The notes under the pieces are model-generated. The model was not told the origin of the DNA. It ran no database searches and saw nothing but the letters and a program-made list of their open reading frames with translations. Below, piece by piece: positions 1 to 64,000 of a stretch of 64,000 nt of DNA. The stretch lies in NCBI GenBank assembly GCA_027483945.1, contig JAIXTM010000017.1, forward strand, positions 62,001 through 126,000, in the 5' to 3' direction. The first letter of the stretch is position 1. The number at the start of each line of letters is the position of its first letter. A program made the translations under genes and the position numbers. Origin of the DNA: Hyphomicrobiales bacterium (GTDB lineage Bacteria > Pseudomonadota > Alphaproteobacteria > Rhizobiales > Beijerinckiaceae).

Positions 1-445
1 TGTCCACGTCACCGGACCCATCGCCGACGACCGAAAATTCGGCACGGTGGGCGCCGTCGCCCGCGACGGGCAGGGACGGCTCGCGGCCGCGGTCTCCACG
101 GGCGGCATGACCAACAAGCGGCCGGGCCGGATCGGGGATTCGCCCATCGTCGGGGCCGGCATCTATGCAAACGACCGCACCTGCGCGGTCGCCGCGACCG
201 GCACGGGCGAGGCCTTCATGCGCGCCGTCGTCGCCCACGACATCCACGCCCGCATGCTCTATCGGGGCGAGAGCCTGGAGGAGGCGAGCGAGACGGTGGT
301 GAAGTCCCTCCTGCCCGCGCTCGGCGGCGAGGGCGGCCTCGTCGCGGTGGACGGTGCCGGGCGCGTCGCGATGCCCTTCAGCACCCGCGGCATGTATCGC
401 GGCGTGCGCCGCACCGGCGAGCCGGGCTGGACGGCGATCTTCTGA
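1..445 (+). CDS. Isoaspartyl peptidase/L-asparaginase (Ntn-hydrolase T2 family), 3' part only
   Basis: Open reading frame enters from outside the window (frame begins at base 2) and stops at 443-445. The visible part is essentially the beta subunit of a plant-type asparaginase/isoaspartyl dipeptidase: it contains the GTVGAVA autocleavage motif, whose Thr (codon 44-46) becomes the N-terminal nucleophile, followed by STGGMTNKRPGR and the GTGEAFMR segment typical of the family. Members are made as one chain, cleave themselves before this Thr, and hydrolyse isoaspartyl peptides or asparagine in the cytoplasm. The alpha part and start lie upstream of the window. A LysR gene follows on the other strand and an Asp/Glu racemase beyond it, so amide or aspartate catabolism is a reasonable context (inference). 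Confidence 0.9.
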   Translation, partial: VHVTGPIADDRKFGTVGAVARDGQGRLAAAVSTGGMTNKRPGRIGDSPIVGAGIYANDRTCAVAATGTGEAFMRAVVAHDIHARMLYRGESLEEASETVVKSLLPALGGEGGLVAVDGAGRVAMPFSTRGMYRGVRRTGEPGWTAIF

Positions 446-468
446 TGCCGGGGGGAGGCCGGCGGCTC

Positions 469-1413
469 CTACGCGGCCTTGGCCTGCAGGCCGGCTACGT
501 AATCCCAGAGCCGCCGGCTCTCGCGGCGCCCGTGATCGGCCGAGCGGTAGAGCCGGACTTCCATCTTCAGGGTCCAGCCGTCGCCACCCGCCGGTACCAG
601 CGTGCCCGCTTCCAGGCTCCGCCGCACGCTGCTCTCCGGGATGAAGGCGACGCCCTGGCCTTCCTGCGCCATCGCCTTCAGCGCGTCGGCCATCGAGTTC
701 TCGTAGCAGATGTCGAGCCGCCCGGCGGCGTCGTTCCGGGCGAGCACGAGGTCGACCATTTTCCCCAGAAACGTGTCAGGTGCATAGGCGAGGGTACGCA
801 CCGCGTCGCCGGGCGCGTTCAGGTCGAAGCGGGGACGCCCGTCCGGCAGCGGCGCGGAGACCGGCAGCAGCCGCTCCGTGGACAGGAGCAGCGATGGGTA
901 CCGCTCGGCATCGAGCTGCAACGGCCCGGCGGGGTGGGCGTAGCAGATCAGGAAATCGCAGCTCCCGGAGACCAGCGCCTGCACGCAATCGTGCAGGTTG
1001 TCCGCCGCCAGGCGCGCGCGGACCGGGCCAAGGCCCTGTTCGATGTCCCGGAACCATTCCGGGAAGAAGCTCAGGGCGATCGTGTGCAGCGCCGCAAAGG
1101 AAATCATCGCCCGGCGCGGGCGGGTGCGCCCCTTCGCCTCGTCCCGCGCCCGGTGCAGGATCTGCGCGACCTCCTCGGCGACGGCGCGGAAACTGACGCC
1201 TTCCGCCGTCAGCCGCACCGGATAGGTGGACCGGTCCACGAGCGTCGTTCCGAGCCAGAGCTCCAGGTTGCGGATGCGCCGGCTGAAGGCCGGCTGCGTC
1301 AGGTTCCGTGCCTCGGCGGCGCGGGAAAAATTCTGGGTCGCGCTGAGCGCCAGGTAGTCCTCGAGCCACCGCAATTCCAAGGCTCCGCCCCCCGTCCGAT
1401 GCTGAACGAACAT
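469..1413 (-). CDS. LysR-family transcriptional regulator
   Basis: About 314 residues. The N-terminal winged helix-turn-helix is clear (LRWLEDYLALSATQNFSRAA, then NLTQPAFSRRIRNLE), followed by a LysR substrate-binding domain containing CDFLICYAHP and GQGVAFIPES. The start at 1413 puts the HTH at the usual distance from the N terminus; an in-frame ATG at 1440 is the alternative, and the longer frame further upstream overlaps the divergent gene and is not family-like. It is divergent from the Asp/Glu racemase gene with a palindrome between them, the classic arrangement for a LysR activator of its neighbour. Effector unknown; an amino acid is plausible from context (inference). Confidence 0.88.
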   Translation of the reverse strand: MFVQHRTGGGALELRWLEDYLALSATQNFSRAAEARNLTQPAFSRRIRNLELWLGTTLVDRSTYPVRLTAEGVSFRAVAEEVAQILHRARDEAKGRTRPRRAMISFAALHTIALSFFPEWFRDIEQGLGPVRARLAADNLHDCVQALVSGSCDFLICYAHPAGPLQLDAERYPSLLLSTERLLPVSAPLPDGRPRFDLNAPGDAVRTLAYAPDTFLGKMVDLVLARNDAAGRLDICYENSMADALKAMAQEGQGVAFIPESSVRRSLEAGTLVPAGGDGWTLKMEVRLYRSADHGRRESRRLWDYVAGLQAKAA

Positions 1414-1449
1414 ACCACTTGCTGCCTCGGCATCGCTCATGCCGTTTGC

Positions 1450-1462
1450 GCATGGTCCATGC
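1450..1462. promoter_or_regulatory. Candidate LysR operator palindrome
   Basis: GCATGG-T-CCATGC, a perfect 6+1+6 dyad in the gap between the divergent LysR and racemase starts. LysR proteins bind short dyads in such divergent promoters; assignment is from position only. Confidence 0.45.
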
Positions 1463-1504
1463 CCAGTCCGAATTTCCAGCGCGGCTCCTGCCGCGGCTAA
1501 TGTC

Positions 1505-2215
1505 ATGGCCGACGGGAGGGCGCCGATGTTGGGTGTTCTGGGAGGGATGGGTCCGCAGGCCACGGCGGATTTCCTCCGCAAGCTGGTGGAACGTACCGCG
1601 GCCGACACCGACCAGCGGCACATGCCGGTCGTTGTCTGGTCGGTGCCGCAAATCCCCGATCGCAGCCGCGCGATCCTGGAAGGGGGAGAGAGCCCGCTGC
1701 CGGCCATGCTGCGCGGCCTGCAGCAATTGCGCGCCATGGGGGCCAACGCGGCCGCCATACCCTGCAACACGGCCCATCACTGGTACGATGCGCTCGCCGC
1801 GCGCACCGACATGCCGATCCTTCACATCGTGGATGCCGTCGCGGACGAGTTGCGGCTGCGGATGCCGGAGGCAGGTCGCGTCGGCCTCATGGCGACGCGC
1901 GGCACGATCGCGGCCGGCATCTACGAAAGGAGATTGCCCGGCTCCTGCCGCCTCCTCGCCCCCGATGGCGCAGATCTCGACGACTTGATGGAAGCGGTCG
2001 GCTGGGCCAAGGGCGGGCACCTGGAGCGGGCTCGCACGGTCTTCGCCCGCATCGCCGACGGGCTTCGGGCGCGCGGCGCCCAGGCCATCGTCATGGGCTG
2101 CACGGAGATTCCACTGGCGCCGCCGCCTGGCGACGACCTGATCGACAGCACCGACGCCCTGGCCGTGCGCTGTTCGAAATGGTTCGCCCAGTCCCATTGG
2201 GGCGTTGCCGCCTGA
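1505..2215 (+). CDS. Aspartate/glutamate (hydantoin) racemase family protein
   Basis: About 236 residues, a PLP-independent amino-acid racemase. It begins with MLGVLGGMGPQATADF, the family signature, and carries the two catalytic cysteines in CNTAHHW (N-terminal half) and GCTEIPL (C-terminal half). These racemases interconvert D and L aspartate or glutamate with a two-cysteine acid/base pair. Start 1505 (MADGRAP) chosen because it is the closest upstream ATG to the conserved beginning; ATG 1526 and 1439 are possible, but the latter would invade the divergent promoter. Its stop is 3 nt from the convergent kdgK stop. The LysR gene is the probable regulator. Confidence 0.87.
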   Translation: MADGRAPMLGVLGGMGPQATADFLRKLVERTAADTDQRHMPVVVWSVPQIPDRSRAILEGGESPLPAMLRGLQQLRAMGANAAAIPCNTAHHWYDALAARTDMPILHIVDAVADELRLRMPEAGRVGLMATRGTIAAGIYERRLPGSCRLLAPDGADLDDLMEAVGWAKGGHLERARTVFARIADGLRARGAQAIVMGCTEIPLAPPPGDDLIDSTDALAVRCSKWFAQSHWGVAA

Positions 2216-2218
2216 GGG

Positions 2219-3166
2219 TCAGGCGCCGCCGCTCCTCGATCCTTCGACGGCCGCCATCACCTTGGCCCGGTGCGGCATCGGCCCGACGGCGCCCCGCCCG
2301 GTCGTCGCAAGCGCGGCTGCGACATTGCCGACCCGCGCCGCATCGGCCGGATGCGCGCCCCGAAGGTACTCGGCCAGGAACGCGCCGCCGAACGTGTCGC
2401 CCGCGCCGGCCGCGTCCACCGCCTCGACCGAGACGCCCGGCACGCGCCAGCGCCCCTCGCGCGTCGCCACCAGCGAGCCCTCGGAGCCGAGCGTGAGCGC
2501 GACGAGCGACGGCCCGAGGTCCAGGAACCGATCGGCGATCGCGTCCGGGTCGGACAGGCCCATGAGCAGCTGAGCGTCCTCGATGCTGGGGCGGACGATG
2601 TCGCATTGCGCCGCCGCCGCCAGGATGACGGCGCGGGCGCGCTCCAGCGGCCAGAGCCTCAGCCGCAGGTTCGTGTCGTAGGAAACGAGCGTCCCCGATG
2701 CGCGCGCCATGCCGATGGCGGCGAAGACCGCGTCGCAGGCGCTCGCCGAGATCGCCTGGCTGATCCCCGAGACATGCAGCACCTGCGATCGGGCGATGAG
2801 GTCGCCGGGGACATCCGACGGCGTCACCAGGCTCGCTGCCGAACCGTCCCGCACGTAGGAGAAGACGTGGCCCTGCGGCCCGTAGGTGATGAAATAGATG
2901 CCCGTGCGCCGTCCCGGCAGGGTGATCACGCCGGAGCGGTCGATCCCCTCCGCGTCCCACAGGTCAAGGAAGTCGCGCCCGAACGGATCGTCGCCGAGCG
3001 CGGTGAAGACCGCGACCCGGGCCTCCATCCGGGCGGCGGCGACGGCGAGGTTCATCGTGTCCCCGCCGAAGCCCGGCAGCATCAGGCGGTGGCCGTTCTC
3101 CTCGATCTCGGCGAATTCCCGCATCGGTTCGCCGAAGGCGAGGATGTCGATCGTTTTCCCGCTCAT
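2219..3166 (-). CDS. kdgK: 2-dehydro-3-deoxygluconokinase (PfkB family)
   Basis: 315 residues of the ribokinase/PfkB fold. Visible: the N-terminal GEPMREF strand, GFGGDTMNLAVAAAR (sugar-binding Gly-Gly-Asp motif), and C-terminal DAAGAGDTFGGAF with the catalytic Asp and anion hole. The N-terminal motif is that of KDG kinases, which phosphorylate 2-keto-3-deoxygluconate to KDPG in Entner-Doudoroff-like branches. Last gene of the minus-strand operon, 13 nt after the dehydratase whose product would be its substrate. No KDPG aldolase is present here, so that step is presumably encoded elsewhere. Confidence 0.88.
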   Translation of the reverse strand: MSGKTIDILAFGEPMREFAEIEENGHRLMLPGFGGDTMNLAVAAARMEARVAVFTALGDDPFGRDFLDLWDAEGIDRSGVITLPGRRTGIYFITYGPQGHVFSYVRDGSAASLVTPSDVPGDLIARSQVLHVSGISQAISASACDAVFAAIGMARASGTLVSYDTNLRLRLWPLERARAVILAAAAQCDIVRPSIEDAQLLMGLSDPDAIADRFLDLGPSLVALTLGSEGSLVATREGRWRVPGVSVEAVDAAGAGDTFGGAFLAEYLRGAHPADAARVGNVAAALATTGRGAVGPMPHRAKVMAAVEGSRSGGA

Positions 3167-3179
3167 CGGCGTGACCGCC

Positions 3180-4985
3180 TCAATGGTTGTCGCGCGGCAT
3201 GCCGCGGGTCGCCGTGACGCGCTGGTATTTCACAGCCGGCTTCAGGACCATGCCCTCGGAAAGCTGGTCGACCATGGAGCGCTGGATTTCCTGCCAGGGC
3301 GTCTGCGAGGCGGGATAGGCGTAGCCTCCCGAGGCCTCCAGAGCCGCGCGCCGGGCTTCCAGCTCCGCCGGGTCCACCTGAAGCAGCACCTCCCGCCGGC
3401 GCAGGTCGATCCGGATCGCGTCTCCCGTCCGGACCAGAGCGAGTTGACCGCCGGTCGCGGCCTCCGGCGACGCGTTGAGAATGGAGGGCGAGCCCGACGT
3501 GCCCGATTGCCGCCCGTCGCCGATGCAGGGCAGATGGTGCACGCCCTGCTTTAAGAGCGCCGCCGGCGGCTGCATGTTCACCACCTCCGCCGCTCCCGGA
3601 TAGCCGATCGGCCCCGTGCCCCGCATGATGAGGATGGAGCGCGCGTCGATGCCCAGGGCCGGGTCGTCGATCCGGGCATGGTAGTCCTCCGGGCCGTCGA
3701 AGACGATTGCGCGGCCCTCGAAAGCGTCCGGGTCGGCGGGATCGCTGAGATAGCGATCGCGGAATTCCTGCGTGACCACGCTGAGCTTCATGATGGCGCT
3801 GTCGAAGAGATTGCCGCCGAGCGCCAGGAAACCGGCCCTTTGGATAAGCGGATTGCCGAAGCTGCGGATCACCTCGCTGTTGGCGCTGCGGCTCGTGCCG
3901 CAATTCTCGCCGATCGTGCGGCCGTTCACGGTGACCGCGTCGGTGTGGATGAGGCCATGGGCCATGAGCTCGCCGACCACGGCCGGGACGCCGCCGGCGC
4001 GGTGGAAATCCTCCCCGAGGAAGCGGCCCGCCGGCTGCAGGTCGACGATGAGCGGAACTTCCAGCCCGATCTCCTCCCAGTCCTTCACCGTCAGCGGCAC
4101 GCCCGCATGGCGCGCGATGGCGTTAAGGTGGATCGGCGCGTTGGTGGAGCCGCCGATCGCGGAATTGACGCGGATGGCGTTCTCGAACGCGGCGCGGGTC
4201 AGGATCTCGGAAGGCTTCAGGTCCTCCCAGACGATCTCCACCGCGCGGCGCCCGGTGGCGTAGGCCATCTGGCCGCGCTCGCGGTACGGTGCGGGAATGG
4301 CGGCGCAGCCAGGCAGCGACATGCCCAGCGCCTCGGCGAGCCCGTTCATCGTGGAGGCAGTGCCCATCGTGTTGCAATGGCCCACGGAAGGCGCGGAAGA
4401 GGCGGCGAGTTCGCCGAAGGCGTCATAGCCGATCTTGCCTTCCGCCAGGAGCTCCCGGGCTTTCCAGATGATCGTGCCCGACCCGATCAGCTCGCCCTCG
4501 TGATAGGCGTTGAGCATCGGCCCGCCCGACAGGACGATGGCTGGTATGTCCACCGTCGCCGCCGCCATGAGGCAGGCCGGCACGGTCTTGTCGCAGCCCG
4601 TCGTCAGGACGACGCCGTCCAGCGGATAGCCGTAAAGCACCTCGACGAGGCCGAGATAGGCGAGGTTCCGGTCGAGCGCCGCGGTCGGCCGCTTGCCGGT
4701 CTCCTGGATCGGGTGGACAGGGAACTCGATGGGGATGCCGCCGGCGTCGCGGATGCCGTCGCGCACCCGGCTCGCCAAGTCCAGATGGTGGCGGTTGCAG
4801 GGCGACAGGTCCGAGCCGGTCTGGGCGATGCCGATGATCGGCCGGCCCGATTGCAGCTCCTCGCGGGTGATCCCGTAATTGAGATAGCGCTCGAGATAGA
4901 GCGCGGTCATGCCCGGATTGTCGGGATTGTCGAACCAGAGGCGCGAGCGGAGATCGCGGCTGGATTTGCGGGGCCTCTGGGTCAT
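3180..4985 (-). CDS. IlvD/Edd-family sugar-acid dehydratase (arabinonate/xylonate/hexonate type)
   Basis: 601 residues of the dihydroxy-acid/6-phosphogluconate dehydratase family, but of the aldonate branch: N-terminal [20 protein letters not shown] and [19 protein letters not shown] are typical of sugar-acid dehydratases, not of IlvD. Three cysteines at residues 63 (PCNRHH), 131 (GCDKT) and 204 ([11 protein letters not shown]) match the three [2Fe-2S] ligands of this branch. It would dehydrate an aldonate to a 2-keto-3-deoxy acid in the cytoplasm. Neighbouring KDG kinase suggests a six-carbon acid such as gluconate, galactonate or an epimer; the exact substrate cannot be read from sequence. 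A true ilvD is present separately at 29955. Confidence 0.85.
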
Positions 4986-5115
4986 GGTCCTCTAGGGGTT
5001 GGCGATGGCATGCGGCACGGATGCCTGGTCTAGCCTGCCGGCCCCCGGTGTCGCCACCGGAGGCCGAAAGGTGCGCAGTCGGTCAGGGAGATGAGAGGCT
5101 GCGCCATCTCTCCCG

Positions 5116-6123
5116 TCAGCGCCGGAGCTTGGTCAGTTCCGCGAACATGCGGTTCATCGTCTCCTGGCCGATCGTGGTCATGTGCTTTTCGTAGACGGGC
5201 TTCAGAAGGTCGCGCATGCGCTGCACCTCCGCCTCGGCCAGTTCGTTGATGATCATTCCCTTGGTCTTCAACGAGGCGAAGGACTTTTCGTTCAGCGAGC
5301 GGTTGGCCTTGCGCTGCTCGTCGCGGGCCTGGATCGCGCAGTCGGAGAGGATCTTCTGCTCCTCCGGCGAATAGGTGTCCCAGATCCGCTTGGAGACGAG
5401 GACAAGGAACGGCGTGTAGGCGTGCTTGCTGACGGTCAGGTACTTCTGCACCTCGTTGAACTTCGAGGTCTCGATGGTCACGAAGGGGTTTTCCTGGCCG
5501 TCGATGGCGCCGACCTCGAGGGCGGAGAACACCTCGCCGAAATTCATCGGGATGGCGTTGGCGCCGGTCTGCTTGAACGTGTCCAGGAAGACGGGGTTCT
5601 GCATGACGCGCAGCTTGATGCCCGACAGGTCCTCGACCTTGTTCACCGGCCGCTTCGAGTTCGTCAGGTTGCGGAAGCCGTTCTCCCAGTAGGCGAGATT
5701 GACCAGCCCGACCGCCGGCAGCTTGTCGGCGATATACTTGCCGTAGGCCCCATCCAGGATCGTGTCGGCTTCCTTCTCGTTGGCGAAGAGGAAGGGCAGG
5801 TCGAACACGCCGAGATCCGGCAGGATGCCGGTGAGCGGGGAGGAGGAGGTGATGACCATCTCCTGCGTGCCAGCGCGGAGCGCCTGCGTCGCCTGGACGT
5901 CGCCGCCGAGGGCCCCGCCCCAGAATCCGGTGATCTTGATTTTGCCGCCCGACTTGTCGGCGGCGCAGGCCGCCATGACCTCGACGCCCTTGCCGTTCGG
6001 GTGGTCCTGGTTGACGCCGTTGGAGACGCGGATGGTGCGAGCCTGGACCTGCGCCATGGCGCTTCCCGCAAGGCTTGCGACGAGCGCCGTGGCGGCGACA
6101 CCCGTCAGGATCGATTTCAGCAT
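5116..6123 (-). CDS. TRAP transporter solute-binding protein, DctP family
   Basis: 335 residues with an N-terminal Sec signal peptide (MLKSILTGVAATALVASLAG, cleaved after AMAQ). The DctP core is recognisable: the segment GIKLRVMQNPVF carries the invariant Arg that salt-bridges the ligand carboxylate, and AIDGQENPF follows. Periplasmic receptor feeding the DctQ/DctM permease encoded just upstream in the same operon. A good Shine-Dalgarno (GGGAGGAAG) precedes the ATG. Followed after 130 nt by the dehydratase, so the ligand is probably the same sugar acid (inference). Confidence 0.9.
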   Translation of the reverse strand: MLKSILTGVAATALVASLAGSAMAQVQARTIRVSNGVNQDHPNGKGVEVMAACAADKSGGKIKITGFWGGALGGDVQATQALRAGTQEMVITSSSPLTGILPDLGVFDLPFLFANEKEADTILDGAYGKYIADKLPAVGLVNLAYWENGFRNLTNSKRPVNKVEDLSGIKLRVMQNPVFLDTFKQTGANAIPMNFGEVFSALEVGAIDGQENPFVTIETSKFNEVQKYLTVSKHAYTPFLVLVSKRIWDTYSPEEQKILSDCAIQARDEQRKANRSLNEKSFASLKTKGMIINELAEAEVQRMRDLLKPVYEKHMTTIGQETMNRMFAELTKLRR

Positions 6124-6202
6124 GGTCTTCCTCCCTTGGTTCTGGTTGGTCTCGGCGTAGGCCGGCTTGGCGCCCGGCCTCCGCGAGCTGGTTCGGGAGC
6201 GC

Positions 6203-7480
6203 TCAGCGCAGCCACTTCAGGGGCACGGTGACGAGCTCCGGGAACAGGATGAGCAGGAACAGCACGACGGTCTGCGCCAGGAGGAACGGCAGGACGCCGG
6301 TCATGACGCGTCCCAGCGGGATCTTGGCGACGCCGGCGGCGACGTTCAGCACCACGCCGACCGGCGGGGTCAGCAGGCCGATGCAGTTGTTCATGATGAA
6401 CAGGACGCCGAAATAGACCGGGTCGATGCCCGCCTGCTTGATGATCGGCATCAGGACAGGCGTCAGGATCAGGATCGTCGGTGTCAGGTCCAGCGCCGTG
6501 CCGACGACCAGCACCAGCACGTTGATCACGATCAGCAGCAGCGTCGGGTTCTTGACCAGCGGCTCGATCATCGCGCCTATCTCGCCGGGAATGTTCGCGC
6601 TGGTGATGAGCCAGGCCGAGGCCAGCGCCGCCGCGACCAGGAACATCACGACCGAGGTGGTCTTCGCCGCCGCGAGCAGCGTCGGGTAGAGCATCGAGGG
6701 CTTCAGCTCGCGGTAGACGAACATGCCCACGAACGCGGCGTAGACGGCGGCGACCACGGCCGCTTCGGTCGGCGTGACAAGGCCGAACTTGATGCCGCCC
6801 AGCACGATGACCGGCATGAAGAGGGCCCAGCCGGCCTTGGCGGTTGCCTGGAGACGTTCCCGCGCCGAGGCCTTGGGCAGCACCGCCACCTTGTCTCGCC
6901 GGGCGACGATGAGCCAGGTGACGACAAGCGAGACCGCCATCAGGAGGCCGGGCACGATGCCGGCGAGGAAGAGCTGCGTGATCGAGACATTGGCGGCGAC
7001 ACCGAAGACGATGAACGCCATGGAGGGCGGGATGACCGGAGCGATGATGCCGCCGGCCGCGATGAGGCCGGCCGAGCGGCCGACATCGTAGCCGGCCTGC
7101 CGCATCATCGGGATCAGGATGGACGCGAGCGCCGCCGTATCGGCCGCGGCCGAGCCCGACAGGCTCGCCATGATCACCGCCGCGACGATGGCGACGATGC
7201 CAAGGCCCCCGCGCAGGTGGCCGACCATGGCGATGGCGAACTGCACGATGCGGCGGGACAGGCCGCCCGCATTCATCAATTCGCCCGCGAGCAGGAAGAA
7301 GGGGATGGCGAGCAGCGTGAACGCATCCGCGCCGGTGATCATGTTCTGCGCGATGATCTGCGGGTCGAACTGGCCCATGTGCCACATAAGCGCGATGGCG
7401 CAGATGATGAGCGAGAAAGCCACGGGTATGCCGAAGGCCATGGCGCCTATGAGCGCCGTGAGGAAGACGACGACAGTCAT
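6203..7480 (-). CDS. TRAP transporter large permease, DctM family
   Basis: 425 residues, strongly hydrophobic with about 12 membrane helices. Contains family segments FALLAIPFFLLAGELMNAGG-like near residues 53-72 and SGSAAADTAALASILIPMM near residue 110, plus CIGLLTPPVGVVLN near the C terminus, all typical of the Na+-coupled DctM subunit. Start overlaps the dctQ stop by ATGA, indicating translational coupling. Works with the DctQ and DctP proteins of this operon. Confidence 0.93.
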   Translation of the reverse strand: MTVVVFLTALIGAMAFGIPVAFSLIICAIALMWHMGQFDPQIIAQNMITGADAFTLLAIPFFLLAGELMNAGGLSRRIVQFAIAMVGHLRGGLGIVAIVAAVIMASLSGSAAADTAALASILIPMMRQAGYDVGRSAGLIAAGGIIAPVIPPSMAFIVFGVAANVSITQLFLAGIVPGLLMAVSLVVTWLIVARRDKVAVLPKASARERLQATAKAGWALFMPVIVLGGIKFGLVTPTEAAVVAAVYAAFVGMFVYRELKPSMLYPTLLAAAKTTSVVMFLVAAALASAWLITSANIPGEIGAMIEPLVKNPTLLLIVINVLVLVVGTALDLTPTILILTPVLMPIIKQAGIDPVYFGVLFIMNNCIGLLTPPVGVVLNVAAGVAKIPLGRVMTGVLPFLLAQTVVLFLLILFPELVTVPLKWLR

Positions 7481-8016
7481 TCCGCGCGCTCCTTCACCTG
7501 CGCGGCCTCGCCGCTGACTTCGCCGGCAAAGGCGTTGATCTCGGATTCGGGGAGCCGGCCGGTGGCGAGGCGAAGGAGCCGCGTGGCGGCGATCAGCCCG
7601 ATGCCGAGGCTCGCGAAATAGCCGATGCCATAGACGTAGCTCATGGGAAGGCCGCTGACCGACGCCCGGTTGGTGGCGTTGATCTCGTGCTGGGCGAGCG
7701 TGCCGGCGAAGAAGACCGCGCAGCAGCCGATGATGGCGAGGTCGCTGAGGACGAGGCAGACCGTCCGGCCCGGGTGCCCGAACCGGCGCACCAGCGTCTC
7801 GACGCCCAGATGCGCGTTCTCCCGGAACGTCACGACAGCGCCGATGAAGGTCAGCCAGACGAAGAAGAACCGGGCGAACTCGTCGGACACGTCGATGCCG
7901 GAATTGAACGCGTAGCGCAGCACGACGTTGCCGAAGACCATGGCGACCATGCCGGCGAGCAGCGCGACGATGGCTGCCTCCATGGCCTTGAAGGCCCAGT
8001 CAATGGCGCGTGCCAT
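7477..8016 (-). CDS. TRAP transporter small permease, DctQ family
   Basis: 179 residues with four predicted membrane helices; the pattern VVLRYAFNSGIDVSDEFARFFFVWLTFIG (kept here in outline) around residues 30-58, where an E-x-x-R/F-x-W segment follows the first loop, is the DctQ hallmark. Forms the membrane complex with DctM. Its start lies 17 nt inside the gntR gene and its stop overlaps dctM by 4 nt, so the regulator and transporter are one transcript. Confidence 0.87.
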   Translation of the reverse strand: MARAIDWAFKAMEAAIVALLAGMVAMVFGNVVLRYAFNSGIDVSDEFARFFFVWLTFIGAVVTFRENAHLGVETLVRRFGHPGRTVCLVLSDLAIIGCCAVFFAGTLAQHEINATNRASVSGLPMSYVYGIGYFASLGIGLIAATRLLRLATGRLPESEINAFAGEVSGEAAQVKERAE

Positions 8017-8725
8017 CGGCAGCCTCCCCGGGCATGGGCTCGCTCATGTCGCGACGGGCTGACAGGATCAGGAAGCGCAGCGAGGCCTCGGCCTCTTCCG
8101 GCTGGCGCTCGGTGATCGCGCGCCGGACGGCGTCGTGGTAGGGCAGCGAGGAGCGGGCGCTGTCCCGGCTGGACACCGACAGGTGGAACGAGACGCGCAG
8201 CACGGTCTCGATCACCGGCGCCAGCGCGGTGAAGAACTGGTTGTGCGTGCCCGCCAGGATCGCGCCGTGAAAGGCGAGGTCCGCCGGCATCCAGTCCGCT
8301 TCCACATCTTCGGCCGCGGCCATGGCCTGGTAGGCCTTTTCCAGCCGCGCGATGTCGGCCGCCTCCGCCCGGCGGGCGGCAAGGGCTGCGGCGGCCGGCT
8401 CGATGGCAAGGCGCAATTCCACGAGGTCGCGGATGAAGGTGGAATCGATCCCCAGCGCGATCCGCCAGCGGATGATGTCGGGGTCGAACGGGTTCCAGTC
8501 GCCCCTGGGGCGCACGCGGGTGCCCACGCGCGGTCCCACGCTCACCATGCCCTTGGCGGCAAGCGTACGGATGGCTTCCCGCACGATCGTGCGGCTGACG
8601 CCGAGCGATGAGCCGATTTCCGGCTCCGTCGGCAGGGTCGTGCCCGGCACGTAGCGTCCTCCCAGGATCCATCCGGCAATGGTCTCGACCGCCACACGGT
8701 GGATGCTTCTTGGTTCTGTCATCAT
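8000..8725 (-). CDS. GntR-family transcriptional regulator, FadR/FCD subfamily
   Basis: 241 residues. N-terminal winged HTH (GTTLPTEPEIGSSLGVSRTI, then VREAIRTLAAKGMV), then an all-helical FCD effector domain with the metal-binding pattern DLAFHGAI, and a C-terminal YHDAVRRAI helix with another histidine. FCD regulators of this type bind hexonates or hexuronates and usually repress a catabolic operon. It is the first gene of the operon and a perfect palindrome sits just upstream, so it is probably autoregulatory. Two successive ATG codons (8725, 8722) are both possible starts. Confidence 0.9.
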   Translation of the reverse strand: MMTEPRSIHRVAVETIAGWILGGRYVPGTTLPTEPEIGSSLGVSRTIVREAIRTLAAKGMVSVGPRVGTRVRPRGDWNPFDPDIIRWRIALGIDSTFIRDLVELRLAIEPAAAALAARRAEAADIARLEKAYQAMAAAEDVEADWMPADLAFHGAILAGTHNQFFTALAPVIETVLRVSFHLSVSSRDSARSSLPYHDAVRRAITERQPEEAEASLRFLILSARRDMSEPMPGEAADGTRH

Positions 8726-8732
8726 TCATCCT

Positions 8733-8745
8733 ATCATAGTATGAT
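8733..8745. promoter_or_regulatory. Candidate GntR operator
   Basis: ATCATA-G-TATGAT, a perfect 13-bp dyad 8 bp upstream of the gntR start. A half site ATCATA recurs at 8764-8769, about three helical turns away. Position and symmetry fit an FCD-type GntR operator controlling the whole TRAP/dehydratase/kinase operon. Confidence 0.6.
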
Positions 8746-8875
8746 TGCCTGGCAATGGCATTGATCATACGATTTATGCCTTGCTTATGCCGGACATGCA
8801 TCGGCCTTCGCCGGCCACGCACAGGCGTTGCCGCGAAACGGTTTTCGGTTTGGCTGGATCGCTGCCGTCAGGCCG

Positions 8876-9715
8876 CTAGCGCGGCTCGGGATCGAGACGG
8901 ATCGTGAGCGTCGTGGCGCGGCACGCGCCAACCGGCGCGGTGCAGCCCTGCTCCTGCTGGCGCAGGATCAGGCTCTCGCCCTGCCGCGTCAGCGTGTAGG
9001 AGCCCTTGCCGGCGGCGGTGACGCCGGAACCTGCCGCGCCGTAGCTGTGCGTTCCACCCTGGGCGCCGGTCGGAACATACGAGAACGTCACCTGACCGCC
9101 GGGGAACGAGCCCGTGAGCTGGAACGGCGCGTGGATCGAGCCGATGCGCGCCGGCGTGATCTTGACGCCGGACCCGCCGCCGCTGGCGCGCCACGGTCGG
9201 CACAGCTGGGCGGCCAGATCCGCGGCCGTCTGCCCCACAGCCCCGTCAATCTCCGCATGGGTCGCGTCGGCGGAGAAGCGTCCCGTCGCGGTGGCGATCG
9301 TGGCGCCGCCGCTATCCTTCACCTCGGCGGTCCAGGACGTCGTTGTCGCCGTCGCCGTCGCGGTGCCGGTGACCGTCATCGAAACGGGGATGAGGTGACC
9401 CGTCGGCACCCGCGACGCCGGATCGACGAGCGGCGATTGCTGCAGGGCCTGCTCCTTGAGCACCTCGTCCCGCTCCCTGCCCGTGGCGACCGCCGCCACC
9501 TTGCAGTCGCGGCGCTCCGGCTTGGACAGCTCTCCCGCCAGGAGGTTCTTCAGAAGCTCCGAGATGGCGAGCCCGATCTCCGGGATCTCGCTGCCCTCCT
9601 GCGCGGAGAAGGGTAGGATGCCGACACCCGCGCGGCCCTCATGGGCGGCGAGGGCCGGGCCGGCCGGGACCGGTGCAAGGGTCAGCGCGGACAGAAGCCA
9701 GAGAGCGTGTCGCAT
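8876..9715 (-). CDS. Secreted protein of unknown function, CsgG/TolB-like N-terminal segment
   Basis: 279 residues from the ATG at 9715, chosen because it begins a clean signal peptide (MRHALWLLSALTLAPVPAG, cleavage near ALA-A). After it comes AGVGILPFSAQ and a helix ISELLKNLLAGEL, resembling the fold start of CsgG/TolB-type periplasmic proteins (a G-x-L-P-F strand followed by a helix). The middle has a Thr/Ala-rich stretch (TGTATATATTTSW). The C-terminal part contains QLTGSFPGGQVTFSYVP and three cysteines. I do not recognise a named family. It stands alone between the gntR promoter and the ABC-F gene. Confidence 0.6.
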   Translation of the reverse strand: MRHALWLLSALTLAPVPAGPALAAHEGRAGVGILPFSAQEGSEIPEIGLAISELLKNLLAGELSKPERRDCKVAAVATGRERDEVLKEQALQQSPLVDPASRVPTGHLIPVSMTVTGTATATATTTSWTAEVKDSGGATIATATGRFSADATHAEIDGAVGQTAADLAAQLCRPWRASGGGSGVKITPARIGSIHAPFQLTGSFPGGQVTFSYVPTGAQGGTHSYGAAGSGVTAAGKGSYTLTRQGESLILRQQEQGCTAPVGACRATTLTIRLDPEPR

Positions 9716-9812
9716 GTCGCAAGCCCGTTTCGCTGGAGCTGCCCCGTTTGGCGCGGCTCCCGTCAGCTTGCCGCCAAGCGAAGCGCAGTCAAGCCCGCTG
9801 GCGCGGCGGACT

Positions 9813-11435
9813 TCAGCTGCGCAGGCCGGGCGCCTCCTGCCCCGTGCGGGCGACATATTCGGTGTAGCCCCCGCCATAGGCATGGATGCCGTCCGGCGCG
9901 ACCTCCAGCACCCGGTTGGACAGGGCCGCCAGGAAATGCCGGTCGTGGGACACGAAGAGCATCGTGCCCTCGTAATCCTTCAGCGCCTCGATCAGCATCT
10001 GCTTGGTGGCGATGTCCAGGTGGTTGGTCGGCTCGTCCAGCACCAGGAAGTTCGGCGGGTCGAAAAGCATGTGCGCCATGACGAGCCGGGCCTTCTCGCC
10101 GCCCGACAGGACCCGGCAGCGCTTCTCCACGTCGTCGCCCGAGAAGCCGAAGCACCCGGCGAGCGCGCGCAGCGAGCCCTGGCCCGCTTGCGGAAAAGAG
10201 CTTTCCAGCCATTCGAACACGGTCTGCTCGCCGTCGAGCAATTCCATGGCGTGCTGGGCGAAATAGCCGAGCTTGACGTTGGCGCCGATGCGGATCGTGC
10301 CCGCATCCGGCTCGGCGGTGCCGGTGACGAGTTTCAGCAGCGTCGACTTGCCGGCGCCGTTGACGCCCATCACGCACCAGCGCTCCTTCCGGCGCACCTG
10401 GAAGTCGAGCCCCTCGTAGATCGTGCGGCTGCCGTAGCGCTTGTCGACGCCCTTGAGGCTGACGACGTCGTCGCCGGAACGCGGCGCGGGCCGGAATTCG
10501 AACATCACCGTCTCGCGCCGGCGCGGCGGCTCGACCCGGTCGATCTTGTCGAGCTTCTTCACCCGGCTCTGCACCTGCGCCGCGTGGGAGGCACGCGCCT
10601 TGAACCGCTCAATGAAGGCGATCTCCTTGGCAAGCATCGCCTGCTGGCGCTCGAACTGCGCCTGCTGCTGCTTCTCCGCCAGCGCCCGCTGCTGCTCGTA
10701 GAAGGCATAGTCGCCCGAATAGGAGGTCAGGGACCCGGCATCGATCTCGATGATCTTGCCGACGATCCGGTTCATGAACTCGCGGTCGTGCGATGTCATG
10801 ACGAGCGTGCCCTCATAGGCCTTGAGGAAGCCCTCGAGCCAGATCAGGCTCTCGATATCCAGGTGGTTGGACGGCTCGTCGAGCAGCATGGCGTCGGGCC
10901 GCATGAGGAGGATGCGCCCCAGCGCGACGCGCATCTTCCAGCCGCCGGACAGCGCGCCGACATCCCCGTCCATCATCTCCTGCGAGAAGCCGAGACCCGC
11001 CAGGACCTCCCGCGCCCGCCCGTCGAGCGCATAGCCGTCGAGCTCCTCGAACCGGGACTGCACCTCGCCGTAGCGCAGGATGATCTCGTCCATCGCGTCG
11101 GCCTGGTCTGGATCGGCCATGGCCGCCTCCAGCGCCTTCAGCTCGGCGGCCACGACGCTGACGGGGCCTGCGCCCTCCATGACCTCGGCGACCGCGCTGC
11201 GCCCGGCCATGTCGCCGACATCCTGGCTGAAATAGCCGATCGTCACCCCGCGATCGACGGAGACCTGGCCCTCGTCGGGCTTCTCCTCGCCCGTGATGAG
11301 CCGGAACAGGGTCGTCTTGCCGGCTCCGTTCGGGCCCACGAGCCCGATCTTCTCGCCCCGCTGCAGCGCCGCCGACGCCTCCACGAACACGATCTGCCGG
11401 CCGTTCTGCTTGCCGATGCCTTCCAGCCGAATCAT
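9813..11435 (-). CDS. ABC-F family ATPase (ribosome-associated, Uup/YbiT/EttA-like)
   Basis: 540 residues with two ABC ATPase domains and no membrane segments. Walker A motifs GPNGAGKTT (first half) and GVNGAGKST (second half), signatures LSGGWKMR and LSGGEKAR, Walker B LLDEPSNHLD and VLDEPTNHLD. Between them is a charged linker (ALAEKQQQAQFERQQ) characteristic of ABC-F proteins, which act on the ribosome E site during translation instead of transporting solutes. Not clearly an antibiotic-resistance type. Encoded just downstream of tRNA-Thr on the same strand. Confidence 0.92.
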   Translation of the reverse strand: MIRLEGIGKQNGRQIVFVEASAALQRGEKIGLVGPNGAGKTTLFRLITGEEKPDEGQVSVDRGVTIGYFSQDVGDMAGRSAVAEVMEGAGPVSVVAAELKALEAAMADPDQADAMDEIILRYGEVQSRFEELDGYALDGRAREVLAGLGFSQEMMDGDVGALSGGWKMRVALGRILLMRPDAMLLDEPSNHLDIESLIWLEGFLKAYEGTLVMTSHDREFMNRIVGKIIEIDAGSLTSYSGDYAFYEQQRALAEKQQQAQFERQQAMLAKEIAFIERFKARASHAAQVQSRVKKLDKIDRVEPPRRRETVMFEFRPAPRSGDDVVSLKGVDKRYGSRTIYEGLDFQVRRKERWCVMGVNGAGKSTLLKLVTGTAEPDAGTIRIGANVKLGYFAQHAMELLDGEQTVFEWLESSFPQAGQGSLRALAGCFGFSGDDVEKRCRVLSGGEKARLVMAHMLFDPPNFLVLDEPTNHLDIATKQMLIEALKDYEGTMLFVSHDRHFLAALSNRVLEVAPDGIHAYGGGYTEYVARTGQEAPGLRS

Positions 11436-11605
11436 GATGCGTCAATCGTCCTTCGTGCCACTATGGGGCGCGGCCATACGCGAGCGGGCGCGGAAGGGGA
11501 AGGGCAGGACCGTTGCCCGTCCATCGGGCTGAAAGCCGTGACGCATCATGCAGAGACGTGGGGCCGATGCGGCCGGCAAAGACCGATCAAGCGAGGCGGA
11601 CTGGC

Positions 11606-11680
11606 TGGTGCTGCGAGAGAGGATTGAACTCTCGACCTCTTCATTACCAATGAAGTGCTCTACCACTGAGCTACCGCAGC
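11606..11680 (-). tRNA. tRNA-Thr (anticodon GGT), CCA encoded
   Basis: Complete cloverleaf on the minus strand: acceptor GCTGCGG pairs with TCGCAGC (one G-T), D arm GCTC/GAGC, anticodon stem CTTCA/TGAAG around loop TTGGTAA giving anticodon GGT (reads ACC/ACU), T arm GAGAG-TTCAATC-CTCTC, discriminator A, then an encoded CCA. Confidence 0.96.
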
Positions 11681-11791
11681 AGGCCGGCGCGGGCGGCTTC
11701 TAAAGCGCCCGGCGAACGGGGCGGACCTTTGCCACAAAGCGGCCGGGCAGGCAACACTTAAGGGCGTCCGCCGTCCCGCCCGGCGCCGGCG

Positions 11792-13018
11792 TCACGCGGC
11801 GCTGCGGATCGCGGTGCGCGGCAGGCCGAGCGCGTCCCACGTCTCCACCAGGGCGGCGACGAGGTGGTCGATCATCGCCGCATCGTGGAACGGCGTCGGC
11901 GTCACGCGCAGGCGCTCGGTGCCGCGTGGCACGGTGGGATAATTGATCGGCTGTACGTAGATGCCGTGGGCCTCCAGCAGCCGGTCGCTGGCTTCCTTCA
12001 CCCGCTGGGCGTCGCAGACCATCACCGGCACGATATGGGTGTCGCCCGCCATCACGGGGATGCCGGCCTTGGCCAGCCGCACCTTCACCTGCGCCACCTG
12101 CGCGCGGTGGCGCAGCCGCAGTGCTTGGCCGGCCTTCAGCACCTCGACAGAGGCGAGGGCGGCGGCCGCCACCGCCGGCGGCAGGGCCGTGGTGAAGATG
12201 AAGCCGTGGGCATAGGAGCGGATCGCGTCGATGACGTTGGCTTTGCCCGTGAGGTAGCCGCCGATGCAGCCGAAGCCCTTGGCGAGTGTCGCCTCGATGA
12301 TGTCGATGCGGTGCGCCGAGCCCGTCTCCTGCGAATAGCCGCCGCCGCGGTCGCCGTAGAGCCCGACCGCATGGACCTCGTCGAGATAGGTCATGGCGCC
12401 GTATGTCTCGGCGAGGTCGCAGATCGCGTGGATCGGCGCCACGTCGCCGTCCATGGAATAGACGCTCTCGAACAGGATCACCTTCGGCCGCGCCGGATCG
12501 GCGGCGGCAAGGATCTCCTCCAGGTGTCCAAGGTCGTTGTGCCGGAAGATGACCTTCTCGCGCCGGCTCTGCCGCACGCCCTCGATCATCGAATTGTGGT
12601 TCTTCTCGTCGGAGATCAGCAGGCAGTCCGGCAGGAGCTTGGCGAGCGTGGAGATGCCCGCCTGGTTCGAGACGTAGCCGGAGGTGAAGAGCAGCGCGGC
12701 TTCCTTGCCGTGGAGGTCTGCGAGCGACCGCTCCAGCGCGACGAGCGGCGAGGACGTGCCCGCGATGTTGCGCGTGCCGCCGGCCCCGACGCCGAGGCGC
12801 GCGGCAGTGTCGCGCATGGCCTCGATCACGGTCGGATGGCAACCCATGCCGAGATAATCGTTGGTGCACCACATCACGACGGGCCTGGGTCCGTCGGGTC
12901 CGTGCCACAGCGCATGGGGAAAGCGCGAGGCGTCGCGCTCCAGCGTCACGAAGCTGCGGTAGCGCTTCTCGCGCTTCACGTCCGCGAGCGCCGCGTCGAA
13001 ATACCGGTCGTAATCCAT
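11792..13018 (-). CDS. hemA: 5-aminolevulinate synthase (ALAS)
   Basis: 408 residues from MDYDRYFD, the standard start of alphaproteobacterial ALAS. Condenses glycine and succinyl-CoA to 5-aminolevulinate with PLP, the first step of haem synthesis. Visible: [19 protein letters not shown] (glycine-rich substrate loop), [23 protein letters not shown] with the PLP-ring Asp and His, and [11 protein letters not shown] holding the Schiff-base lysine. An alternative start at 13099 adds 27 residues and has the better Shine-Dalgarno (see separate entry). Single gene, divergent from the small gene and murA. In rhizobia this gene is often under oxygen and iron control. Confidence 0.95.
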
Positions 13019-13096
13019 CAAATCCGGTCCGGCTGTGGTGGGCGCGGCCTCGTCCCGGCAAAGGTCCGGGCCGGCTGCCTTTTTTGGCATCATTCT

Positions 13097-13114
13097 CATG
13101 TAACCGCCCTCCTC
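13097..13114 (-). promoter_or_regulatory. Strong RBS with an alternative hemA start
   Basis: On the minus strand GAGGAGGG (13107-13114) precedes an in-frame ATG (13099) by 7 nt. The family-typical ATG at 13018 has no comparable RBS (only GGACCGGA). Either hemA here has a 27-residue N-terminal extension or the leader encodes extra residues that homologues lack. Confidence 0.5.
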
Positions 13115-13252
13115 ACAACCGGCCGCTTCGCCGCAGGCGGCGTTCGCGCGCGTGCGCGGCCGCACTTGTGAAGCCTTCCACCTGCGTCTATCGAGGCAGG
13201 AGCCCGACGACATTGATCGAGCGCAAGGCGACAGGCTTCGGACGGCAGGCGG

Positions 13253-13423
13253 ATGGAGAAGGCCGGGGACGACAGGCGCGCGCGGCTGGCTGCCGCCCTC
13301 CGCGAGAACCTGAAGCGCCGCAAGGCCCAGACGCGCGGCCGGGACGGCGTTCAGCCCAAGCGGAACGAGAACGCGCCCGCAGCCGTTGAGCCGGGCCGCG
13401 ACGGCGGCCGCGACGCCACCTGA
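13253..13423 (+). CDS. Small basic conserved protein upstream of murA
   Basis: 56 residues, highly charged: [20 protein letters not shown] at residues 8-27, then a Pro/Gly/Arg-rich tail. Short proteins with this [11 protein letters not shown] motif are frequently found next to murA in Hyphomicrobiales. It ends 42 nt before murA on the same strand. Function unknown; the amphipathic basic helix could bind nucleic acid or membrane (inference). The Shine-Dalgarno is weak. Confidence 0.6.
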
Positions 13424-13465
13424 AGCCGGCGCGCGCCTTTCAAAACGAGAGAAGAACAGCAGGAC

Positions 13466-14758
13466 ATGGATCGCATTCAGATTACCGGCGGCGCCGGCCT
13501 CAACGGCACCATCCCGATCTCCGGCGCGAAGAACGCGGCCCTGCCGCTGATGATCGCCAGCCTGCTGACCGACGAGACGCTGACCCTCGCCAACGTGCCG
13601 CGCCTGTCGGACGTCACCGCCCTCGCGCGCATCCTGTCCAATCACGGCGTCGACCGCATGGTCGCCGGCAAGCGGGCCGGCCAGTCGGCCGAGACCGGCC
13701 AGACGATCAGCCTCACCGCCCGCACCATCGTCGACACCTGCGCGCCCTACGAACTCGTCTCCACCATGCGCGCGAGCTTCTGGGTCATCGCCCCGCTCAT
13801 CGCCCGCACCGGCGAGGCGCGCGTCTCGCTGCCCGGCGGCTGCGCGATCGGCACGCGTCCGGTGGACCTGCTGCTCATGGCGCTGGAGAAGCTCGGCGCC
13901 CAGGTCGAGATCGATCGCGGCGACGTCGTCGCCAAGGCCCCGAAGGGCCTGGTCGGCGGCGAGATCGTGTTCCCCAAGGTCACGGTCGGCGGCACGCATA
14001 CCGCGCTCATGGGCGCGGTGCTCGCCCGGGGCACCACGCATATCGTCAACGCCGCCCGCGAGCCGGAAGTGACGGACCTTGCCCAGTGCCTCGTCAAGAT
14101 GGGCGCGAAGATCGAGGGCATCGGCACCTCCCATCTCACGGTCACCGGCGTCGCGCGCCTCGGCGGCACGCACCATGCCGTTCTGCCGGACCGGATCGAG
14201 ACCGGCACCTATGCCATGGCGGTCGCCATGACCGGCGGCGACGTGCTGCTGGAAGGCGCCCGGGCCGACCTCCTGGATTCCGCGCTCGGCATCCTGGGCC
14301 AGACCGGCGCCGAGGTGACGGCCGAGGACGAAGGCATCCGCATCCGTCGCAACGGCGGCGGCATCGCGCCGGTCGATGTCACGACCGAGCCCTTCCCCGG
14401 CTTCCCGACCGACCTGCAGGCGCAGTTCATGGCACTGATGACCCGCGCCGGCGGCACCTCCACCATCCGCGAGACGATCTTCGAGAACCGCTTCATGCAC
14501 GTCCAGGAACTGGCGCGCCTTGGCGCCCGGATCCGGCTGGACGGCGACGTCGCCCATGTGGAGGGCGTCGACCGGCTGAAGGGCGCGCAGGTCATGGCGA
14601 CGGATCTTCGCGCGTCGGTCTCGCTCGTCATCGCCGCGCTTGCCGCCGAGGGCACGACGACGATCAACCGCGTCTATCATCTGGATCGCGGCTTCGAGGC
14701 GCTGGAAGCCAAGCTGTCGCGCTGCGGCGCGCAGGTGGAGCGGATTTCCGGCGGCTAG
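13466..14758 (+). CDS. murA: UDP-N-acetylglucosamine 1-carboxyvinyltransferase
   Basis: 430 residues, full length. Transfers enolpyruvate from PEP to UDP-GlcNAc, first committed step of peptidoglycan synthesis, cytoplasmic. Visible: [10 protein letters not shown] with the PEP-binding Lys, [14 protein letters not shown] with the active-site Cys at residue 126 (the fosfomycin target residue), [17 protein letters not shown] with the catalytic Asp, and ENRFMHV. Probably cotranscribed with the 56-residue gene upstream; the gene pair converges on a small exported protein gene. Confidence 0.97.
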
Positions 14759-14762
14759 GTCC

Positions 14763-15095
14763 TCAGCGCGTCCACCACGGCTCGGCCGGACGGCAGGCGT
14801 TTTTCCATGGATCGCATGCGTCGGGCCGCTGCCGGTCGAGGCTGTTATAGCGCGGGTCGAAGCCGCCATGGGCCCCGTACATCCGCCAGCCTTCCTCCAC
14901 CATGTCGTCGCGGTAATGGTGGTCCAGCGTCGGCACGGTGACGATCACCTCCTTGCGCGGCTGATAGGGCGGCGCATCCGGCCGTTCGTAGGAGCCGCCA
15001 TCGGCCCGCGCGCCGGCGGCGATCGCCGAAGCGAGCGCCACGACCGCGAGGGTGGTGCGGAGCCGGAGGAAGAGGATCGGCGTCATGGCGATCAC
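14763..15095 (-). CDS. Small exported protein of unknown function
   Basis: 110 residues with a signal peptide ([20 protein letters not shown], cleaved near residue 31) and a short mature part rich in Pro, Tyr, Trp and Asp: [20 protein letters not shown] and a C-terminal pair of cysteines ([10 protein letters not shown]) likely to form a disulfide. ATG at 15086 is an alternative start. Its stop is 4 nt from the convergent murA stop. No family recognised. Confidence 0.6.
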
Positions 15096-15252
15096 CTCAG
15101 CGCGCCTTGGCCTCCCGGCGCAAGCGGATTTGGCGATTATGCTTTCCGCCGGGCGCGGTTGCGCGGCCCGACGGGCCCGATTAACAGAAGGCCGAGACTA
15201 GCCTTGCCGGGATGACGCAAGCCCGGGCCGTACCCAATCCGGAGACGAGGCC

Positions 15253-15692
15253 GTGGACGACACGCGCGACATGCTCAAGCTGATCGCCCTCGATGCGGAG
15301 GACCTGGCGATCGTGTCCGCCCACATGCAGGACGCGGTGCTGAAGGTCGCCGACTGCGCTTATCTGCCCCGCGAGCGACGCTTCGCCATGGTGGCCTGCC
15401 GCTTCGACTGGGAGCGCCCCGACGATCCCCATCGCCGGCTGTCGGGCCTGCACTTCGAGAGCGTGCTCGGCGTCCGCAAGGTCGGCATGCCGGACGATCC
15501 CGGTGCTGCCATGAACCTCCTCGCCATCACCTTCGAGCCGGGCGAAGCGCCGGGCGGCGAGGTCACGCTCTTCTTCTCCGGCGACGCCGCGATCCGCCTG
15601 ACGGTTGAATGCGTGGAGGCGCAGATCAAGGATCTGGGTCCGGTCTGGACCGCGGGCGGCTGCCCCGAGCACAAGATCGACGGGCCCGCCTG

Positions 15693-15693
<1 letters not shown>
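15253..15693 (+). CDS. DUF2948 family protein
   Basis: 146 residues. DMLKLIALDAEDLAIVSAHM at the start and the later segment RRFAMVACRFDWE are diagnostic of DUF2948, a small alphaproteobacterial family found between murA and hisD. No catalytic motif is apparent. Its stop overlaps the hisD start (TGATG), so the two are translationally coupled. Function unknown. Confidence 0.88.
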
Positions 15694-16985
<1,292 letters not shown>

Positions 16986-16997
16986 AAAGGAGGTCCC

Positions 16998-17480
16998 ATG
17001 ACGGAGCGATCGGATCGGCAGCGCCTGGTCGCCGTCACGCTGGACGAGGCTTCCATCGGCCGCGGCTCCGCCGACCAGGAGCACGAGCGGGCGGTCGCGA
17101 TCTACGATCTTGTGGAGCGCAACCATTTCGCTCCCTGCGGCCATGAAGGGGGCCCCTACGAGCTCGCGATCTCGCTGGTCGACGGCAAGCTCTGCTTCGC
17201 CATGCGCGAGCCGGAGACGGGGGACGGGCTCACCCATTACCTCTCGCTGACCCCGATGCGGCGGTTCATCCGCGACTACAAGATGGTCTGCGACAGCTAT
17301 TATGAGGCGATCCGGACCGCCTCGCCCACCCAGATCGAGGCCATCGACATGGGACGGCGCGGCCTGCACGACGAGGCCGCCGAGGCCCTGCGCCAGCGCC
17401 TCAAGGACAAGATCGAGATCGATTTCGACACTGCGCGGCGGCTCTTCACCCTCGTCTTCGCGTTGCACTGGAGGGGCTGA
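16998..17480 (+). CDS. UPF0262 family protein
   Basis: 160 residues. [14 protein letters not shown] at the start, then [15 protein letters not shown] and [17 protein letters not shown] are the family signature of UPF0262, an uncharacterised alphaproteobacterial family that regularly follows hisD. A strong ribosome binding site (AAAAAGGAGG) precedes the ATG by a few bases. No enzyme motif seen. Confidence 0.9.
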
Positions 17481-17483
17481 CCC

Positions 17484-17927
17484 ATGCGGGGGGAGCGGCA
17501 GCGTGTCGGCGCCGTCCTCTTTGCCTGCGCGTTCAACTGCGTCCGCTCGCCCATGGCCGAGGCCATCGCCAAGCATTACTTCGGGAAATCGCTCTACGTG
17601 CAGTCCGCCGGCGTGCGCAAGGACGAGCTGGATCCGTTTGCGGTCGCGGTGCTGGACGAGATCGGCATCGATATGTCCCGTCACAAGCCCCAGACCATCG
17701 ACGATCTGGAGGAATGGGAAGGGCTGAACTTCGACCTCATCGTGACGCTGTCGCCGGAGGCCCACCACAAGGCGCTCGACCTCACCCGCACCCTCGCCGC
17801 CGACGTCGAATACTGGCCGACCCAGGATCCGACCGCCGTCCAGGGCTCGCGGGAACAGATGCTGGACGCCTATCGCGAGGTCCGCGACGGCCTGATCCGC
17901 CGCATCAAGGAACGCTTCGCCGCCTGA
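17484..17927 (+). CDS. Low-molecular-weight protein tyrosine phosphatase-like protein
   Basis: 147 residues. The P-loop FACAFNCVRSPMAEA gives the C-x5-R phosphatase signature with Cys15 and Arg21, and a YWPTQDP segment near the C terminus supplies the general-acid Asp. Family members dephosphorylate protein tyrosine or are arsenate-reductase-like. The loop differs from the usual C-x-G-N-x-C-R-S-P by Phe in place of Gly and one extra residue before Arg relative to the second Cys. Starts 4 nt after the UPF0262 stop. Confidence 0.85.
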   Translation: MRGERQRVGAVLFACAFNCVRSPMAEAIAKHYFGKSLYVQSAGVRKDELDPFAVAVLDEIGIDMSRHKPQTIDDLEEWEGLNFDLIVTLSPEAHHKALDLTRTLAADVEYWPTQDPTAVQGSREQMLDAYREVRDGLIRRIKERFAA

Positions 17928-17930
17928 GCC

Positions 17931-18248
17931 CTAGAGGCCGAGAGACCGCCACGCGACGATGAAGGCAAGGCCCGCCGCCAGCGCCAGGATGTCGTTGCGC
18001 CGCCAGATCATCACCGCCAGCGCGATGACGAGGGTGATGACCGCGCCTGGGCCGGCCTTGGCGACGATCGGCAGCACGGTTGCCAGGATGATCGAGCCCG
18101 GCAGGGCCTTGAGCGCCCGCTCCACCGGCGGGGTCACGTTGACCACGCTCATGATGAGCACGCCGCTGATCCGGCACAGATAGGTCGTCACCGCCATCAC
18201 CGCGATGACCATGACGTCGGCCGGCAGGGCGCTGATCGTCTCAATCAT
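17931..18248 (-). CDS. azlD: Branched-chain amino-acid exporter subunit AzlD
   Basis: 105 residues from the ATG at 18248, four hydrophobic helices, with VTTYLCRISGVLIM near the N terminus and RALKALPGSIILATVLPIV, typical of AzlD/LivH-type small subunits. Works with AzlC to export branched-chain amino acids or methionine. The start overlaps the azlC stop by 8 nt. The longer frame upstream lies within azlC and is not used. Confidence 0.87.
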   Translation of the reverse strand: MIETISALPADVMVIAVMAVTTYLCRISGVLIMSVVNVTPPVERALKALPGSIILATVLPIVAKAGPGAVITLVIALAVMIWRRNDILALAAGLAFIVAWRSLGL

Positions 18249-18996
18249 CGGCCTTCTCCGGCAGAAACGCCCCCGCGAGGCCGCCCGCGACGGCACCGAC
18301 GACGATGTAGAGATAGCCGCCGACGAGCTGGGAGAAGATCAGGGCAGCCAGTCCGCCGACCGCCCAGGGCACGGCCGGCCGCGCCCCGCGCCAGAGCGGT
18401 ACCAGCATGATGGCGAACATGATCGGGATGACCAGATCGAGGCCGAAGCGCGCCGGATCGCCGATGGAGCTGCCGGCGAGATAGCCCGGCACTGCCGCGA
18501 TCACCCAGAGCGGCCAGGTCAGCAGCCCGACCCCGAGCAGAACGCCGAAATCGCGGCCGCCGGACTCGTAGTGTCGCAGCCCGATCACCCAGGACTGGTC
18601 GGTGAAGAGAAAAAGGTTCACGGCGTTCAGCGGCAGCGGCGCATGTTTCAACCAGGGCTGCAGCGAAGCGCCCATCAGGATCATGCGGGCATTGATCGCC
18701 GCTGTGAGGATCGCGATCGTGCCGAGCGACGCGAGCGTCCAGCTCTCCGCCCAGATCTGCAGGATCACCATCTGCGACAGGCCGGCATAGACGATGCCGC
18801 TCATCGCCAGCGTCTCGCCGAGCGTTAGCCCCTTGGCCGCCGCCGCCGCGCCATAGACCGTCGCGAAGGTCAGGATCCCCGGTACGAACGGCATCACCAT
18901 GCGCATGCCCAGGAGACAGCCCTGCCAGGTCAGGCCGGGTTGCGCGGCGGCCGGCCGGCTCGTGGCCTCCTGCGGGGACGGGGAGATGTCGTTCAT
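18241..18996 (-). CDS. azlC: Branched-chain amino-acid exporter subunit AzlC
   Basis: 251 residues, seven to eight membrane helices. Contains PGILTFATVYGAAA, GLSQMVILQIWAE and INARMILMGASL, characteristic of the AzlC/YgaZ family. Exports branched-chain amino acids together with AzlD, which follows on the same transcript. The promoter region is shared with the divergent phosphopantetheinyl transferase gene. Confidence 0.9.
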   Translation of the reverse strand: MNDISPSPQEATSRPAAAQPGLTWQGCLLGMRMVMPFVPGILTFATVYGAAAAAKGLTLGETLAMSGIVYAGLSQMVILQIWAESWTLASLGTIAILTAAINARMILMGASLQPWLKHAPLPLNAVNLFLFTDQSWVIGLRHYESGGRDFGVLLGVGLLTWPLWVIAAVPGYLAGSSIGDPARFGLDLVIPIMFAIMLVPLWRGARPAVPWAVGGLAALIFSQLVGGYLYIVVGAVAGGLAGAFLPEKADD

Positions 18997-19111
18997 GCGC
19001 GCCGTCGATGCCCTTGGCCGGCTTCTCCGTCAATGCACGGGGCTGCATGGCGGGGATGCGCGCTTTGCCTCCCCCTCGACGCGGGGCCGTTGCCGTGATG
19101 GTCTGGCGGCC

Positions 19112-19711
19112 ATGCCGCTCGACGTTTCGGACATCGCGATCATCCGCCGGATCGGGGAGGACCTTCCGCGCGCTCCTGTCGTCGTCGCGCTCGTTCCGGC
19201 GGAGGAAGCTTCCGCGCGCCGCGCGGCGCATGCGCGGTTGACCGCGCGCAGGCTGGGGCTCGCCGACGAGGAGATCGCGCTCGCCGCCGATCCCGCCGGC
19301 CGGCCCGTCCTCCTCGGCCGCGAGGGCGTCTTCCTCTCCCGTGCCGCGCGGGACGGGCTGGCGGCGCTCTGCGTCGCTGATCGCCCGGTCGGCGTCGACC
19401 TGGAGCGGGCGACACCCGGCGAGGTGCCCTGGAACGTGCTGCTCCCCGGGGAGGCGCGGCTGCTGGAACGCCTGGGCCCGCAAGCCTTTCCGTCCCTCTG
19501 GACGGTCAAGGAGGCAGCGCTGAAGGCGCTCGGCCTTGGCTTCCTTAAGGGGCCCGAGGCCGTGATGGTCGGCCGCGATGCGGACGGCCGATGGACCGCG
19601 TCCGACGCCGCGGGGCGCCGGACGCTTCAGGTAGTGCTGGTCCAGCCCGATCCGGGCTGGACGCTCGCCGTCGTGACGGCGGACGGGCCGTCCGTCACTT
19701 CTCCGGATTGA
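19112..19711 (+). CDS. 4'-phosphopantetheinyl transferase superfamily protein
   Basis: 199 residues from the ATG at 19112. Contains the two magnesium/CoA motifs: VGVDLE near residue 95 and WTVKEAALKALG (W-x-x-K-E-A) near residue 130. Such enzymes move the phosphopantetheine arm of CoA to carrier proteins. It resembles the Sfp-like single-domain type but is short, and no polyketide, peptide synthetase or carrier-protein gene is in the window, so its target is unknown. Upstream in-frame ATG codons (such as 18992 and 19025) would lengthen the N terminus with unconserved-looking sequence. Its 3' end overlaps the convergent terC-like gene by 17 nt. Confidence 0.78.
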   Translation: MPLDVSDIAIIRRIGEDLPRAPVVVALVPAEEASARRAAHARLTARRLGLADEEIALAADPAGRPVLLGREGVFLSRAARDGLAALCVADRPVGVDLERATPGEVPWNVLLPGEARLLERLGPQAFPSLWTVKEAALKALGLGFLKGPEAVMVGRDADGRWTASDAAGRRTLQVVLVQPDPGWTLAVVTADGPSVTSPD

Positions 19712-20474
19712 CCGGCTGCTCCTCGATCACCGGCTCGTGGGCGCGGCGCTTGAGCGCGATGGCGAGCAGCACCACGAAGGCCGCGCAGACGACAGCCGCG
19801 CCGTAATAAAGGCTCGCCACCGGCAGCGTACCCGAGGGGCTCTGCTCGACCGGGACCGTCCGCAGCCAGGTCGGCAGATAGGTCTGCATCGCGTTGAGCA
19901 CGACCGGGTCGGAGACCAGCATCTCGCCGGCGATGAAGCCGAGAAGCGCGGCACCCGCCCAGACGAAGATCGGGAAGCGCTGGATGATGTTCATGATCAG
20001 CGCCGAGCCGACCACGATCAGCGGGATCGAGAGCAGCAGGCCGAAGATGAACAGTTCCACATGGCCGCGCGCGGCCGCCGCGATGGCCACCACGTTGTCC
20101 AGGCTCATCACCGCGTCGGCGATGGCGATGGTGCGCACCGCCTTCCACAGCGAATCGCTGTCGGCGATCTCATGGCCGCCATCCTCCTCGCCATAGGCGA
20201 GCTTGACCGCGATCCACAGCAGCAGCAGGCCGCCCGCCACCTTCAGGAAGGGCACACCGAGAAGATACGTGATTGCCAGCGCGAAAACGATGCGCAGGCC
20301 GACCGCCGCGCCCGCGCCGAGGATCATGCCGATCTTGCGCTGGCGCTCCGGCAGCGACCGGCAGGCGAGCGCGATCACGACGGCGTTGTCGCCGGACAGA
20401 AGCAGGTCGATCCAGATGATCTGGAGGATCGACAGCATGTATTGGGGGGAAAACATTTCCATCATTGGAGGCAT
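19695..20474 (-). CDS. TerC-family integral membrane protein (YjbE type)
   Basis: About 259 residues with seven membrane helices. Two conserved acidic motifs in membrane segments, IDLLLSGDNAVVIALA and DAVMSLDNVVAIAAAA, define the TerC/YjbE family, which exports Mn2+ (and is implicated in loading exoenzymes with metal). The first residues are MPPMMEMFSPQYM, so the true start could be 20474, 20465, 20462 or 20456; there is no clear Shine-Dalgarno. Its start codon region can form a hairpin (separate entry). Confidence 0.88.
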   Translation of the reverse strand: MPPMMEMFSPQYMLSILQIIWIDLLLSGDNAVVIALACRSLPERQRKIGMILGAGAAVGLRIVFALAITYLLGVPFLKVAGGLLLLWIAVKLAYGEEDGGHEIADSDSLWKAVRTIAIADAVMSLDNVVAIAAAARGHVELFIFGLLLSIPLIVVGSALIMNIIQRFPIFVWAGAALLGFIAGEMLVSDPVVLNAMQTYLPTWLRTVPVEQSPSGTLPVASLYYGAAVVCAAFVVLLAIALKRRAHEPVIEEQPVNPEK

Positions 20475-20512
20475 CCACGCGCTGGCCGGTGGCCTCTATG
20501 GCATCGGATGCC
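20470..20512 (-). promoter_or_regulatory. Switch-like hairpin pair over the terC start
   Basis: On the minus-strand RNA the leader begins GGCAUCC and, 29 nt later, has GGAUGCC, which contains the first AUG: 7 perfect base pairs, with GGCC/GGCC nested inside. The same 5' arm can alternatively fold with the next bases (GGCAU-CCG-AUGCC), which would free the AUG. The two folds are mutually exclusive. It does not show the conserved bases of the yybP-ykoY Mn2+ riboswitch. Confidence 0.4.
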
Positions 20513-20777
20513 CGCGCGCAAAAGAGGCAATCGGGTTCTTTCGCCATCGGAGCGTGCCGAAGCCGCTTGCTTTCGGCCAAGCCATGCGCTGATGATGCCG
20601 GCCAGCGCTGCAAGGCTCGTCTCGGCCGCATCGCCTTGAAAATCAATCGAGACGGCGGAGTAAGGGAAGCGCCGATCCTTTGGAGCGCGGAACGCCGGGG
20701 GGCGACCGTGCTGGACGGCGTGACGTGACGGGATGCGGTCGTCCGGCGACGCGTCCGTCCGCTTGCGAGGGACGCTC
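20475..20777. other. Intergenic, divergent promoter region between terC and tctB
   Basis: About 300 bp. Apart from the terC leader hairpin at its left edge I see no gene, no repeat and no recognisable operator. Both flanking genes are transcribed away from it, so it must hold two promoters; none has a convincing -35/-10 pair by eye. Confidence 0.5.
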
Positions 20778-21464
20778 GTGAAGACACCGAAAGTTGAGAT
20801 GGGCGCCATCCGTGTCCGGGGCGCGCAGAATCTCGTGGCCGGGCTCTCGCTGCTCGGTCTTGCCGCCTTCGCCGCCTGGGCGGCGTCGGATCTCCCTCTG
20901 GGCCGGCTCGGCAGCATGGGCCCGGGCATGGTGCCCTATGCCATCATGGGGCTCATCGCACTCTTCGCGCTCGGCCTGGTGGCGAACGGCTTCCTGAAGG
21001 ACGGGGAAGGCGTCGCCCTCGCCGATTACTCGGCCGTCATCCTCGTCGCCGCCATAGGCGTCGTCGCGCTTGTGGCGGGCGCCTCGCTGAAAGCGGCCGG
21101 CATCGCGCAGCTCTGGGGTTACCCGCCCTCGGTCGTGGCCTTCTGCGCGGTCTATCTCCTGGTCATGGTCTGGCTCGCCATCCAGGCGGTCCGGCGGCCG
21201 ACCTGGCTCGACCGGTCGGGCCTGCGCGGGCCGATCTTCGTCGTCGGCGGTCTGCTCGCCTTCGCCCTCACGGTCCGGACCGTCGGGCTCGTGCTCGCGG
21301 GCCCGCTCCTGGCCGTCATCAGCGGCGCCGCCTCGTCGGAGACCCGGCTCAAGGAGCTGCTGATCTTCGCGGTAGCGATCACCGCCGTCTGCATCGTCAT
21401 GTTCAAGTACGCGCTCAAGCTCCCGATGCCCGTGCTGATCATTCCCGGCGTCATCTATCTGTAA
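20778..21464 (+). CDS. tctB: Tripartite tricarboxylate transporter small membrane subunit TctB
   Basis: 228 residues from a GTG start at 20778, preferred because GAGGGA sits about 6 nt upstream; ATG 20733 and ATG 20799 are alternatives. Four membrane helices and the LGSMGPGMVPYAIMGLI segment typical of TctB. Partner of TctA and TctC, which follow on the same strand. Confidence 0.87.
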   Translation: MKTPKVEMGAIRVRGAQNLVAGLSLLGLAAFAAWAASDLPLGRLGSMGPGMVPYAIMGLIALFALGLVANGFLKDGEGVALADYSAVILVAAIGVVALVAGASLKAAGIAQLWGYPPSVVAFCAVYLLVMVWLAIQAVRRPTWLDRSGLRGPIFVVGGLLAFALTVRTVGLVLAGPLLAVISGAASSETRLKELLIFAVAITAVCIVMFKYALKLPMPVLIIPGVIYL

Positions 21465-21475
21465 GGGGCCGGTCC

Positions 21476-23020
21476 ATGGACATGCTCGCCAATCTCGGCC
21501 TCGGCTTCTCGACCATCCTCAACATCGTGCCGGTGGAACTTCCCGGCATCGGCGCGGTGCCGCTGCCGATGAACATCATCCTGTGCTTCATCGGCTGCCT
21601 CGTCGGCACGCTGATCGGCGTCCTGCCCGGCGTCGGGCCGATCGCCACGATCACGATGCTGCTGCCGATCACCTTCCAGCTCGGCAACCCGACGGGCGCG
21701 CTCGTGATGCTGGCCGGCATCTATTACGGCGCCCAGTATGGCGGCTCGACCACGGCGATCCTGGTCAACATCCCCGGCGAGGCGACATCCGTCGTCACGA
21801 CCCTGGACGGCCACGAGATGGCCAAGCAGGGCCGCGCCGGCGTGGCGCTCGGCATTTCGGCCATTGGGTCGTTCTTCGCCGGCTGCGTCGCCACCGTGGT
21901 CATCGCGGCCCTCGCCGCGCCGCTGACCGGCGTCGCCCTGCTTTTCGGGCCCGCGGAATATTTCGCGCTCATGGTGATGGGTCTGATCTTCGCCGTCGTC
22001 CTGGCGCGCGGCTCGGTCGCCAAGGCCGTGACGATGATCCTGGTCGGCCTCCTGCTCTCCACGATCGGGACCGACCTGGAGACCGGTCAGGAACGCCTCA
22101 CCTTCGGCTTCGCCCCGCTTTCTGACGGCGTCGATTTCGCCGTCCTGGCCATGGGCGTCTTCGGCTTCGCCGAGGTGCTGCGGAACCTGGAGGTCAGCGA
22201 AAACCGCGATGTCGTGAACAAGCCGATCGGCCGGCTGCTGCCCTCGCTCGACGACCTCAAGGCCTCGGTCGCGCCGGTCCTGCGCGGGACCGCGCTCGGC
22301 GCGTCGCTCGGCATCCTGCCGGGCAACGGCGCCGTGCTCGGCCCCTTCGCCTCCTACACGCTGGAGAAGAAGATCGCGAAGGATCCGCGCCGGTTCGGCC
22401 GCGGCGCCATCGAGGGTGTCGCCGGGCCGGAATCGGCCAACAATGCCGGCGCCCAGACCTCCTTCATCCCGCTGCTGACGCTTGGCATCCCGCCGAACGC
22501 GGTCATGGCCCTCATGGTGGGCGCCATGACGATCCAGGGCATCATCCCGGGGCCGCAGGTCATGACGCGCAACCCGGACCTGTTCTGGGGCATGATCGCG
22601 TCGATGTGGATCGGCAACCTGATGCTGCTCATCATCAACCTGCCGCTGATCGGTCTGTGGGTGCGCCTGCTGAAAGTGCCCTACCGCCTCATGTTCCCGG
22701 CCATCCTGGTGTTCTCGTGCATCGGCATCTACTCGGTGAACAACTCGCCCGCCGATGTCGTCTTCACCGCGGTCTTCGCCCTGTTCGGCTACAGCCTCAT
22801 CAAGCTCGGCTTCGAGCCGGCCCCCATGCTGCTGGGCTTCGTGCTCGGCAAGCTGATGGAGGAGAACCTGCGCCGGGCGCTCATCATTTCCAGGGGCGAC
22901 ATGGTCACCTTCCTGGAAAAGCCGATCTCCGCCACGCTGCTTGCCATCGCGGCGGTGATGCTCTGCCTGGCCCTTCTGCCATCCGTGCGGAAAAGCCGGG
23001 ACGAGGTCTTCACCGAATGA
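21476..23020 (+). CDS. tctA: Tripartite tricarboxylate transporter large subunit TctA
   Basis: 514 residues, about 12 membrane helices. Contains LIGVLPGVGPIATITMLLPI, YYGAQYGGSTTAILVNIPGE and FGRGAIEGVAGPESANNAGA, the two glycine-rich repeats that define TctA. Na+-dependent permease for citrate or other carboxylates. Starts 12 nt after tctB. Confidence 0.95.
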   Translation: MDMLANLGLGFSTILNIVPVELPGIGAVPLPMNIILCFIGCLVGTLIGVLPGVGPIATITMLLPITFQLGNPTGALVMLAGIYYGAQYGGSTTAILVNIPGEATSVVTTLDGHEMAKQGRAGVALGISAIGSFFAGCVATVVIAALAAPLTGVALLFGPAEYFALMVMGLIFAVVLARGSVAKAVTMILVGLLLSTIGTDLETGQERLTFGFAPLSDGVDFAVLAMGVFGFAEVLRNLEVSENRDVVNKPIGRLLPSLDDLKASVAPVLRGTALGASLGILPGNGAVLGPFASYTLEKKIAKDPRRFGRGAIEGVAGPESANNAGAQTSFIPLLTLGIPPNAVMALMVGAMTIQGIIPGPQVMTRNPDLFWGMIASMWIGNLMLLIINLPLIGLWVRLLKVPYRLMFPAILVFSCIGIYSVNNSPADVVFTAVFALFGYSLIKLGFEPAPMLLGFVLGKLMEENLRRALIISRGDMVTFLEKPISATLLAIAAVMLCLALLPSVRKSRDEVFTE

Positions 23021-23100
23021 GACGGAAGGAGGGGTTTGCGCTCGCGCGGACCCGCTCCAGTTTATTCGGCCATATGAAAAAAATATCGGGAGGAACTTCC

Positions 23101-24075
23101 ATGAAGTCATACATGATGGCTGTCGCCGCGCTTGCGCTTGCGGTCGGCGGCGCCCAGGCCCAGTCGAACTACCCCGAGCGCCCGATCACGATGATCGTGC
23201 CCTTCGCCGCCGGCGGCCCCACCGACGTGGTCGCGCGCATCGTCGGCGAGCACATGTCGCGCACGCTCGGCCAGCAGATCGTGGTCGAGAACGTCGCCGG
23301 TGCCGGCGGAACCACCGGCATCACCCGCGCCGCGCAGGCGAACGCGGACGGCTACACGATCATGATGGGCCATATGGGCACCCATGGCGCGGCGCCGGCC
23401 CTCTATCCCAACCTGAAATACGATCCGGCCAAGGACTTCGCGCCCATCGGCCTCGCCGCCGGCACGCCGATCCTCATCGTCGCCAAGAACGGCATTCCGG
23501 CCAAGACGCTGAAGGAGTTCAACGACTACGCAAAGGCCAATGCCGACAAGCTGAACGAGGCGCATGCCGGCGTGGGCTCGGTCTCCCACACGACCTGCAC
23601 GCTGTTCAACTCGCAGCTGGGCATCAAGCCCAACCGGGTCGCCTATCGCGGCACCGGTCCGGCGCTGAACGATCTCGTCGCCGGCCAGGTCGATTATGCC
23701 TGCGACCAGATCGTGAACCTCGTCCCGCAGATCAAGGCGGGCACGATCAAGGCTTTCGCCGTCGCCACGCCGCAGCGCAACCCCGCGCTCCCCGACGTGC
23801 CGACCACGATCGAGGCCGGCATGCCGGACTACCAGGTCAGCGCCTGGAACGCGATCTTCGCCCCCAAGGGCACGCCAGAGGCCATCGTCACGAAGCTGAC
23901 GGGCGCCCTGTCGAAGGCCCTTGACGACGAGGGTACGCGCAAGCGCCTGCTCGATCTCGGCGCCGATATCCCGGACGCCAATGGCCGCACGCCCAAGGCG
24001 CTGCAGCAGCTGGTCGAGAGCGAGGTCGGCCGCTGGACGCCGGTGCTGAAGGCGGCGGGCATCACGGCGAACTGA
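23101..24075 (+). CDS. tctC: Tripartite tricarboxylate transporter binding protein TctC (Bug family)
   Basis: 324 residues from ATG 23101, preceded by GGGAGGAAC. Signal peptide (MKSYMMAVAALALAVGGAQA), then YPERPITMIVPFAAGGPTDV, the classic Bug-family start with the ligand-binding loop, and ADGYTIMMGHMGTH. Periplasmic receptor for carboxylates. Ligand is not predictable; no two-component regulator of the TctDE type is adjacent. Followed by an intrinsic terminator. Confidence 0.94.
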   Translation: MKSYMMAVAALALAVGGAQAQSNYPERPITMIVPFAAGGPTDVVARIVGEHMSRTLGQQIVVENVAGAGGTTGITRAAQANADGYTIMMGHMGTHGAAPALYPNLKYDPAKDFAPIGLAAGTPILIVAKNGIPAKTLKEFNDYAKANADKLNEAHAGVGSVSHTTCTLFNSQLGIKPNRVAYRGTGPALNDLVAGQVDYACDQIVNLVPQIKAGTIKAFAVATPQRNPALPDVPTTIEAGMPDYQVSAWNAIFAPKGTPEAIVTKLTGALSKALDDEGTRKRLLDLGADIPDANGRTPKALQQLVESEVGRWTPVLKAAGITAN

Positions 24076-24100
24076 GCCGGACCCTGACGATCCTTAGGGA

Positions 24101-24131
24101 AGGGCGGGCGCGTCGAGCGCCCGCCCTTTTT
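24101..24131 (+). terminator. Intrinsic terminator after tctC
   Basis: AGGGCGGGCGC / GCGCCCGCCCT, 11 perfect pairs with a 5-nt loop, followed by TTTTT (counting the last T of the stem). Lies 25 nt after the tctC stop. Confidence 0.9.
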
Positions 24132-24155
24132 CATGGCCGGTTAATCATATTTAAA

Positions 24156-24179
24156 GTTGCAGTATCAAAATACTGCAAC
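24156..24179. promoter_or_regulatory. Perfect 10-bp inverted repeat abutting a start codon
   Basis: GTTGCAGTAT-CAAA-ATACTGCAAC ends 2 nt before the ATG at 24182. It sits in a locally AT-rich stretch, unlike the neighbourhood, and occupies exactly the place of the ribosome binding site. No U-tract follows, so it is not a terminator. Either a DNA operator or a hairpin that masks translation initiation. Confidence 0.6.
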
Positions 24180-24181
24180 CA

Positions 24182-25318
24182 ATGATTGATTTGACGTATC
24201 TGCGATTTGCGGCGTTGGCCGCCGCCCTTGTGGTCCCGATCGGGTCCGTTCTGTCCGGGCCGGCCGAGCACCATGCGGACTGGACGATCCGCGGCGGCTT
24301 CGATTCCAACCCCAACGACGCCGCTGGCGGCCGGTCGAGCCCCGTCATCTCCGCCGGTGTCGATTATGTCTACCGGACCGAGGCCGGCGGCCGGGCCGTC
24401 CTCGTCGCCGCGGGCGTCCGCGGGGACGCATTCGCGCCCGGCACCCGTCTGCCCGCCGACACCCTGCGCGGCACTCTGGAGACTGCCACGGCCCTGGGCG
24501 CCAGCGGATCGCAGCGCTTCACCGCCTCGATCCTGCGCGAGACGGAGGACGGCACGCGGCGGTCCACCATGGCGCTGCGCCAGCGCCTGGAGCACCGCGA
24601 GGGGCCCGTGAAGCTCTTCGTGAACGTCGAGGCGCGCGGCCAGACGATCAACGAGGTCAACGTCCTGTTCGATGGCTACCTGCCGGCGCCGCAGCAATTC
24701 GCGACGCTCGCCGCGACGCCCGGTCTCGCCTGGACCGATGGAACGAACGAGATCGGACTGTCCATGGCGGCGTCCCGCGTCAGGCATCTGACCGGAAAGG
24801 ACTATCTTGGCCTGGACCGCGACCAGAACCGGCTGCAGCCGTTCCTGTTCACGACGTTCCATGGTCAGGCGTTCCGGTTCGAGGGCTCGGTGTCCCACCT
24901 GAGCGCCCGCTTCGACCGGGGCGATTACGGACCCTTCGCCCGCCTGCTCTACGATGCCCGGCTGACGGTGCCCGCCGGCCCGCTGGAACTTGCCGTCGCG
25001 GCGTCCCGGACGGTCCGCGACACCACGTTTCCCACCGCCGAGTTCGAGGTCCTTGAGGGCTGGGAGGCGCGCGCGACGCATCGCTGGTCGGATGCGGCCG
25101 CCCTGTCCGGCTTCGTCAGGCATCGGCGCAAGACCTATGACGGTCCCGATCTCGACACGCGCACCATGACCCTGGGGCTCGAGCATGAGCGCCGGATCGG
25201 GGAAGGCGCGACCCTCGCCGTATCGGCCGGATGGCGGAAGGTGCGCCAGACAGGCGGCCGGGACGTGCATGCCGGGCTTTTTGCGGTTGCACTCAGCCGC
25301 CGCACGGATTTCCGCTAA
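24182..25318 (+). CDS. Outer-membrane beta-barrel protein of unknown function
   Basis: 378 residues. N-terminal signal peptide (FAALAAALVVPIGSVLSG), followed by DWTIRGGFDSNPN and many alternating-hydrophobicity segments with turns, ending in an aromatic residue pattern (FAVALSRRTDFR) compatible with a barrel of roughly 16-18 strands. The opening pattern G-x-F-D-S-N-P-N recurs in DUF-type alphaproteobacterial outer-membrane proteins. No Shine-Dalgarno is visible; a hairpin lies there instead. Not an operon member: terminator upstream, hairpin downstream. Confidence 0.72.
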   Translation: MIDLTYLRFAALAAALVVPIGSVLSGPAEHHADWTIRGGFDSNPNDAAGGRSSPVISAGVDYVYRTEAGGRAVLVAAGVRGDAFAPGTRLPADTLRGTLETATALGASGSQRFTASILRETEDGTRRSTMALRQRLEHREGPVKLFVNVEARGQTINEVNVLFDGYLPAPQQFATLAATPGLAWTDGTNEIGLSMAASRVRHLTGKDYLGLDRDQNRLQPFLFTTFHGQAFRFEGSVSHLSARFDRGDYGPFARLLYDARLTVPAGPLELAVAASRTVRDTTFPTAEFEVLEGWEARATHRWSDAAALSGFVRHRRKTYDGPDLDTRTMTLGLEHERRIGEGATLAVSAGWRKVRQTGGRDVHAGLFAVALSRRTDFR

Positions 25319-25323
25319 GAATC

Positions 25324-25354
25324 CCGGGAGGCCGTACGGGGAACGGCCTCCCGG
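25324..25354. terminator. Hairpin between convergent genes, no U-tract
   Basis: CCGGGAGGCCGT / ACGGCCTCCCGG, 12 perfect pairs with a 7-nt loop, sitting in the 43-nt gap between the converging barrel gene and the glycine-rich gene. Not followed by T on either strand, so an atypical or bidirectional terminator. Confidence 0.5.
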
Positions 25355-25361
25355 CTCGGCG

Positions 25362-25649
25362 TCAGTTGCAGCCGCAGGAATGGCCGCCGCCGCCGAGGAG
25401 CCCGCCGAGCGGGCTTCCCTTCACCTTGGCGGTGACATCCGCCTTGGTGTTGCCGAGAACGCCGCCGAGAACGCCGCCCTTGCCGGTATTGACGCCGACA
25501 TGGGCCTGCGTCGCGCCGTTGCCGAGCAGGCTGCCGACGATCCCGCCCTTGCCGGTGTTCAGGCCGACATGGGCGTTGAGGCCCTTGCCGCCGGCATAGG
25601 CGGGCGAGGCGAGGGCAAGGGCGGCGATGACAATCATCACGTGTTTCAT
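25362..25649 (-). CDS. Small glycine-rich secreted protein with internal repeats
   Basis: 95 residues from ATG 25649. Signal peptide (MKHVMIVIAALALASPAYAG), then two imperfect copies of a unit of about 22 residues: LNAHVGLNTGKGGIVGSLLG and THAVGV-type AHVGVNTGKGGVLGGVLG. Ends GGGGHSCGCN with two cysteines at the very C terminus, suggestive of a disulfide or metal site. The family is not recognised. Strand-length repeats of N-T-G-K-G-G could stack as a solenoid (inference). An AT-rich upstream region suggests its own promoter. Confidence 0.65.
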   Translation of the reverse strand: MKHVMIVIAALALASPAYAGGKGLNAHVGLNTGKGGIVGSLLGNGATQAHVGVNTGKGGVLGGVLGNTKADVTAKVKGSPLGGLLGGGGHSCGCN

Positions 25650-25714
25650 CAAATTCACTCCCAACAGAAGCCGCATCGACCTCTACGGGACACGAACGGG
25701 ATGGCTAAATCAAT

Positions 25715-25742
25715 GGTTGTATTTGAATCAATTAAAACAACC
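25715..25742. promoter_or_regulatory. AT-rich dyad upstream of the glycine-rich protein gene
   Basis: GGTTGT and ACAACC, 6 bp each with 16 bp between, in the most AT-rich stretch of the neighbourhood, 66 bp upstream of the start at 25649. Candidate promoter/operator region. Confidence 0.35.
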
Positions 25743-25819
25743 TTAACGGGCATAACAGGTCGTGACGCCTTGCCCGTGGGCCTGACGGGCGATGCGGATT
25801 CGGATGGTGAGGGAAGAGG

Positions 25820-25896
25820 TGGTACAGCCGCCCCGGATCGAACGGGGGACCTCCAGAGCCACAATCTGGCGCTCTAACCAACTGAGCTACGGCTGC
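25820..25896 (-). tRNA. tRNA-His (anticodon GTG), CCA encoded, no encoded G-1
   Basis: Minus strand cloverleaf: acceptor GCAGCCG pairs with CGGCTGT, so pair 1-72 is G-U; D arm GCTC/GAGC; anticodon stem CCAGA/TCTGG around TTGTGGC (anticodon GTG); T arm CCCCG-TTCGATC-CGGGG; discriminator A73, then CCA. The base before G1 is T, so there is no templated G-1. This matches the divergent tRNA-His of part of the Alphaproteobacteria. Confidence 0.96.
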
Positions 25897-26005
25897 ATGC
25901 AACGGCCGCCATCAGGGGCCGGAAAGCGGGCGGAACCTATGCGCAACCGCCGCCGAACGCAAGCGTCCAGCGGCGGTGGCCGCAAGCGGCGGAATGGCCG
26001 CGCCG

Positions 26006-26416
26006 TTACTTGCGCTTCATGGCTTCGGTAGCGGCCTTCTGGGCTTGCGCGCCGGCCTGTTGCATCTGGCCCTGGACGGCGGTGCCGACGTCGCGCATCT
26101 GCGTCTGCAGGGCGGTGAGCTGGCTGCGCAGATATTCGGCCTGGAGCTGCATGACCTCCTGCGGGTCGCGAGCGCGCACCAGCCTCTGGGCGAGCTCGAA
26201 CGCGGCAGCCACGTTCTGCTCCGCATAGGCGATTGTCTTGCGCGTCACGTCGGCGGCATTGGAATGCATGGCGGTCGTGGAATCATGGGCGCTGTCCACG
26301 GCCTTCTGGGCGGCACCGATGAACCCGTCGAAGGCTTTCCGGGCCTGCGCCACGCTCTTTTCGGCGAAATCGCGCATCTCGTCGGGGATCTCGTAGTTCT
26401 TGGTCATGCTCGGCAT
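26006..26416 (-). CDS. Phasin family protein
   Basis: 136 residues; ATG 26407 is also possible. Nearly all helical, with AEKSVAQARKAFDGFIGAAQ and ELAQRLVRARDPQEVMQLQAEYL, the Phasin_2 pattern in which the segment A-x-D-P-x-E-V-x-x-L-Q is diagnostic. Phasins coat polyhydroxyalkanoate granules. The C terminus is Gln/Ala-rich (VQGQMQQAGAQAQKAA) and ends in Lys/Arg. No PHA synthase is in the window. The gene is divergent from the histidine kinase gene. Confidence 0.88.
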   Translation of the reverse strand: MPSMTKNYEIPDEMRDFAEKSVAQARKAFDGFIGAAQKAVDSAHDSTTAMHSNAADVTRKTIAYAEQNVAAAFELAQRLVRARDPQEVMQLQAEYLRSQLTALQTQMRDVGTAVQGQMQQAGAQAQKAATEAMKRK

Positions 26417-26632
26417 CCTTCTGTGGATGAACAGATGAAAGAAACAGGTGGGGACAGGCCCCTTCTGCTACGATCGGTACTCTCGCCCGGCCGCGTCCAT
26501 ATTAACGCTGATTTCATCCCGGGCGCATCCCCGGACTTTCCGCCGTGGACCGCTGGAAACGTCGGCGATATCTTAAGGTTTCGTTAGGCATAAGGCTCCG
26601 GCGCCTCCGGGGTCCCGTGAACGGCACCCTTC

Positions 26633-29422
26633 ATGCGTGATCTGACGTCCGAGTTGGCGACCCTGGCGCACGACACCGCGCTCGCCCCGTTCCTGCGGGC
26701 GGGCGTGGCCGTGATCCTGTGGTCGCAGGACGGCGGGCGCGTTCTCTGGGCGTCGGAGGCGGCAGGACCCGTCATCGCCGCCGTCGCCCCCGGCCAGGTC
26801 CTGGCAGAGGACACGCCGCTGCGCCGCAGGCTCAAGGCCCTCGCCGAGGACCTGGCGCCGCGCCGCGGCATCCGGCTGGAGCGCCTGCGCTTCGGCCGCG
26901 ATCTGGAGCAGACGATCACCTGCGCCTGCCAGACCATCGTCCTGCCGGAGGACGGCAGCGCCGCGCTGCTCACCGCCGTCGTCGGCCGCCTGCCGGAGAA
27001 GCTCGCCGACGAGGCACCATACCTGGTGGACGATGCGCCGGTCTCCGTCGCCGCGCCGGAGCCTGTCGCCGACGCCGATCCCGCCGAAGCCTATCGCGGC
27101 GCCGACGCCGATGCCGCGGGCGAGCCTGTTGCCGACGAGGACGTCGCCAAGGCGCCCGCCGACCTGGCCGCCGATACGGCCCGTGCCGCCCTTGCGGACC
27201 GCGCCGCCATCCGGCCGCGCTGGCGCTTCACCTGGGCATCGGACGCAGACGGCACGCTGACCGCGCTCTCGCCCGATCTTGCGGAGGCCCTCGGCGCCGA
27301 CGCGGCCCCGGCGCCGGGCACGGCGCTCGCCGGGCTTCCCGGCATCTATGCCGACGGGCCGGATCTGGCGGACGCATTCGCCTCCGGCCGGACCTTCACC
27401 CTGCGCGATCTGCGCTGGCGTACCGAAGGTGGGCTCGCCGCCCGCGCCGACCTGTCGGCCGTGGCCGGGCGCGATGCTGCCGGGGCTTTTTCGGGCTATC
27501 GCGGTTTCGGCGTCGTCCACCTGACCGATCTTGCTGTCTGGGAGCCGGCCGCCCCCGCTCCGGCCGAGCCGGTTGCCGCTCAAACCGCGATGCCGGAGGC
27601 CGTTCACGACAGTCCGCCGCCCCCGCCGCCCGGACCGGACGAGGAGGACCTCGGTCATTCGCACGAGGTCGACCCGGTCGATGCGGCGCAGCAGCCCGCC
27701 CCGCCGTCCGGTCCGCCGGAACTCGCGCCCGCCGCCCATCCGCTCGCGGCGGTCACGGCGCGGCTGCGTGAATTTGCCGGCCCGCCGGGCGAGGCCCGCG
27801 TCACCGCTGGCTGGCTCGACCCGGCCGCCCAGGCGGAGGCCGAGCGGGAGCGCGCCGCCCGCCGCGCGCTGCCGCCGGAGAACGAGCGCGACGTGGAGGC
27901 CTGGGCCACCGATGCCATCGCCCGCTTCGGCGAGACGATGTCGTCCGGCGACCGGCTCGTCGCCGAACTGCGCGAACACCTGCGCCGTGAGGGCGTCGAG
28001 ACGTCCACCGAGATCCCCGAGCCGCCGGCCGGCTCCGCGCCTCAGCCCCGAGCCGAACCAGCCCGCCCGCGCGAGGTGCTAAGCGCCGCCGACCGCCAGA
28101 CGCTGCGCGATATCGCCCGGGCTCTTGGCGCCCGCGAGCTGGAGACCTTCGATCCGCCGGCGCCGATGCCCGAGGTCAGACCGCTTCCGGCCCGTGGGCC
28201 ATCGCCCGCTGAGGAGCCGCCAGCGCCGCCGCCTGCCGCGCCTGTCCCGGTGGCCGCCGCCGCCGATCCCGACCGCACGGCCCTGGCCCTGCGCCTGGCG
28301 GCCCGCGAGGCCGAGCTCGCCGAGATGGCCTCGATCCTGGACACCGCGACCGACGGCGTCGTCGTGGTGGACGAGCGCGGCCGCGTGCTCATGCTCAACC
28401 GCTCCGCCGAGGCCCTGTTCGGCTACGACCAGAAGGAGGTGGCCGGCGAGCCATTCACGCTCCTCATCGCCACCGAGAGCCATCCGCTCGCGCTGGACTA
28501 TCTGGAAGGCCTGAAGTCCAACGGCGTCGCCTCGATCATGAATGACGGGCGCGAGGTGCTCGGCCGCGTGCGCCAGGGCGGGCGCATTCCGCTCTTCATG
28601 ACAATGGGCCGCATTGCCGACGGGCCGGAGCGCAAGTTCTGCGCCGTGCTGCGCGACATGACCGCCTGGAAGAAGGCGGAGGGCGAACTCGTCGAGGCGC
28701 GCCGCGCCGCCGAGAAGGCCAACGCCCACAAGTCGGACTTCCTGGCCACGATCAGCCACGAGATCAGGACGCCGCTCAACGCGATCATCGGCTTTGCCGA
28801 GATGATGCTGGAGGAGCGGTTCGGCCCGGTCGGGAACGCCCGCTACAAGGACTACCTGCGCGACATCCATTCCTCCGGCGGCCATGTCATCAGCCTGGTC
28901 AACGACCTCCTGGACCTCGCCAAGATCGAGGCCGGCCGGATGGAGCTCGAATTCCAGTCGGTCGACGTCAACGACATCGTGCGTTCCTGCGTCTCGCTGC
29001 TGCAGGGCCAGGCCAATCGCGGCCGCGTCGTGCTGCGCACCTCGCTCCAGGCCAGTCTGCCCCCGGTCGTCGCCGACGAGCGCTCGCTCCGCCAGATCGC
29101 GCTCAACATTCTGTCCAACGCGGTGAAGTTCACCGATTCCGGGGGGCAGGTGATCGTCTCGACCGCCATCACCGACCGGGGCGAGCTCGCCCTGCGGGTG
29201 CGCGATACCGGCATCGGCATGACCGAGCAGGACGTGAAGGCGGCGCTCGAACCCTTCCGCCAGGTCTCTACCTCCCGCCGCTCCGGCGGAACGGGCCTCG
29301 GCCTGCCGCTGACCCGCGCTCTGGTGGAAGCCAATCGCGGCGCCTTCGCCATCACCAGCCGCAAGGGCGAGGGCACGCTGGTGGAAATCCTCTTCCCGCC
29401 GACGCGCGTGCTCGCGAACTAG
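26633..29422 (+). CDS. PAS-domain sensor histidine kinase, PdhS-like
   Basis: 929 residues and no membrane segments. Residues 1 to about 550 are Ala/Pro/Asp-rich and low complexity, with short globular-looking pieces at the start; a PAS domain spans about 565-680 (ILDTATDGVVVVDERGRVLM); then HisKA with FLATISHEIRTPLNA (phospho-acceptor His709) and an HATPase with N box NILSNAVKF, G1 DTGIGM and G2 GGTGLGL. Cytoplasmic kinases of this architecture include Brucella PdhS, a polar DivK-pathway kinase of the cell cycle. No response regulator is adjacent, consistent with that role. Confidence 0.82.
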   Translation: MRDLTSELATLAHDTALAPFLRAGVAVILWSQDGGRVLWASEAAGPVIAAVAPGQVLAEDTPLRRRLKALAEDLAPRRGIRLERLRFGRDLEQTITCACQTIVLPEDGSAALLTAVVGRLPEKLADEAPYLVDDAPVSVAAPEPVADADPAEAYRGADADAAGEPVADEDVAKAPADLAADTARAALADRAAIRPRWRFTWASDADGTLTALSPDLAEALGADAAPAPGTALAGLPGIYADGPDLADAFASGRTFTLRDLRWRTEGGLAARADLSAVAGRDAAGAFSGYRGFGVVHLTDLAVWEPAAPAPAEPVAAQTAMPEAVHDSPPPPPPGPDEEDLGHSHEVDPVDAAQQPAPPSGPPELAPAAHPLAAVTARLREFAGPPGEARVTAGWLDPAAQAEAERERAARRALPPENERDVEAWATDAIARFGETMSSGDRLVAELREHLRREGVETSTEIPEPPAGSAPQPRAEPARPREVLSAADRQTLRDIARALGARELETFDPPAPMPEVRPLPARGPSPAEEPPAPPPAAPVPVAAAADPDRTALALRLAAREAELAEMASILDTATDGVVVVDERGRVLMLNRSAEALFGYDQKEVAGEPFTLLIATESHPLALDYLEGLKSNGVASIMNDGREVLGRVRQGGRIPLFMTMGRIADGPERKFCAVLRDMTAWKKAEGELVEARRAAEKANAHKSDFLATISHEIRTPLNAIIGFAEMMLEERFGPVGNARYKDYLRDIHSSGGHVISLVNDLLDLAKIEAGRMELEFQSVDVNDIVRSCVSLLQGQANRGRVVLRTSLQASLPPVVADERSLRQIALNILSNAVKFTDSGGQVIVSTAITDRGELALRVRDTGIGMTEQDVKAALEPFRQVSTSRRSGGTGLGLPLTRALVEANRGAFAITSRKGEGTLVEILFPPTRVLAN

Positions 29423-29432
29423 GGCCCCTTCA

Positions 29433-29840
29433 ATGCTCCGTGCCGCTCTCGCCGTACCCTTGGTTGCGTCGCTCGGCATATCGGCATCAGCACAGACGGC
29501 GCCTGGAACCGACCCGAACGACTGGCGCCAGAACAAGTTCTGCGACGTGCTGTTCGTCCCGCAGCGGGACAGACTGATCGTGAACGCGAAGCTGCCCAAT
29601 CCGCGCACGGTCGAGGACCTGCGCAAGGAGTTCGCGCCCCGGACCATTACACGCGATCGACCGATGACCGACCGCAAGTCCGTCCAGCGGCTGACCTACA
29701 GTTTCAAGGAATGCGAACAGGCCGGCCATGTCTTCTTCGTGGGTTCGGTCCGGGGGACCGAGGACACGCGCTACCATACGGGTGAGACCTTCAGGAACAC
29801 GCCCGTCGGCTCCAACACCGTCTACGACCTGACGCCCTGA
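29433..29840 (+). CDS. Small exported protein of unknown function
   Basis: 135 residues. Signal peptide MLRAALAVPLVASLGISASA, mature part with two cysteines (KFCDVLF and KECEQAGH) likely disulfide-bonded and a Lys/Arg/Asp-rich middle. Starts 10 nt after the kinase stop on the same strand, so probably cotranscribed. No family recognised. Confidence 0.6.
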   Translation: MLRAALAVPLVASLGISASAQTAPGTDPNDWRQNKFCDVLFVPQRDRLIVNAKLPNPRTVEDLRKEFAPRTITRDRPMTDRKSVQRLTYSFKECEQAGHVFFVGSVRGTEDTRYHTGETFRNTPVGSNTVYDLTP

Positions 29841-29954
29841 CGCGCTCACCCGACCTCCGGCGCGCGGCGGGGTTGCCCGCGGCGCAATTGCCCCCCCGCG
29901 CCCGAGCCTGCTAAACCACCGGCCAAGGAAACAACCCGCTCCAGGGAGCCGACT

Positions 29955-31796
29955 ATGCCCGCCTATCGTTCCCGCACCACCACCCATGGCCGCAACATGG
30001 CGGGTGCGCGCGGCCTGTGGCGCGCCACCGGCATGAAGGACAGCGATTTCGGCAAGCCGATCATCGCGGTCGTGAACTCCTTCACGCAGTTCGTGCCCGG
30101 CCACGTCCACCTGAAGGATCTCGGGCAACTCGTCGCCCGGGAGATCGAGGCGGCCGGCGGCGTCGCCAAGGAGTTCAACACGATCGCGGTCGATGACGGC
30201 ATCGCCATGGGCCATGACGGCATGCTCTACAGCCTGCCCTCCCGCGAGGTGATCGCCGACAGCGTCGAATACATGGTCAACGCGCACTGCGCCGACGCCA
30301 TGGTCTGCATCTCCAACTGCGACAAGATCACCCCCGGCATGCTCATGGCCGCGATGCGGCTCAACATCCCGGCGGTCTTCGTCTCCGGCGGCCCGATGGA
30401 GGCCGGCAAGTATGTCGCCGAGGGCGTGACCAAGAAGCTCGACCTCGTGGACGCCATGGTCGCCGCCGCCGACGACAAGGTGTCGGACGAGCAGGTCAAG
30501 GTCATCGAGCGCTCCGCCTGCCCGACCTGCGGCTCGTGCTCGGGCATGTTCACGGCCAATTCCATGAACTGCCTCACCGAGGCGCTCGGCCTCTCGCTGC
30601 CGGGCAACGGCTCGGTGCTTGCGACCCATGCCGACCGCCGCCGCCTCTTCGTCGAGGCCGGTCACCTCGTGGTCGACCTCGCCCGCCGGTACTACGAGCA
30701 GGACGACGAGACCGTGCTGCCGCGCTCCATCGCCAGCTTCAGGGCGTTCGAGAACGCGATGACGCTCGACATCGCCATGGGCGGCTCGACCAATACGGTC
30801 CTGCACCTGCTGGCGGCCGCCTATGAAGGCGGCGTGAACTTCACGATGGACGATATCGACCGGCTGTCGCGCAAGGTGCCTTGCGTCTGCAAGGTCGCCC
30901 CGTCCATCTCGACCGTCCACATGGAGGACGTCCACCGCGCCGGCGGCGTCATGGGCATTCTGGGCGAACTGGAACGCGGCGGGCTGATCCACACCGACCT
31001 TCCCATGGTCCATGCACCCACCGTGAAGGACGCTCTCGAGCGCTGGGACATCTGCCGGACGCAGTCGGAGAGCGTGCACCGCTTCTATTCGGCGGCGCCG
31101 GGCGGCGTACCCACCCAGACAGCCTTCAGCCAGGACCGGCGCTACGACAGCGTCGATATCGACCGGGAGAAGGGCGTCATCCGCTCCGTCGAGCACGCCT
31201 TCTCCAAGGATGGCGGCCTCGCCGTCCTGTCCGGCAACATCGCGGTCGACGGCTGCATCGTGAAGACGGCGGGCGTCGATGCCTCGATCCTGGTCTTCGA
31301 GGGACCGGCGCGCATCTTCGAGAGCCAGGACAGCGCCGTCGAGGCGATCCTGTCCAACCGGATCAAGGCCGGCGACGTGGTGGTGATCCGCTACGAGGGT
31401 CCGCGCGGCGGCCCCGGCATGCAGGAAATGCTCTATCCGACGAGCTACCTGAAGTCGAAGGGCCTCGGGAAGGCCTGTGCGCTCCTCACCGACGGACGTT
31501 TCTCGGGGGGCACGTCAGGCCTCTCGATCGGCCACGTCTCGCCGGAAGCGGCCGAGGGCGGCCTCATCGCGCTGGCGCAGGAGGGCGATCTCATCAAGAT
31601 CGACATCCCCAGCCGCACGATCGAACTCGCCGTGCCCGAAGCGGAACTTGCGCGCCGCCGCGCCGCGATGGAAGCCAGGGGCGCCGACGCGTGGAAGCCC
31701 GCCGCGCCGCGCAAGCGCAAGGTCACCACGGCGCTGCGCGCCTACGCCGCCATGACGACCAGCGCTTCCAAGGGCGCGGTCCGGGTGGTGCCGTAG
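29955..31796 (+). CDS. ilvD: Dihydroxy-acid dehydratase
   Basis: 613 residues, close to the E. coli enzyme in length and sequence. Dehydrates 2,3-dihydroxy acids in valine and isoleucine synthesis. Iron-sulfur ligands in [10 protein letters not shown] (Cys122) and PTCGSCSG (Cys192 or Cys195). The first position that binds iron in [2Fe-2S] types is Gly here (FVPGHVHL), as in the oxygen-labile [4Fe-4S] type of E. coli. The gene has its own promoter region. With cimA at 56105 it would serve isoleucine synthesis via citramalate. Confidence 0.95.
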
Positions 31797-31813
31797 GGGG
31801 GGCCTAGCGTGAC

Positions 31814-31862
31814 GCCTCGTCCTTCGAGGCCGCCGCTTCGCGGCGTCACCTCAGGATGAGGC
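31814..31862. repeat. Dispersed palindrome, copy 1 (forward)
   Basis: Pattern CCTCGTCCTTCGAG, then CGCCGC-TTC-GCGGCG stem, then CCTCAGGATGAGG. The outer arms are the recurring rhizobial-type intergenic element. Confidence 0.65.
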
Positions 31863-31890
31863 TTCCGTCGGCAGGGTGCCCTCTCCAACG

Positions 31891-31934
31891 GGCCTCATAC
31901 TGCGGCGCTCGGCAAAGCCGAGCCTCGAAGCACG
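31891..31934. repeat. Dispersed palindrome, copy 2 (inverted, degenerate)
   Basis: Same element in opposite orientation: GGCCTCATACTG, stem CTCGGC-AAA-GCCGAG (31908-31922), then CCTCGAAGCACG. The core stem differs from copy 1 in sequence but is base-paired, i.e. compensatory change. Confidence 0.6.
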
Positions 31935-31984
31935 TAGAACGGTCGTCCCAGCCGCCGACCCCTCCTCAAAAAGGGGAGTAGCGC

Positions 31985-32018
31985 GCAGCGCCGGGTGGGC
32001 CCACCCGTCCGGCGCTGC
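31985..32018. repeat. Inverted repeat
   Basis: GCAGCGCCGG/CCGGCGCTGC outer arms and GGTGGG/CCCACC inner arms, interrupted by a 4-nt bulge. Confidence 0.5.
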
Positions 32019-32029
32019 CGCGCCGGCCA

Positions 32030-32049
32030 CCCTCCCTTGTCAGGGAGGG
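32030..32049. repeat. Hairpin repeat
   Basis: CCCTCCCT-TGTC-AGGGAGGG, 8 perfect pairs. Confidence 0.55.
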
Positions 32050-32106
32050 ATCACAGCGCGGCCGTCCCACCGAAGGCCACGGACGATCGGACAAGCTCGA
32101 CGGGCC

Positions 32107-32129
32107 CTCTCCCCCCTTGTGGGGGAGAG
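32107..32129. repeat. Hairpin repeat (CTTGTGGGG type)
   Basis: CTCTCCCCC-CTTGT-GGGGGAGAG, 9 perfect pairs, continuing into TTGGAGAGAGGGG. This is the well-known CCCTCTCCC-CTTGTGGGGAGAG element of rhizobial intergenic regions. Confidence 0.6.
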
Positions 32130-32228
32130 TTGGAGAGAGGGGTACGGCCTGACTGGGCTCAAGGACAGCCGGATGCGCTCACCGCCAGCCCCTCACTCTC
32201 GCCACAAGAGGGAGGGAACCGCGCAGCC

Positions 32229-32714
32229 TCACTCCCCGCCCTTCACCCCGCCGATATGGCGCTGGCTGTAGAGCTGCACGCCGACCGTCTTGATCAGGTG
32301 CTGCTGGGTCTCGAGGAAGTCGATATGGCCTTCCTCGTCCGTCATCAGCTCCTCGAACAGGTCTTTGGACGGATAATCGCCGATCTCGCGGCAATAGGTG
32401 GCGGCCTCCTGGTAGAGCTTGCGCGCGCCGTACTCGGCCTCCAGATCCGCCGCGATGATCTCCTCGACGGTCTGGCCGATCTTCAGCGGGTCCAGAAGCT
32501 GCAGATTGGGATGGCCTTCCAGGAAGATGATGCGCTTCACGAACTTGTCCGCGTGCTGCATCTCCTCAATGGATTCCTCGCGCCACACCTTGGCAAGCTC
32601 CAGGAAGCCCCAATCCTCCAGGAGCCGGTAATGCAGCCAGTACTGGCTGACCGCCGTCAGCTCCGACCGCAGGCCGCGGTTGAGGAATTCGATGACCTTC
32701 GCGTCGCCCTTCAT
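32229..32714 (-). CDS. bfr: Bacterioferritin
   Basis: 161 residues, full length. Haem-containing 24-mer ferritin that stores iron. All six ferroxidase ligands known from E. coli Bfr are at equivalent positions: Glu18, Glu51, His54, Glu94, Glu127 and His130, and the haem-ligating Met52 is present (EEMQHAD). The Shine-Dalgarno is GGAGA. Its promoter region carries an Irr-type box. The ferredoxin gene bfd lies directly upstream on the same strand. Confidence 0.96.
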
Positions 32715-32732
32715 GATCGTCTCCGGCTCAAG

Positions 32733-32749
32733 TTTAGAATGATTATAAA
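32733..32749. promoter_or_regulatory. Iron control element (Irr box) of bfr
   Basis: TTTAGAA-TGA-TTATAAA, one mismatch from the ideal dyad TTTAGAA-N3-TTCTAAA bound by Irr in Hyphomicrobiales. It lies 19 bp upstream of the bfr ATG, where binding would block transcription in low iron. Confidence 0.8.
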
Positions 32750-32798
32750 CTGAGCCGCTGCGTTGGCAAGGGCGGACGATGACCCGTGTTGGCTCTGC

Positions 32799-33056
32799 CT
32801 ATTCCGCCGCGAGCAGCATCGGCACGGGCCGCGCCAGTTCCTCCGCCGTCTCGCACGCGCCGCCGCAACACGTGCCGCGGGCGGCGCGCGCCTCGTCCAA
32901 GACCTGGCGCACGGTGCGCAGGCAGCGCCCGCAATCGGGGCGCTGTCCGAGGCAGCGATAGGCCTGGGCGGCCGTCCTCGGCCGGTCCGGGCGCTCGGTG
33001 TCGAGCGTCGCGCGGAACGCGGCATCGGACAAGGCCCGGCAGGAACAGACGATCAT
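32799..33056 (-). CDS. bfd: Bacterioferritin-associated ferredoxin
   Basis: 85 residues from ATG 33056. Begins MIVCSCRALSD, with the [2Fe-2S] ligand pattern C-x-C (Cys4, Cys6) and a later C-x2-C (Cys42, Cys45). The spacing between pairs is 35 residues, four more than in E. coli Bfd, and there are extra cysteines at 35 and in a C-terminal GTCCGGACE segment. Bfd reduces the ferric core to release iron from bacterioferritin. ATG 33083 upstream is possible but would cross the structured leader. Confidence 0.9.
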   Translation of the reverse strand: MIVCSCRALSDAAFRATLDTERPDRPRTAAQAYRCLGQRPDCGRCLRTVRQVLDEARAARGTCCGGACETAEELARPVPMLLAAE

Positions 33057-33130
33057 GGGCTCTTCGCGACTGGCTGCCCGCACTTTGGAACTGTTAAAAA
33101 GTGCTAGGCTTTTCAGTCACTTAAGAGCCC
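33057..33130 (-). promoter_or_regulatory. Multi-stem structured leader ending at the bfd start codon
   Basis: Read as minus-strand RNA, four nested stems stack in one long hairpin: GGGCUCUU/AAGAGCCC (33123-33130 with 33057-33064), GACUG/CAGUC (33114-33118 with 33068-33072), GCCU/GGGC (33106-33109 with 33076-33079, one G-U) and GCACUUU/AAAGUGC (33098-33104 with 33080-33086), 24 pairs with small internal loops and an 11-nt apical loop. The last stem ends at the base before AUG and contains the only SD-like bases (GAAGAG). No poly-U, so not a terminator. Confidence 0.65.
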
Positions 33131-33202
33131 GTAATGCCGTCTCCCGTCAAGCCGCGGCGGCCTGCGCGCTTCGTCGCACCTCGTCAATCGGCTCCGTCAT
33201 GC

Positions 33203-33400
33203 TCAAGGCCGGGGCGTCTTGCGGTCGGCCGGGCTATCGGGCGGCGTCGACGTCTCGCGCTTGTCCTTGGGCGCGCGCGTGACCGAGGGCGGGTCGCTGG
33301 CGGGAAACGTGTCCTCGATTGACTCGTCGAGAAGCTTTTCCTCGGCCTTGCGCTCGTTCTTGGCGTCCGGCGCGGTGCCGGCATCGTGACGGCCTGTCAT
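33203..33400 (-). CDS. Small acidic/charged protein with DESIEDTFPASDPP motif
   Basis: 65 residues from ATG 33400 (ATG 33424 also possible). Mostly charged and probably disordered; contains EKLLDESIEDTFPASDPPSV, a motif I know from short uncharacterised proteins in Hyphomicrobiales and other proteobacteria, which supports it as a real gene. Function unknown. Confidence 0.6.
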   Translation of the reverse strand: MTGRHDAGTAPDAKNERKAEEKLLDESIEDTFPASDPPSVTRAPKDKRETSTPPDSPADRKTPRP

Positions 33401-33478
33401 GCGCAGCCCTCCATCTGGGTCCATTCCGGAAGGGAACGGCGGGCCGGCACGGCGGGTTCCCGCCTCGCTTGTTCTTTT

Positions 33479-34150
33479 TCAGCTGCGGACGACGACGATG
33501 TGAAGCCGGCGCGGGCCATGGGCGCCGAGCAGGATGGTCTGCTCGATGTCGCCCGAGCGCGAGGGGCCCGTCACGAGGTTTACCGTGCGCGGCATGACGG
33601 CCTTGCCATGGGCGAAGCGCAGGCGCCGCCACAGGTCCTCGTAATCGCCCGACAGGTCGCTCTCGCGCACGATGACGACATGGTTGTCCGGCAGGAAATT
33701 GAGCGTCGTCGGATTGTCCGCGCCGGAGGTCAGCGCCAGCGTCCCGGTCTCCGCGACGCCGCCCACGGCATGGGACAGGCCGTTGAGATCGCGCCCGTCG
33801 CTCGGGCCGGTGGCGAGATCGAGTGTCGTTTCGCCCCACGGCATGGCCTTCAGGCGCGGATCATCCCCCATCCGCAGCGTCGCCGGCAGGTTGTGCTGGC
33901 GCAGATAGCCGGCGACGGCGGCAGGGACCTGCGCCGCCGACGCGACCTCGTCCACGCTCGCCTGCGCGTATTCCGCCATCCGGCGGAACAAGGCGAGCCG
34001 CTCCTCGCCGGCCACCTGGCCGCGCTGCGGGACGACGCCCCTTGGCGCGCGCTCGAGCCGGTCGTCCACCGCCATGACGCGGGTCTGTTCGGTGCCGGTC
34101 GCGCCGATGGAGCGACGGATGGCGGCAAGCACGTCTGCGCGGGCGTTCAT
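33479..34150 (-). CDS. lutC: Lactate utilisation protein C (LutC/YkgG)
   Basis: 223 residues from ATG 34150, which overlaps the lutB stop by 4 nt. LutC domain: GVAETGTLALTSGADNPTTLNFLPDNH-type segment (GVAETGTL, then FLPDNHVVIV) and VTGPSRSGDIEQTILLGAHGP near the C terminus, the two best conserved blocks. Part of the LutABC L-lactate oxidation complex. Confidence 0.92.
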   Translation of the reverse strand: MNARADVLAAIRRSIGATGTEQTRVMAVDDRLERAPRGVVPQRGQVAGEERLALFRRMAEYAQASVDEVASAAQVPAAVAGYLRQHNLPATLRMGDDPRLKAMPWGETTLDLATGPSDGRDLNGLSHAVGGVAETGTLALTSGADNPTTLNFLPDNHVVIVRESDLSGDYEDLWRRLRFAHGKAVMPRTVNLVTGPSRSGDIEQTILLGAHGPRRLHIVVVRS

Positions 34151-35580
34151 GCGGCCCTCCCGGCACGCCGGGCCTTCCACTGGTCCTGGAACGTGCGCCC
34201 CTGCGGAGCGGGCAGGTCCCGGTACTGCGTCCAGCCGCCGGCGAAAGGCAGGCGCGCGAAGCGGCCACGGCCCCGATCCACCAGCGCCATGGCGCGAACC
34301 GCAACGCTTGTCGCGAGCCGGTAAAGCCTGGGCCGGCGGGCGAAGAACGCCCACAATCCCAGGCTGCCGCGCTGCACGGCCGGGTTCAGGTGCCGCTCGA
34401 ACTCACGCTCCCGCCAGTGCCGCATCATCTTGGGCAGCGGGATCTTGACCGGGCAGACGCTTTCGCAGCGCCCGCAGAACGTGGAGGCGTTGGGCAGGTG
34501 CCCCGCCTGGTCGACCCCGATCAGAGAGGGCGTGAGGACCGCACCCATCGGGCCTGGATAGACCCAGCCGTAAGCGTGCCCGCCGACGGCGTGATAGACG
34601 GGGCAATGGTTCATGCAGGCGCCGCAGCGGATGCAGCGCAGCATCTCCTCGAACTCGGTGCCCAGCATCGACGAGCGGCCATTGTCTAGGATCACCACGT
34701 GGTAATGCTCCGGCCCGTCGGGATCGCCGGCGCGGCGCGGACCGGTGGAGAACGTGGTGTAGACCGAGAATTCCTGACCCGTCGCCGAGCGCGCCAGGAG
34801 GCGGAGGAACTGGCTCGCATCCTCCAGCGTCGGGATGACCTTCTCGATCGAGGCGAGGACGATATGCGCCTTGGGCAGCGTCTGTGTCAGGTCGCCATTG
34901 CCCTCGTTGGTGACGATGACGGACGTGCCGGTCTCCGCAATGAGGAAATTGGCGCCGGTGATGCCGACATCGGCGCCGAGGAATTCCTGTCGCAGCACGC
35001 CGCGCGCCTCGGTCAGCAGCGTCACCGGCTCGGTCAGGTCGCGGTCCTTGTCGAGCGCGGTATGCACCCGGCGGAAATCGCCGGCCACCTGCTCCTTGGT
35101 GAGGTGCACGGCGGGGGCGATGATGTGGGAGGGCATCTCCCCGCGCAGCTGGATGATGTATTCGCCCAGATCGGTCTCCACCGGGCGGATGCCGGCCGCC
35201 TCGAGGAACGGATTGAGCCCGATCTCCTCGGCGATCATCGTCTTGCCCTTGGTGACGGTCTTCGCCCCGAGGGTGCGGCACAGGTCGAGGACGATCTGGC
35301 GGGCCTCCGCAGCGTCGCGGGCGAAGTGCACGTGCCCGCCCGCCTCTTCCACCTTGGCGGCATAGCGCTCCAGATAGAGGTCGAGATGCGCCAGGACATG
35401 GTTCTTGATGTCCCGCGCCGCGTTCCGCAGCGCCTCGAATTCGGGGAGGTTCGCCACCGCCTTGGCGCGCTTGTCGATGAAGCCGCGCTTGACGTTGCCG
35501 AGCGCCTTCTGGAGCTGCGCGTCGGCCAAGGCCTTGCTGGCATTCGCCTTGAAATGCGGCGAGGTGGGGTGGACGCTCAT
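34147..35580 (-). CDS. lutB: Lactate utilisation iron-sulfur protein LutB
   Basis: 477 residues from ATG 35580. N-terminal LUD domain (GANFLIAETGTSVIVTNEGN) and a C-terminal ferredoxin-like part with two [4Fe-4S] motifs, CIRCGACMNHCPVY and FCGRCESVCPVKIP. LutB passes electrons from lactate oxidation. It is coupled to lutC; the usual partner lutA (CCG-domain protein) is not upstream, where the next gene is an EamA transporter on the other strand. Confidence 0.93.
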   Translation of the reverse strand: MSVHPTSPHFKANASKALADAQLQKALGNVKRGFIDKRAKAVANLPEFEALRNAARDIKNHVLAHLDLYLERYAAKVEEAGGHVHFARDAAEARQIVLDLCRTLGAKTVTKGKTMIAEEIGLNPFLEAAGIRPVETDLGEYIIQLRGEMPSHIIAPAVHLTKEQVAGDFRRVHTALDKDRDLTEPVTLLTEARGVLRQEFLGADVGITGANFLIAETGTSVIVTNEGNGDLTQTLPKAHIVLASIEKVIPTLEDASQFLRLLARSATGQEFSVYTTFSTGPRRAGDPDGPEHYHVVILDNGRSSMLGTEFEEMLRCIRCGACMNHCPVYHAVGGHAYGWVYPGPMGAVLTPSLIGVDQAGHLPNASTFCGRCESVCPVKIPLPKMMRHWREREFERHLNPAVQRGSLGLWAFFARRPRLYRLATSVAVRAMALVDRGRGRFARLPFAGGWTQYRDLPAPQGRTFQDQWKARRAGRAA

Positions 35581-35834
35581 GTTCTGGCCTCGGACGCTGC
35601 CTCGCGCCGCCTTGGGTCTGTGCCCCGGTCGGCCTCGATGTTGTAGGCGCTCGGCGGGCGCCGCGCGAGTGAGGATTTCGTCGCCCTCCGGCTGGTATCG
35701 GTGCGGCGCGGCATCGGCCGCCTCCCCATCACTTCTCGTGAAGCCGCGCATTTGCGATGGGCATTGGTCGGGCAGGGTGCGAAGCGCCTATAAGATCAGG
35801 GATGCGCGATCCCGCTCCTGCTCCGGAAGCCGCC

Positions 35835-36743
35835 ATGCCTGCCGTCGCGCCCGCAGGCGGACGTGACCGGCTTTCGTCCTTCGATCTCGTCCTCTACACG
35901 CTCGTGGTGATCACCTGGTCCACGAGCTGGATCGCCATGAAGATGCAGCTCGGACTTGTGGCGCCGGAGGTGTCGCTGGTCTGGCGCTTCCTGCTCGCCG
36001 CCGCTTTGATGTGGGCCTGGGCGCTGGCGAGGGGCGAGCGTATGCGTTGGCCCGCGGCCGATCACATGCGCTTCGCAGTGCTCGGCCTCCTCCTGTTCTC
36101 CGGCAATTTCACGCTGTTCTACTACGGCGCGGCGACGATCCCGTCGGGCCTCCTGGCGGTGGTGTTCTCGCTGGCCTCGATCATCAATCTCGGCCTTGGC
36201 TGGCTCGTGCTGCGCCAGCGCATCGAACGCCCGGTTGCCATCGGCGGTGTGCTGGGCCTGGCCGGCATCGGCTTGATGTTCTGGCCGCAGATCGCCGGCG
36301 CGGGCTTCGACGCGCGCTCGGCCCTGGGGCTCGCCCTGTGCGCCGGCGGCACGACGTTTTTCTGCTGCGGCAACATGGTGTCGGCGGCGGCGCAGCGCCG
36401 GGGCCTGCCGATCCTTCCCGCCACGGCCTGGGGGATGACCTATGGCGCTCTCTACCTGACGCTGTTCGCCCTGCTGCGCGGCAAGCCCTTCGTCATCGAA
36501 TGGACGCTGGCCTATCTCGGGTCGCTGGTCTCGCTGGCTGTGCTGGCGTCCGTGGTGGCCTTTGCGGCCTACCTGACGCTGCTCGGGCGCATCGGCGCGG
36601 CGCGCGCCGGCTATGCCACGGTGATGTTCCCGGTCTTCGCGCTGATGATCTCGACGGTTTTCGAAGGCTATGTCTGGACGTTGCCGGCACTGGCCGGCCT
36701 CGTCCTCGTGCTGGCCGGCAACCTGATCGTGCTGCGGCGCTAG
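35835..36743 (+). CDS. EamA/DMT-family transporter
   Basis: About 302 residues with ten membrane helices in two EamA repeats; begins after the start with YTLVVITWSTSWIAMKM and has AATIPSGLLAVVFSLASI and RIGAARAGYATVMFPVFALM. Drug/metabolite transporter superfamily, usually exporters of amino acids or other metabolites. Start chosen at 35835 (CGGAAG upstream); ATG 35802 is possible. Convergent with the first TRAP binding protein gene. Confidence 0.88.
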   Translation: MPAVAPAGGRDRLSSFDLVLYTLVVITWSTSWIAMKMQLGLVAPEVSLVWRFLLAAALMWAWALARGERMRWPAADHMRFAVLGLLLFSGNFTLFYYGAATIPSGLLAVVFSLASIINLGLGWLVLRQRIERPVAIGGVLGLAGIGLMFWPQIAGAGFDARSALGLALCAGGTTFFCCGNMVSAAAQRRGLPILPATAWGMTYGALYLTLFALLRGKPFVIEWTLAYLGSLVSLAVLASVVAFAAYLTLLGRIGAARAGYATVMFPVFALMISTVFEGYVWTLPALAGLVLVLAGNLIVLRR

Positions 36744-36823
36744 GCGTCGCCGCTCACCCCCGGTATTCGGCCGACGAGCATCCGGCCGCCTGGGCGAGGG
36801 ATGTCGTCGCGCCTGACGCCACG

Positions 36824-36852
36824 AAAAACCCCGGGGCCTTTCGACCCCGGGG
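36824..36852 (-). terminator. Intrinsic terminator of the first TRAP binding protein gene
   Basis: Minus strand: CCCCGGGGTC-GAAA-GGCCCCGGGG (one G-U) with GAAA tetraloop, then TTTTT. 28 nt after the gene stop at 36881. Confidence 0.9.
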
Positions 36853-36880
36853 CCTGGCATGTGTGCCGGTCGCCTGGCCG

Positions 36881-38020
<1,140 letters not shown>

Positions 38021-38086
38021 TTAGCGGAGGCCCCGATCCCTAAGGGATATCGCGTTTTATCGCTGGCGCAACCGAAACGCGCCGGC

Positions 38087-38122
38087 AAAAAAGATCGCAC
38101 CCGGTGCATGGACACCGGGTGC
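38087..38122 (-). terminator. Intrinsic terminator of the second TRAP binding protein gene
   Basis: Minus strand: GCACCCGGTG-loop-CACCGGGTGC, 10 perfect pairs with a 6-nt loop, followed four bases later by TTTTTT. Confidence 0.9.
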
Positions 38123-38176
38123 GGGGTGCGCGATCGCGGCAGGCGCCGGCGGGCCGGCTGCCGACCGGGCCGAAGA

Positions 38177-40616
<2,440 letters not shown>

Positions 40617-40661
40617 CTACACAATGACTACATGTCTTGGAATGCACGAAATGCATCTAAG

Positions 40662-40676
40662 GCATAAGATTTATGC
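40662..40676. promoter_or_regulatory. Inverted repeat upstream of copy 3
   Basis: GCATAA-GAT-TTATGC, a perfect 6+3+6 dyad in an AT-rich stretch; preceded by AATGCACGAAATGCAT with repeated ATGCA motifs. Candidate operator. Confidence 0.4.
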
Positions 40677-40737
40677 TTTTTGCACATCGCCGCCTCGCTA
40701 TGGAGCATGGCAGGCCCCGCGATGGTGCCAGAAATAT

Positions 40738-40749
40738 CTGATATGTCAG
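40738..40749. promoter_or_regulatory. Second dyad upstream of copy 3
   Basis: CTGA-TATG-TCAG, flanked by AT-rich ATATCTGATATGTCAGTATG. Candidate operator; about 62 bp upstream of the first dyad. Confidence 0.35.
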
Positions 40750-40806
40750 TATGTTGGACGGCGGTAGCCATGCCGCCTCCGGCGCCGGATACCGGCCCTG
40801 CCGCCG

Positions 40807-41910
40807 CTACTCGAAGACGATCCGCGGCGTCGGGGCGGTCCCCGCGGCCTCTAGTGCCGCCCTCACCCTCGCGGCCAATGCCGCATAGGCGAGGCCGTGC
40901 TGGCCCGCGGGATCGGCGGCGACGATGGGGGTGCCGGCGTCCGAGGTCTCGCGGATCGCCATGGCGAGCGGTATCTCGCCCAGGAAACGCACGCCGAGCC
41001 GCTCCGCATCGGCCCTCGCCCCGCCATGGCCGAACACGTCGCAGCGCGTTCCGCAGGAAGGGCACACGAAATAGCTCATGTTCTCCACGATCCCCAAGAT
41101 CGGCACGCCGACGCGCTCGAACATGGAAATGCCGCGCCGCGCGTCGATGAGGGCGAGGTCCTGCGGCGTCGAGACGACGACGGCGCCCGACAGCGCGACC
41201 GACTGGGCGAGCGTGAGCTGGGCATCGCCCGTGCCGGGGGGCATGTCGACCACAAGCACGTCGAGTTCGCCCCAGGCGACGTCCCGCAGCATCTGACGGA
41301 TCGCGGACATGACCATCGGCCCGCGCCAGACCACGGCCGCGTCCTCCTCCACGAGGAAGCCGATGGACATGGCCTTGAGCCCGTGGGCCTCCAGCGGCGC
41401 CATACGCTTGTCCGGCAGAAGCCCGGGCCGCTGGGTCAGGTTGAGCAGCCGGGGCAGGGACGGCCCGTAGACGTCGGCGTCCAGGATGCCGACCCGCCAG
41501 CCGGAGGCGGCGAGCCCGAGCGCCAGGTTGATGGCGGTGGTGGACTTCCCGACGCCGCCCTTGCCGCTTGCCACCGCCACGATGTGACGCACGCCCTCCA
41601 CCGGAAGGCGCGTCTGCGCCGCCTGCGCGCGGGGGCCCGGCATGCGGGGCGCGGCTGCGCCGGGCTCGCGATCCGATGTCAGCGTCACGAGCGCCGATCC
41701 CACGCCCGGAACGGCGCGCACGGCCGCCTCGGCCGCCTGCCGCATCGGCTCCAGATCCCGCGCCCGCGCGGGATCGACGGCGATGGCGATGGCGACCTTG
41801 TCCCCGGTCACCACCACTTCGGAGAGGGCGGCGGAAGCGGTGAGCGGCGTGGTCCCGTCAGGACCGGGAACGGCGGAGAGCCGCGCAAGCACGTCGTCCT
41901 TGATGGCCAT
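40807..41910 (-). CDS. apbC: Mrp/ApbC/NBP35-type P-loop iron-sulfur carrier ATPase
   Basis: 367 residues from ATG 41910 (GGAGG, 7-nt spacer). N-terminal DUF59-like part, then VASGKGGVGKSTTAIN (Walker A of deviant P-loop), ILDADVYGPSLP, VVDMPPGTGDAQLT and the C-x2-C motif CPSCG that binds a bridging [4Fe-4S] cluster. Loads Fe-S clusters onto target proteins. The long upstream reading frame is antisense to mobA and not used. Stands alone. Confidence 0.93.
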   Translation of the reverse strand: MAIKDDVLARLSAVPGPDGTTPLTASAALSEVVVTGDKVAIAIAVDPARARDLEPMRQAAEAAVRAVPGVGSALVTLTSDREPGAAAPRMPGPRAQAAQTRLPVEGVRHIVAVASGKGGVGKSTTAINLALGLAASGWRVGILDADVYGPSLPRLLNLTQRPGLLPDKRMAPLEAHGLKAMSIGFLVEEDAAVVWRGPMVMSAIRQMLRDVAWGELDVLVVDMPPGTGDAQLTLAQSVALSGAVVVSTPQDLALIDARRGISMFERVGVPILGIVENMSYFVCPSCGTRCDVFGHGGARADAERLGVRFLGEIPLAMAIRETSDAGTPIVAADPAGQHGLAYAALAARVRAALEAAGTAPTPRIVFE

Positions 41911-42000
41911 GGGAAGACCTCCGCACCGGACCGCGCAGGAGCGGCCGGCGCATGCTATACGCGCGGGAAACGGTCCGGGTCCGGCGTGGGGTGACGCATC

Positions 42001-42396
42001 ATGAGCGATTTTGCAACTCTGCTGGCGCGGCTCGCCGGCTGGTTCGACATCGGCTTCGCCATTATCCACCTCGCCTTCTGGAAGCTGTTCCGCTGGCAGG
42101 ATGCCGCCGCCGCGATCGGCCGGGTCAATGCCGGGATCCTGCAGGTCTTGAACGTCCAGCTGATCCTGCTCTTCCTCCTGTTCGGCATCGTGTTCGTGCT
42201 CCATGCCGAGAGCGGCCTGAAGACCGCGCTCGGCCGCGACATCCTGCTGGTCTGGACCGGCTTCTGGGTTTTGCGAACCGCGCTGCAGCCGTTCTTCTTC
42301 GGACTGGATCACTGGGCGTCGAAGGTGCTGACAGGCCTCTTCGCCACCGGCACGATCCTTCATCTCGTCCCGGCGCTCGTCGGCCGCTGGGGCTGA
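42001..42396 (+). CDS. Small four-helix membrane protein of unknown function
   Basis: 131 residues with four hydrophobic segments (about residues 12-32, 45-67, 82-98, 105-125), with a charged break AESGLKTALGRD between helices 2 and 3. Family not recognised. Starts MSDFATLLARLAGWFDIGFA. Ends 4 nt before the mobA GTG on the same strand, so probably cotranscribed with it. Confidence 0.6.
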   Translation: MSDFATLLARLAGWFDIGFAIIHLAFWKLFRWQDAAAAIGRVNAGILQVLNVQLILLFLLFGIVFVLHAESGLKTALGRDILLVWTGFWVLRTALQPFFFGLDHWASKVLTGLFATGTILHLVPALVGRWG

Positions 42397-42400
42397 GACG

Positions 42401-42991
42401 GTGAAGAAGGACGACGTCCTCGGCCTCGTCCTCGCAGGCGGCGCGTCGCGTCGCATGGGCCGCGACAAGGCGCTTCTCGTGGTCGAGGGCGAGCCTCTTG
42501 TCTCCCGCGTCGCCGCGCGCCTCGCCGCCCAGACGGGCGCGGTCGCCGTCGCCGCCGGTCGCGATACCGACAGGATCGCCCGCCTGGGCCTCGACGCGCT
42601 CCCCGACGGGCCGGACGGTGCCGGACCCCTTGCCGGCATCGGGGCCGGGCTCGCCCATGCCCGCGCCCGCGGCTTCAAGGCCGTGCTGACCGCCCCCTGC
42701 GACGGTGCCTTCTGTCCGCTCGATCTTCGGGCGCGCCTGGCGCCGGCGCTTCCGGAAGCGGGGGTTGCGGCTATCGCCGGACCGGACGGCCTGGAGCCGC
42801 TTTTCGCCCTCTGGGGCGTCGAGGCCGCGCCGGTCGTCGCGCATGCCCTGGCGCAGGGCCGGCTCGCGGTTCGGGATGCCATGGCGGCGGCCGGGCTCGC
42901 CACCCTGGCCGTGGACCGGGAGGGCATGGCCGCTTTCCGCAACCTGAACAGCCCTACGGATCTCGCCCGTTCCGGCCTGCGTCTCGGCTGA
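42401..42991 (+). CDS. mobA: Molybdenum cofactor guanylyltransferase
   Basis: 196 residues from a GTG start at 42401, needed because no nearer ATG precedes the conserved VLAGGASRRMGRDKALL nucleotide-binding motif. Then VLTAPCDGAFCPLDL holds the DxG-type metal site and GLEPLFALW the substrate loop. Attaches GMP to molybdopterin. Part of a short gene pair with the upstream membrane protein. Confidence 0.9.
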   Translation: MKKDDVLGLVLAGGASRRMGRDKALLVVEGEPLVSRVAARLAAQTGAVAVAAGRDTDRIARLGLDALPDGPDGAGPLAGIGAGLAHARARGFKAVLTAPCDGAFCPLDLRARLAPALPEAGVAAIAGPDGLEPLFALWGVEAAPVVAHALAQGRLAVRDAMAAAGLATLAVDREGMAAFRNLNSPTDLARSGLRLG

Positions 42992-43070
42992 GGCGCTCAG
43001 CGTGTTGCGCGCCGCCGCGCGGGCATGGAACAATGCGTCCCAGAGGGGCCAACCACAAAGGGAACCAACC

Positions 43071-43871
43071 ATGACCGCAACCCGCAGGACCGCCTTGTCG
43101 GCGTTTGCCGCCATCGCCGCCACCGTCGCGCTCAGCGGCGCGGCTCAGGCGCAGGGAAAGACCTGGACCGAGATCCGCTTCGCCACGGAAGGCGCCTATC
43201 CGCCCTTCAACATGGTGGACAGCAGCGGCCAGCTTCAGGGCTTCGACGTCGATATCGCCAAGGCCATGTGCGACAAGGCGAAGGTGAAGTGCACCTTCGT
43301 CGCCCAGGACTGGGACGGCATCATTCCCGCCCTGCTCGCCGGCAAGTACGACGCCATCGCGGCGTCTATGTCGATCACCGAGGAGCGCAAGCAGAAGGTC
43401 GACTTCACCAACAAGTACTACCAGACGCCGGCCATGATCGCGGCGCCCAAGGCGACCAAGCTCACGACGACCGATCCGGCCGCCTATAAGGGCCTGACCA
43501 TCGGCGCCCAGTCCGCCACCACGCATGCGACCTTCGCCGAGGACGTCTATGCCAAGGCCGGCGCCAACGTGAAGCTCTACGCCACGCAGGACGAGGCCAA
43601 TCTCGACCTCGGCGCCGGCCGCCTCGATGCGGTCCTCGCCGACAAGGTCGTGCTGCAGGAATGGCTGAAGAAGGACGGCGCCTGCTGCAAGCCGGTGGGC
43701 GACATCGACACCAACAAGCACATGAAGTTCTTCGGCGAGGGCGCCGGCATCGCCATCCGCAAGGAGGACAAGGAGCTCAAGGCGCTCCTGAACAAGGCGC
43801 TGGCCGACATCATCGCCGACGGCACCTACAAGAAGGTGCAGGCCAAGTATTTCGACTTCGACATCTATTGA
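43071..43871 (+). CDS. Basic amino-acid ABC transporter binding protein (Lys/Arg/Orn/His/octopine type)
   Basis: 266 residues from ATG 43071. Signal peptide (LSAFAAIAATVALSGAAQAQ), then IRFATEGAYPPFNMVDSSGQ, the family start, and AGKYDAIAASMSITEERKQKV. Followed by a hairpin and two permease genes. The ATP-binding subunit is missing from the operon. Confidence 0.91.
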   Translation: MTATRRTALSAFAAIAATVALSGAAQAQGKTWTEIRFATEGAYPPFNMVDSSGQLQGFDVDIAKAMCDKAKVKCTFVAQDWDGIIPALLAGKYDAIAASMSITEERKQKVDFTNKYYQTPAMIAAPKATKLTTTDPAAYKGLTIGAQSATTHATFAEDVYAKAGANVKLYATQDEANLDLGAGRLDAVLADKVVLQEWLKKDGACCKPVGDIDTNKHMKFFGEGAGIAIRKEDKELKALLNKALADIIADGTYKKVQAKYFDFDIY

Positions 43872-43882
43872 TGCCACGTTGA

Positions 43883-43908
43883 GGGGCCGCGCCGGCCGGC
43901 GCGGCCCC
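43883..43908 (+). promoter_or_regulatory. Perfect palindromic hairpin between binding protein and permease genes
   Basis: GGGGCCGCGCCGG/CCGGCGCGGCCCC, 13-bp arms with no spacer, 12 nt after the SBP stop. Such hairpins stabilise the upstream mRNA or reduce read-through, giving more binding protein than permease. Confidence 0.6.
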
Positions 43909-43925
43909 GCCTTTCCCCGTCCGCC

Positions 43926-44645
43926 ATGGACAGGCTTTTTTCCCTGCTCGCCTTCGGGCCGTCGGGCTGGGGCGACGAGATCGCCGCCGGCGCCTTCGTC
44001 ACGCTGTCGCTGGCGCTCGCGACGCTTCCCTTCGGCATCCTGCTCGGACTGCTCGTGGCGCTCGCCCAGCGCGGGCGCAGCCGGGTGCTGGCCGGCGCGG
44101 CCACGATCTTCAACACGATCTTCCGCGGCCTGCCCGAGCTCCTGACCCTGCTCATCGTCTATTACGGCGGGCAGATCCTGCTTCAGGCCGTCGTCCGGGC
44201 GCTGGGCCTTGGCATCAACGTCCAGGTCAACGCCTTCGTCGCCGGCATGGTGGCTTTGGGTCTGGTCCTCGCCGCCTTCTCTGCCGAGGTCTGGGCCGGC
44301 GCGCTCAATTCCATCGCCAAGGGCCAGCGGGAGGCCGGCTACGCGCTGGGCCTGTCGCGGTGGCAGACCTTCCGTCTCGTCGTCGCGCCGCAGCTCCTGC
44401 GGGTCGCGCTGCCGGGCCTGTCCAATAACTGGCTCGCGCTGCTCAAGGAGACCTCGCTCGTCTCCACCATCGCGCTTCCGGACCTGATGCGGCAGACCAA
44501 CGTCGCCGTCGGCAACACCAAGGAGCCGTTCTTCTTCTTCAGCGTTGCGATCCTGCTCTACCTCCTGTTCTCGGTCGCCTCGGGCGGTGTCATCGCCCTG
44601 CTCGAGGCGCGGGCGAACCGGGGCATGGGAAGGGCGCGCGCATGA
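43926..44645 (+). CDS. Polar amino-acid ABC permease (HisQ/OccQ type)
   Basis: 239 residues, five or six helices; the EAA-loop segment KGQREAGYALGLSRWQTFR is clear and FNTIFRGLPELLTLLIVYYG is typical of HisQ/OccQ. Inner-membrane half of the transporter. Its stop overlaps the next permease start by 4 nt. Confidence 0.92.
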   Translation: MDRLFSLLAFGPSGWGDEIAAGAFVTLSLALATLPFGILLGLLVALAQRGRSRVLAGAATIFNTIFRGLPELLTLLIVYYGGQILLQAVVRALGLGINVQVNAFVAGMVALGLVLAAFSAEVWAGALNSIAKGQREAGYALGLSRWQTFRLVVAPQLLRVALPGLSNNWLALLKETSLVSTIALPDLMRQTNVAVGNTKEPFFFFSVAILLYLLFSVASGGVIALLEARANRGMGRARA

Positions 44646-45355
44646 TCCGCGACCTTCTCGGCCTCGTCGTCGATCTCAATCTGCTCGACCGCTACGGCTG
44701 GCGGATGCTCGACGGGCTCGCCATCACGCTCAAGCTCGTGGGCATCACTTTCGTGCTAGGCGCCGTGCTCGGCCTCGGCATCGCCTTGATGCGCCTGTCC
44801 CGCAACCGGATCGTGGCGGGCATCGCCTTCGCCTATGTCTATTTCTTCCGCGGCACGCCGCTGCTCGCGCAGCTCTTCGTCCTTTATTACGGGGCCGGCC
44901 AGTTCCGGGACACGCTGGAGCCCCTCGGCCTGTGGACGATCCTGCGCGACGCGTGGAATTGCGCCCTCATCACCTTCACGCTCAACACCGCCGCCTATCA
45001 GGCCGAGATCCTGCGCGGGGGCATCCAGTCCCTGCCTAAGGGCCAGTCGGAGGCCGCAGCCGCGCTTGGCCTGCGGCCCTGGCAGGCGCTCTGGAAGGTC
45101 ATCCTGCCGCAGGCCTTGATCGTCGGTCTCCGGCCGCTCGGCAACGAGCTGATCCTGATGATCAAGGCGAGCGCGGTCGCCTCCCTCATTACGGTCTATG
45201 ACCTGATGGGCGTCACGCGTCTTGCCTTTTCCCGATCCTACAATTTCCAGGTTTATCTGTGGGCGGCCGTCCTCTATCTGGCGCTGGTGGAAACGGTGCG
45301 GCGGGTCTGGGCTTTCGCCGAGCGCCGCCTCACCCGCCATCTTCGCCCTGCCTGA
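44642..45355 (+). CDS. Polar amino-acid ABC permease (HisM/OccM type)
   Basis: 237 residues. MIRDLLGLVVDLNLLDRYGW start, FFRGTPLLAQLFVLYYG and the EAA motif KGQSEAAAALGLRPWQALWK. Second transmembrane subunit, with HisQ forming the heterodimer. Last membrane component; next gene is a dehydrogenase, not the ATPase. Confidence 0.92.
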   Translation: MIRDLLGLVVDLNLLDRYGWRMLDGLAITLKLVGITFVLGAVLGLGIALMRLSRNRIVAGIAFAYVYFFRGTPLLAQLFVLYYGAGQFRDTLEPLGLWTILRDAWNCALITFTLNTAAYQAEILRGGIQSLPKGQSEAAAALGLRPWQALWKVILPQALIVGLRPLGNELILMIKASAVASLITVYDLMGVTRLAFSRSYNFQVYLWAAVLYLALVETVRRVWAFAERRLTRHLRPA

Positions 45356-45389
45356 GGCGGGGCGCATCCAAGCGAAGGAACCGACGGAC

Positions 45390-46256
45390 ATGGCCAAGGT
45401 CGCATTTCTCGGTCTGGGCGTGATGGGCTATCCCATGGCGCGGCATCTGGCCGCCAAGGGCCATGAGGTCACGGTCTATAACCGCACCCGCGCCAAGGCG
45501 GACAAGTGGGTCTCCGAGCATGGCGGCCGCGCCGCCGCGACACCGCGGGAGGCGGCCGCCGGGCAGGAGATCGTCTTCGCCTGCGTCGGCAACGACGACG
45601 ACCTGCGGCAGGTCACGACCGGACCCGACGGCGCTTTTGCCACCATGGACAAGGGTTCGATCTTCGTCGACCACACGACCGCTTCGGCTGAGATCGCCCG
45701 CGAGCTCGCGGGCATCGCGGAGAAGGCCGGCATCGCCTTCATCGACGCTCCCGTCTCCGGCGGCCAGGCCGGCGCCGAGAACGGCCAGCTCACCGTCATG
45801 TGCGGCGGCGAGGCGCCCGCCTACGCAAAGGCCGAGCCGGTGATCGCAAGCTTCGCCAAGGCCTGCCGGCTGATGGGGCCGTCGGGGGCCGGCCAGCTCA
45901 CCAAGATGGTCAACCAGATCTGCATCGCAGGCCTCGTCCAGGGCCTCGCCGAGGGCATTCACTTCGCCAAGAGGGCGGGCCTGGACCCGGAGGCGGTGAT
46001 CCAGGCCATCTCCAAGGGCGCCGCCCAGAGCTGGCAGATGGAAAACCGCTACAAGACCATGGCCGCCGGCCAGTTCGATTTCGGCTTCGCCGTGGACTGG
46101 ATGCGCAAGGACCTCGGCATCTGCCTGGTCGAAGCGCGCAGCAACGGTGCCCACCTGCCGGTCACGGCCCTCGTCGACCAGTTCTATGCCGAGGTCCAGT
46201 CCATGGGCGGCAAGCGCTGGGACACGTCGAGCCTGATCGCGCGTCTCGAGCGCTGA
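45390..46256 (+). CDS. NAD(P)-dependent beta-hydroxyacid dehydrogenase (3-hydroxyisobutyrate dehydrogenase type)
   Basis: 288 residues from ATG 45390, 35 nt after the permease stop. N-terminal Rossmann fold (FLGLGVMGYPMARHLA), DAPVSGGQAGAENGQL substrate motif, and the catalytic Lys in QLTKMVNQ. Oxidises beta-hydroxyacids such as 3-hydroxyisobutyrate, tartronate semialdehyde or similar. Sits where the ATPase of the transporter would be expected; may be the last gene of the operon. Ends 28 nt before a bidirectional terminator. Confidence 0.88.
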   Translation: MAKVAFLGLGVMGYPMARHLAAKGHEVTVYNRTRAKADKWVSEHGGRAAATPREAAAGQEIVFACVGNDDDLRQVTTGPDGAFATMDKGSIFVDHTTASAEIARELAGIAEKAGIAFIDAPVSGGQAGAENGQLTVMCGGEAPAYAKAEPVIASFAKACRLMGPSGAGQLTKMVNQICIAGLVQGLAEGIHFAKRAGLDPEAVIQAISKGAAQSWQMENRYKTMAAGQFDFGFAVDWMRKDLGICLVEARSNGAHLPVTALVDQFYAEVQSMGGKRWDTSSLIARLER

Positions 46257-46284
46257 ACCGCGCGATCCGGTTACGGGACAAGAG

Positions 46285-46310
46285 AAAGGCCTCCCGATCG
46301 GGAGGCCTTT
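46285..46310. terminator. Bidirectional intrinsic terminator
   Basis: AAAGGCCTCCCGA/TCGGGAGGCCTTT, a perfect 26-bp palindrome with A-tract and T-tract at its ends, between the convergent dehydrogenase and pseudo-caspase genes. Confidence 0.92.
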
Positions 46311-46323
46311 CGTCATGTGCCGG

Positions 46324-48540
46324 TCAGTCGGCGTTGGGACGGCGGCCGGGTCCGTCGCCACCGCCGCCGCCACGGGCACCGCCACCGCGCGGGCCTTCGC
46401 CCCCGCCGCCGGGGCCGGCATCCGGGCGGGCGGCCGGAGCCTCGCGGCGCTGCGCCGGTTCCGGGCGCTCGATGGCCTGGGCCGCCGGGCGACGGGGCTC
46501 GGGAGCCTCGGCCGGTGCGGCACGCGGCGCTTCGCGCGGAGCATCCGGTACCGCCTGCGGACGGGCCGGCCTCGGCGCGTCGTCGCCGCCGGCAGGCGTG
46601 CGGGCCTGTGGACGCTCGCGCTGCTCGGGACGCTCCCGCTCGCTCCGCTCCGGACGCTCCTCGCGCAGCCGCTGAGGCGGCGTCGTGGCGGTCGGGCGCT
46701 CATCCGGCTCCTGCGTCCGCTCGCGCCTGGCGTCGCGGTTGCCGCGTTCCGTGTCCTGCCGCTCGGGCCGGGCCTGCCGGTTCTCGTCGCGGCGATCCCC
46801 GCGATCGGGCCTGGCCTCGCGCTCGCGCCGCTCCGCCGGGGTCGGCGTCTCGGCGGTCTCGGGCGCCTGCCGGGTCGACGGCGCGGTCTGGCCGGAGGCC
46901 GGCGCCGCGCGGCGGTTGGCCGGCTCGGCCTCGCGCGGTTGCGCGGTGGTCGGCTGCTGCGTCGTCGGCGCGGGGTCGCCGGTCGGTGCCGCACGGCGGG
47001 TCGCCGGCGCCGTCTCCTGCGGCTGGGCCGTGGTCGGCTGCTGGGTGGTCGGAGCCGTCGGCGCCGCATTGCCCGTCGGGGCCGTGCGGGCTGCCGGAGC
47101 GCTGCCGGCTGGAGCGGCTGCGTCGAACGAGCGGACGGTGCCCTGCTGCGGCGGGGCGGCCTCCGGCTGCGGCAGCGCGATGGCCGGCGAGGGCAGGGCG
47201 CGCCCGTCGCGGGCCGCGCGGTTGCCGTCTCGGCTCTCAAGCCGCTCGCGACGCTCGCGGCGGTCGGTCGTGCGCAGCTCGATGAAGGGCTGCGGCGCCG
47301 GCGCCAGGATCGTCTCCGTCACCCGCGGCACGCGCGGGCCCTCGAACCGCACGTAGCGGCGGTCGTCGCGGAACTCGTAGCGCTCCACGACCGGAAGCGG
47401 GCGTGGCAACACGTCGTATTCCACGACGCGGAACGTCTCCGGCGGGCGCAGCGGCGCGTTGAGCCGCGTCAGGCGGCGCCGGGCGTCGATGGCATGCGGG
47501 CCGTTCGGGTAGAGCCTGATATAGGACCAGTAAGCCTCGCGGTTGTTGCGGCGCACGCTCTCGCGCCACACGACGGTCTCGCGACGGTTGGCCAGAATGA
47601 CGACGACGCGCTCGGTCAGCGGCTCGCGCGGATAGAGCTCCACGAATTCCTGATAGACCTCCACGTCGTCGGCCTCGATGGCCCGGTAATAGGCCTCCTC
47701 CACCGGCATGCCGCGCAGGCGCGGCTTCTGGCGCTGGGGCGCGGAGCCGGTGACGACCGGGCCGCTGTCCCTCGCCTCGCCGAAGAAGGAAAAGCGCACG
47801 CCGTCGAGATTGGCATCGTGCCACGGCAACTGGCGCCCCTCGGTGACCTCGTGGACGCGCACGCGGACATCATCGAACAGAGCGTCGAGCCCAAGACCCG
47901 GACGGCGCATCATCTCCGCAAGCGCGACGGCATAATCGCCATAGGCGCCCTTGGCTTCTGCCGAGAGCGTGTTGGGCGCCGCCGCGAAGGCGACGAGCGA
48001 GCGCTCCGGCGCTTCGGCCAAAGCGAGGCCGCCGGCCAGCTCGGCCTTGCCGAGCGCGGCGCTGCCCTGGCTGGCGTCCAGGATGGTGACGTTGACCTTG
48101 GCCTGCGTGCCCGACAGCGCGCGCAGCAGGTCGCTCACCCGGAAGCCCTCGAGCGGGATATCGGCGTCGCTGCTCACCCGCGCATCGACGGGCAGGAGAT
48201 AGTTCTCGCCTTCCAGCTGCACGCCGACGCCGGAGAAATAGACGACCGAGACGGCGCCCCGGCCCGCCTGCCGCACCTCGTCGGTGAAGCTGCGGATGGC
48301 GCGGCGCAGGTCGTCCTGGTTGAGGTCGCTGGCCTCGGTCACGGCGAAGCCGGCGCTTTTCAGCGTGTCGGCGATGAGACCGGCATCGTTGAGGGCGGTT
48401 GGGACTTCGCCGCTCTGGTAGGCCTGCTGGCCGATGACGAGGGCGAGCCTTTCCTCGCCGCCGCGCGATTGCGCGAGGGCGGGTTGCGCAGCCATGCCGG
48501 TCACGACGGCGATGGCGACGACGATGGGGCGGTGGAACAT
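46324..48540 (-). CDS. Caspase-fold (peptidase C14) protein with substituted catalytic dyad
   Basis: 738 residues from ATG 48540 with a signal peptide (FHRPIVVAIAVVTGMAAQPA). The caspase domain (about residues 30-245) is clear: RLALVIGQQAYQSG, LNDAGLIADTLKSAGF and YLLPVDARVSSDADI. But the His of the usual Y-x-S/A-G-H-G is Val here (VVYFSGVGVQ) and the Cys of L-D-A-C-R is Ser (ILDASQGSAA), so a protease is unlikely. The C-terminal part (from about 450) is Pro/Ala/Arg/Glu-rich and disordered, with a 28-residue tandem repeat. Exported; function unknown. Confidence 0.85.
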   Translation of the reverse strand: MFHRPIVVAIAVVTGMAAQPALAQSRGGEERLALVIGQQAYQSGEVPTALNDAGLIADTLKSAGFAVTEASDLNQDDLRRAIRSFTDEVRQAGRGAVSVVYFSGVGVQLEGENYLLPVDARVSSDADIPLEGFRVSDLLRALSGTQAKVNVTILDASQGSAALGKAELAGGLALAEAPERSLVAFAAAPNTLSAEAKGAYGDYAVALAEMMRRPGLGLDALFDDVRVRVHEVTEGRQLPWHDANLDGVRFSFFGEARDSGPVVTGSAPQRQKPRLRGMPVEEAYYRAIEADDVEVYQEFVELYPREPLTERVVVILANRRETVVWRESVRRNNREAYWSYIRLYPNGPHAIDARRRLTRLNAPLRPPETFRVVEYDVLPRPLPVVERYEFRDDRRYVRFEGPRVPRVTETILAPAPQPFIELRTTDRRERRERLESRDGNRAARDGRALPSPAIALPQPEAAPPQQGTVRSFDAAAPAGSAPAARTAPTGNAAPTAPTTQQPTTAQPQETAPATRRAAPTGDPAPTTQQPTTAQPREAEPANRRAAPASGQTAPSTRQAPETAETPTPAERREREARPDRGDRRDENRQARPERQDTERGNRDARRERTQEPDERPTATTPPQRLREERPERSERERPEQRERPQARTPAGGDDAPRPARPQAVPDAPREAPRAAPAEAPEPRRPAAQAIERPEPAQRREAPAARPDAGPGGGGEGPRGGGARGGGGGDGPGRRPNAD
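46901..47065 (-). repeat. Two tandem 84-bp units inside the pseudo-caspase gene
   Basis: Units begin near 46901 and 46985 and encode 28 residues each; both contain APTTQQPTTAQP, followed by (Q/R)E and ending in (T/N)RRAAP. Imperfect at base level. Confidence 0.6.
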
Positions 48541-48669
48541 ATGGCACCTCCGGTGAGGCGCCCCCCAGATCGACCCCAGGATCGGGGGCCGTGCTTGAAC
48601 GGGCGCTGAACGGGACAATCCCCGTTCAACCCCGGGCGCGGCCTGCGGTTCCGTCTTCCGTCCGCTCGG

Positions 48670-49482
48670 TCAGGCGAGGCCGGCCAGGCTCCGCGCCTGC
48701 TGGACCCAGCGCTCGCGCTGCACCCGGCCCTTGAAATCGAGCTTGTCGTTGATCCAGGCGATCTCCTCCGGCGTCCACAGCGCGATCTGCCGGTAATGAT
48801 GGACCCCGAGTTCGTTCAGGAGCTTGGAGAGCTTGGGTCCGATGCCCTTGATGACGGCGAAATCATCGCCCTCGCCCTCCGGCGCATCGAGAAGCGGCGG
48901 CATGCGCGGCGTGACGAAGGCATCGTCGAAGGCAAGGGCGCTTTCGGGCACCAGGTCCGGTGCCTTGGCCTTGGAGCGGGCCGGCTTCGAGGGCGGCTCG
49001 ATTCCGATCGCCTTCGTTGTTTTCGCTCCGGCGGACTTGGCCACCGGCGCGGTGACGGTCGCCGCCGGGCTCATCGCCTTGGGCGCGGATTTCGGGGCAG
49101 GCCTGGCAACCGATCTTGGCGCTGCCTTCGCTGCGGCGGGCGGTGCCGGAGCAGCCTCGGCCTGCGGCGCGGGCTCCGGCTTCGCCGTCGCGGTCCTGGC
49201 GACCGGCTCGGCCTTCACCGGTGCGGGCGGCGCGGACGGCTGTCCATGAACAGGTCTGTCCGTGGACAGCGGAGCATCCTTCAACCCAAACGCCTCGGCG
49301 ACCTGCTGCCCGGTTTCGGCGATCGCTTCCGCAATCGCGGAGGGGGGCGGCGCCGCGGTCGGTGCGAACAGCCGGAACCAGGCCTGGGCGGCGTTGGAAG
49401 CCAGCTCGATCTGCGCCTTGGCGATGGCCTGCGGCACGGCCATGAAGGCGGCCAGCGGATTGTTGGGGGAACCGGAGGTCAT
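48670..49482 (-). CDS. Helix-hairpin-helix C-terminal protein with Ala/Pro-rich linker
   Basis: 270 residues. N-terminal amphipathic helix with AIAKAQIELASNAAQAWFRLF (about 17-38), a long Ala/Pro/Lys linker (about 70-180), and a C-terminal domain (about 205-268) FAVIKGIGPKLSKLLNELGV followed by WTPEEIAWINDKLDFKGRV, resembling the H3TH-like tails of alphaproteobacterial L21 and NuoE proteins. The N-terminal helix resembles phasin. Function unknown; DNA or protein docking is possible (inference). Confidence 0.65.
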   Translation of the reverse strand: MTSGSPNNPLAAFMAVPQAIAKAQIELASNAAQAWFRLFAPTAAPPPSAIAEAIAETGQQVAEAFGLKDAPLSTDRPVHGQPSAPPAPVKAEPVARTATAKPEPAPQAEAAPAPPAAAKAAPRSVARPAPKSAPKAMSPAATVTAPVAKSAGAKTTKAIGIEPPSKPARSKAKAPDLVPESALAFDDAFVTPRMPPLLDAPEGEGDDFAVIKGIGPKLSKLLNELGVHHYRQIALWTPEEIAWINDKLDFKGRVQRERWVQQARSLAGLA

Positions 49483-49650
49483 CGGAACGCTCCTTTTCGC
49501 GACGCCTCTGCGGCGTCATGCTGCATATGCGAAGTAAACCACATTCCATGTTGCAACGCAAAACAAGCGGGCTGACCCGTTCGCCGGACAGTGGGAAGCG
49601 CGCGGTCCGGACCGTTTGAGTTTTCTTCGCCGATGTGGCCATAGAGCGGC

Positions 49651-50994
49651 ATGAGTGTCACTCCCGTCGTCCGCTTCGCGCCTTCGCCCACGGGCCTTCT
49701 CCATATCGGCAATGCTCGCACGGCCCTGATCAACTGGCTCGTCGCGACGCGTCAGCATGGCACCTTCCTGCTGCGCCTGGATGACACCGATCAAACCCGT
49801 TCGCGGCCGGAATTCGCGCAGGCCATCGTCGAGGACCTCGCCTGGCTCGGCATCGTGCCGGACCGCACGATCCGCCAGTCCGACCGGCTCGCGCTCTATG
49901 GCGCGGCGGCGGAGAGGCTCAAGGCGGCGGGGCGCCTCTATCCCTGCTACGAGACGCAGGACGAGCTCGAAAGGCGCCGCAAGCGCCAGCTCGCCCGCGG
50001 GCTGCCGCCCGTCTACGACCGCGCTGCCCTGTCCCTCGACGAAGCCGCCCGCGCCGCTCTGGAGGCCCAGGGACGAAAGCCGCACTGGCGGTTCCGCCTC
50101 GACGGCGAGACCGTGACCTGGGACGACCTGGTGCGCGGGCCCTGCCATGTGGATTGCGCATCCCTCTCCGACCCGGTCCTGGTGCGCGAGGACGGCACCT
50201 ATCTCTACACGCTGCCCTCCGTCGTGGACGACGCGCAGGAAGGCATCACCCATGTGGTGCGCGGCGAGGACCACGTCACGAACACGGCCGTCCAGATCCA
50301 GATCCTGAAAGCCCTCGGCGCGCCGGTTCCCGCCTTCGGCCACCACAATCTTCTCACCAACGCGGCGGGCGAAGGCCTTTCCAAACGCATGGGCCACCTG
50401 TCGCTGAAGGGCCTGCGGGAGGCGGGGCTGGAGCCGATGGCGGTCGCCGCGCTCGCGGTGCTCGTCGGCTCGGCGGAGGCGGTCCGGCCCGTGGAGACGC
50501 TGGCCGAGCTCGGCGGCCTGCTCGACCTGTCCCATATTTCCCGGGCGCCCGCCCGGTTCGACGAGGCGGAGCTGCGCGCCCTCAACGCGCGCATCCTCCA
50601 TGCCATGCCCTATGCGCAGGCGCAGCCGCGCCTCGCGGCCCTGGATTGCGATCTCGGCGAAGCCTTCTGGCTCGCTGTACGCGGCAATCTCGACGTGCTG
50701 GCGGACGCCGCCGCATGGGCGCCGGTCGTCACCGGGCCCGTCGCGCCGGTGGTGGACGACGCCGCGTTCCTGAAGGAGGCCGCGGCGCTGCTGCCGCAAG
50801 AGCCTTTCGGCCCGGAAACGTGGAAAGGCTGGACCTCGGCGGTGAAGGCCGCGACCGGCCGCGCAGGCCGGGCCCTGTTCATGCCGCTGCGGCTGGCTTT
50901 GACCGGCCGCGATCACGGGCCGGAACTGGCGGCGCTCCTGCCGCTGATCGGCCGCGACCGGGCGCTGCGGCGCCTCGCGGGCGAAAGCGCCTGA
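49651..50994 (+). CDS. gltX: Glutamyl-tRNA synthetase (second alphaproteobacterial type, GltX2-like)
   Basis: 447 residues. Class I synthetase with HIGN at residues 18-21 ([20 protein letters not shown]) and the KMSKS-like loop LSKR at 243-246 (EGLSKRMG, lacking the usual first Lys). Charges tRNA-Glu. Two GltX genes are usual in Alphaproteobacteria, one of them with altered tRNA specificity (for example tRNA-Gln); which this is cannot be settled from sequence alone. The next gene starts 4 nt away on the opposite strand. Confidence 0.9.
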
Positions 50995-50997
50995 CGA

Positions 50998-52185
50998 TTA
51001 TTGCGGGACGGGGCCGGATGTCGGCGCCTGGCCTGAGCCGATCACGCGGACGGTCGTCCTCGTGCCGTCGGGGCGCTGCACCTCGCGGCGCTGGCCTTCC
51101 TCGATCGTGACCGCGCGGACGCCGCCGATATTGCGCGGGCCGATACCCGAGGAGTCCGTGCTGGCGGTGGGCGCCTGCGCGCCGGCGGCGGCCTCGGCGG
51201 CCGCGACCGCCTCCACCTGGGCCTGGGCCTGCTCGCGGGCATTGCGTGGCGCGGGCTTCTTCGGGTCGGGCCTCGCGGGCTGGGCGCGCGACAATTCCTC
51301 GGCCTTCGCCTCGGTGACGTAGATGTCGGTCTTGCGCTTGTCGAGCAGGGCTTCCGCGTTGCGCAGCGCCTGCGCCCAGCTCTGGCCTTCGCCCTTGCAC
51401 GAGCAGGACGCATCGAAGGAGCGGGTATATTTCAGCGCGTTCGGCAGGTTCATGTACGGCGTGCCGCGCAGCGACACGGCCGTCTTGATCTCCTCGCCCA
51501 TGGAGAAGGCCTCGGCCTCCGCGCCGGGACAGAGGGCCTGGCACATCTCGTTGGCGCCCGCCCGGCCGCCGGGAGACGACGCCAGCGGGAAGAAGAACCC
51601 GTCACAGGTGCGCACGCAGACCGTCTTGCCGCCCCCGAGCCGCGCCTCGTCCAGGGGCTGCTCGCCGAACGGCACCGGCTGGCCGTTGGCATCGACCGGG
51701 TAGCCGCCGGGCGGCTGGCGCACCTCCTGCGGCCCGCCGCCGAAGAGCTGCTCGAAGAAGCCGCGCGGCCGCGCCTGCTGCACGCCGCCGGCGCCGCAAT
51801 TCTGGTTGATCGCCGCCAGCAGGAAGCGGCGGCGCGATTCAACGCCCCCGCCATCGGCCTGCGCCATCAATTGCCGCAGGTTCGCCTGCATCTGGGCCAT
51901 GCGGCCGCGCAGCGGGCCGCATTCCGGCGGCGGCGCCTCGCCGAAGAACAGGAATTGCTGCCGGTCGCAGCCGAGCTGGCGCGCATAGGCCGCGGTGCGG
52001 GCAAGCTCCGCCTGCTGGCGCTGGGCGGCCGCCTCGTATTCGCGCGAGCGGCCCGTATCCATCTGCTCCAGCGAGGCAAGCTCGGCGCGGTAGCGGTCGC
52101 AGACCGGCGACTGGGCCAGTGCCCCGCCCGCCAGCGAGGTGAGCGCGAGGGCAAAAGCCGCGCCGCGCGGGGAGAAGAAGGTCAT
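50998..52185 (-). CDS. DUF2865 exported protein
   Basis: 395 residues from ATG 52185. Signal peptide (AAFALALTSLAGGALA), an N-terminal helical region with CDRYRAELASLEQM, then the DUF2865 core with paired cysteines KTVCVRTCDGFFFPL, NEMCQALCPGAEAE and ASCSCKGEG. These cysteines probably form disulfides. C-terminal half is Ala/Gln-rich and low complexity. Family is of unknown function and widespread in Hyphomicrobiales. Convergent with gltX, 4 nt apart. Confidence 0.82.
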   Translation of the reverse strand: MTFFSPRGAAFALALTSLAGGALAQSPVCDRYRAELASLEQMDTGRSREYEAAAQRQQAELARTAAYARQLGCDRQQFLFFGEAPPPECGPLRGRMAQMQANLRQLMAQADGGGVESRRRFLLAAINQNCGAGGVQQARPRGFFEQLFGGGPQEVRQPPGGYPVDANGQPVPFGEQPLDEARLGGGKTVCVRTCDGFFFPLASSPGGRAGANEMCQALCPGAEAEAFSMGEEIKTAVSLRGTPYMNLPNALKYTRSFDASCSCKGEGQSWAQALRNAEALLDKRKTDIYVTEAKAEELSRAQPARPDPKKPAPRNAREQAQAQVEAVAAAEAAAGAQAPTASTDSSGIGPRNIGGVRAVTIEEGQRREVQRPDGTRTTVRVIGSGQAPTSGPVPQ

Positions 52186-52386
52186 GCGCTCACCGTCGTG
52201 ATGCCGCCGGAAACGGTCGGTCCGGACATCCGCACTCCATCGGACCCGAAGGTGGTTAAAGTGTGGAGGGAAGGCTGGCAAGCGCATGGCCGCCACACCT
52301 CCGAGCCTCCGGCGCCCGCCGCACTTTCGCAATCCCTGTCGGCCGTCACGGGTCAAGGTCCGGCATCGGAACGAAAGGAGCCTTCC

Positions 52387-52794
52387 ATGCTCAGCCATGT
52401 CACCATCGGCAGCGCCGACCTTCCCCGCGCCATCGCCTTCTACGACGCGCTGCTTCTGCCGCTCGGCTACCAGCGCCATGAGACCGACCTGGAGCACGGG
52501 CTTGTCGGCTATTGCATCGAGCCGACGGCCACCCCCCAGTTCTTCGTCATGCGGCCCATCGACGGGCGGCCCGCCAGCGTCGGCAACGGCGTCACGATCG
52601 CCTTCGAGGCCGGCGACCGCGCGGCGGTCGATGCCTTTCATGCCAGGGCGCTGGCGCTCGGCGCCCCCGATCTCGGCGCGCCCGGCCTGCGAACGCACTA
52701 TCACCCGGACTTCTACGGCGCCTATGCGCGCGATCCGGACGGCAACAAGATCGCCTGTATCTGCCACCGCCCTTTTCCTGCCTCGGGGCGATGA
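52387..52794 (+). CDS. VOC-family (glyoxalase/dioxygenase superfamily) protein
   Basis: 135 residues from ATG 52387. MLSHVTIGSADLPRAIAFYD, then RDPDGNKIACICH, the paired beta-alpha-beta-beta-beta pattern with likely metal ligands (His4, and His/Glu in the second half). Members are small metal-dependent enzymes or binding proteins. Followed by creA, with which it may overlap if creA starts at 52791. Confidence 0.85.
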   Translation: MLSHVTIGSADLPRAIAFYDALLLPLGYQRHETDLEHGLVGYCIEPTATPQFFVMRPIDGRPASVGNGVTIAFEAGDRAAVDAFHARALALGAPDLGAPGLRTHYHPDFYGAYARDPDGNKIACICHRPFPASGR

Positions 52795-52829
52795 CCATAT
52801 GGCGGGGCGTCAAGGAGTTCAGAACGCCG

Positions 52830-53354
52830 ATGTCCCGACCGACCCGCCTCGCCTGTCTTGCCGCCCTCGCGCTCGTCGCGTCCGCCATCGGCGCCGGGCC
52901 GGTCCTCGCCGAGGGACCAGACGTGATCTTCAAGAAGTCGACCGTGTGGAAATTCCTCACGCCCGACGACAAGCTCGCGGTCTACGGCATCGACGATCCG
53001 CAGGTCGACGGCGTCGCCTGCCATTACACATTGCCCGAGCGCGGCGGTGTGAAGGGCATGTTCGGCGTCGCCGAGGAGGTGTCGGACATCTCGCTCGCCT
53101 GCCGCCAGGTCGGCCCGATCCGCTTCAAGGAGAAGTTCGAGCAGGGCGAGGTCGTGTTCAGCGAGCGGCGCTCGCTCATCTTCAAGCGCATGCAGATCGT
53201 CCGCGGCTGCGACGCCAAGCGTAACACGCTGGTCTACATGGTCTATTCGGACCGGCTGATCGAGGGCAGCCCGAAGAACTCCACTTCCAGCGTCCCCATC
53301 GCGCCCTGGGGCGGCGGCGAGGTTCAGAAATGCGGAGACTGGGTCAGGGGCTGA
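52830..53354 (+). CDS. creA: CreA family periplasmic protein
   Basis: 174 residues from ATG 52830 with a signal peptide (LACLAALALVASAIGAGPVLA). Conserved CreA segments: VDGVACHYTLPERGGVKGMF, VSDISLACRQVGPI and KNSTSSVPIAPWG. Several cysteines suggest disulfides. Family function unknown. ATG 52791 would give a 13-residue longer N terminus with a 4-nt overlap to the VOC gene. Ends 29 nt before a terminator. Confidence 0.9.
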   Translation: MSRPTRLACLAALALVASAIGAGPVLAEGPDVIFKKSTVWKFLTPDDKLAVYGIDDPQVDGVACHYTLPERGGVKGMFGVAEEVSDISLACRQVGPIRFKEKFEQGEVVFSERRSLIFKRMQIVRGCDAKRNTLVYMVYSDRLIEGSPKNSTSSVPIAPWGGGEVQKCGDWVRG

Positions 53355-53382
53355 TCCGCGCGATGCCAGCCTTCAGAACGAC

Positions 53383-53412
53383 AAAAGCCGCCGGGGCGTC
53401 CGGCGGCTTTTT
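53383..53412 (+). terminator. Intrinsic terminator after creA
   Basis: AAAAGCCGCCGG / CCGGCGGCTTTT, 12 perfect pairs with a 5-nt loop and T-tract (the A/T ends also make it usable from the other side by the convergent gene at 53446). Confidence 0.93.
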
Positions 53413-53445
53413 CGTTCCGGCTGGCGCGAGGCCGCGCCGCGGAGG

Positions 53446-53778
53446 TCAATTCTGGCAGGTGACGGCGATCGGCAGGGCGGAATCGGTGCGGGCGGCGACC
53501 GTGGTCACGACCGAGCCCGTCACCTCTTCCGGGCGGACCACGCCGAATTGCAGCGACGGCCCATAGCCATGAGCTTGGCACCAGGCATCCGCCACGACCT
53601 TGCCGCAGGCGGCGCCGCTGGTCAGGCACTCGTTGAGGCCGTAGCCGTCGGAGGCGGGGATCATCACCACCGCGGGGCCCTCAACCTTGGCCGCGCTCGG
53701 GGTGGAATTCACCACGACGAACGGGACGGCGGCGACCGCCACGGCAACGAAACCCAGGATAGCAACGGCGCGGCGCAT
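53446..53778 (-). CDS. Small exported protein of unknown function
   Basis: 110 residues from ATG 53778: a hydrophobic N-terminal segment (VAILGFVAVAVAAVPFVVVN, signal or anchor), then GPAVVMIPASDGYGLNECL, four cysteines (NECL, AACGKV, AWCQAHG, VTCQN) and a YGPSLQFGVV stretch. Similar small proteins are frequent in Hyphomicrobiales but I have no name for the family. Convergent with creA. Confidence 0.65.
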   Translation of the reverse strand: MRRAVAILGFVAVAVAAVPFVVVNSTPSAAKVEGPAVVMIPASDGYGLNECLTSGAACGKVVADAWCQAHGYGPSLQFGVVRPEEVTGSVVTTVAARTDSALPIAVTCQN

Positions 53779-54084
53779 GGCCTTCAGCTCCAGCCTTAAC
53801 AAAGCGTTGATCCGATTCTGGACCGAAGCCCAGAATTTCCGGTTCAACCGTGAAGAAAGATTGAATGTTCCAGCGCTTGGGCGCTGTGCTGCACCGCACA
53901 CGGCGCGCGCCTCTCTTGACGGATCGGGCGGGGGAAGGCAATGGGTTGAGCCATGACGCCCGCGCAGACCTGCATTTGCTTTTTCTGCATCATTATCCGC
54001 TAGCGAACCCGCTGGCTGGAAGCGTCTGCTCTTGATCCCCTAAGATCGGATCGACCCTCCCGGCCGGCAGGCAGGGGAATCCGC
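53779..54084. other. Intergenic, divergent promoter region before cysS
   Basis: 306 bp between the small exported protein and cysS, both reading outward. Contains one small dyad, CGGTT-C-AACCG at 53840-53850, and AT-richer stretches near 53860 and 53980. No gene or other repeat seen; start of cysS is fixed by the conserved N terminus and ATG at 54085. Confidence 0.5.
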
Positions 54085-55598
<1,514 letters not shown>

Positions 55599-55602
<4 letters not shown>

Positions 55603-56108
55603 GCACGCAGTCCCATCAGCCCGCGCTTCGCCCCATGCTGCCGGAGGACGGCGAACGGCTGGTCGAGATCTTCCGCGAGAGCATCGAGGACCTGACCGGC
55701 GAGGACTACACGCCCGAGCAGCGCGAAGCCTGGGCGGCCGCCGCCGACGACGAGGAGGCCTTCCTTGCCCGGCTGCAGGGGATGCTCACGCTCGTGGGCA
55801 CCGTCGCGGGCCTGCCCGTCGCGTTCATCGCGCTCAAGGACAACAGCCATATCGAGATGCTCTACGTGCACCCGGCCGTGGCGCGCCAGGGCGTCGGCAC
55901 CATGCTGGTGGACGCGGTGGAGCGCCTCGCCACCGCCCGCGGCATCCAGAAGCTGACCGTCGACATCTCCGATACCGGCCTGCCGCTCTTCGAGAAGCGC
56001 GGCTGGATCGCGCTTCGCCGCAACACGGTGCCCCGCGAGGGCGAATGGCTCGGCAACACGACCTGCGAGAAGCAGCTTTCGGCGCCGCCCGACGCGGTGC
56101 TGCAATGA
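55599..56108 (+). CDS. GNAT-family N-acetyltransferase
   Basis: 169 residues. GNAT fold: acceptor segment [21 protein letters not shown], CoA-binding [19 protein letters not shown] (motif A, R-x-x-G-x-G/A). The gene overlaps both neighbours by ATGA. GNAT genes next to cysS occur in Alphaproteobacteria; substrate unknown. Confidence 0.85.
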
Positions 56109-57715
56109 GCGTCGAGGCGCAGGCCCGCGCCCGGGTCCATCTCTTCGACACGACGCTCCGCGACGGGGCGCAGACCACCGGCGTCGACTTCTCGCTGGAG
56201 GACAAGAAGCTCGTCGCCGGCATGCTCGACCGGCTGGGGCTGGACTATGTCGAAGGCGGCTATCCCGGCGCCAACCCGGTGGACACCGCCTTCTTCGCCG
56301 AGAAGCGCACGAAGTCCGCGAAGTTCGCCGCCTTCGGCATGACCAAGCGTGCCGGCCGCTCGGCCGCCAACGATCCCGGCGTCGCCGCGCTGCTCGACAG
56401 CGCCGCCGATGCGATCGTCTTCGTCGCCAAGGCCTGGGACTATCACGTCCGCGTCGCGCTGGAGATCTCGCTCGAGGAGAACCTGGAGGGCATCGCCGAC
56501 AGCGTGAAGGCCGCCGTCGCCGCGGGCCGCGAGGTCATGCTCGACTGCGAGCACTTTTTCGACGGCTACAAGGCCAATCCGGACTACGCGCTCGCCTGCG
56601 CCAGGGCCGCCTACGAGGCCGGCGCGCGCTGGGTCGTCCTATGCGACACCAATGGCGGGACGCTGCCTCACGAAGTGTCGGCCATCGTCGCCGCGGTCGC
56701 CAGGGTCGTGCCCGGCGATCATCTGGGCATCCATGCCCACGACGATTGCGGCTGCGCCGTCGCGAATTCGCTGGCGGCGGTGGAGGCGGGGGCACGCCAG
56801 ATCCAGGGCACGCTCAACGGCCTCGGCGAGCGTTGCGGCAATGCCAACCTCGTCACGCTGATCGGCACGCTGGCGCTGAAGGACGCCTATCGCGGGCGTT
56901 TCGTCACGGGCGTCGGCGAGCAGCAGCTCGCCAGTCTCACCCACACGTCCCGCGCGCTCGACGAGGTGCTGAACCGCTCGCCTTCCCGCCACGCCCCGTT
57001 CGTCGGCGCCTCGGCCTTCGCCACCAAGGCGGGCATCCACGCCTCCGCCGTGCTCAAGGATCCGCGGACCTACGAGCACGTGGCGCCGGAAAGCGTCGGC
57101 AATGCGCGGCAGGTCCTGGTCTCCGTCCAGGCCGGCAAGTCGAACCTCGTCGCCGAGCTGGAGCGGGTCGGCATCGTCCTCGACAAGGCGGATCGGCGCC
57201 TCGACCGGCTGCTGGCCGAGGTGAAGACCAAGGAGGGCCAGGGCTATGCCTATGAGGGCGCCGACGCCTCCTTCTACCTCCTTGCCAAGCGCGTCATGGG
57301 CGAGGTGCCGACCTTCTTCCAGGTCGAGCGCTTCAAGGTGAACGTGGAGCGCCGCTACAATGCGCTCGGCCAGCTCGCGACCTTCGCGGAGGCGACCGTG
57401 AAGGTGAAGGTCGGCGAGGAGACGCTGATCTCGGCGGCGGAGGGCAACGGCCCGGTCAACGCGCTCGACCTTGCGCTGCGCAAGGATCTCGGGCGCTACC
57501 AGCGCTTCATCGAGGACATCGAGCTTCTGGACTACAAGGTCCGCATCTTCCAGGGCGGCTCGGACGCGGTGACGCGCGTCCTCATCGAGTCGGGGGATGC
57601 GGAGGGCGGGCGCTGGGTCACGGTCGGCGTCTCGGCCAACATCATCGACGCCTCCTTCGAGGCGCTCACCGATTCCATCGTCTACAAGCTGATGCGGTCC
57701 GGCGCGGCCGTCTGA
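56105..57715 (+). CDS. cimA: Citramalate synthase
   Basis: 536 residues from ATG 56105. Alpha-isopropylmalate synthase superfamily: LFDTTLRDGAQTTGVDFS with the metal-binding DTTLRDG, YVEGGYPGANPVD, HAHDDCGCAVANSLAAVEAG and the C-terminal LeuA dimerisation/regulatory domain. The DTTLRDGAQ start and the GYPGANPVD block are CimA-like and differ from LeuA. Condenses pyruvate and acetyl-CoA to (R)-citramalate for isoleucine synthesis. Last gene of the operon, followed by a palindrome. Confidence 0.9.
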   Translation: MSVEAQARARVHLFDTTLRDGAQTTGVDFSLEDKKLVAGMLDRLGLDYVEGGYPGANPVDTAFFAEKRTKSAKFAAFGMTKRAGRSAANDPGVAALLDSAADAIVFVAKAWDYHVRVALEISLEENLEGIADSVKAAVAAGREVMLDCEHFFDGYKANPDYALACARAAYEAGARWVVLCDTNGGTLPHEVSAIVAAVARVVPGDHLGIHAHDDCGCAVANSLAAVEAGARQIQGTLNGLGERCGNANLVTLIGTLALKDAYRGRFVTGVGEQQLASLTHTSRALDEVLNRSPSRHAPFVGASAFATKAGIHASAVLKDPRTYEHVAPESVGNARQVLVSVQAGKSNLVAELERVGIVLDKADRRLDRLLAEVKTKEGQGYAYEGADASFYLLAKRVMGEVPTFFQVERFKVNVERRYNALGQLATFAEATVKVKVGEETLISAAEGNGPVNALDLALRKDLGRYQRFIEDIELLDYKVRIFQGGSDAVTRVLIESGDAEGGRWVTVGVSANIIDASFEALTDSIVYKLMRSGAAV

Positions 57716-57722
57716 ACTGCCT

Positions 57723-57752
57723 CGTCACGCCCGGCCTGCGCCGGGCATGACG
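57723..57752. repeat. Imperfect palindrome between cimA and psd
   Basis: CGTCACGCCCGGC-CTGC-GCCGGGCATGACG, 12 of 13 pairs plus one G-T. Resembles the CGTCATGCCCGG-type intergenic element seen often in Alphaproteobacteria. Could also act as terminator for the convergent pair. Confidence 0.5.
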
Positions 57753-57767
57753 CCGAAGAGGCGGGCT

Positions 57768-58484
57768 TTAGCCCACCTTGAACAGGCGCTGCGGCTCGGA
57801 TGTGGAGAGGTCGGCGAGGACCGTCTCGCCGGAGACCGACACCTGGTCGAGGCCCACCAGCACGGTGGCGGTCGTCGGCACGTAGACGTCCACCCGCGAG
57901 CCGAAGCGGATCAGGCCGAAGCGCTCGCCGGCGGCGAGCAGGTCGCCGACCTTGACGAAGGGCACGATGCGCCGGGCGACGAGGCCCGCGATCTGCACGA
58001 CGCCGATCTCCCGGCCCGCGCTCTCGATCACCAGCGCGTTGCGCTCGTTGTCCTCGGAGGCCTTGTCGAGCTCGGCGTTGAGGAAGAGGCCGGGCGTATA
58101 GACCATGCGCACCAGCTTGCCCGCCACGGGGCTGCGGTTCACGTGGCAGTCGAACACGTTCATGAAGACCGAGATGCGCGTCATCGGCTCGTCGCCGAGC
58201 GCGAGTTCGGCCGGCGGCACCGCCGTCACGATGCACGACACGCGCCCGTCCGCCGGCGAGACGACGAGCCCTTCCTTCACCGGCGTCACCCGCGGCGGGT
58301 CCCGGAAGAAGAAGATGATCCAGGCCGTGATCAGCGCGCCGATCCAGCCGAACGGCGTCCACAGATGGCCCAGGATCAGGCTCGCCACGGCGCCGATGGC
58401 GATGAACGGGTACCCTTCCTTGTGGATGGGCACCATCAGGCTGCGGACGGAATCGGCGACGGACATGGGCACGAGTCTCTTCAA
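57768..58484 (-). CDS. psd: Phosphatidylserine decarboxylase proenzyme (short type)
   Basis: 238 residues. Makes phosphatidylethanolamine from phosphatidylserine. N-terminal [16 protein letters not shown] membrane segment, [11 protein letters not shown] with the Asp/His relay, [12 protein letters not shown] and the self-cleavage site [10 protein letters not shown], whose Ser196 becomes the pyruvoyl group. ATG 58466 is a possible alternative start. pssA is not adjacent, though psd is often followed by it. Confidence 0.93.
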
Positions 58485-58589
58485 AGGGCGCGGCGGGCTC
58501 GAAAGCTGCCGCGATCAACCGCGATATTGCGGCGGGGGCATGACAGGGCGGGCCCGGATCGTCAACTGCCGCGCCGGGCGGGCGGCGCC

Positions 58590-60491
58590 TCAGGCGCTGA
58601 TCGCCGCCCGTTCCACCCGCTGGGCCTCGTCGGCCTCGGCCTCCTTCAGCTTCTCCCTGGCCTCCTGCGCCTGGCGCTGGCGGTTCCACAGCGCGGCATA
58701 GATGCCGCCGCGCGCAAGGAGCTCGCCATGGGTCCCGCGCTCGGCGACGACACCCTTGTCGAGCACGAGAATCTCGTCGGCGTTGACGATGGTGGACAGC
58801 CGGTGGGCGATGACGAGCGTCGTGCGCCCGCGCGAGACCCGGTCCAGCGCGTCCTGAATCTCCTTCTCCGTGAAGGAATCGAGCGCCGAAGTCGCCTCGT
58901 CCAGGACGAGGATCGGCGGGCCTTTCAGGATCGTGCGGGCGATGGCGACGCGCTGCTTCTCGCCCCCGGAGAGCTTGAGGCCCCGCTCGCCGACCTGCGT
59001 CTCATAGCCCTCGGGGAGGGTGCGGATGAAATGGTCGATCTGCGCCAGCCGCGCGGCTTCGCCGACGTCGCCGTCCTGCGCCTCCCAGCGCCCGTAGCGG
59101 ACATTGTAGCCGATCGTGTCGTTGAACAGGACGGTGTCCTGCGGGACCATGCCGATCGCCGACCGCAGGCTCTGCTGCTGGACGCTGGTGATGTCCTGCC
59201 CGTCGATGAGGATGCGCCCGGCCTGCGGCTCGTAGAAGCGGAAGAGCAGGCGCGAGATCGTCGACTTGCCGGCGCCCGAGGGCCCGACGATCGCCACGGT
59301 CCGCCCGGCCGGCACGTGGAACGACACGCCCTTCAGGATCGGCCGTTCCGGTACGTAGGCAAAGTGCACGTCCTCGAACGTCACGGCGCCCTCGGTGACC
59401 TGGAGCGGCGCCGCTCCCGGCTTGTCGGCGACCTCCGGGTTCCGGGCCAGGATGCCGAACATGGCGTCGATGTCGACCAAAGCCTGTTTGATCTCCCGGT
59501 AGAGCATGCCCATGAAGTTCAGGGGGATGAAGAGCTGGATCATCATGGCGTTGACCATGACGAAGGAGCCGATGCTGGCGGCGCCCGACTGCACGTCGCG
59601 CACCGCCATCACCATCACCGCCGTCATGCCGGCGGTGAAGATCGCCGCCTGCCCCGCATTGAGGACCGCGAGCGAGGTATAGGCCTGCGTCGAGGCGCGC
59701 TCATAGGTCGCCATGGAGCGGTCGTAGCGCTCGGTCTCCCGCGCCTCCGAGCCGAAATATTTCACCGTCTCGTAGTTGAGAAGCGAGTCGACCGCCTTCG
59801 CGTTGGCATCCGTGTCGCTCTCGTTCATCCGCTTGCGGATGCCGATGCGCCATTCCGTGGCCTTGTAGGTGTAGGCGAGATAGCAGGCGACCATGGCCGC
59901 GGTGACGGCGGCGAAGCGCCAGTCGAACTCGTAGGTCAGCACGCCGAGAACGAGCGCGAATTCCAGGATCGTCGGCGCCAGCTGCAGCACGATGAGCCGC
60001 ACCAACTCCTCGATCCCGTTGCGCCCGCGCTCCAGCACGCGGGTGAGCCCGCCCGTCTTGCGCTCCAGGTGGAAGCGCAGCGACAGGGCGTGCATGTGCC
60101 GGAAGGTCTCGAGCGCGAGGCGCCGCACCGCGTTCATCGCGACCTTGGCGAACAGGCCGTCGCGCAGCTGGGTGAGCACCGCCATCAGGATGCGCGTCAG
60201 GCCGTAGAGGACGGTGAGCAGGACCGGCCCGCCCCACAGCCAGTTCAGCGAGACCGGACCGGCCGCCGCGGGCGCGCTGCCGGTGGCCGCCACGAGCGCG
60301 TCCGTCGCCCATTTGAAGGTGAACGGCATGACGACCGTCACCAGCTTCGCGACGATGAGCAAGGCGAAGGCGAAGTAGATGCGGCGCTTCAGGTCGGGGC
60401 GGTCGGCGGTCGGCCAGAGATAGGGCAGGAGGCGGCGGGCGGTGCCGCCGAGCCCCGGCGCCGCGTCGGGCCGGGCAGGGACGTCGGTCAT
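58590..60491 (-). CDS. Atm1/HMT1-type ABC exporter (half transporter with fused permease)
   Basis: 633 residues: six-helix ABC permease (about 30-310) then ATPase with Walker A GPSGAGKST near 402, signature LSGGEKQRV and Walker B ILDEATSALDS. The arrangement and N terminus (LKRRIYFAFALLIVAKLVTVVMPF-type segment beginning near residue 34) match the Atm1 family, which exports glutathione-bound sulfur/iron compounds or metal chelates. The gene is separated from psd by 105 nt. A single gene. Confidence 0.9.
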   Translation of the reverse strand: MTDVPARPDAAPGLGGTARRLLPYLWPTADRPDLKRRIYFAFALLIVAKLVTVVMPFTFKWATDALVAATGSAPAAAGPVSLNWLWGGPVLLTVLYGLTRILMAVLTQLRDGLFAKVAMNAVRRLALETFRHMHALSLRFHLERKTGGLTRVLERGRNGIEELVRLIVLQLAPTILEFALVLGVLTYEFDWRFAAVTAAMVACYLAYTYKATEWRIGIRKRMNESDTDANAKAVDSLLNYETVKYFGSEARETERYDRSMATYERASTQAYTSLAVLNAGQAAIFTAGMTAVMVMAVRDVQSGAASIGSFVMVNAMMIQLFIPLNFMGMLYREIKQALVDIDAMFGILARNPEVADKPGAAPLQVTEGAVTFEDVHFAYVPERPILKGVSFHVPAGRTVAIVGPSGAGKSTISRLLFRFYEPQAGRILIDGQDITSVQQQSLRSAIGMVPQDTVLFNDTIGYNVRYGRWEAQDGDVGEAARLAQIDHFIRTLPEGYETQVGERGLKLSGGEKQRVAIARTILKGPPILVLDEATSALDSFTEKEIQDALDRVSRGRTTLVIAHRLSTIVNADEILVLDKGVVAERGTHGELLARGGIYAALWNRQRQAQEAREKLKEAEADEAQRVERAAISA

Positions 60492-60575
60492 GGGAGTTCG
60501 GTTCCGGAACGGGTCACGCTCATATAGGCGCGAAAAGCGCCGGCCGCATCCCCGCCGGGACGCTGGCCGGCAAGC

Positions 60576-61946
60576 CTAGCCCGGCGGGCGCGCCCGGGCC
60601 GCATCCTGCCCGGACGGCAGGACGAAGACCTGGCCCGGATAGATGAGGTCGGGATCGCGGATCTGCCCGTCATTGGCGCCGTAGATCACCGTGTAGCGCA
60701 CGCCCTGGCCATAGACCCGCTGGCTGATCCGCCAGAGGCTGTCGCCGCGGCTCACGGTCGTCGTCTTCACCTCCGGCACGACCACCGCGCTGGGCGTCGA
60801 GGCGGGCGCCGGCACGGCTGCAGACACTGCCGGCGCCGACAATGCCGGCGCCTGGCCGGGCGCAGCCGCCGGGGGCGGCAGGGGAATGGCCGGCATCGCC
60901 GCGGGCGGCGCCGATGCGCCGGGCACGGCCGCGGGCGCCGCCGCCATCTGCGTGGCGGGGACCTGGTAGGGCACCTCGGCCCGGTTGGCGACCTGGCCCG
61001 CGGGTCCCGCCAGCTGGTCGAGCCGGACCCGGTAATCGCCCGGGCGGATGCCGCCCTGGATGGAGAATGACACCGCCCCCTGCGCGTCCGCGACGGCCGA
61101 GGCGAGGTAGCTGTCGTTGAGATAGAGCCGCACGCTCGAGCCCGGCGTCGCCGTGCCGGAGACGAAGAGCTTGCCGCCCTCCTCGCTCTCCACGGCGCGC
61201 ACCGCGACCGCGCGCGGCCCCGCGGCCGTCGGTGCGGCCGCGGCCGGCGCGGCGGAAGGCGCCTGCCGCGTGCCGGCGTCGGGCGCCGAGACGATGACGG
61301 TTGGCGCCCCCGGGGCCGCGAGCGCCACGACAGGCGGCGTGGTCCGGTCCTGCGCCACCACGACGGTGACGGTCTGCGGCGCCTCGCGGACCGTGCCGTC
61401 CGGCGCGGTGAAACGCAGCGAGAGATTATGCTCGCCGGGCGCCAGCGGCGGCGGCGTCAGCGCGAACAGGCCGGAGGCGTCGGCGGTCGCGGTGTCATGC
61501 ACCGCGCCGTTGCGCAGGAGCTCGACCTTGCCGCCCGGCACGCCGCGGCCGGCGATCACGGAATCCCCGTTCGGCTCCACCCGCACCACGTCGAAGGCCG
61601 GTCCCTGCGCCGGGGTCGGGACGGCCTCGGCTGCCGGCATGCCGGGAGACGGCGTGCCCGGCGAGGGGAGGCCGGGCGCGGGAGCGGGGGGCGCGGCGGC
61701 CGTTCCCCCTGCGGGCATGGACGCGCCTGGCATGGCGGGCGCGGTGGCCTCCACAGCGGGCGTCTGGGCGGTCGGTCTCTGGGGCGCCTGGACCGACGGC
61801 GCCTGTGCCTCGGGTGCGGGCGTGCCGGCCGGCGGAGCCGAGGCTTGAGGCGCGGGCTTCTGCCGCTGGGCCCAGTAGAGGCCTCCGCCGGCGGCACCGA
61901 ACAGAGCCAGCACGACGATGACGATCCTGACGACGGCCGATGACAC
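60576..61946 (-). CDS. LysM peptidoglycan-binding protein with N-terminal anchor
   Basis: 456 residues. N-terminal membrane anchor (IVIVVLALFGAAGGGLYWAQ), long Ala/Pro-rich stretch, two or three beta-rich segments (GKVELLRNGAVHDTATADAS, RFTAPDGTVREAP), and a C-terminal LysM (VSRGDSLWRISQRVYGQGVR, about residues 390-440, ending in PGQVFVLPSG). Binds cell wall while anchored in the inner membrane. Related to LysM/BON-type envelope proteins. Overlaps the upstream frame of the LOG gene on the other strand only if that is started too early. Confidence 0.85.
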   Translation of the reverse strand: MSSAVVRIVIVVLALFGAAGGGLYWAQRQKPAPQASAPPAGTPAPEAQAPSVQAPQRPTAQTPAVEATAPAMPGASMPAGGTAAAPPAPAPGLPSPGTPSPGMPAAEAVPTPAQGPAFDVVRVEPNGDSVIAGRGVPGGKVELLRNGAVHDTATADASGLFALTPPPLAPGEHNLSLRFTAPDGTVREAPQTVTVVVAQDRTTPPVVALAAPGAPTVIVSAPDAGTRQAPSAAPAAAAPTAAGPRAVAVRAVESEEGGKLFVSGTATPGSSVRLYLNDSYLASAVADAQGAVSFSIQGGIRPGDYRVRLDQLAGPAGQVANRAEVPYQVPATQMAAAPAAVPGASAPPAAMPAIPLPPPAAAPGQAPALSAPAVSAAVPAPASTPSAVVVPEVKTTTVSRGDSLWRISQRVYGQGVRYTVIYGANDGQIRDPDLIYPGQVFVLPSGQDAARARPPG

Positions 61947-62092
61947 CCGCGTCTCCTCCCCAGCAGGCTCCCTTCGGAGCCGTTCACGGCGAGATTGCGG
62001 CCTTTTATCGCCAAAGCCAAGCGGACCCTAGGGAAAGTGCCGACCGCCGACCGTCTCTTGACCGGGCGGTACCGGCCCCGCCACATGGCCCG

Positions 62093-62689
62093 ATGAACGA
62101 GATTCGATCCCTTTGCGTCTATTGCGGCTCGGCCGCCGGCCGGTCGCCGGCCTATGTGGAGGCGGCCGAGGAGCTCGGCCGCCTCATGGCGGCGGCCGGC
62201 ATCGGCCTTGTCTATGGCGGCGGCAATATCGGGCTCATGGGCACGGTCGCGCGCTCGGTCCTCGCCCATGGCGGCCATGTCACCGGCATCATTCCGTCGT
62301 TCCTCAAGGAGCGAGAGATCATGCTGGACGAGGCGCAGGAGACGATCGTTGTCCCCGACATGCATACCCGCAAGCGGCTGATGTTCGACAAGGCGGACGC
62401 CTTCGTCGCGCTGCCGGGTGGCGTCGGCACGTTGGAGGAGCTCGTCGAGCAGCTGACCTGGGCGCAGCTTGGCCAGCACCGCAAGCCGATCCTGCTGCTC
62501 GACACGAACGGCTTCTGGGCGCCCTTCGTCACGCTGCTCGACCACATGCGCGAGGAGGGGTTCATCCGCCCGGGCCTCGATGTCGGCTACCTTGTTGCCG
62601 CCACGCCGCAGGACGCCGTCGCCGCCCTCGTGCGCACGGCGCCGGAGAGCGCCGGAACGCCCGAGCCCGAACTGATCCGCCGCATGTGA
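62093..62689 (+). CDS. LOG-family protein (cytokinin riboside 5'-monophosphate phosphoribohydrolase-like)
   Basis: 198 residues from ATG 62093. VYCGSAAGRSPAYVEAAEEL, GLVYGGGNIGLMG and the catalytic PGGVGTLEEL motif are typical of the TIGR00730/LOG group, which removes ribose phosphate from nucleoside monophosphates. Alternative upstream starts would run into the LysM gene's promoter. No adjacent cytokinin gene. Confidence 0.92.
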   Translation: MNEIRSLCVYCGSAAGRSPAYVEAAEELGRLMAAAGIGLVYGGGNIGLMGTVARSVLAHGGHVTGIIPSFLKEREIMLDEAQETIVVPDMHTRKRLMFDKADAFVALPGGVGTLEELVEQLTWAQLGQHRKPILLLDTNGFWAPFVTLLDHMREEGFIRPGLDVGYLVAATPQDAVAALVRTAPESAGTPEPELIRRM

Positions 62690-62793
62690 CGGCGGCCGCA
62701 AAATCCTCTGCGGCAGCCTGACGCAGGTTGCTCTTGATCTTGCCGCCTTTGCCGGTCTCTCATGGTGGAGGCGGGAAGCCGGGAGGACACGGG

Positions 62794-63189
62794 ATGTCGG
62801 TACGTATTGCGTTGAACGCCGCGCGGGCTCTGGTCACGATCGGCGCGCTGGCGGGATTGTCCGGAATGGCGCTGGCGCAGGGCGCGCCGCCCCCGCAGCC
62901 GGCCGCGCGCCCGGCGGCGAAGCCCGCGCCGCGTGCCAAGGCGCCGGCGGCGATCACGGTCACCAACGGCCGCGGCATGATCCTGACGGCCTTCCAGGTC
63001 GTCGGCGCCGACGGCAAGGCGGTGGGTTCGCTGACCAAGCCGCTTCCGGCGGGCAAGGCCGCGCGCCTTGGCCTCAAGGGCGCCAAGGGCTGCACCTACA
63101 CGGTCGCGGCGACCTTCGAGGACGAGAGCGAGCCGGAGGACATGGCGCTCGACCTCTGCAAGGACCCGAAGGTCCGCCTCGTCGACTGA
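62794..63189 (+). CDS. Small exported protein of unknown function
   Basis: 131 residues from ATG 62794 (SD GGGAGG upstream). Signal peptide (ALVTIGALAGLSGMALAQ), Pro/Ala/Lys-rich linker, then a compact domain AITVTNGRGMILTAFQVVGA and GKAARLGLKGAKGC, with cysteines in GCTYTVA and LDLCKDP. Family not recognised. Confidence 0.65.
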   Translation: MSVRIALNAARALVTIGALAGLSGMALAQGAPPPQPAARPAAKPAPRAKAPAAITVTNGRGMILTAFQVVGADGKAVGSLTKPLPAGKAARLGLKGAKGCTYTVAATFEDESEPEDMALDLCKDPKVRLVD

Positions 63190-63286
63190 CCGGGACGGCT
63201 CCGGTCCAGCGGCGGGCTGACCCCTGTACAGCGGGCGGCCCGTTGGCTATGGCACCCATCGAAGGCCTTCGATCGGGAGCGGAACC

Positions 63287-64000
63287 ATGGCGACGGGCGA
63301 TTACGCGAGAGACGCGCGTCTTGTGACGGTGGTCGGCGGGTCGGGTTTCGTCGGGCGCCACGTCGTGCGCGCCCTGGCCCGCCACGGCTATCGCATCCGC
63401 GTCGCGGTGCGCCGTCCGGATCTAGCCGGCCATCTCCAGCCGCTCGGCGGCGTCGGCCAGATCCACGCCGTCCAGGCCAATGTGCGCTTCCCCCACTCGC
63501 TCGACGCCGCCATGGCCGGCGCCGATGCGGTGGTGAACCTCGTCGGCATCCTGTCCGAGAGCGGCCGGCAGACCTTCGGCGCGGTGCAGGCCCAGGGCGC
63601 GAAGGCGGTCGCCGACGCGGCCGCCCGCGCCTGCGTTTCCCGCCTCGTCCAGATGTCGGCGCTCGGCGCGTCCCCGGATTCCCAGTCCGCCTATGCGACG
63701 TCCAAGGCGCGCGGCGAAGCGGCGGCCCTGGAATCGGGCATCCCTTCCGTCGTGTTGCGCCCGTCCGTCGTCTTCGGTCCCGAGGACCAGTTCTTCAACC
63801 GTTTCGCCGCCCTGGCGCGGATGCTTCCCGTCATGCCCATCGTGGGCAGTGGGACACAGTTCCAGCCCGTCTTCGTCGGCGACGTTGCCGAGGCGGTGGT
63901 CAGGGCGGTCGCGTCGGCCGCGCCGGGGCGCGTCTACGAGCTCGGCGGGCCGGACGCCGTCACCTTGCGCGAGATCGTCGAGGCGGTGCTGCGGATCACC
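63287..64000 (+). CDS. NDUFA9-like NAD(P)-binding protein (complex I-associated SDR), truncated by window end
   Basis: Reading frame from ATG 63287 to the end of the window without a stop, 238 residues visible. Rossmann motif VVGGSGFVGRHVVRALARHG, then NLVGILSESG, the SDR site reduced to SAYATSKARGEAAAL, and VLRPSVVFGPEDQFFNRF. This matches the complex I NDUFA9 subunit family of Alphaproteobacteria. Upstream is a small exported gene; the C terminus lies outside. Confidence 0.85.
   Translation, partial: MATGDYARDARLVTVVGGSGFVGRHVVRALARHGYRIRVAVRRPDLAGHLQPLGGVGQIHAVQANVRFPHSLDAAMAGADAVVNLVGILSESGRQTFGAVQAQGAKAVADAAARACVSRLVQMSALGASPDSQSAYATSKARGEAAALESGIPSVVLRPSVVFGPEDQFFNRFAALARMLPVMPIVGSGTQFQPVFVGDVAEAVVRAVASAAPGRVYELGGPDAVTLREIVEAVLRIT

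Follow-up and report, generated by a model that had tools for sequence, protein, structure and literature searches.

Upstream of bfd, the window (the whole stretch of DNA analysed, 64,000 nucleotides) contains a long dyad that abuts the start codon. This dyad is real and rare, and its loop and apical stem very probably form an Irr box. As a reading of the corresponding hairpin, a controlled promoter, perhaps one protected against stray transcription from upstream, is preferable to a new RNA sensor. The coordinates of all features are given in Table 1.

Results and Discussion

The bfd locus

The ATG of bfd occupies positions 33056-33054 of the minus strand. The gene call combines weak matches to Bfd models, which lie under the curated cut-offs (27.7 of 75 bits for NF007803 and 22.1 of 26 bits for PF04324), with the position beside bfr. 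A lutB-like gene, an ORF with a LUD domain and an ORF of 73 amino acids are located upstream of bfd, all in the same orientation as bfd itself. A scan of positions 32700-33460 yielded no terminator-like site in that stretch. A strong intrinsic-terminator-like hairpin was observed elsewhere in the window, at 53384-53413 (AAAAGCCGCCGGGGCGTCCGGCGGCTTTTT). The genome encodes Irr, with scores of 216 bits (NF045677) and 216.6 bits (NF045678) that are both above the curated cut-offs.

Table 1. Coordinates of genes, stems and predicted regulatory elements around bfd in the window.
Feature	Position	Strand	Basis or remark
bfr, bacterioferritin	32229-32714	minus	TIGR00754, 191.3 bits
bfr ICE with TATAAT -10 inside	32730-32752	minus	matrix, 36.5 bits; promoter scan
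bfd, bacterioferritin-associated ferredoxin, 85 aa	32799-33056	minus	Bfd-model matches and adjacency to bfr
Dyad (leader hairpin) abutting the bfd start codon	33057-33130	minus	fold z -6.24; congener z -7.92
Outer stem, 3' arm, covering SD-like AAGAG beside the AUG	33057-33064	minus	fold
Second stem, 3' arm	33066-33072	minus	comparison with congener
Predicted Irr box (palindrome of the ICE type) CACTTTTTAACAGTTCCAAAGTG, accounting for most of the apical stem-loop	33081-33103	minus	matrix, 32.2 bits
Predicted transcription start zone	33110-33117	minus	6-8 nt past the -10 candidates
Second stem, 5' arm, partner of 33066-33072	33114-33120	minus	two doubly compensated pairs relative to congener
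Predicted -10 region: CTCTTA (33127-33122), or TAAGTG (33123-33118) as in relatives	33118-33127	minus	alignments
Outer stem, 5' arm, overlapping the predicted -10	33123-33130	minus	fold and alignment
AGACGGCAT, pairing with the first bfd codons (33047-33056)	33134-33142	minus	predicted fold, window only
Predicted -35, TTGACG	33145-33150	minus	GGCTTGACG identical in both species; 17 nt from CTCTTA
73-aa ORF, co-oriented, 5' of bfd	33203-33424	minus	possible read-through source together with lut-like genes

The hairpin in front of bfd

Folded as minus-strand RNA, the 74-nt leader has a minimum free energy of -37.1 kcal/mol (z = -6.24), and none of 200 dinucleotide shuffles was equally stable. 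This bears out the strong dyad that an earlier, sequence-only reading had placed at 33057-33130. The plus strand of the same 74 nt folds with -33.1 (z = -4.51). When the energies were corrected for GC content, equally low values were found for 15 out of 25572 windows of 74 nt (64 kb, both strands, step of 5).

The earlier reading had described four stems of 8, 5, 4 and 7 pairs with a single G-U pair. We recovered the stems of 8, 4 and 7 pairs as well as the 11-nt loop, whereas the second stem has 7 pairs and the fold contains two G-U pairs. As described there, the outer stem ends at the base adjoining the AUG and buries the SD-like bases; AAGAG is covered in our fold too. With longer input the predicted fold extends beyond the AUG, and residues 33134-33142 can pair with codons 1-4 of bfd. 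This additional pairing would lengthen the hairpin in read-through RNA.

The probable Irr box within the hairpin

To score Irr boxes we used a matrix derived from the bfd leaders of 27 non-redundant relatives, the genus itself being excluded. Over the 64 kb the ICE of bfr scored best (36.5 bits), the site in front of bfd was second (32.2 bits) and the next distinct site reached 16.8 bits. Judged from this match, the loop and the apical stem of the dyad are very probably an Irr box. The earlier statement that the neighbouring bfr carries an Irr box agrees with the best hit in the window (32730-32752), whereas its counterpart, that bfd shows none, is very probably wrong in view of the palindrome at 33081-33103. 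The predicted bfd box is a diverged site. It was missed by a strict, symmetric ICE pattern, from which it differs at more than three positions. With up to three mismatches this pattern detected the bfr site and three more sites in the same genome, and also the bfd site of the congener. In the literature covered we met no mention of an Irr box in front of bfd for this family, but one may well be described in the main computational survey (Rodionov 2006).

For bfd in relatives, we collected upstream regions from 30 loci of family genomes (55 of 99 genomes gave a match) and from the 80 named loci that ranked best among 505 confirmed stretches. Many relatives, including members of the genera Microvirga, Chelatococcus, Methylobacterium and Enterovirga, share a near-gapless block in front of bfd that consists of TAAGTNNTTGANA, approximately 10 nt and AGTTTTTAATNNTTCTAAACT. 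We take AGTTTTTAATNNTTCTAAACT to match the form of the ICE/Irr box with its consensus TTTAGAANNNTTCTAAA. The Irr-box pattern could be fitted to 62 of the 103 distinct regions, including those of both genus members; in at least three of the 62 (L014, L023 and L031) it lies at a distant, probably chance position. The other 41 regions fall outside the pattern, several of them with a visible variant box and others with no box or a distant one.

The predicted promoter and transcription start

For the alignment of the promoter block we used 57 of the 62 regions, dropped L119 and kept 29 non-redundant sequences, 27 of them from outside the genus. A TAAG-type element accompanies the Irr box in 56 of the 57 regions with enough upstream sequence, and the block common to the relatives reads TTG-N17-TAAGTN, TTGANA and then the ICE. 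TTG precedes TAAG by 16-18 nt in 14 of the 27 relatives; in 2000 shuffles this spacing was seen in 0.9 sequences on average and in 6 at most.

An alignment of the window with the congener shows GGCTTGACG and GGCTCTTAAGT to be identical on both sides of a mostly diverged spacer. The -35 element of the window is 4 nt farther from TAAG than in the relatives, with spacers of 21 nt to TAAGTG and 17 nt to CTCTTA. A consensus promoter scan did not include the predicted bfd promoter in its list. The alignments point to a likely promoter TTGACG-N17-CTCTTAAGT on the 5' side of the dyad, whose elements lie at the hairpin's 5' arm and slightly before it. The mRNA made from this promoter would start at about 33110-33117, within the 5' half of the dyad, and lack the outer arm. 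With such a start the outer 5' arm would be promoter DNA, and the outer stem could therefore not form in the gene's own mRNA.

Accessibility of the start region and a proposed mechanism

In the predicted folds the translation start of bfd is paired with upstream sequence. For read-through RNA the stretch from -14 to the AUG has a predicted openness of 0.12 (window) and 0.10 (congener). If the RNA begins between -64 and -55, the values rise to 0.43-0.60 in the window and to 0.30-0.31 in the congener, so that the start region of the congener's own-promoter mRNA is predicted to be only about 30% open.

In the window, the start region pairs more strongly with the promoter stretch than it does in shuffled sequences (p about 0.007-0.015). 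The same pairing in the congener has z = -0.49 and p = 0.28, with p = 0.09 and 0.045 for shorter stretches. We extended this test to 177 leaders, which reduced to 104 non-redundant ones, 52 of them with the full architecture; L194 was excluded because it was too short. The window ranked first and the congener was outside the ten best of the 52. As a rule for the family the pairing was rejected, since only 5 of the 52 leaders reached p < 0.05 and the mean z was -0.02. Because the pairing does not exceed that of shuffles across the family and is not unusual in the congener alone, we lowered our estimate for a fold-back function.

Based on the predicted promoter and folds we propose the following mechanism. 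The bfd element would be an Irr-controlled promoter built into a long dyad. Irr bound just downstream of the start would repress bfd at low iron or haem. The outer arms would pair only in RNA entering from the co-oriented lut-like and 73-aa genes. Once paired, they would mask the start region of this read-through RNA and prevent its translation. Synthesis of Bfd would then depend solely on transcripts from the gene's Irr-controlled promoter, the hairpin acting as a fold-back insulator.

We give this chain as a whole, from the Irr-controlled promoter within the dyad through an own mRNA without the outer arm to the fold-back of read-through RNA, somewhat less than an even chance. The step in which the outer arms pair exclusively in read-through RNA and thereby block translation is suggested by the folding predictions and is tentative, and a possible Rho-dependent stop upstream of bfd counts against it. 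A double lock, in which one dyad would serve as promoter, Irr operator and fold-back insulator and RNA pairing would silence those transcripts that bypass the repressor, appears rather doubtful.

From the position of the site, one would most simply guess that bfd is repressed at low iron. Bfd probably helps to free stored iron. Repression at low iron is therefore not physiologically obvious, and in R. sphaeroides bfd increases with iron limitation (PMC3413700). According to the same study, the 5' end of mbfA in R. sphaeroides lies inside the Irr box, consistent with repression. Irr represses both bfr and mbfA in Bradyrhizobium (PMC4902296).

The reading of the locus is corrected to one in which bfd is probably under Irr, as bfr is. 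If the proposal is true, a repressor operator and a hairpin that blocks read-through would occupy the same bases, which would make a compact and testable case. It could also explain how a small iron gene is kept under the control of its regulator within a co-oriented cluster.

Conservation of the dyad and alternative explanations

The comparison within the genus comprises two genomes. The congener (G022) is a MAG record from a pond, annotated as 'Hyphomicrobiales bacterium' (JAIXYZ010000002.1). It retains the dyad with z = -7.92 and has 19 of the 26 pairs of the window in common. Two pairs of the second stem are doubly compensated (G-C to A-T and A-T to T-A). Outside the genus such folding is not the rule: across 103 bfd leaders, the two congeners included, the median fold z is -0.1, with the congeners on top (-7.1 and -6.7). 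Leaders from other genera often retain the promoter block and the Irr box, as a rule without the hairpin. Since the outer dyad is kept in the congener and is not general outside the genus, the comparison favours the view that the genus added it to an Irr promoter with a wider distribution. Strong folds of unrelated sequence were observed in three leaders from other genera (L083, z = -5.3; L009, z = -5.0; L107, z = -3.7).

That the fold is not general outside the genus also speaks for the strongest competing explanation, which has an appreciable probability but is not the one we would expect to hold. It accepts the Irr-box promoter and regards the outer dyad as functionless, a quasi-palindrome produced or homogenised through template switching, in which CTCTT (-10) and AAGAG (SD-like) are each conserved for a separate reason. 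The compensated changes could also stem from template-switch correction of palindromes, and the pairing of start and promoter in the congener is unremarkable by itself. Around the ICE of 51 relatives, symmetry is high inside the arms; between 12 and 30 nt from the centre it is down to 6-18 of 51, apart from 23 of 51 at 29 nt. Against a functionless dyad stands its presence as a whole in both species (z = -6.2 and -7.9), together with the finding that simulated random mutation seldom preserves such a fold. When the same number of changes was scattered at random outside the ICE, 1 of 3000 mutants folded as well as the congener; 14 of 3000 did so when the same positions received random bases.

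The symmetry data bear as well on an extended DNA operator, whose flanking arms would be occupied symmetrically by additional dimers of Irr or by another regulator. Symmetry around the ICE is gapless to 18 nt from the centre in the congener and to 12 nt in the window, and the ICE of bfr in the window is likewise flanked by arms (CGGCTC..GAGCCG). However, the outer arms of the window are out of gapless register with the ICE, and the leaders of the 51 relatives show little symmetry farther out than about 11 nt from its centre. We consider an operator of this extent quite unlikely. The idea of a DNA operator, which the sequence-only reading had offered as an alternative, fits the Irr-box-like core of the hairpin.

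Slightly less probable still is the other reading put forward there, a true regulatory RNA in the 5'-UTR of the main bfd mRNA that responds to iron, redox state or temperature. The stable fold at the start region, the dyad and its retention with compensated pairs in the congener agree with it. Several observations do not: the loop is an Irr-box-like site, promoter-like blocks are located at the 5' arm and immediately before it, and the search of Rfam gave no family. The sole Rfam match at E <= 5 was to an lncRNA (E = 4.6, 10.7 bits compared with a gathering score of 60), and a known family was rejected. A thermosensor was rejected too, because the predicted openness stays at 0.09-0.15 from 25 to 60 C. 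We also built a covariance model (R1) from both genus members and ran it with stricter filters on 99 family genomes. Hits with E <= 1 came from 6 of the 99, two of which were the source genomes. Of the four hits in the other 97 genomes, three concern bfd leaders that have chiefly the Irr box in common with the model and do not form the full outer stem; the fourth (G052) has no bfd start. No paper listed by a literature search on riboswitches dealt, by its title, with a bfd leader.

A miniature mobile element was rejected, as the 251-bp region matches once in its own genome and the arm pattern with up to three mismatches has one exact match, this locus, and is not enriched relative to a reversed-pattern control (57 forward and 59 reverse matches versus 89 and 88).

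Comparison with known systems

The Rhizobiales ICE promoters of bfr and mbfA resemble the bfd element in having an AT-rich palindrome near the promoter and the start codon of an iron-storage gene, in genomes with Irr. In contrast to these, the bfd site is predicted to lie downstream of the transcription start, has ACTTT/AAAGT arms and is embedded in a longer dyad.

A counterpart for the fold-back part of the proposal is found in sigG of B. subtilis. There, a hairpin of 20 or more pairs over the start region is proposed to block translation of the spoIIG read-through RNA and cannot form in the RNA from the gene's own promoter (PMC5942855). Compared with this case, the bfd hairpin is predicted from sequence, would carry an Irr operator in its loop and belongs to another organism and regulator. 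Phage T4 provides a similar arrangement. Early-transcript hairpins are described for I-TevI, e and soc, with a translation block shown for T4 genes (PMC2988022). The I-TevI hairpin covers the ribosome site in the early transcript, and the late promoter is placed such that its transcripts lack the sequence for this sequestering hairpin. Unlike the T4 genes of that account, bfd is a cellular iron gene with no known developmental timing.

Further observations on ICE-like sites

The bfr gene of the congener (L003, 1770-1894) has no ICE that was recognisable by eye or found by the strict pattern search; it may rely on the bfd promoter. At another locus (L125), two of the three further sites detected by the strict pattern are located 52 bp apart (G000:C11:272733 and 272785) and are also present in the congener. 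They lie near a small ORF and an ORF that, judged from its translation, resembles a haem-transport binding protein.

Three leaders of relatives (L004, L083 and L107) contain a conserved TTGA-type element between the -10 and the ICE, at times palindromic (TTGATATCAA, GTTGCnnnnGCAAC), which is possibly a second operator. In leaders of the Bradyrhizobium/Afipia type an ICE-like TTTGGAATAGCTTGAAA stands about 95 nt ahead of the start codon, and a TTTTGC element follows it after 7-13 nt. This layout was found in 11 of the best 80 of 505 named loci (L053, L066, L089, L095, L102-L104, L110, L111, L116 and L119); a twelfth locus (L065) has the distant ICE-like site without TTTTGC. An ICE-like site that ends near the start codon is present in 35 of these best 80. 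The site of the regulator may have shifted between activating and repressing positions across bfd leaders.
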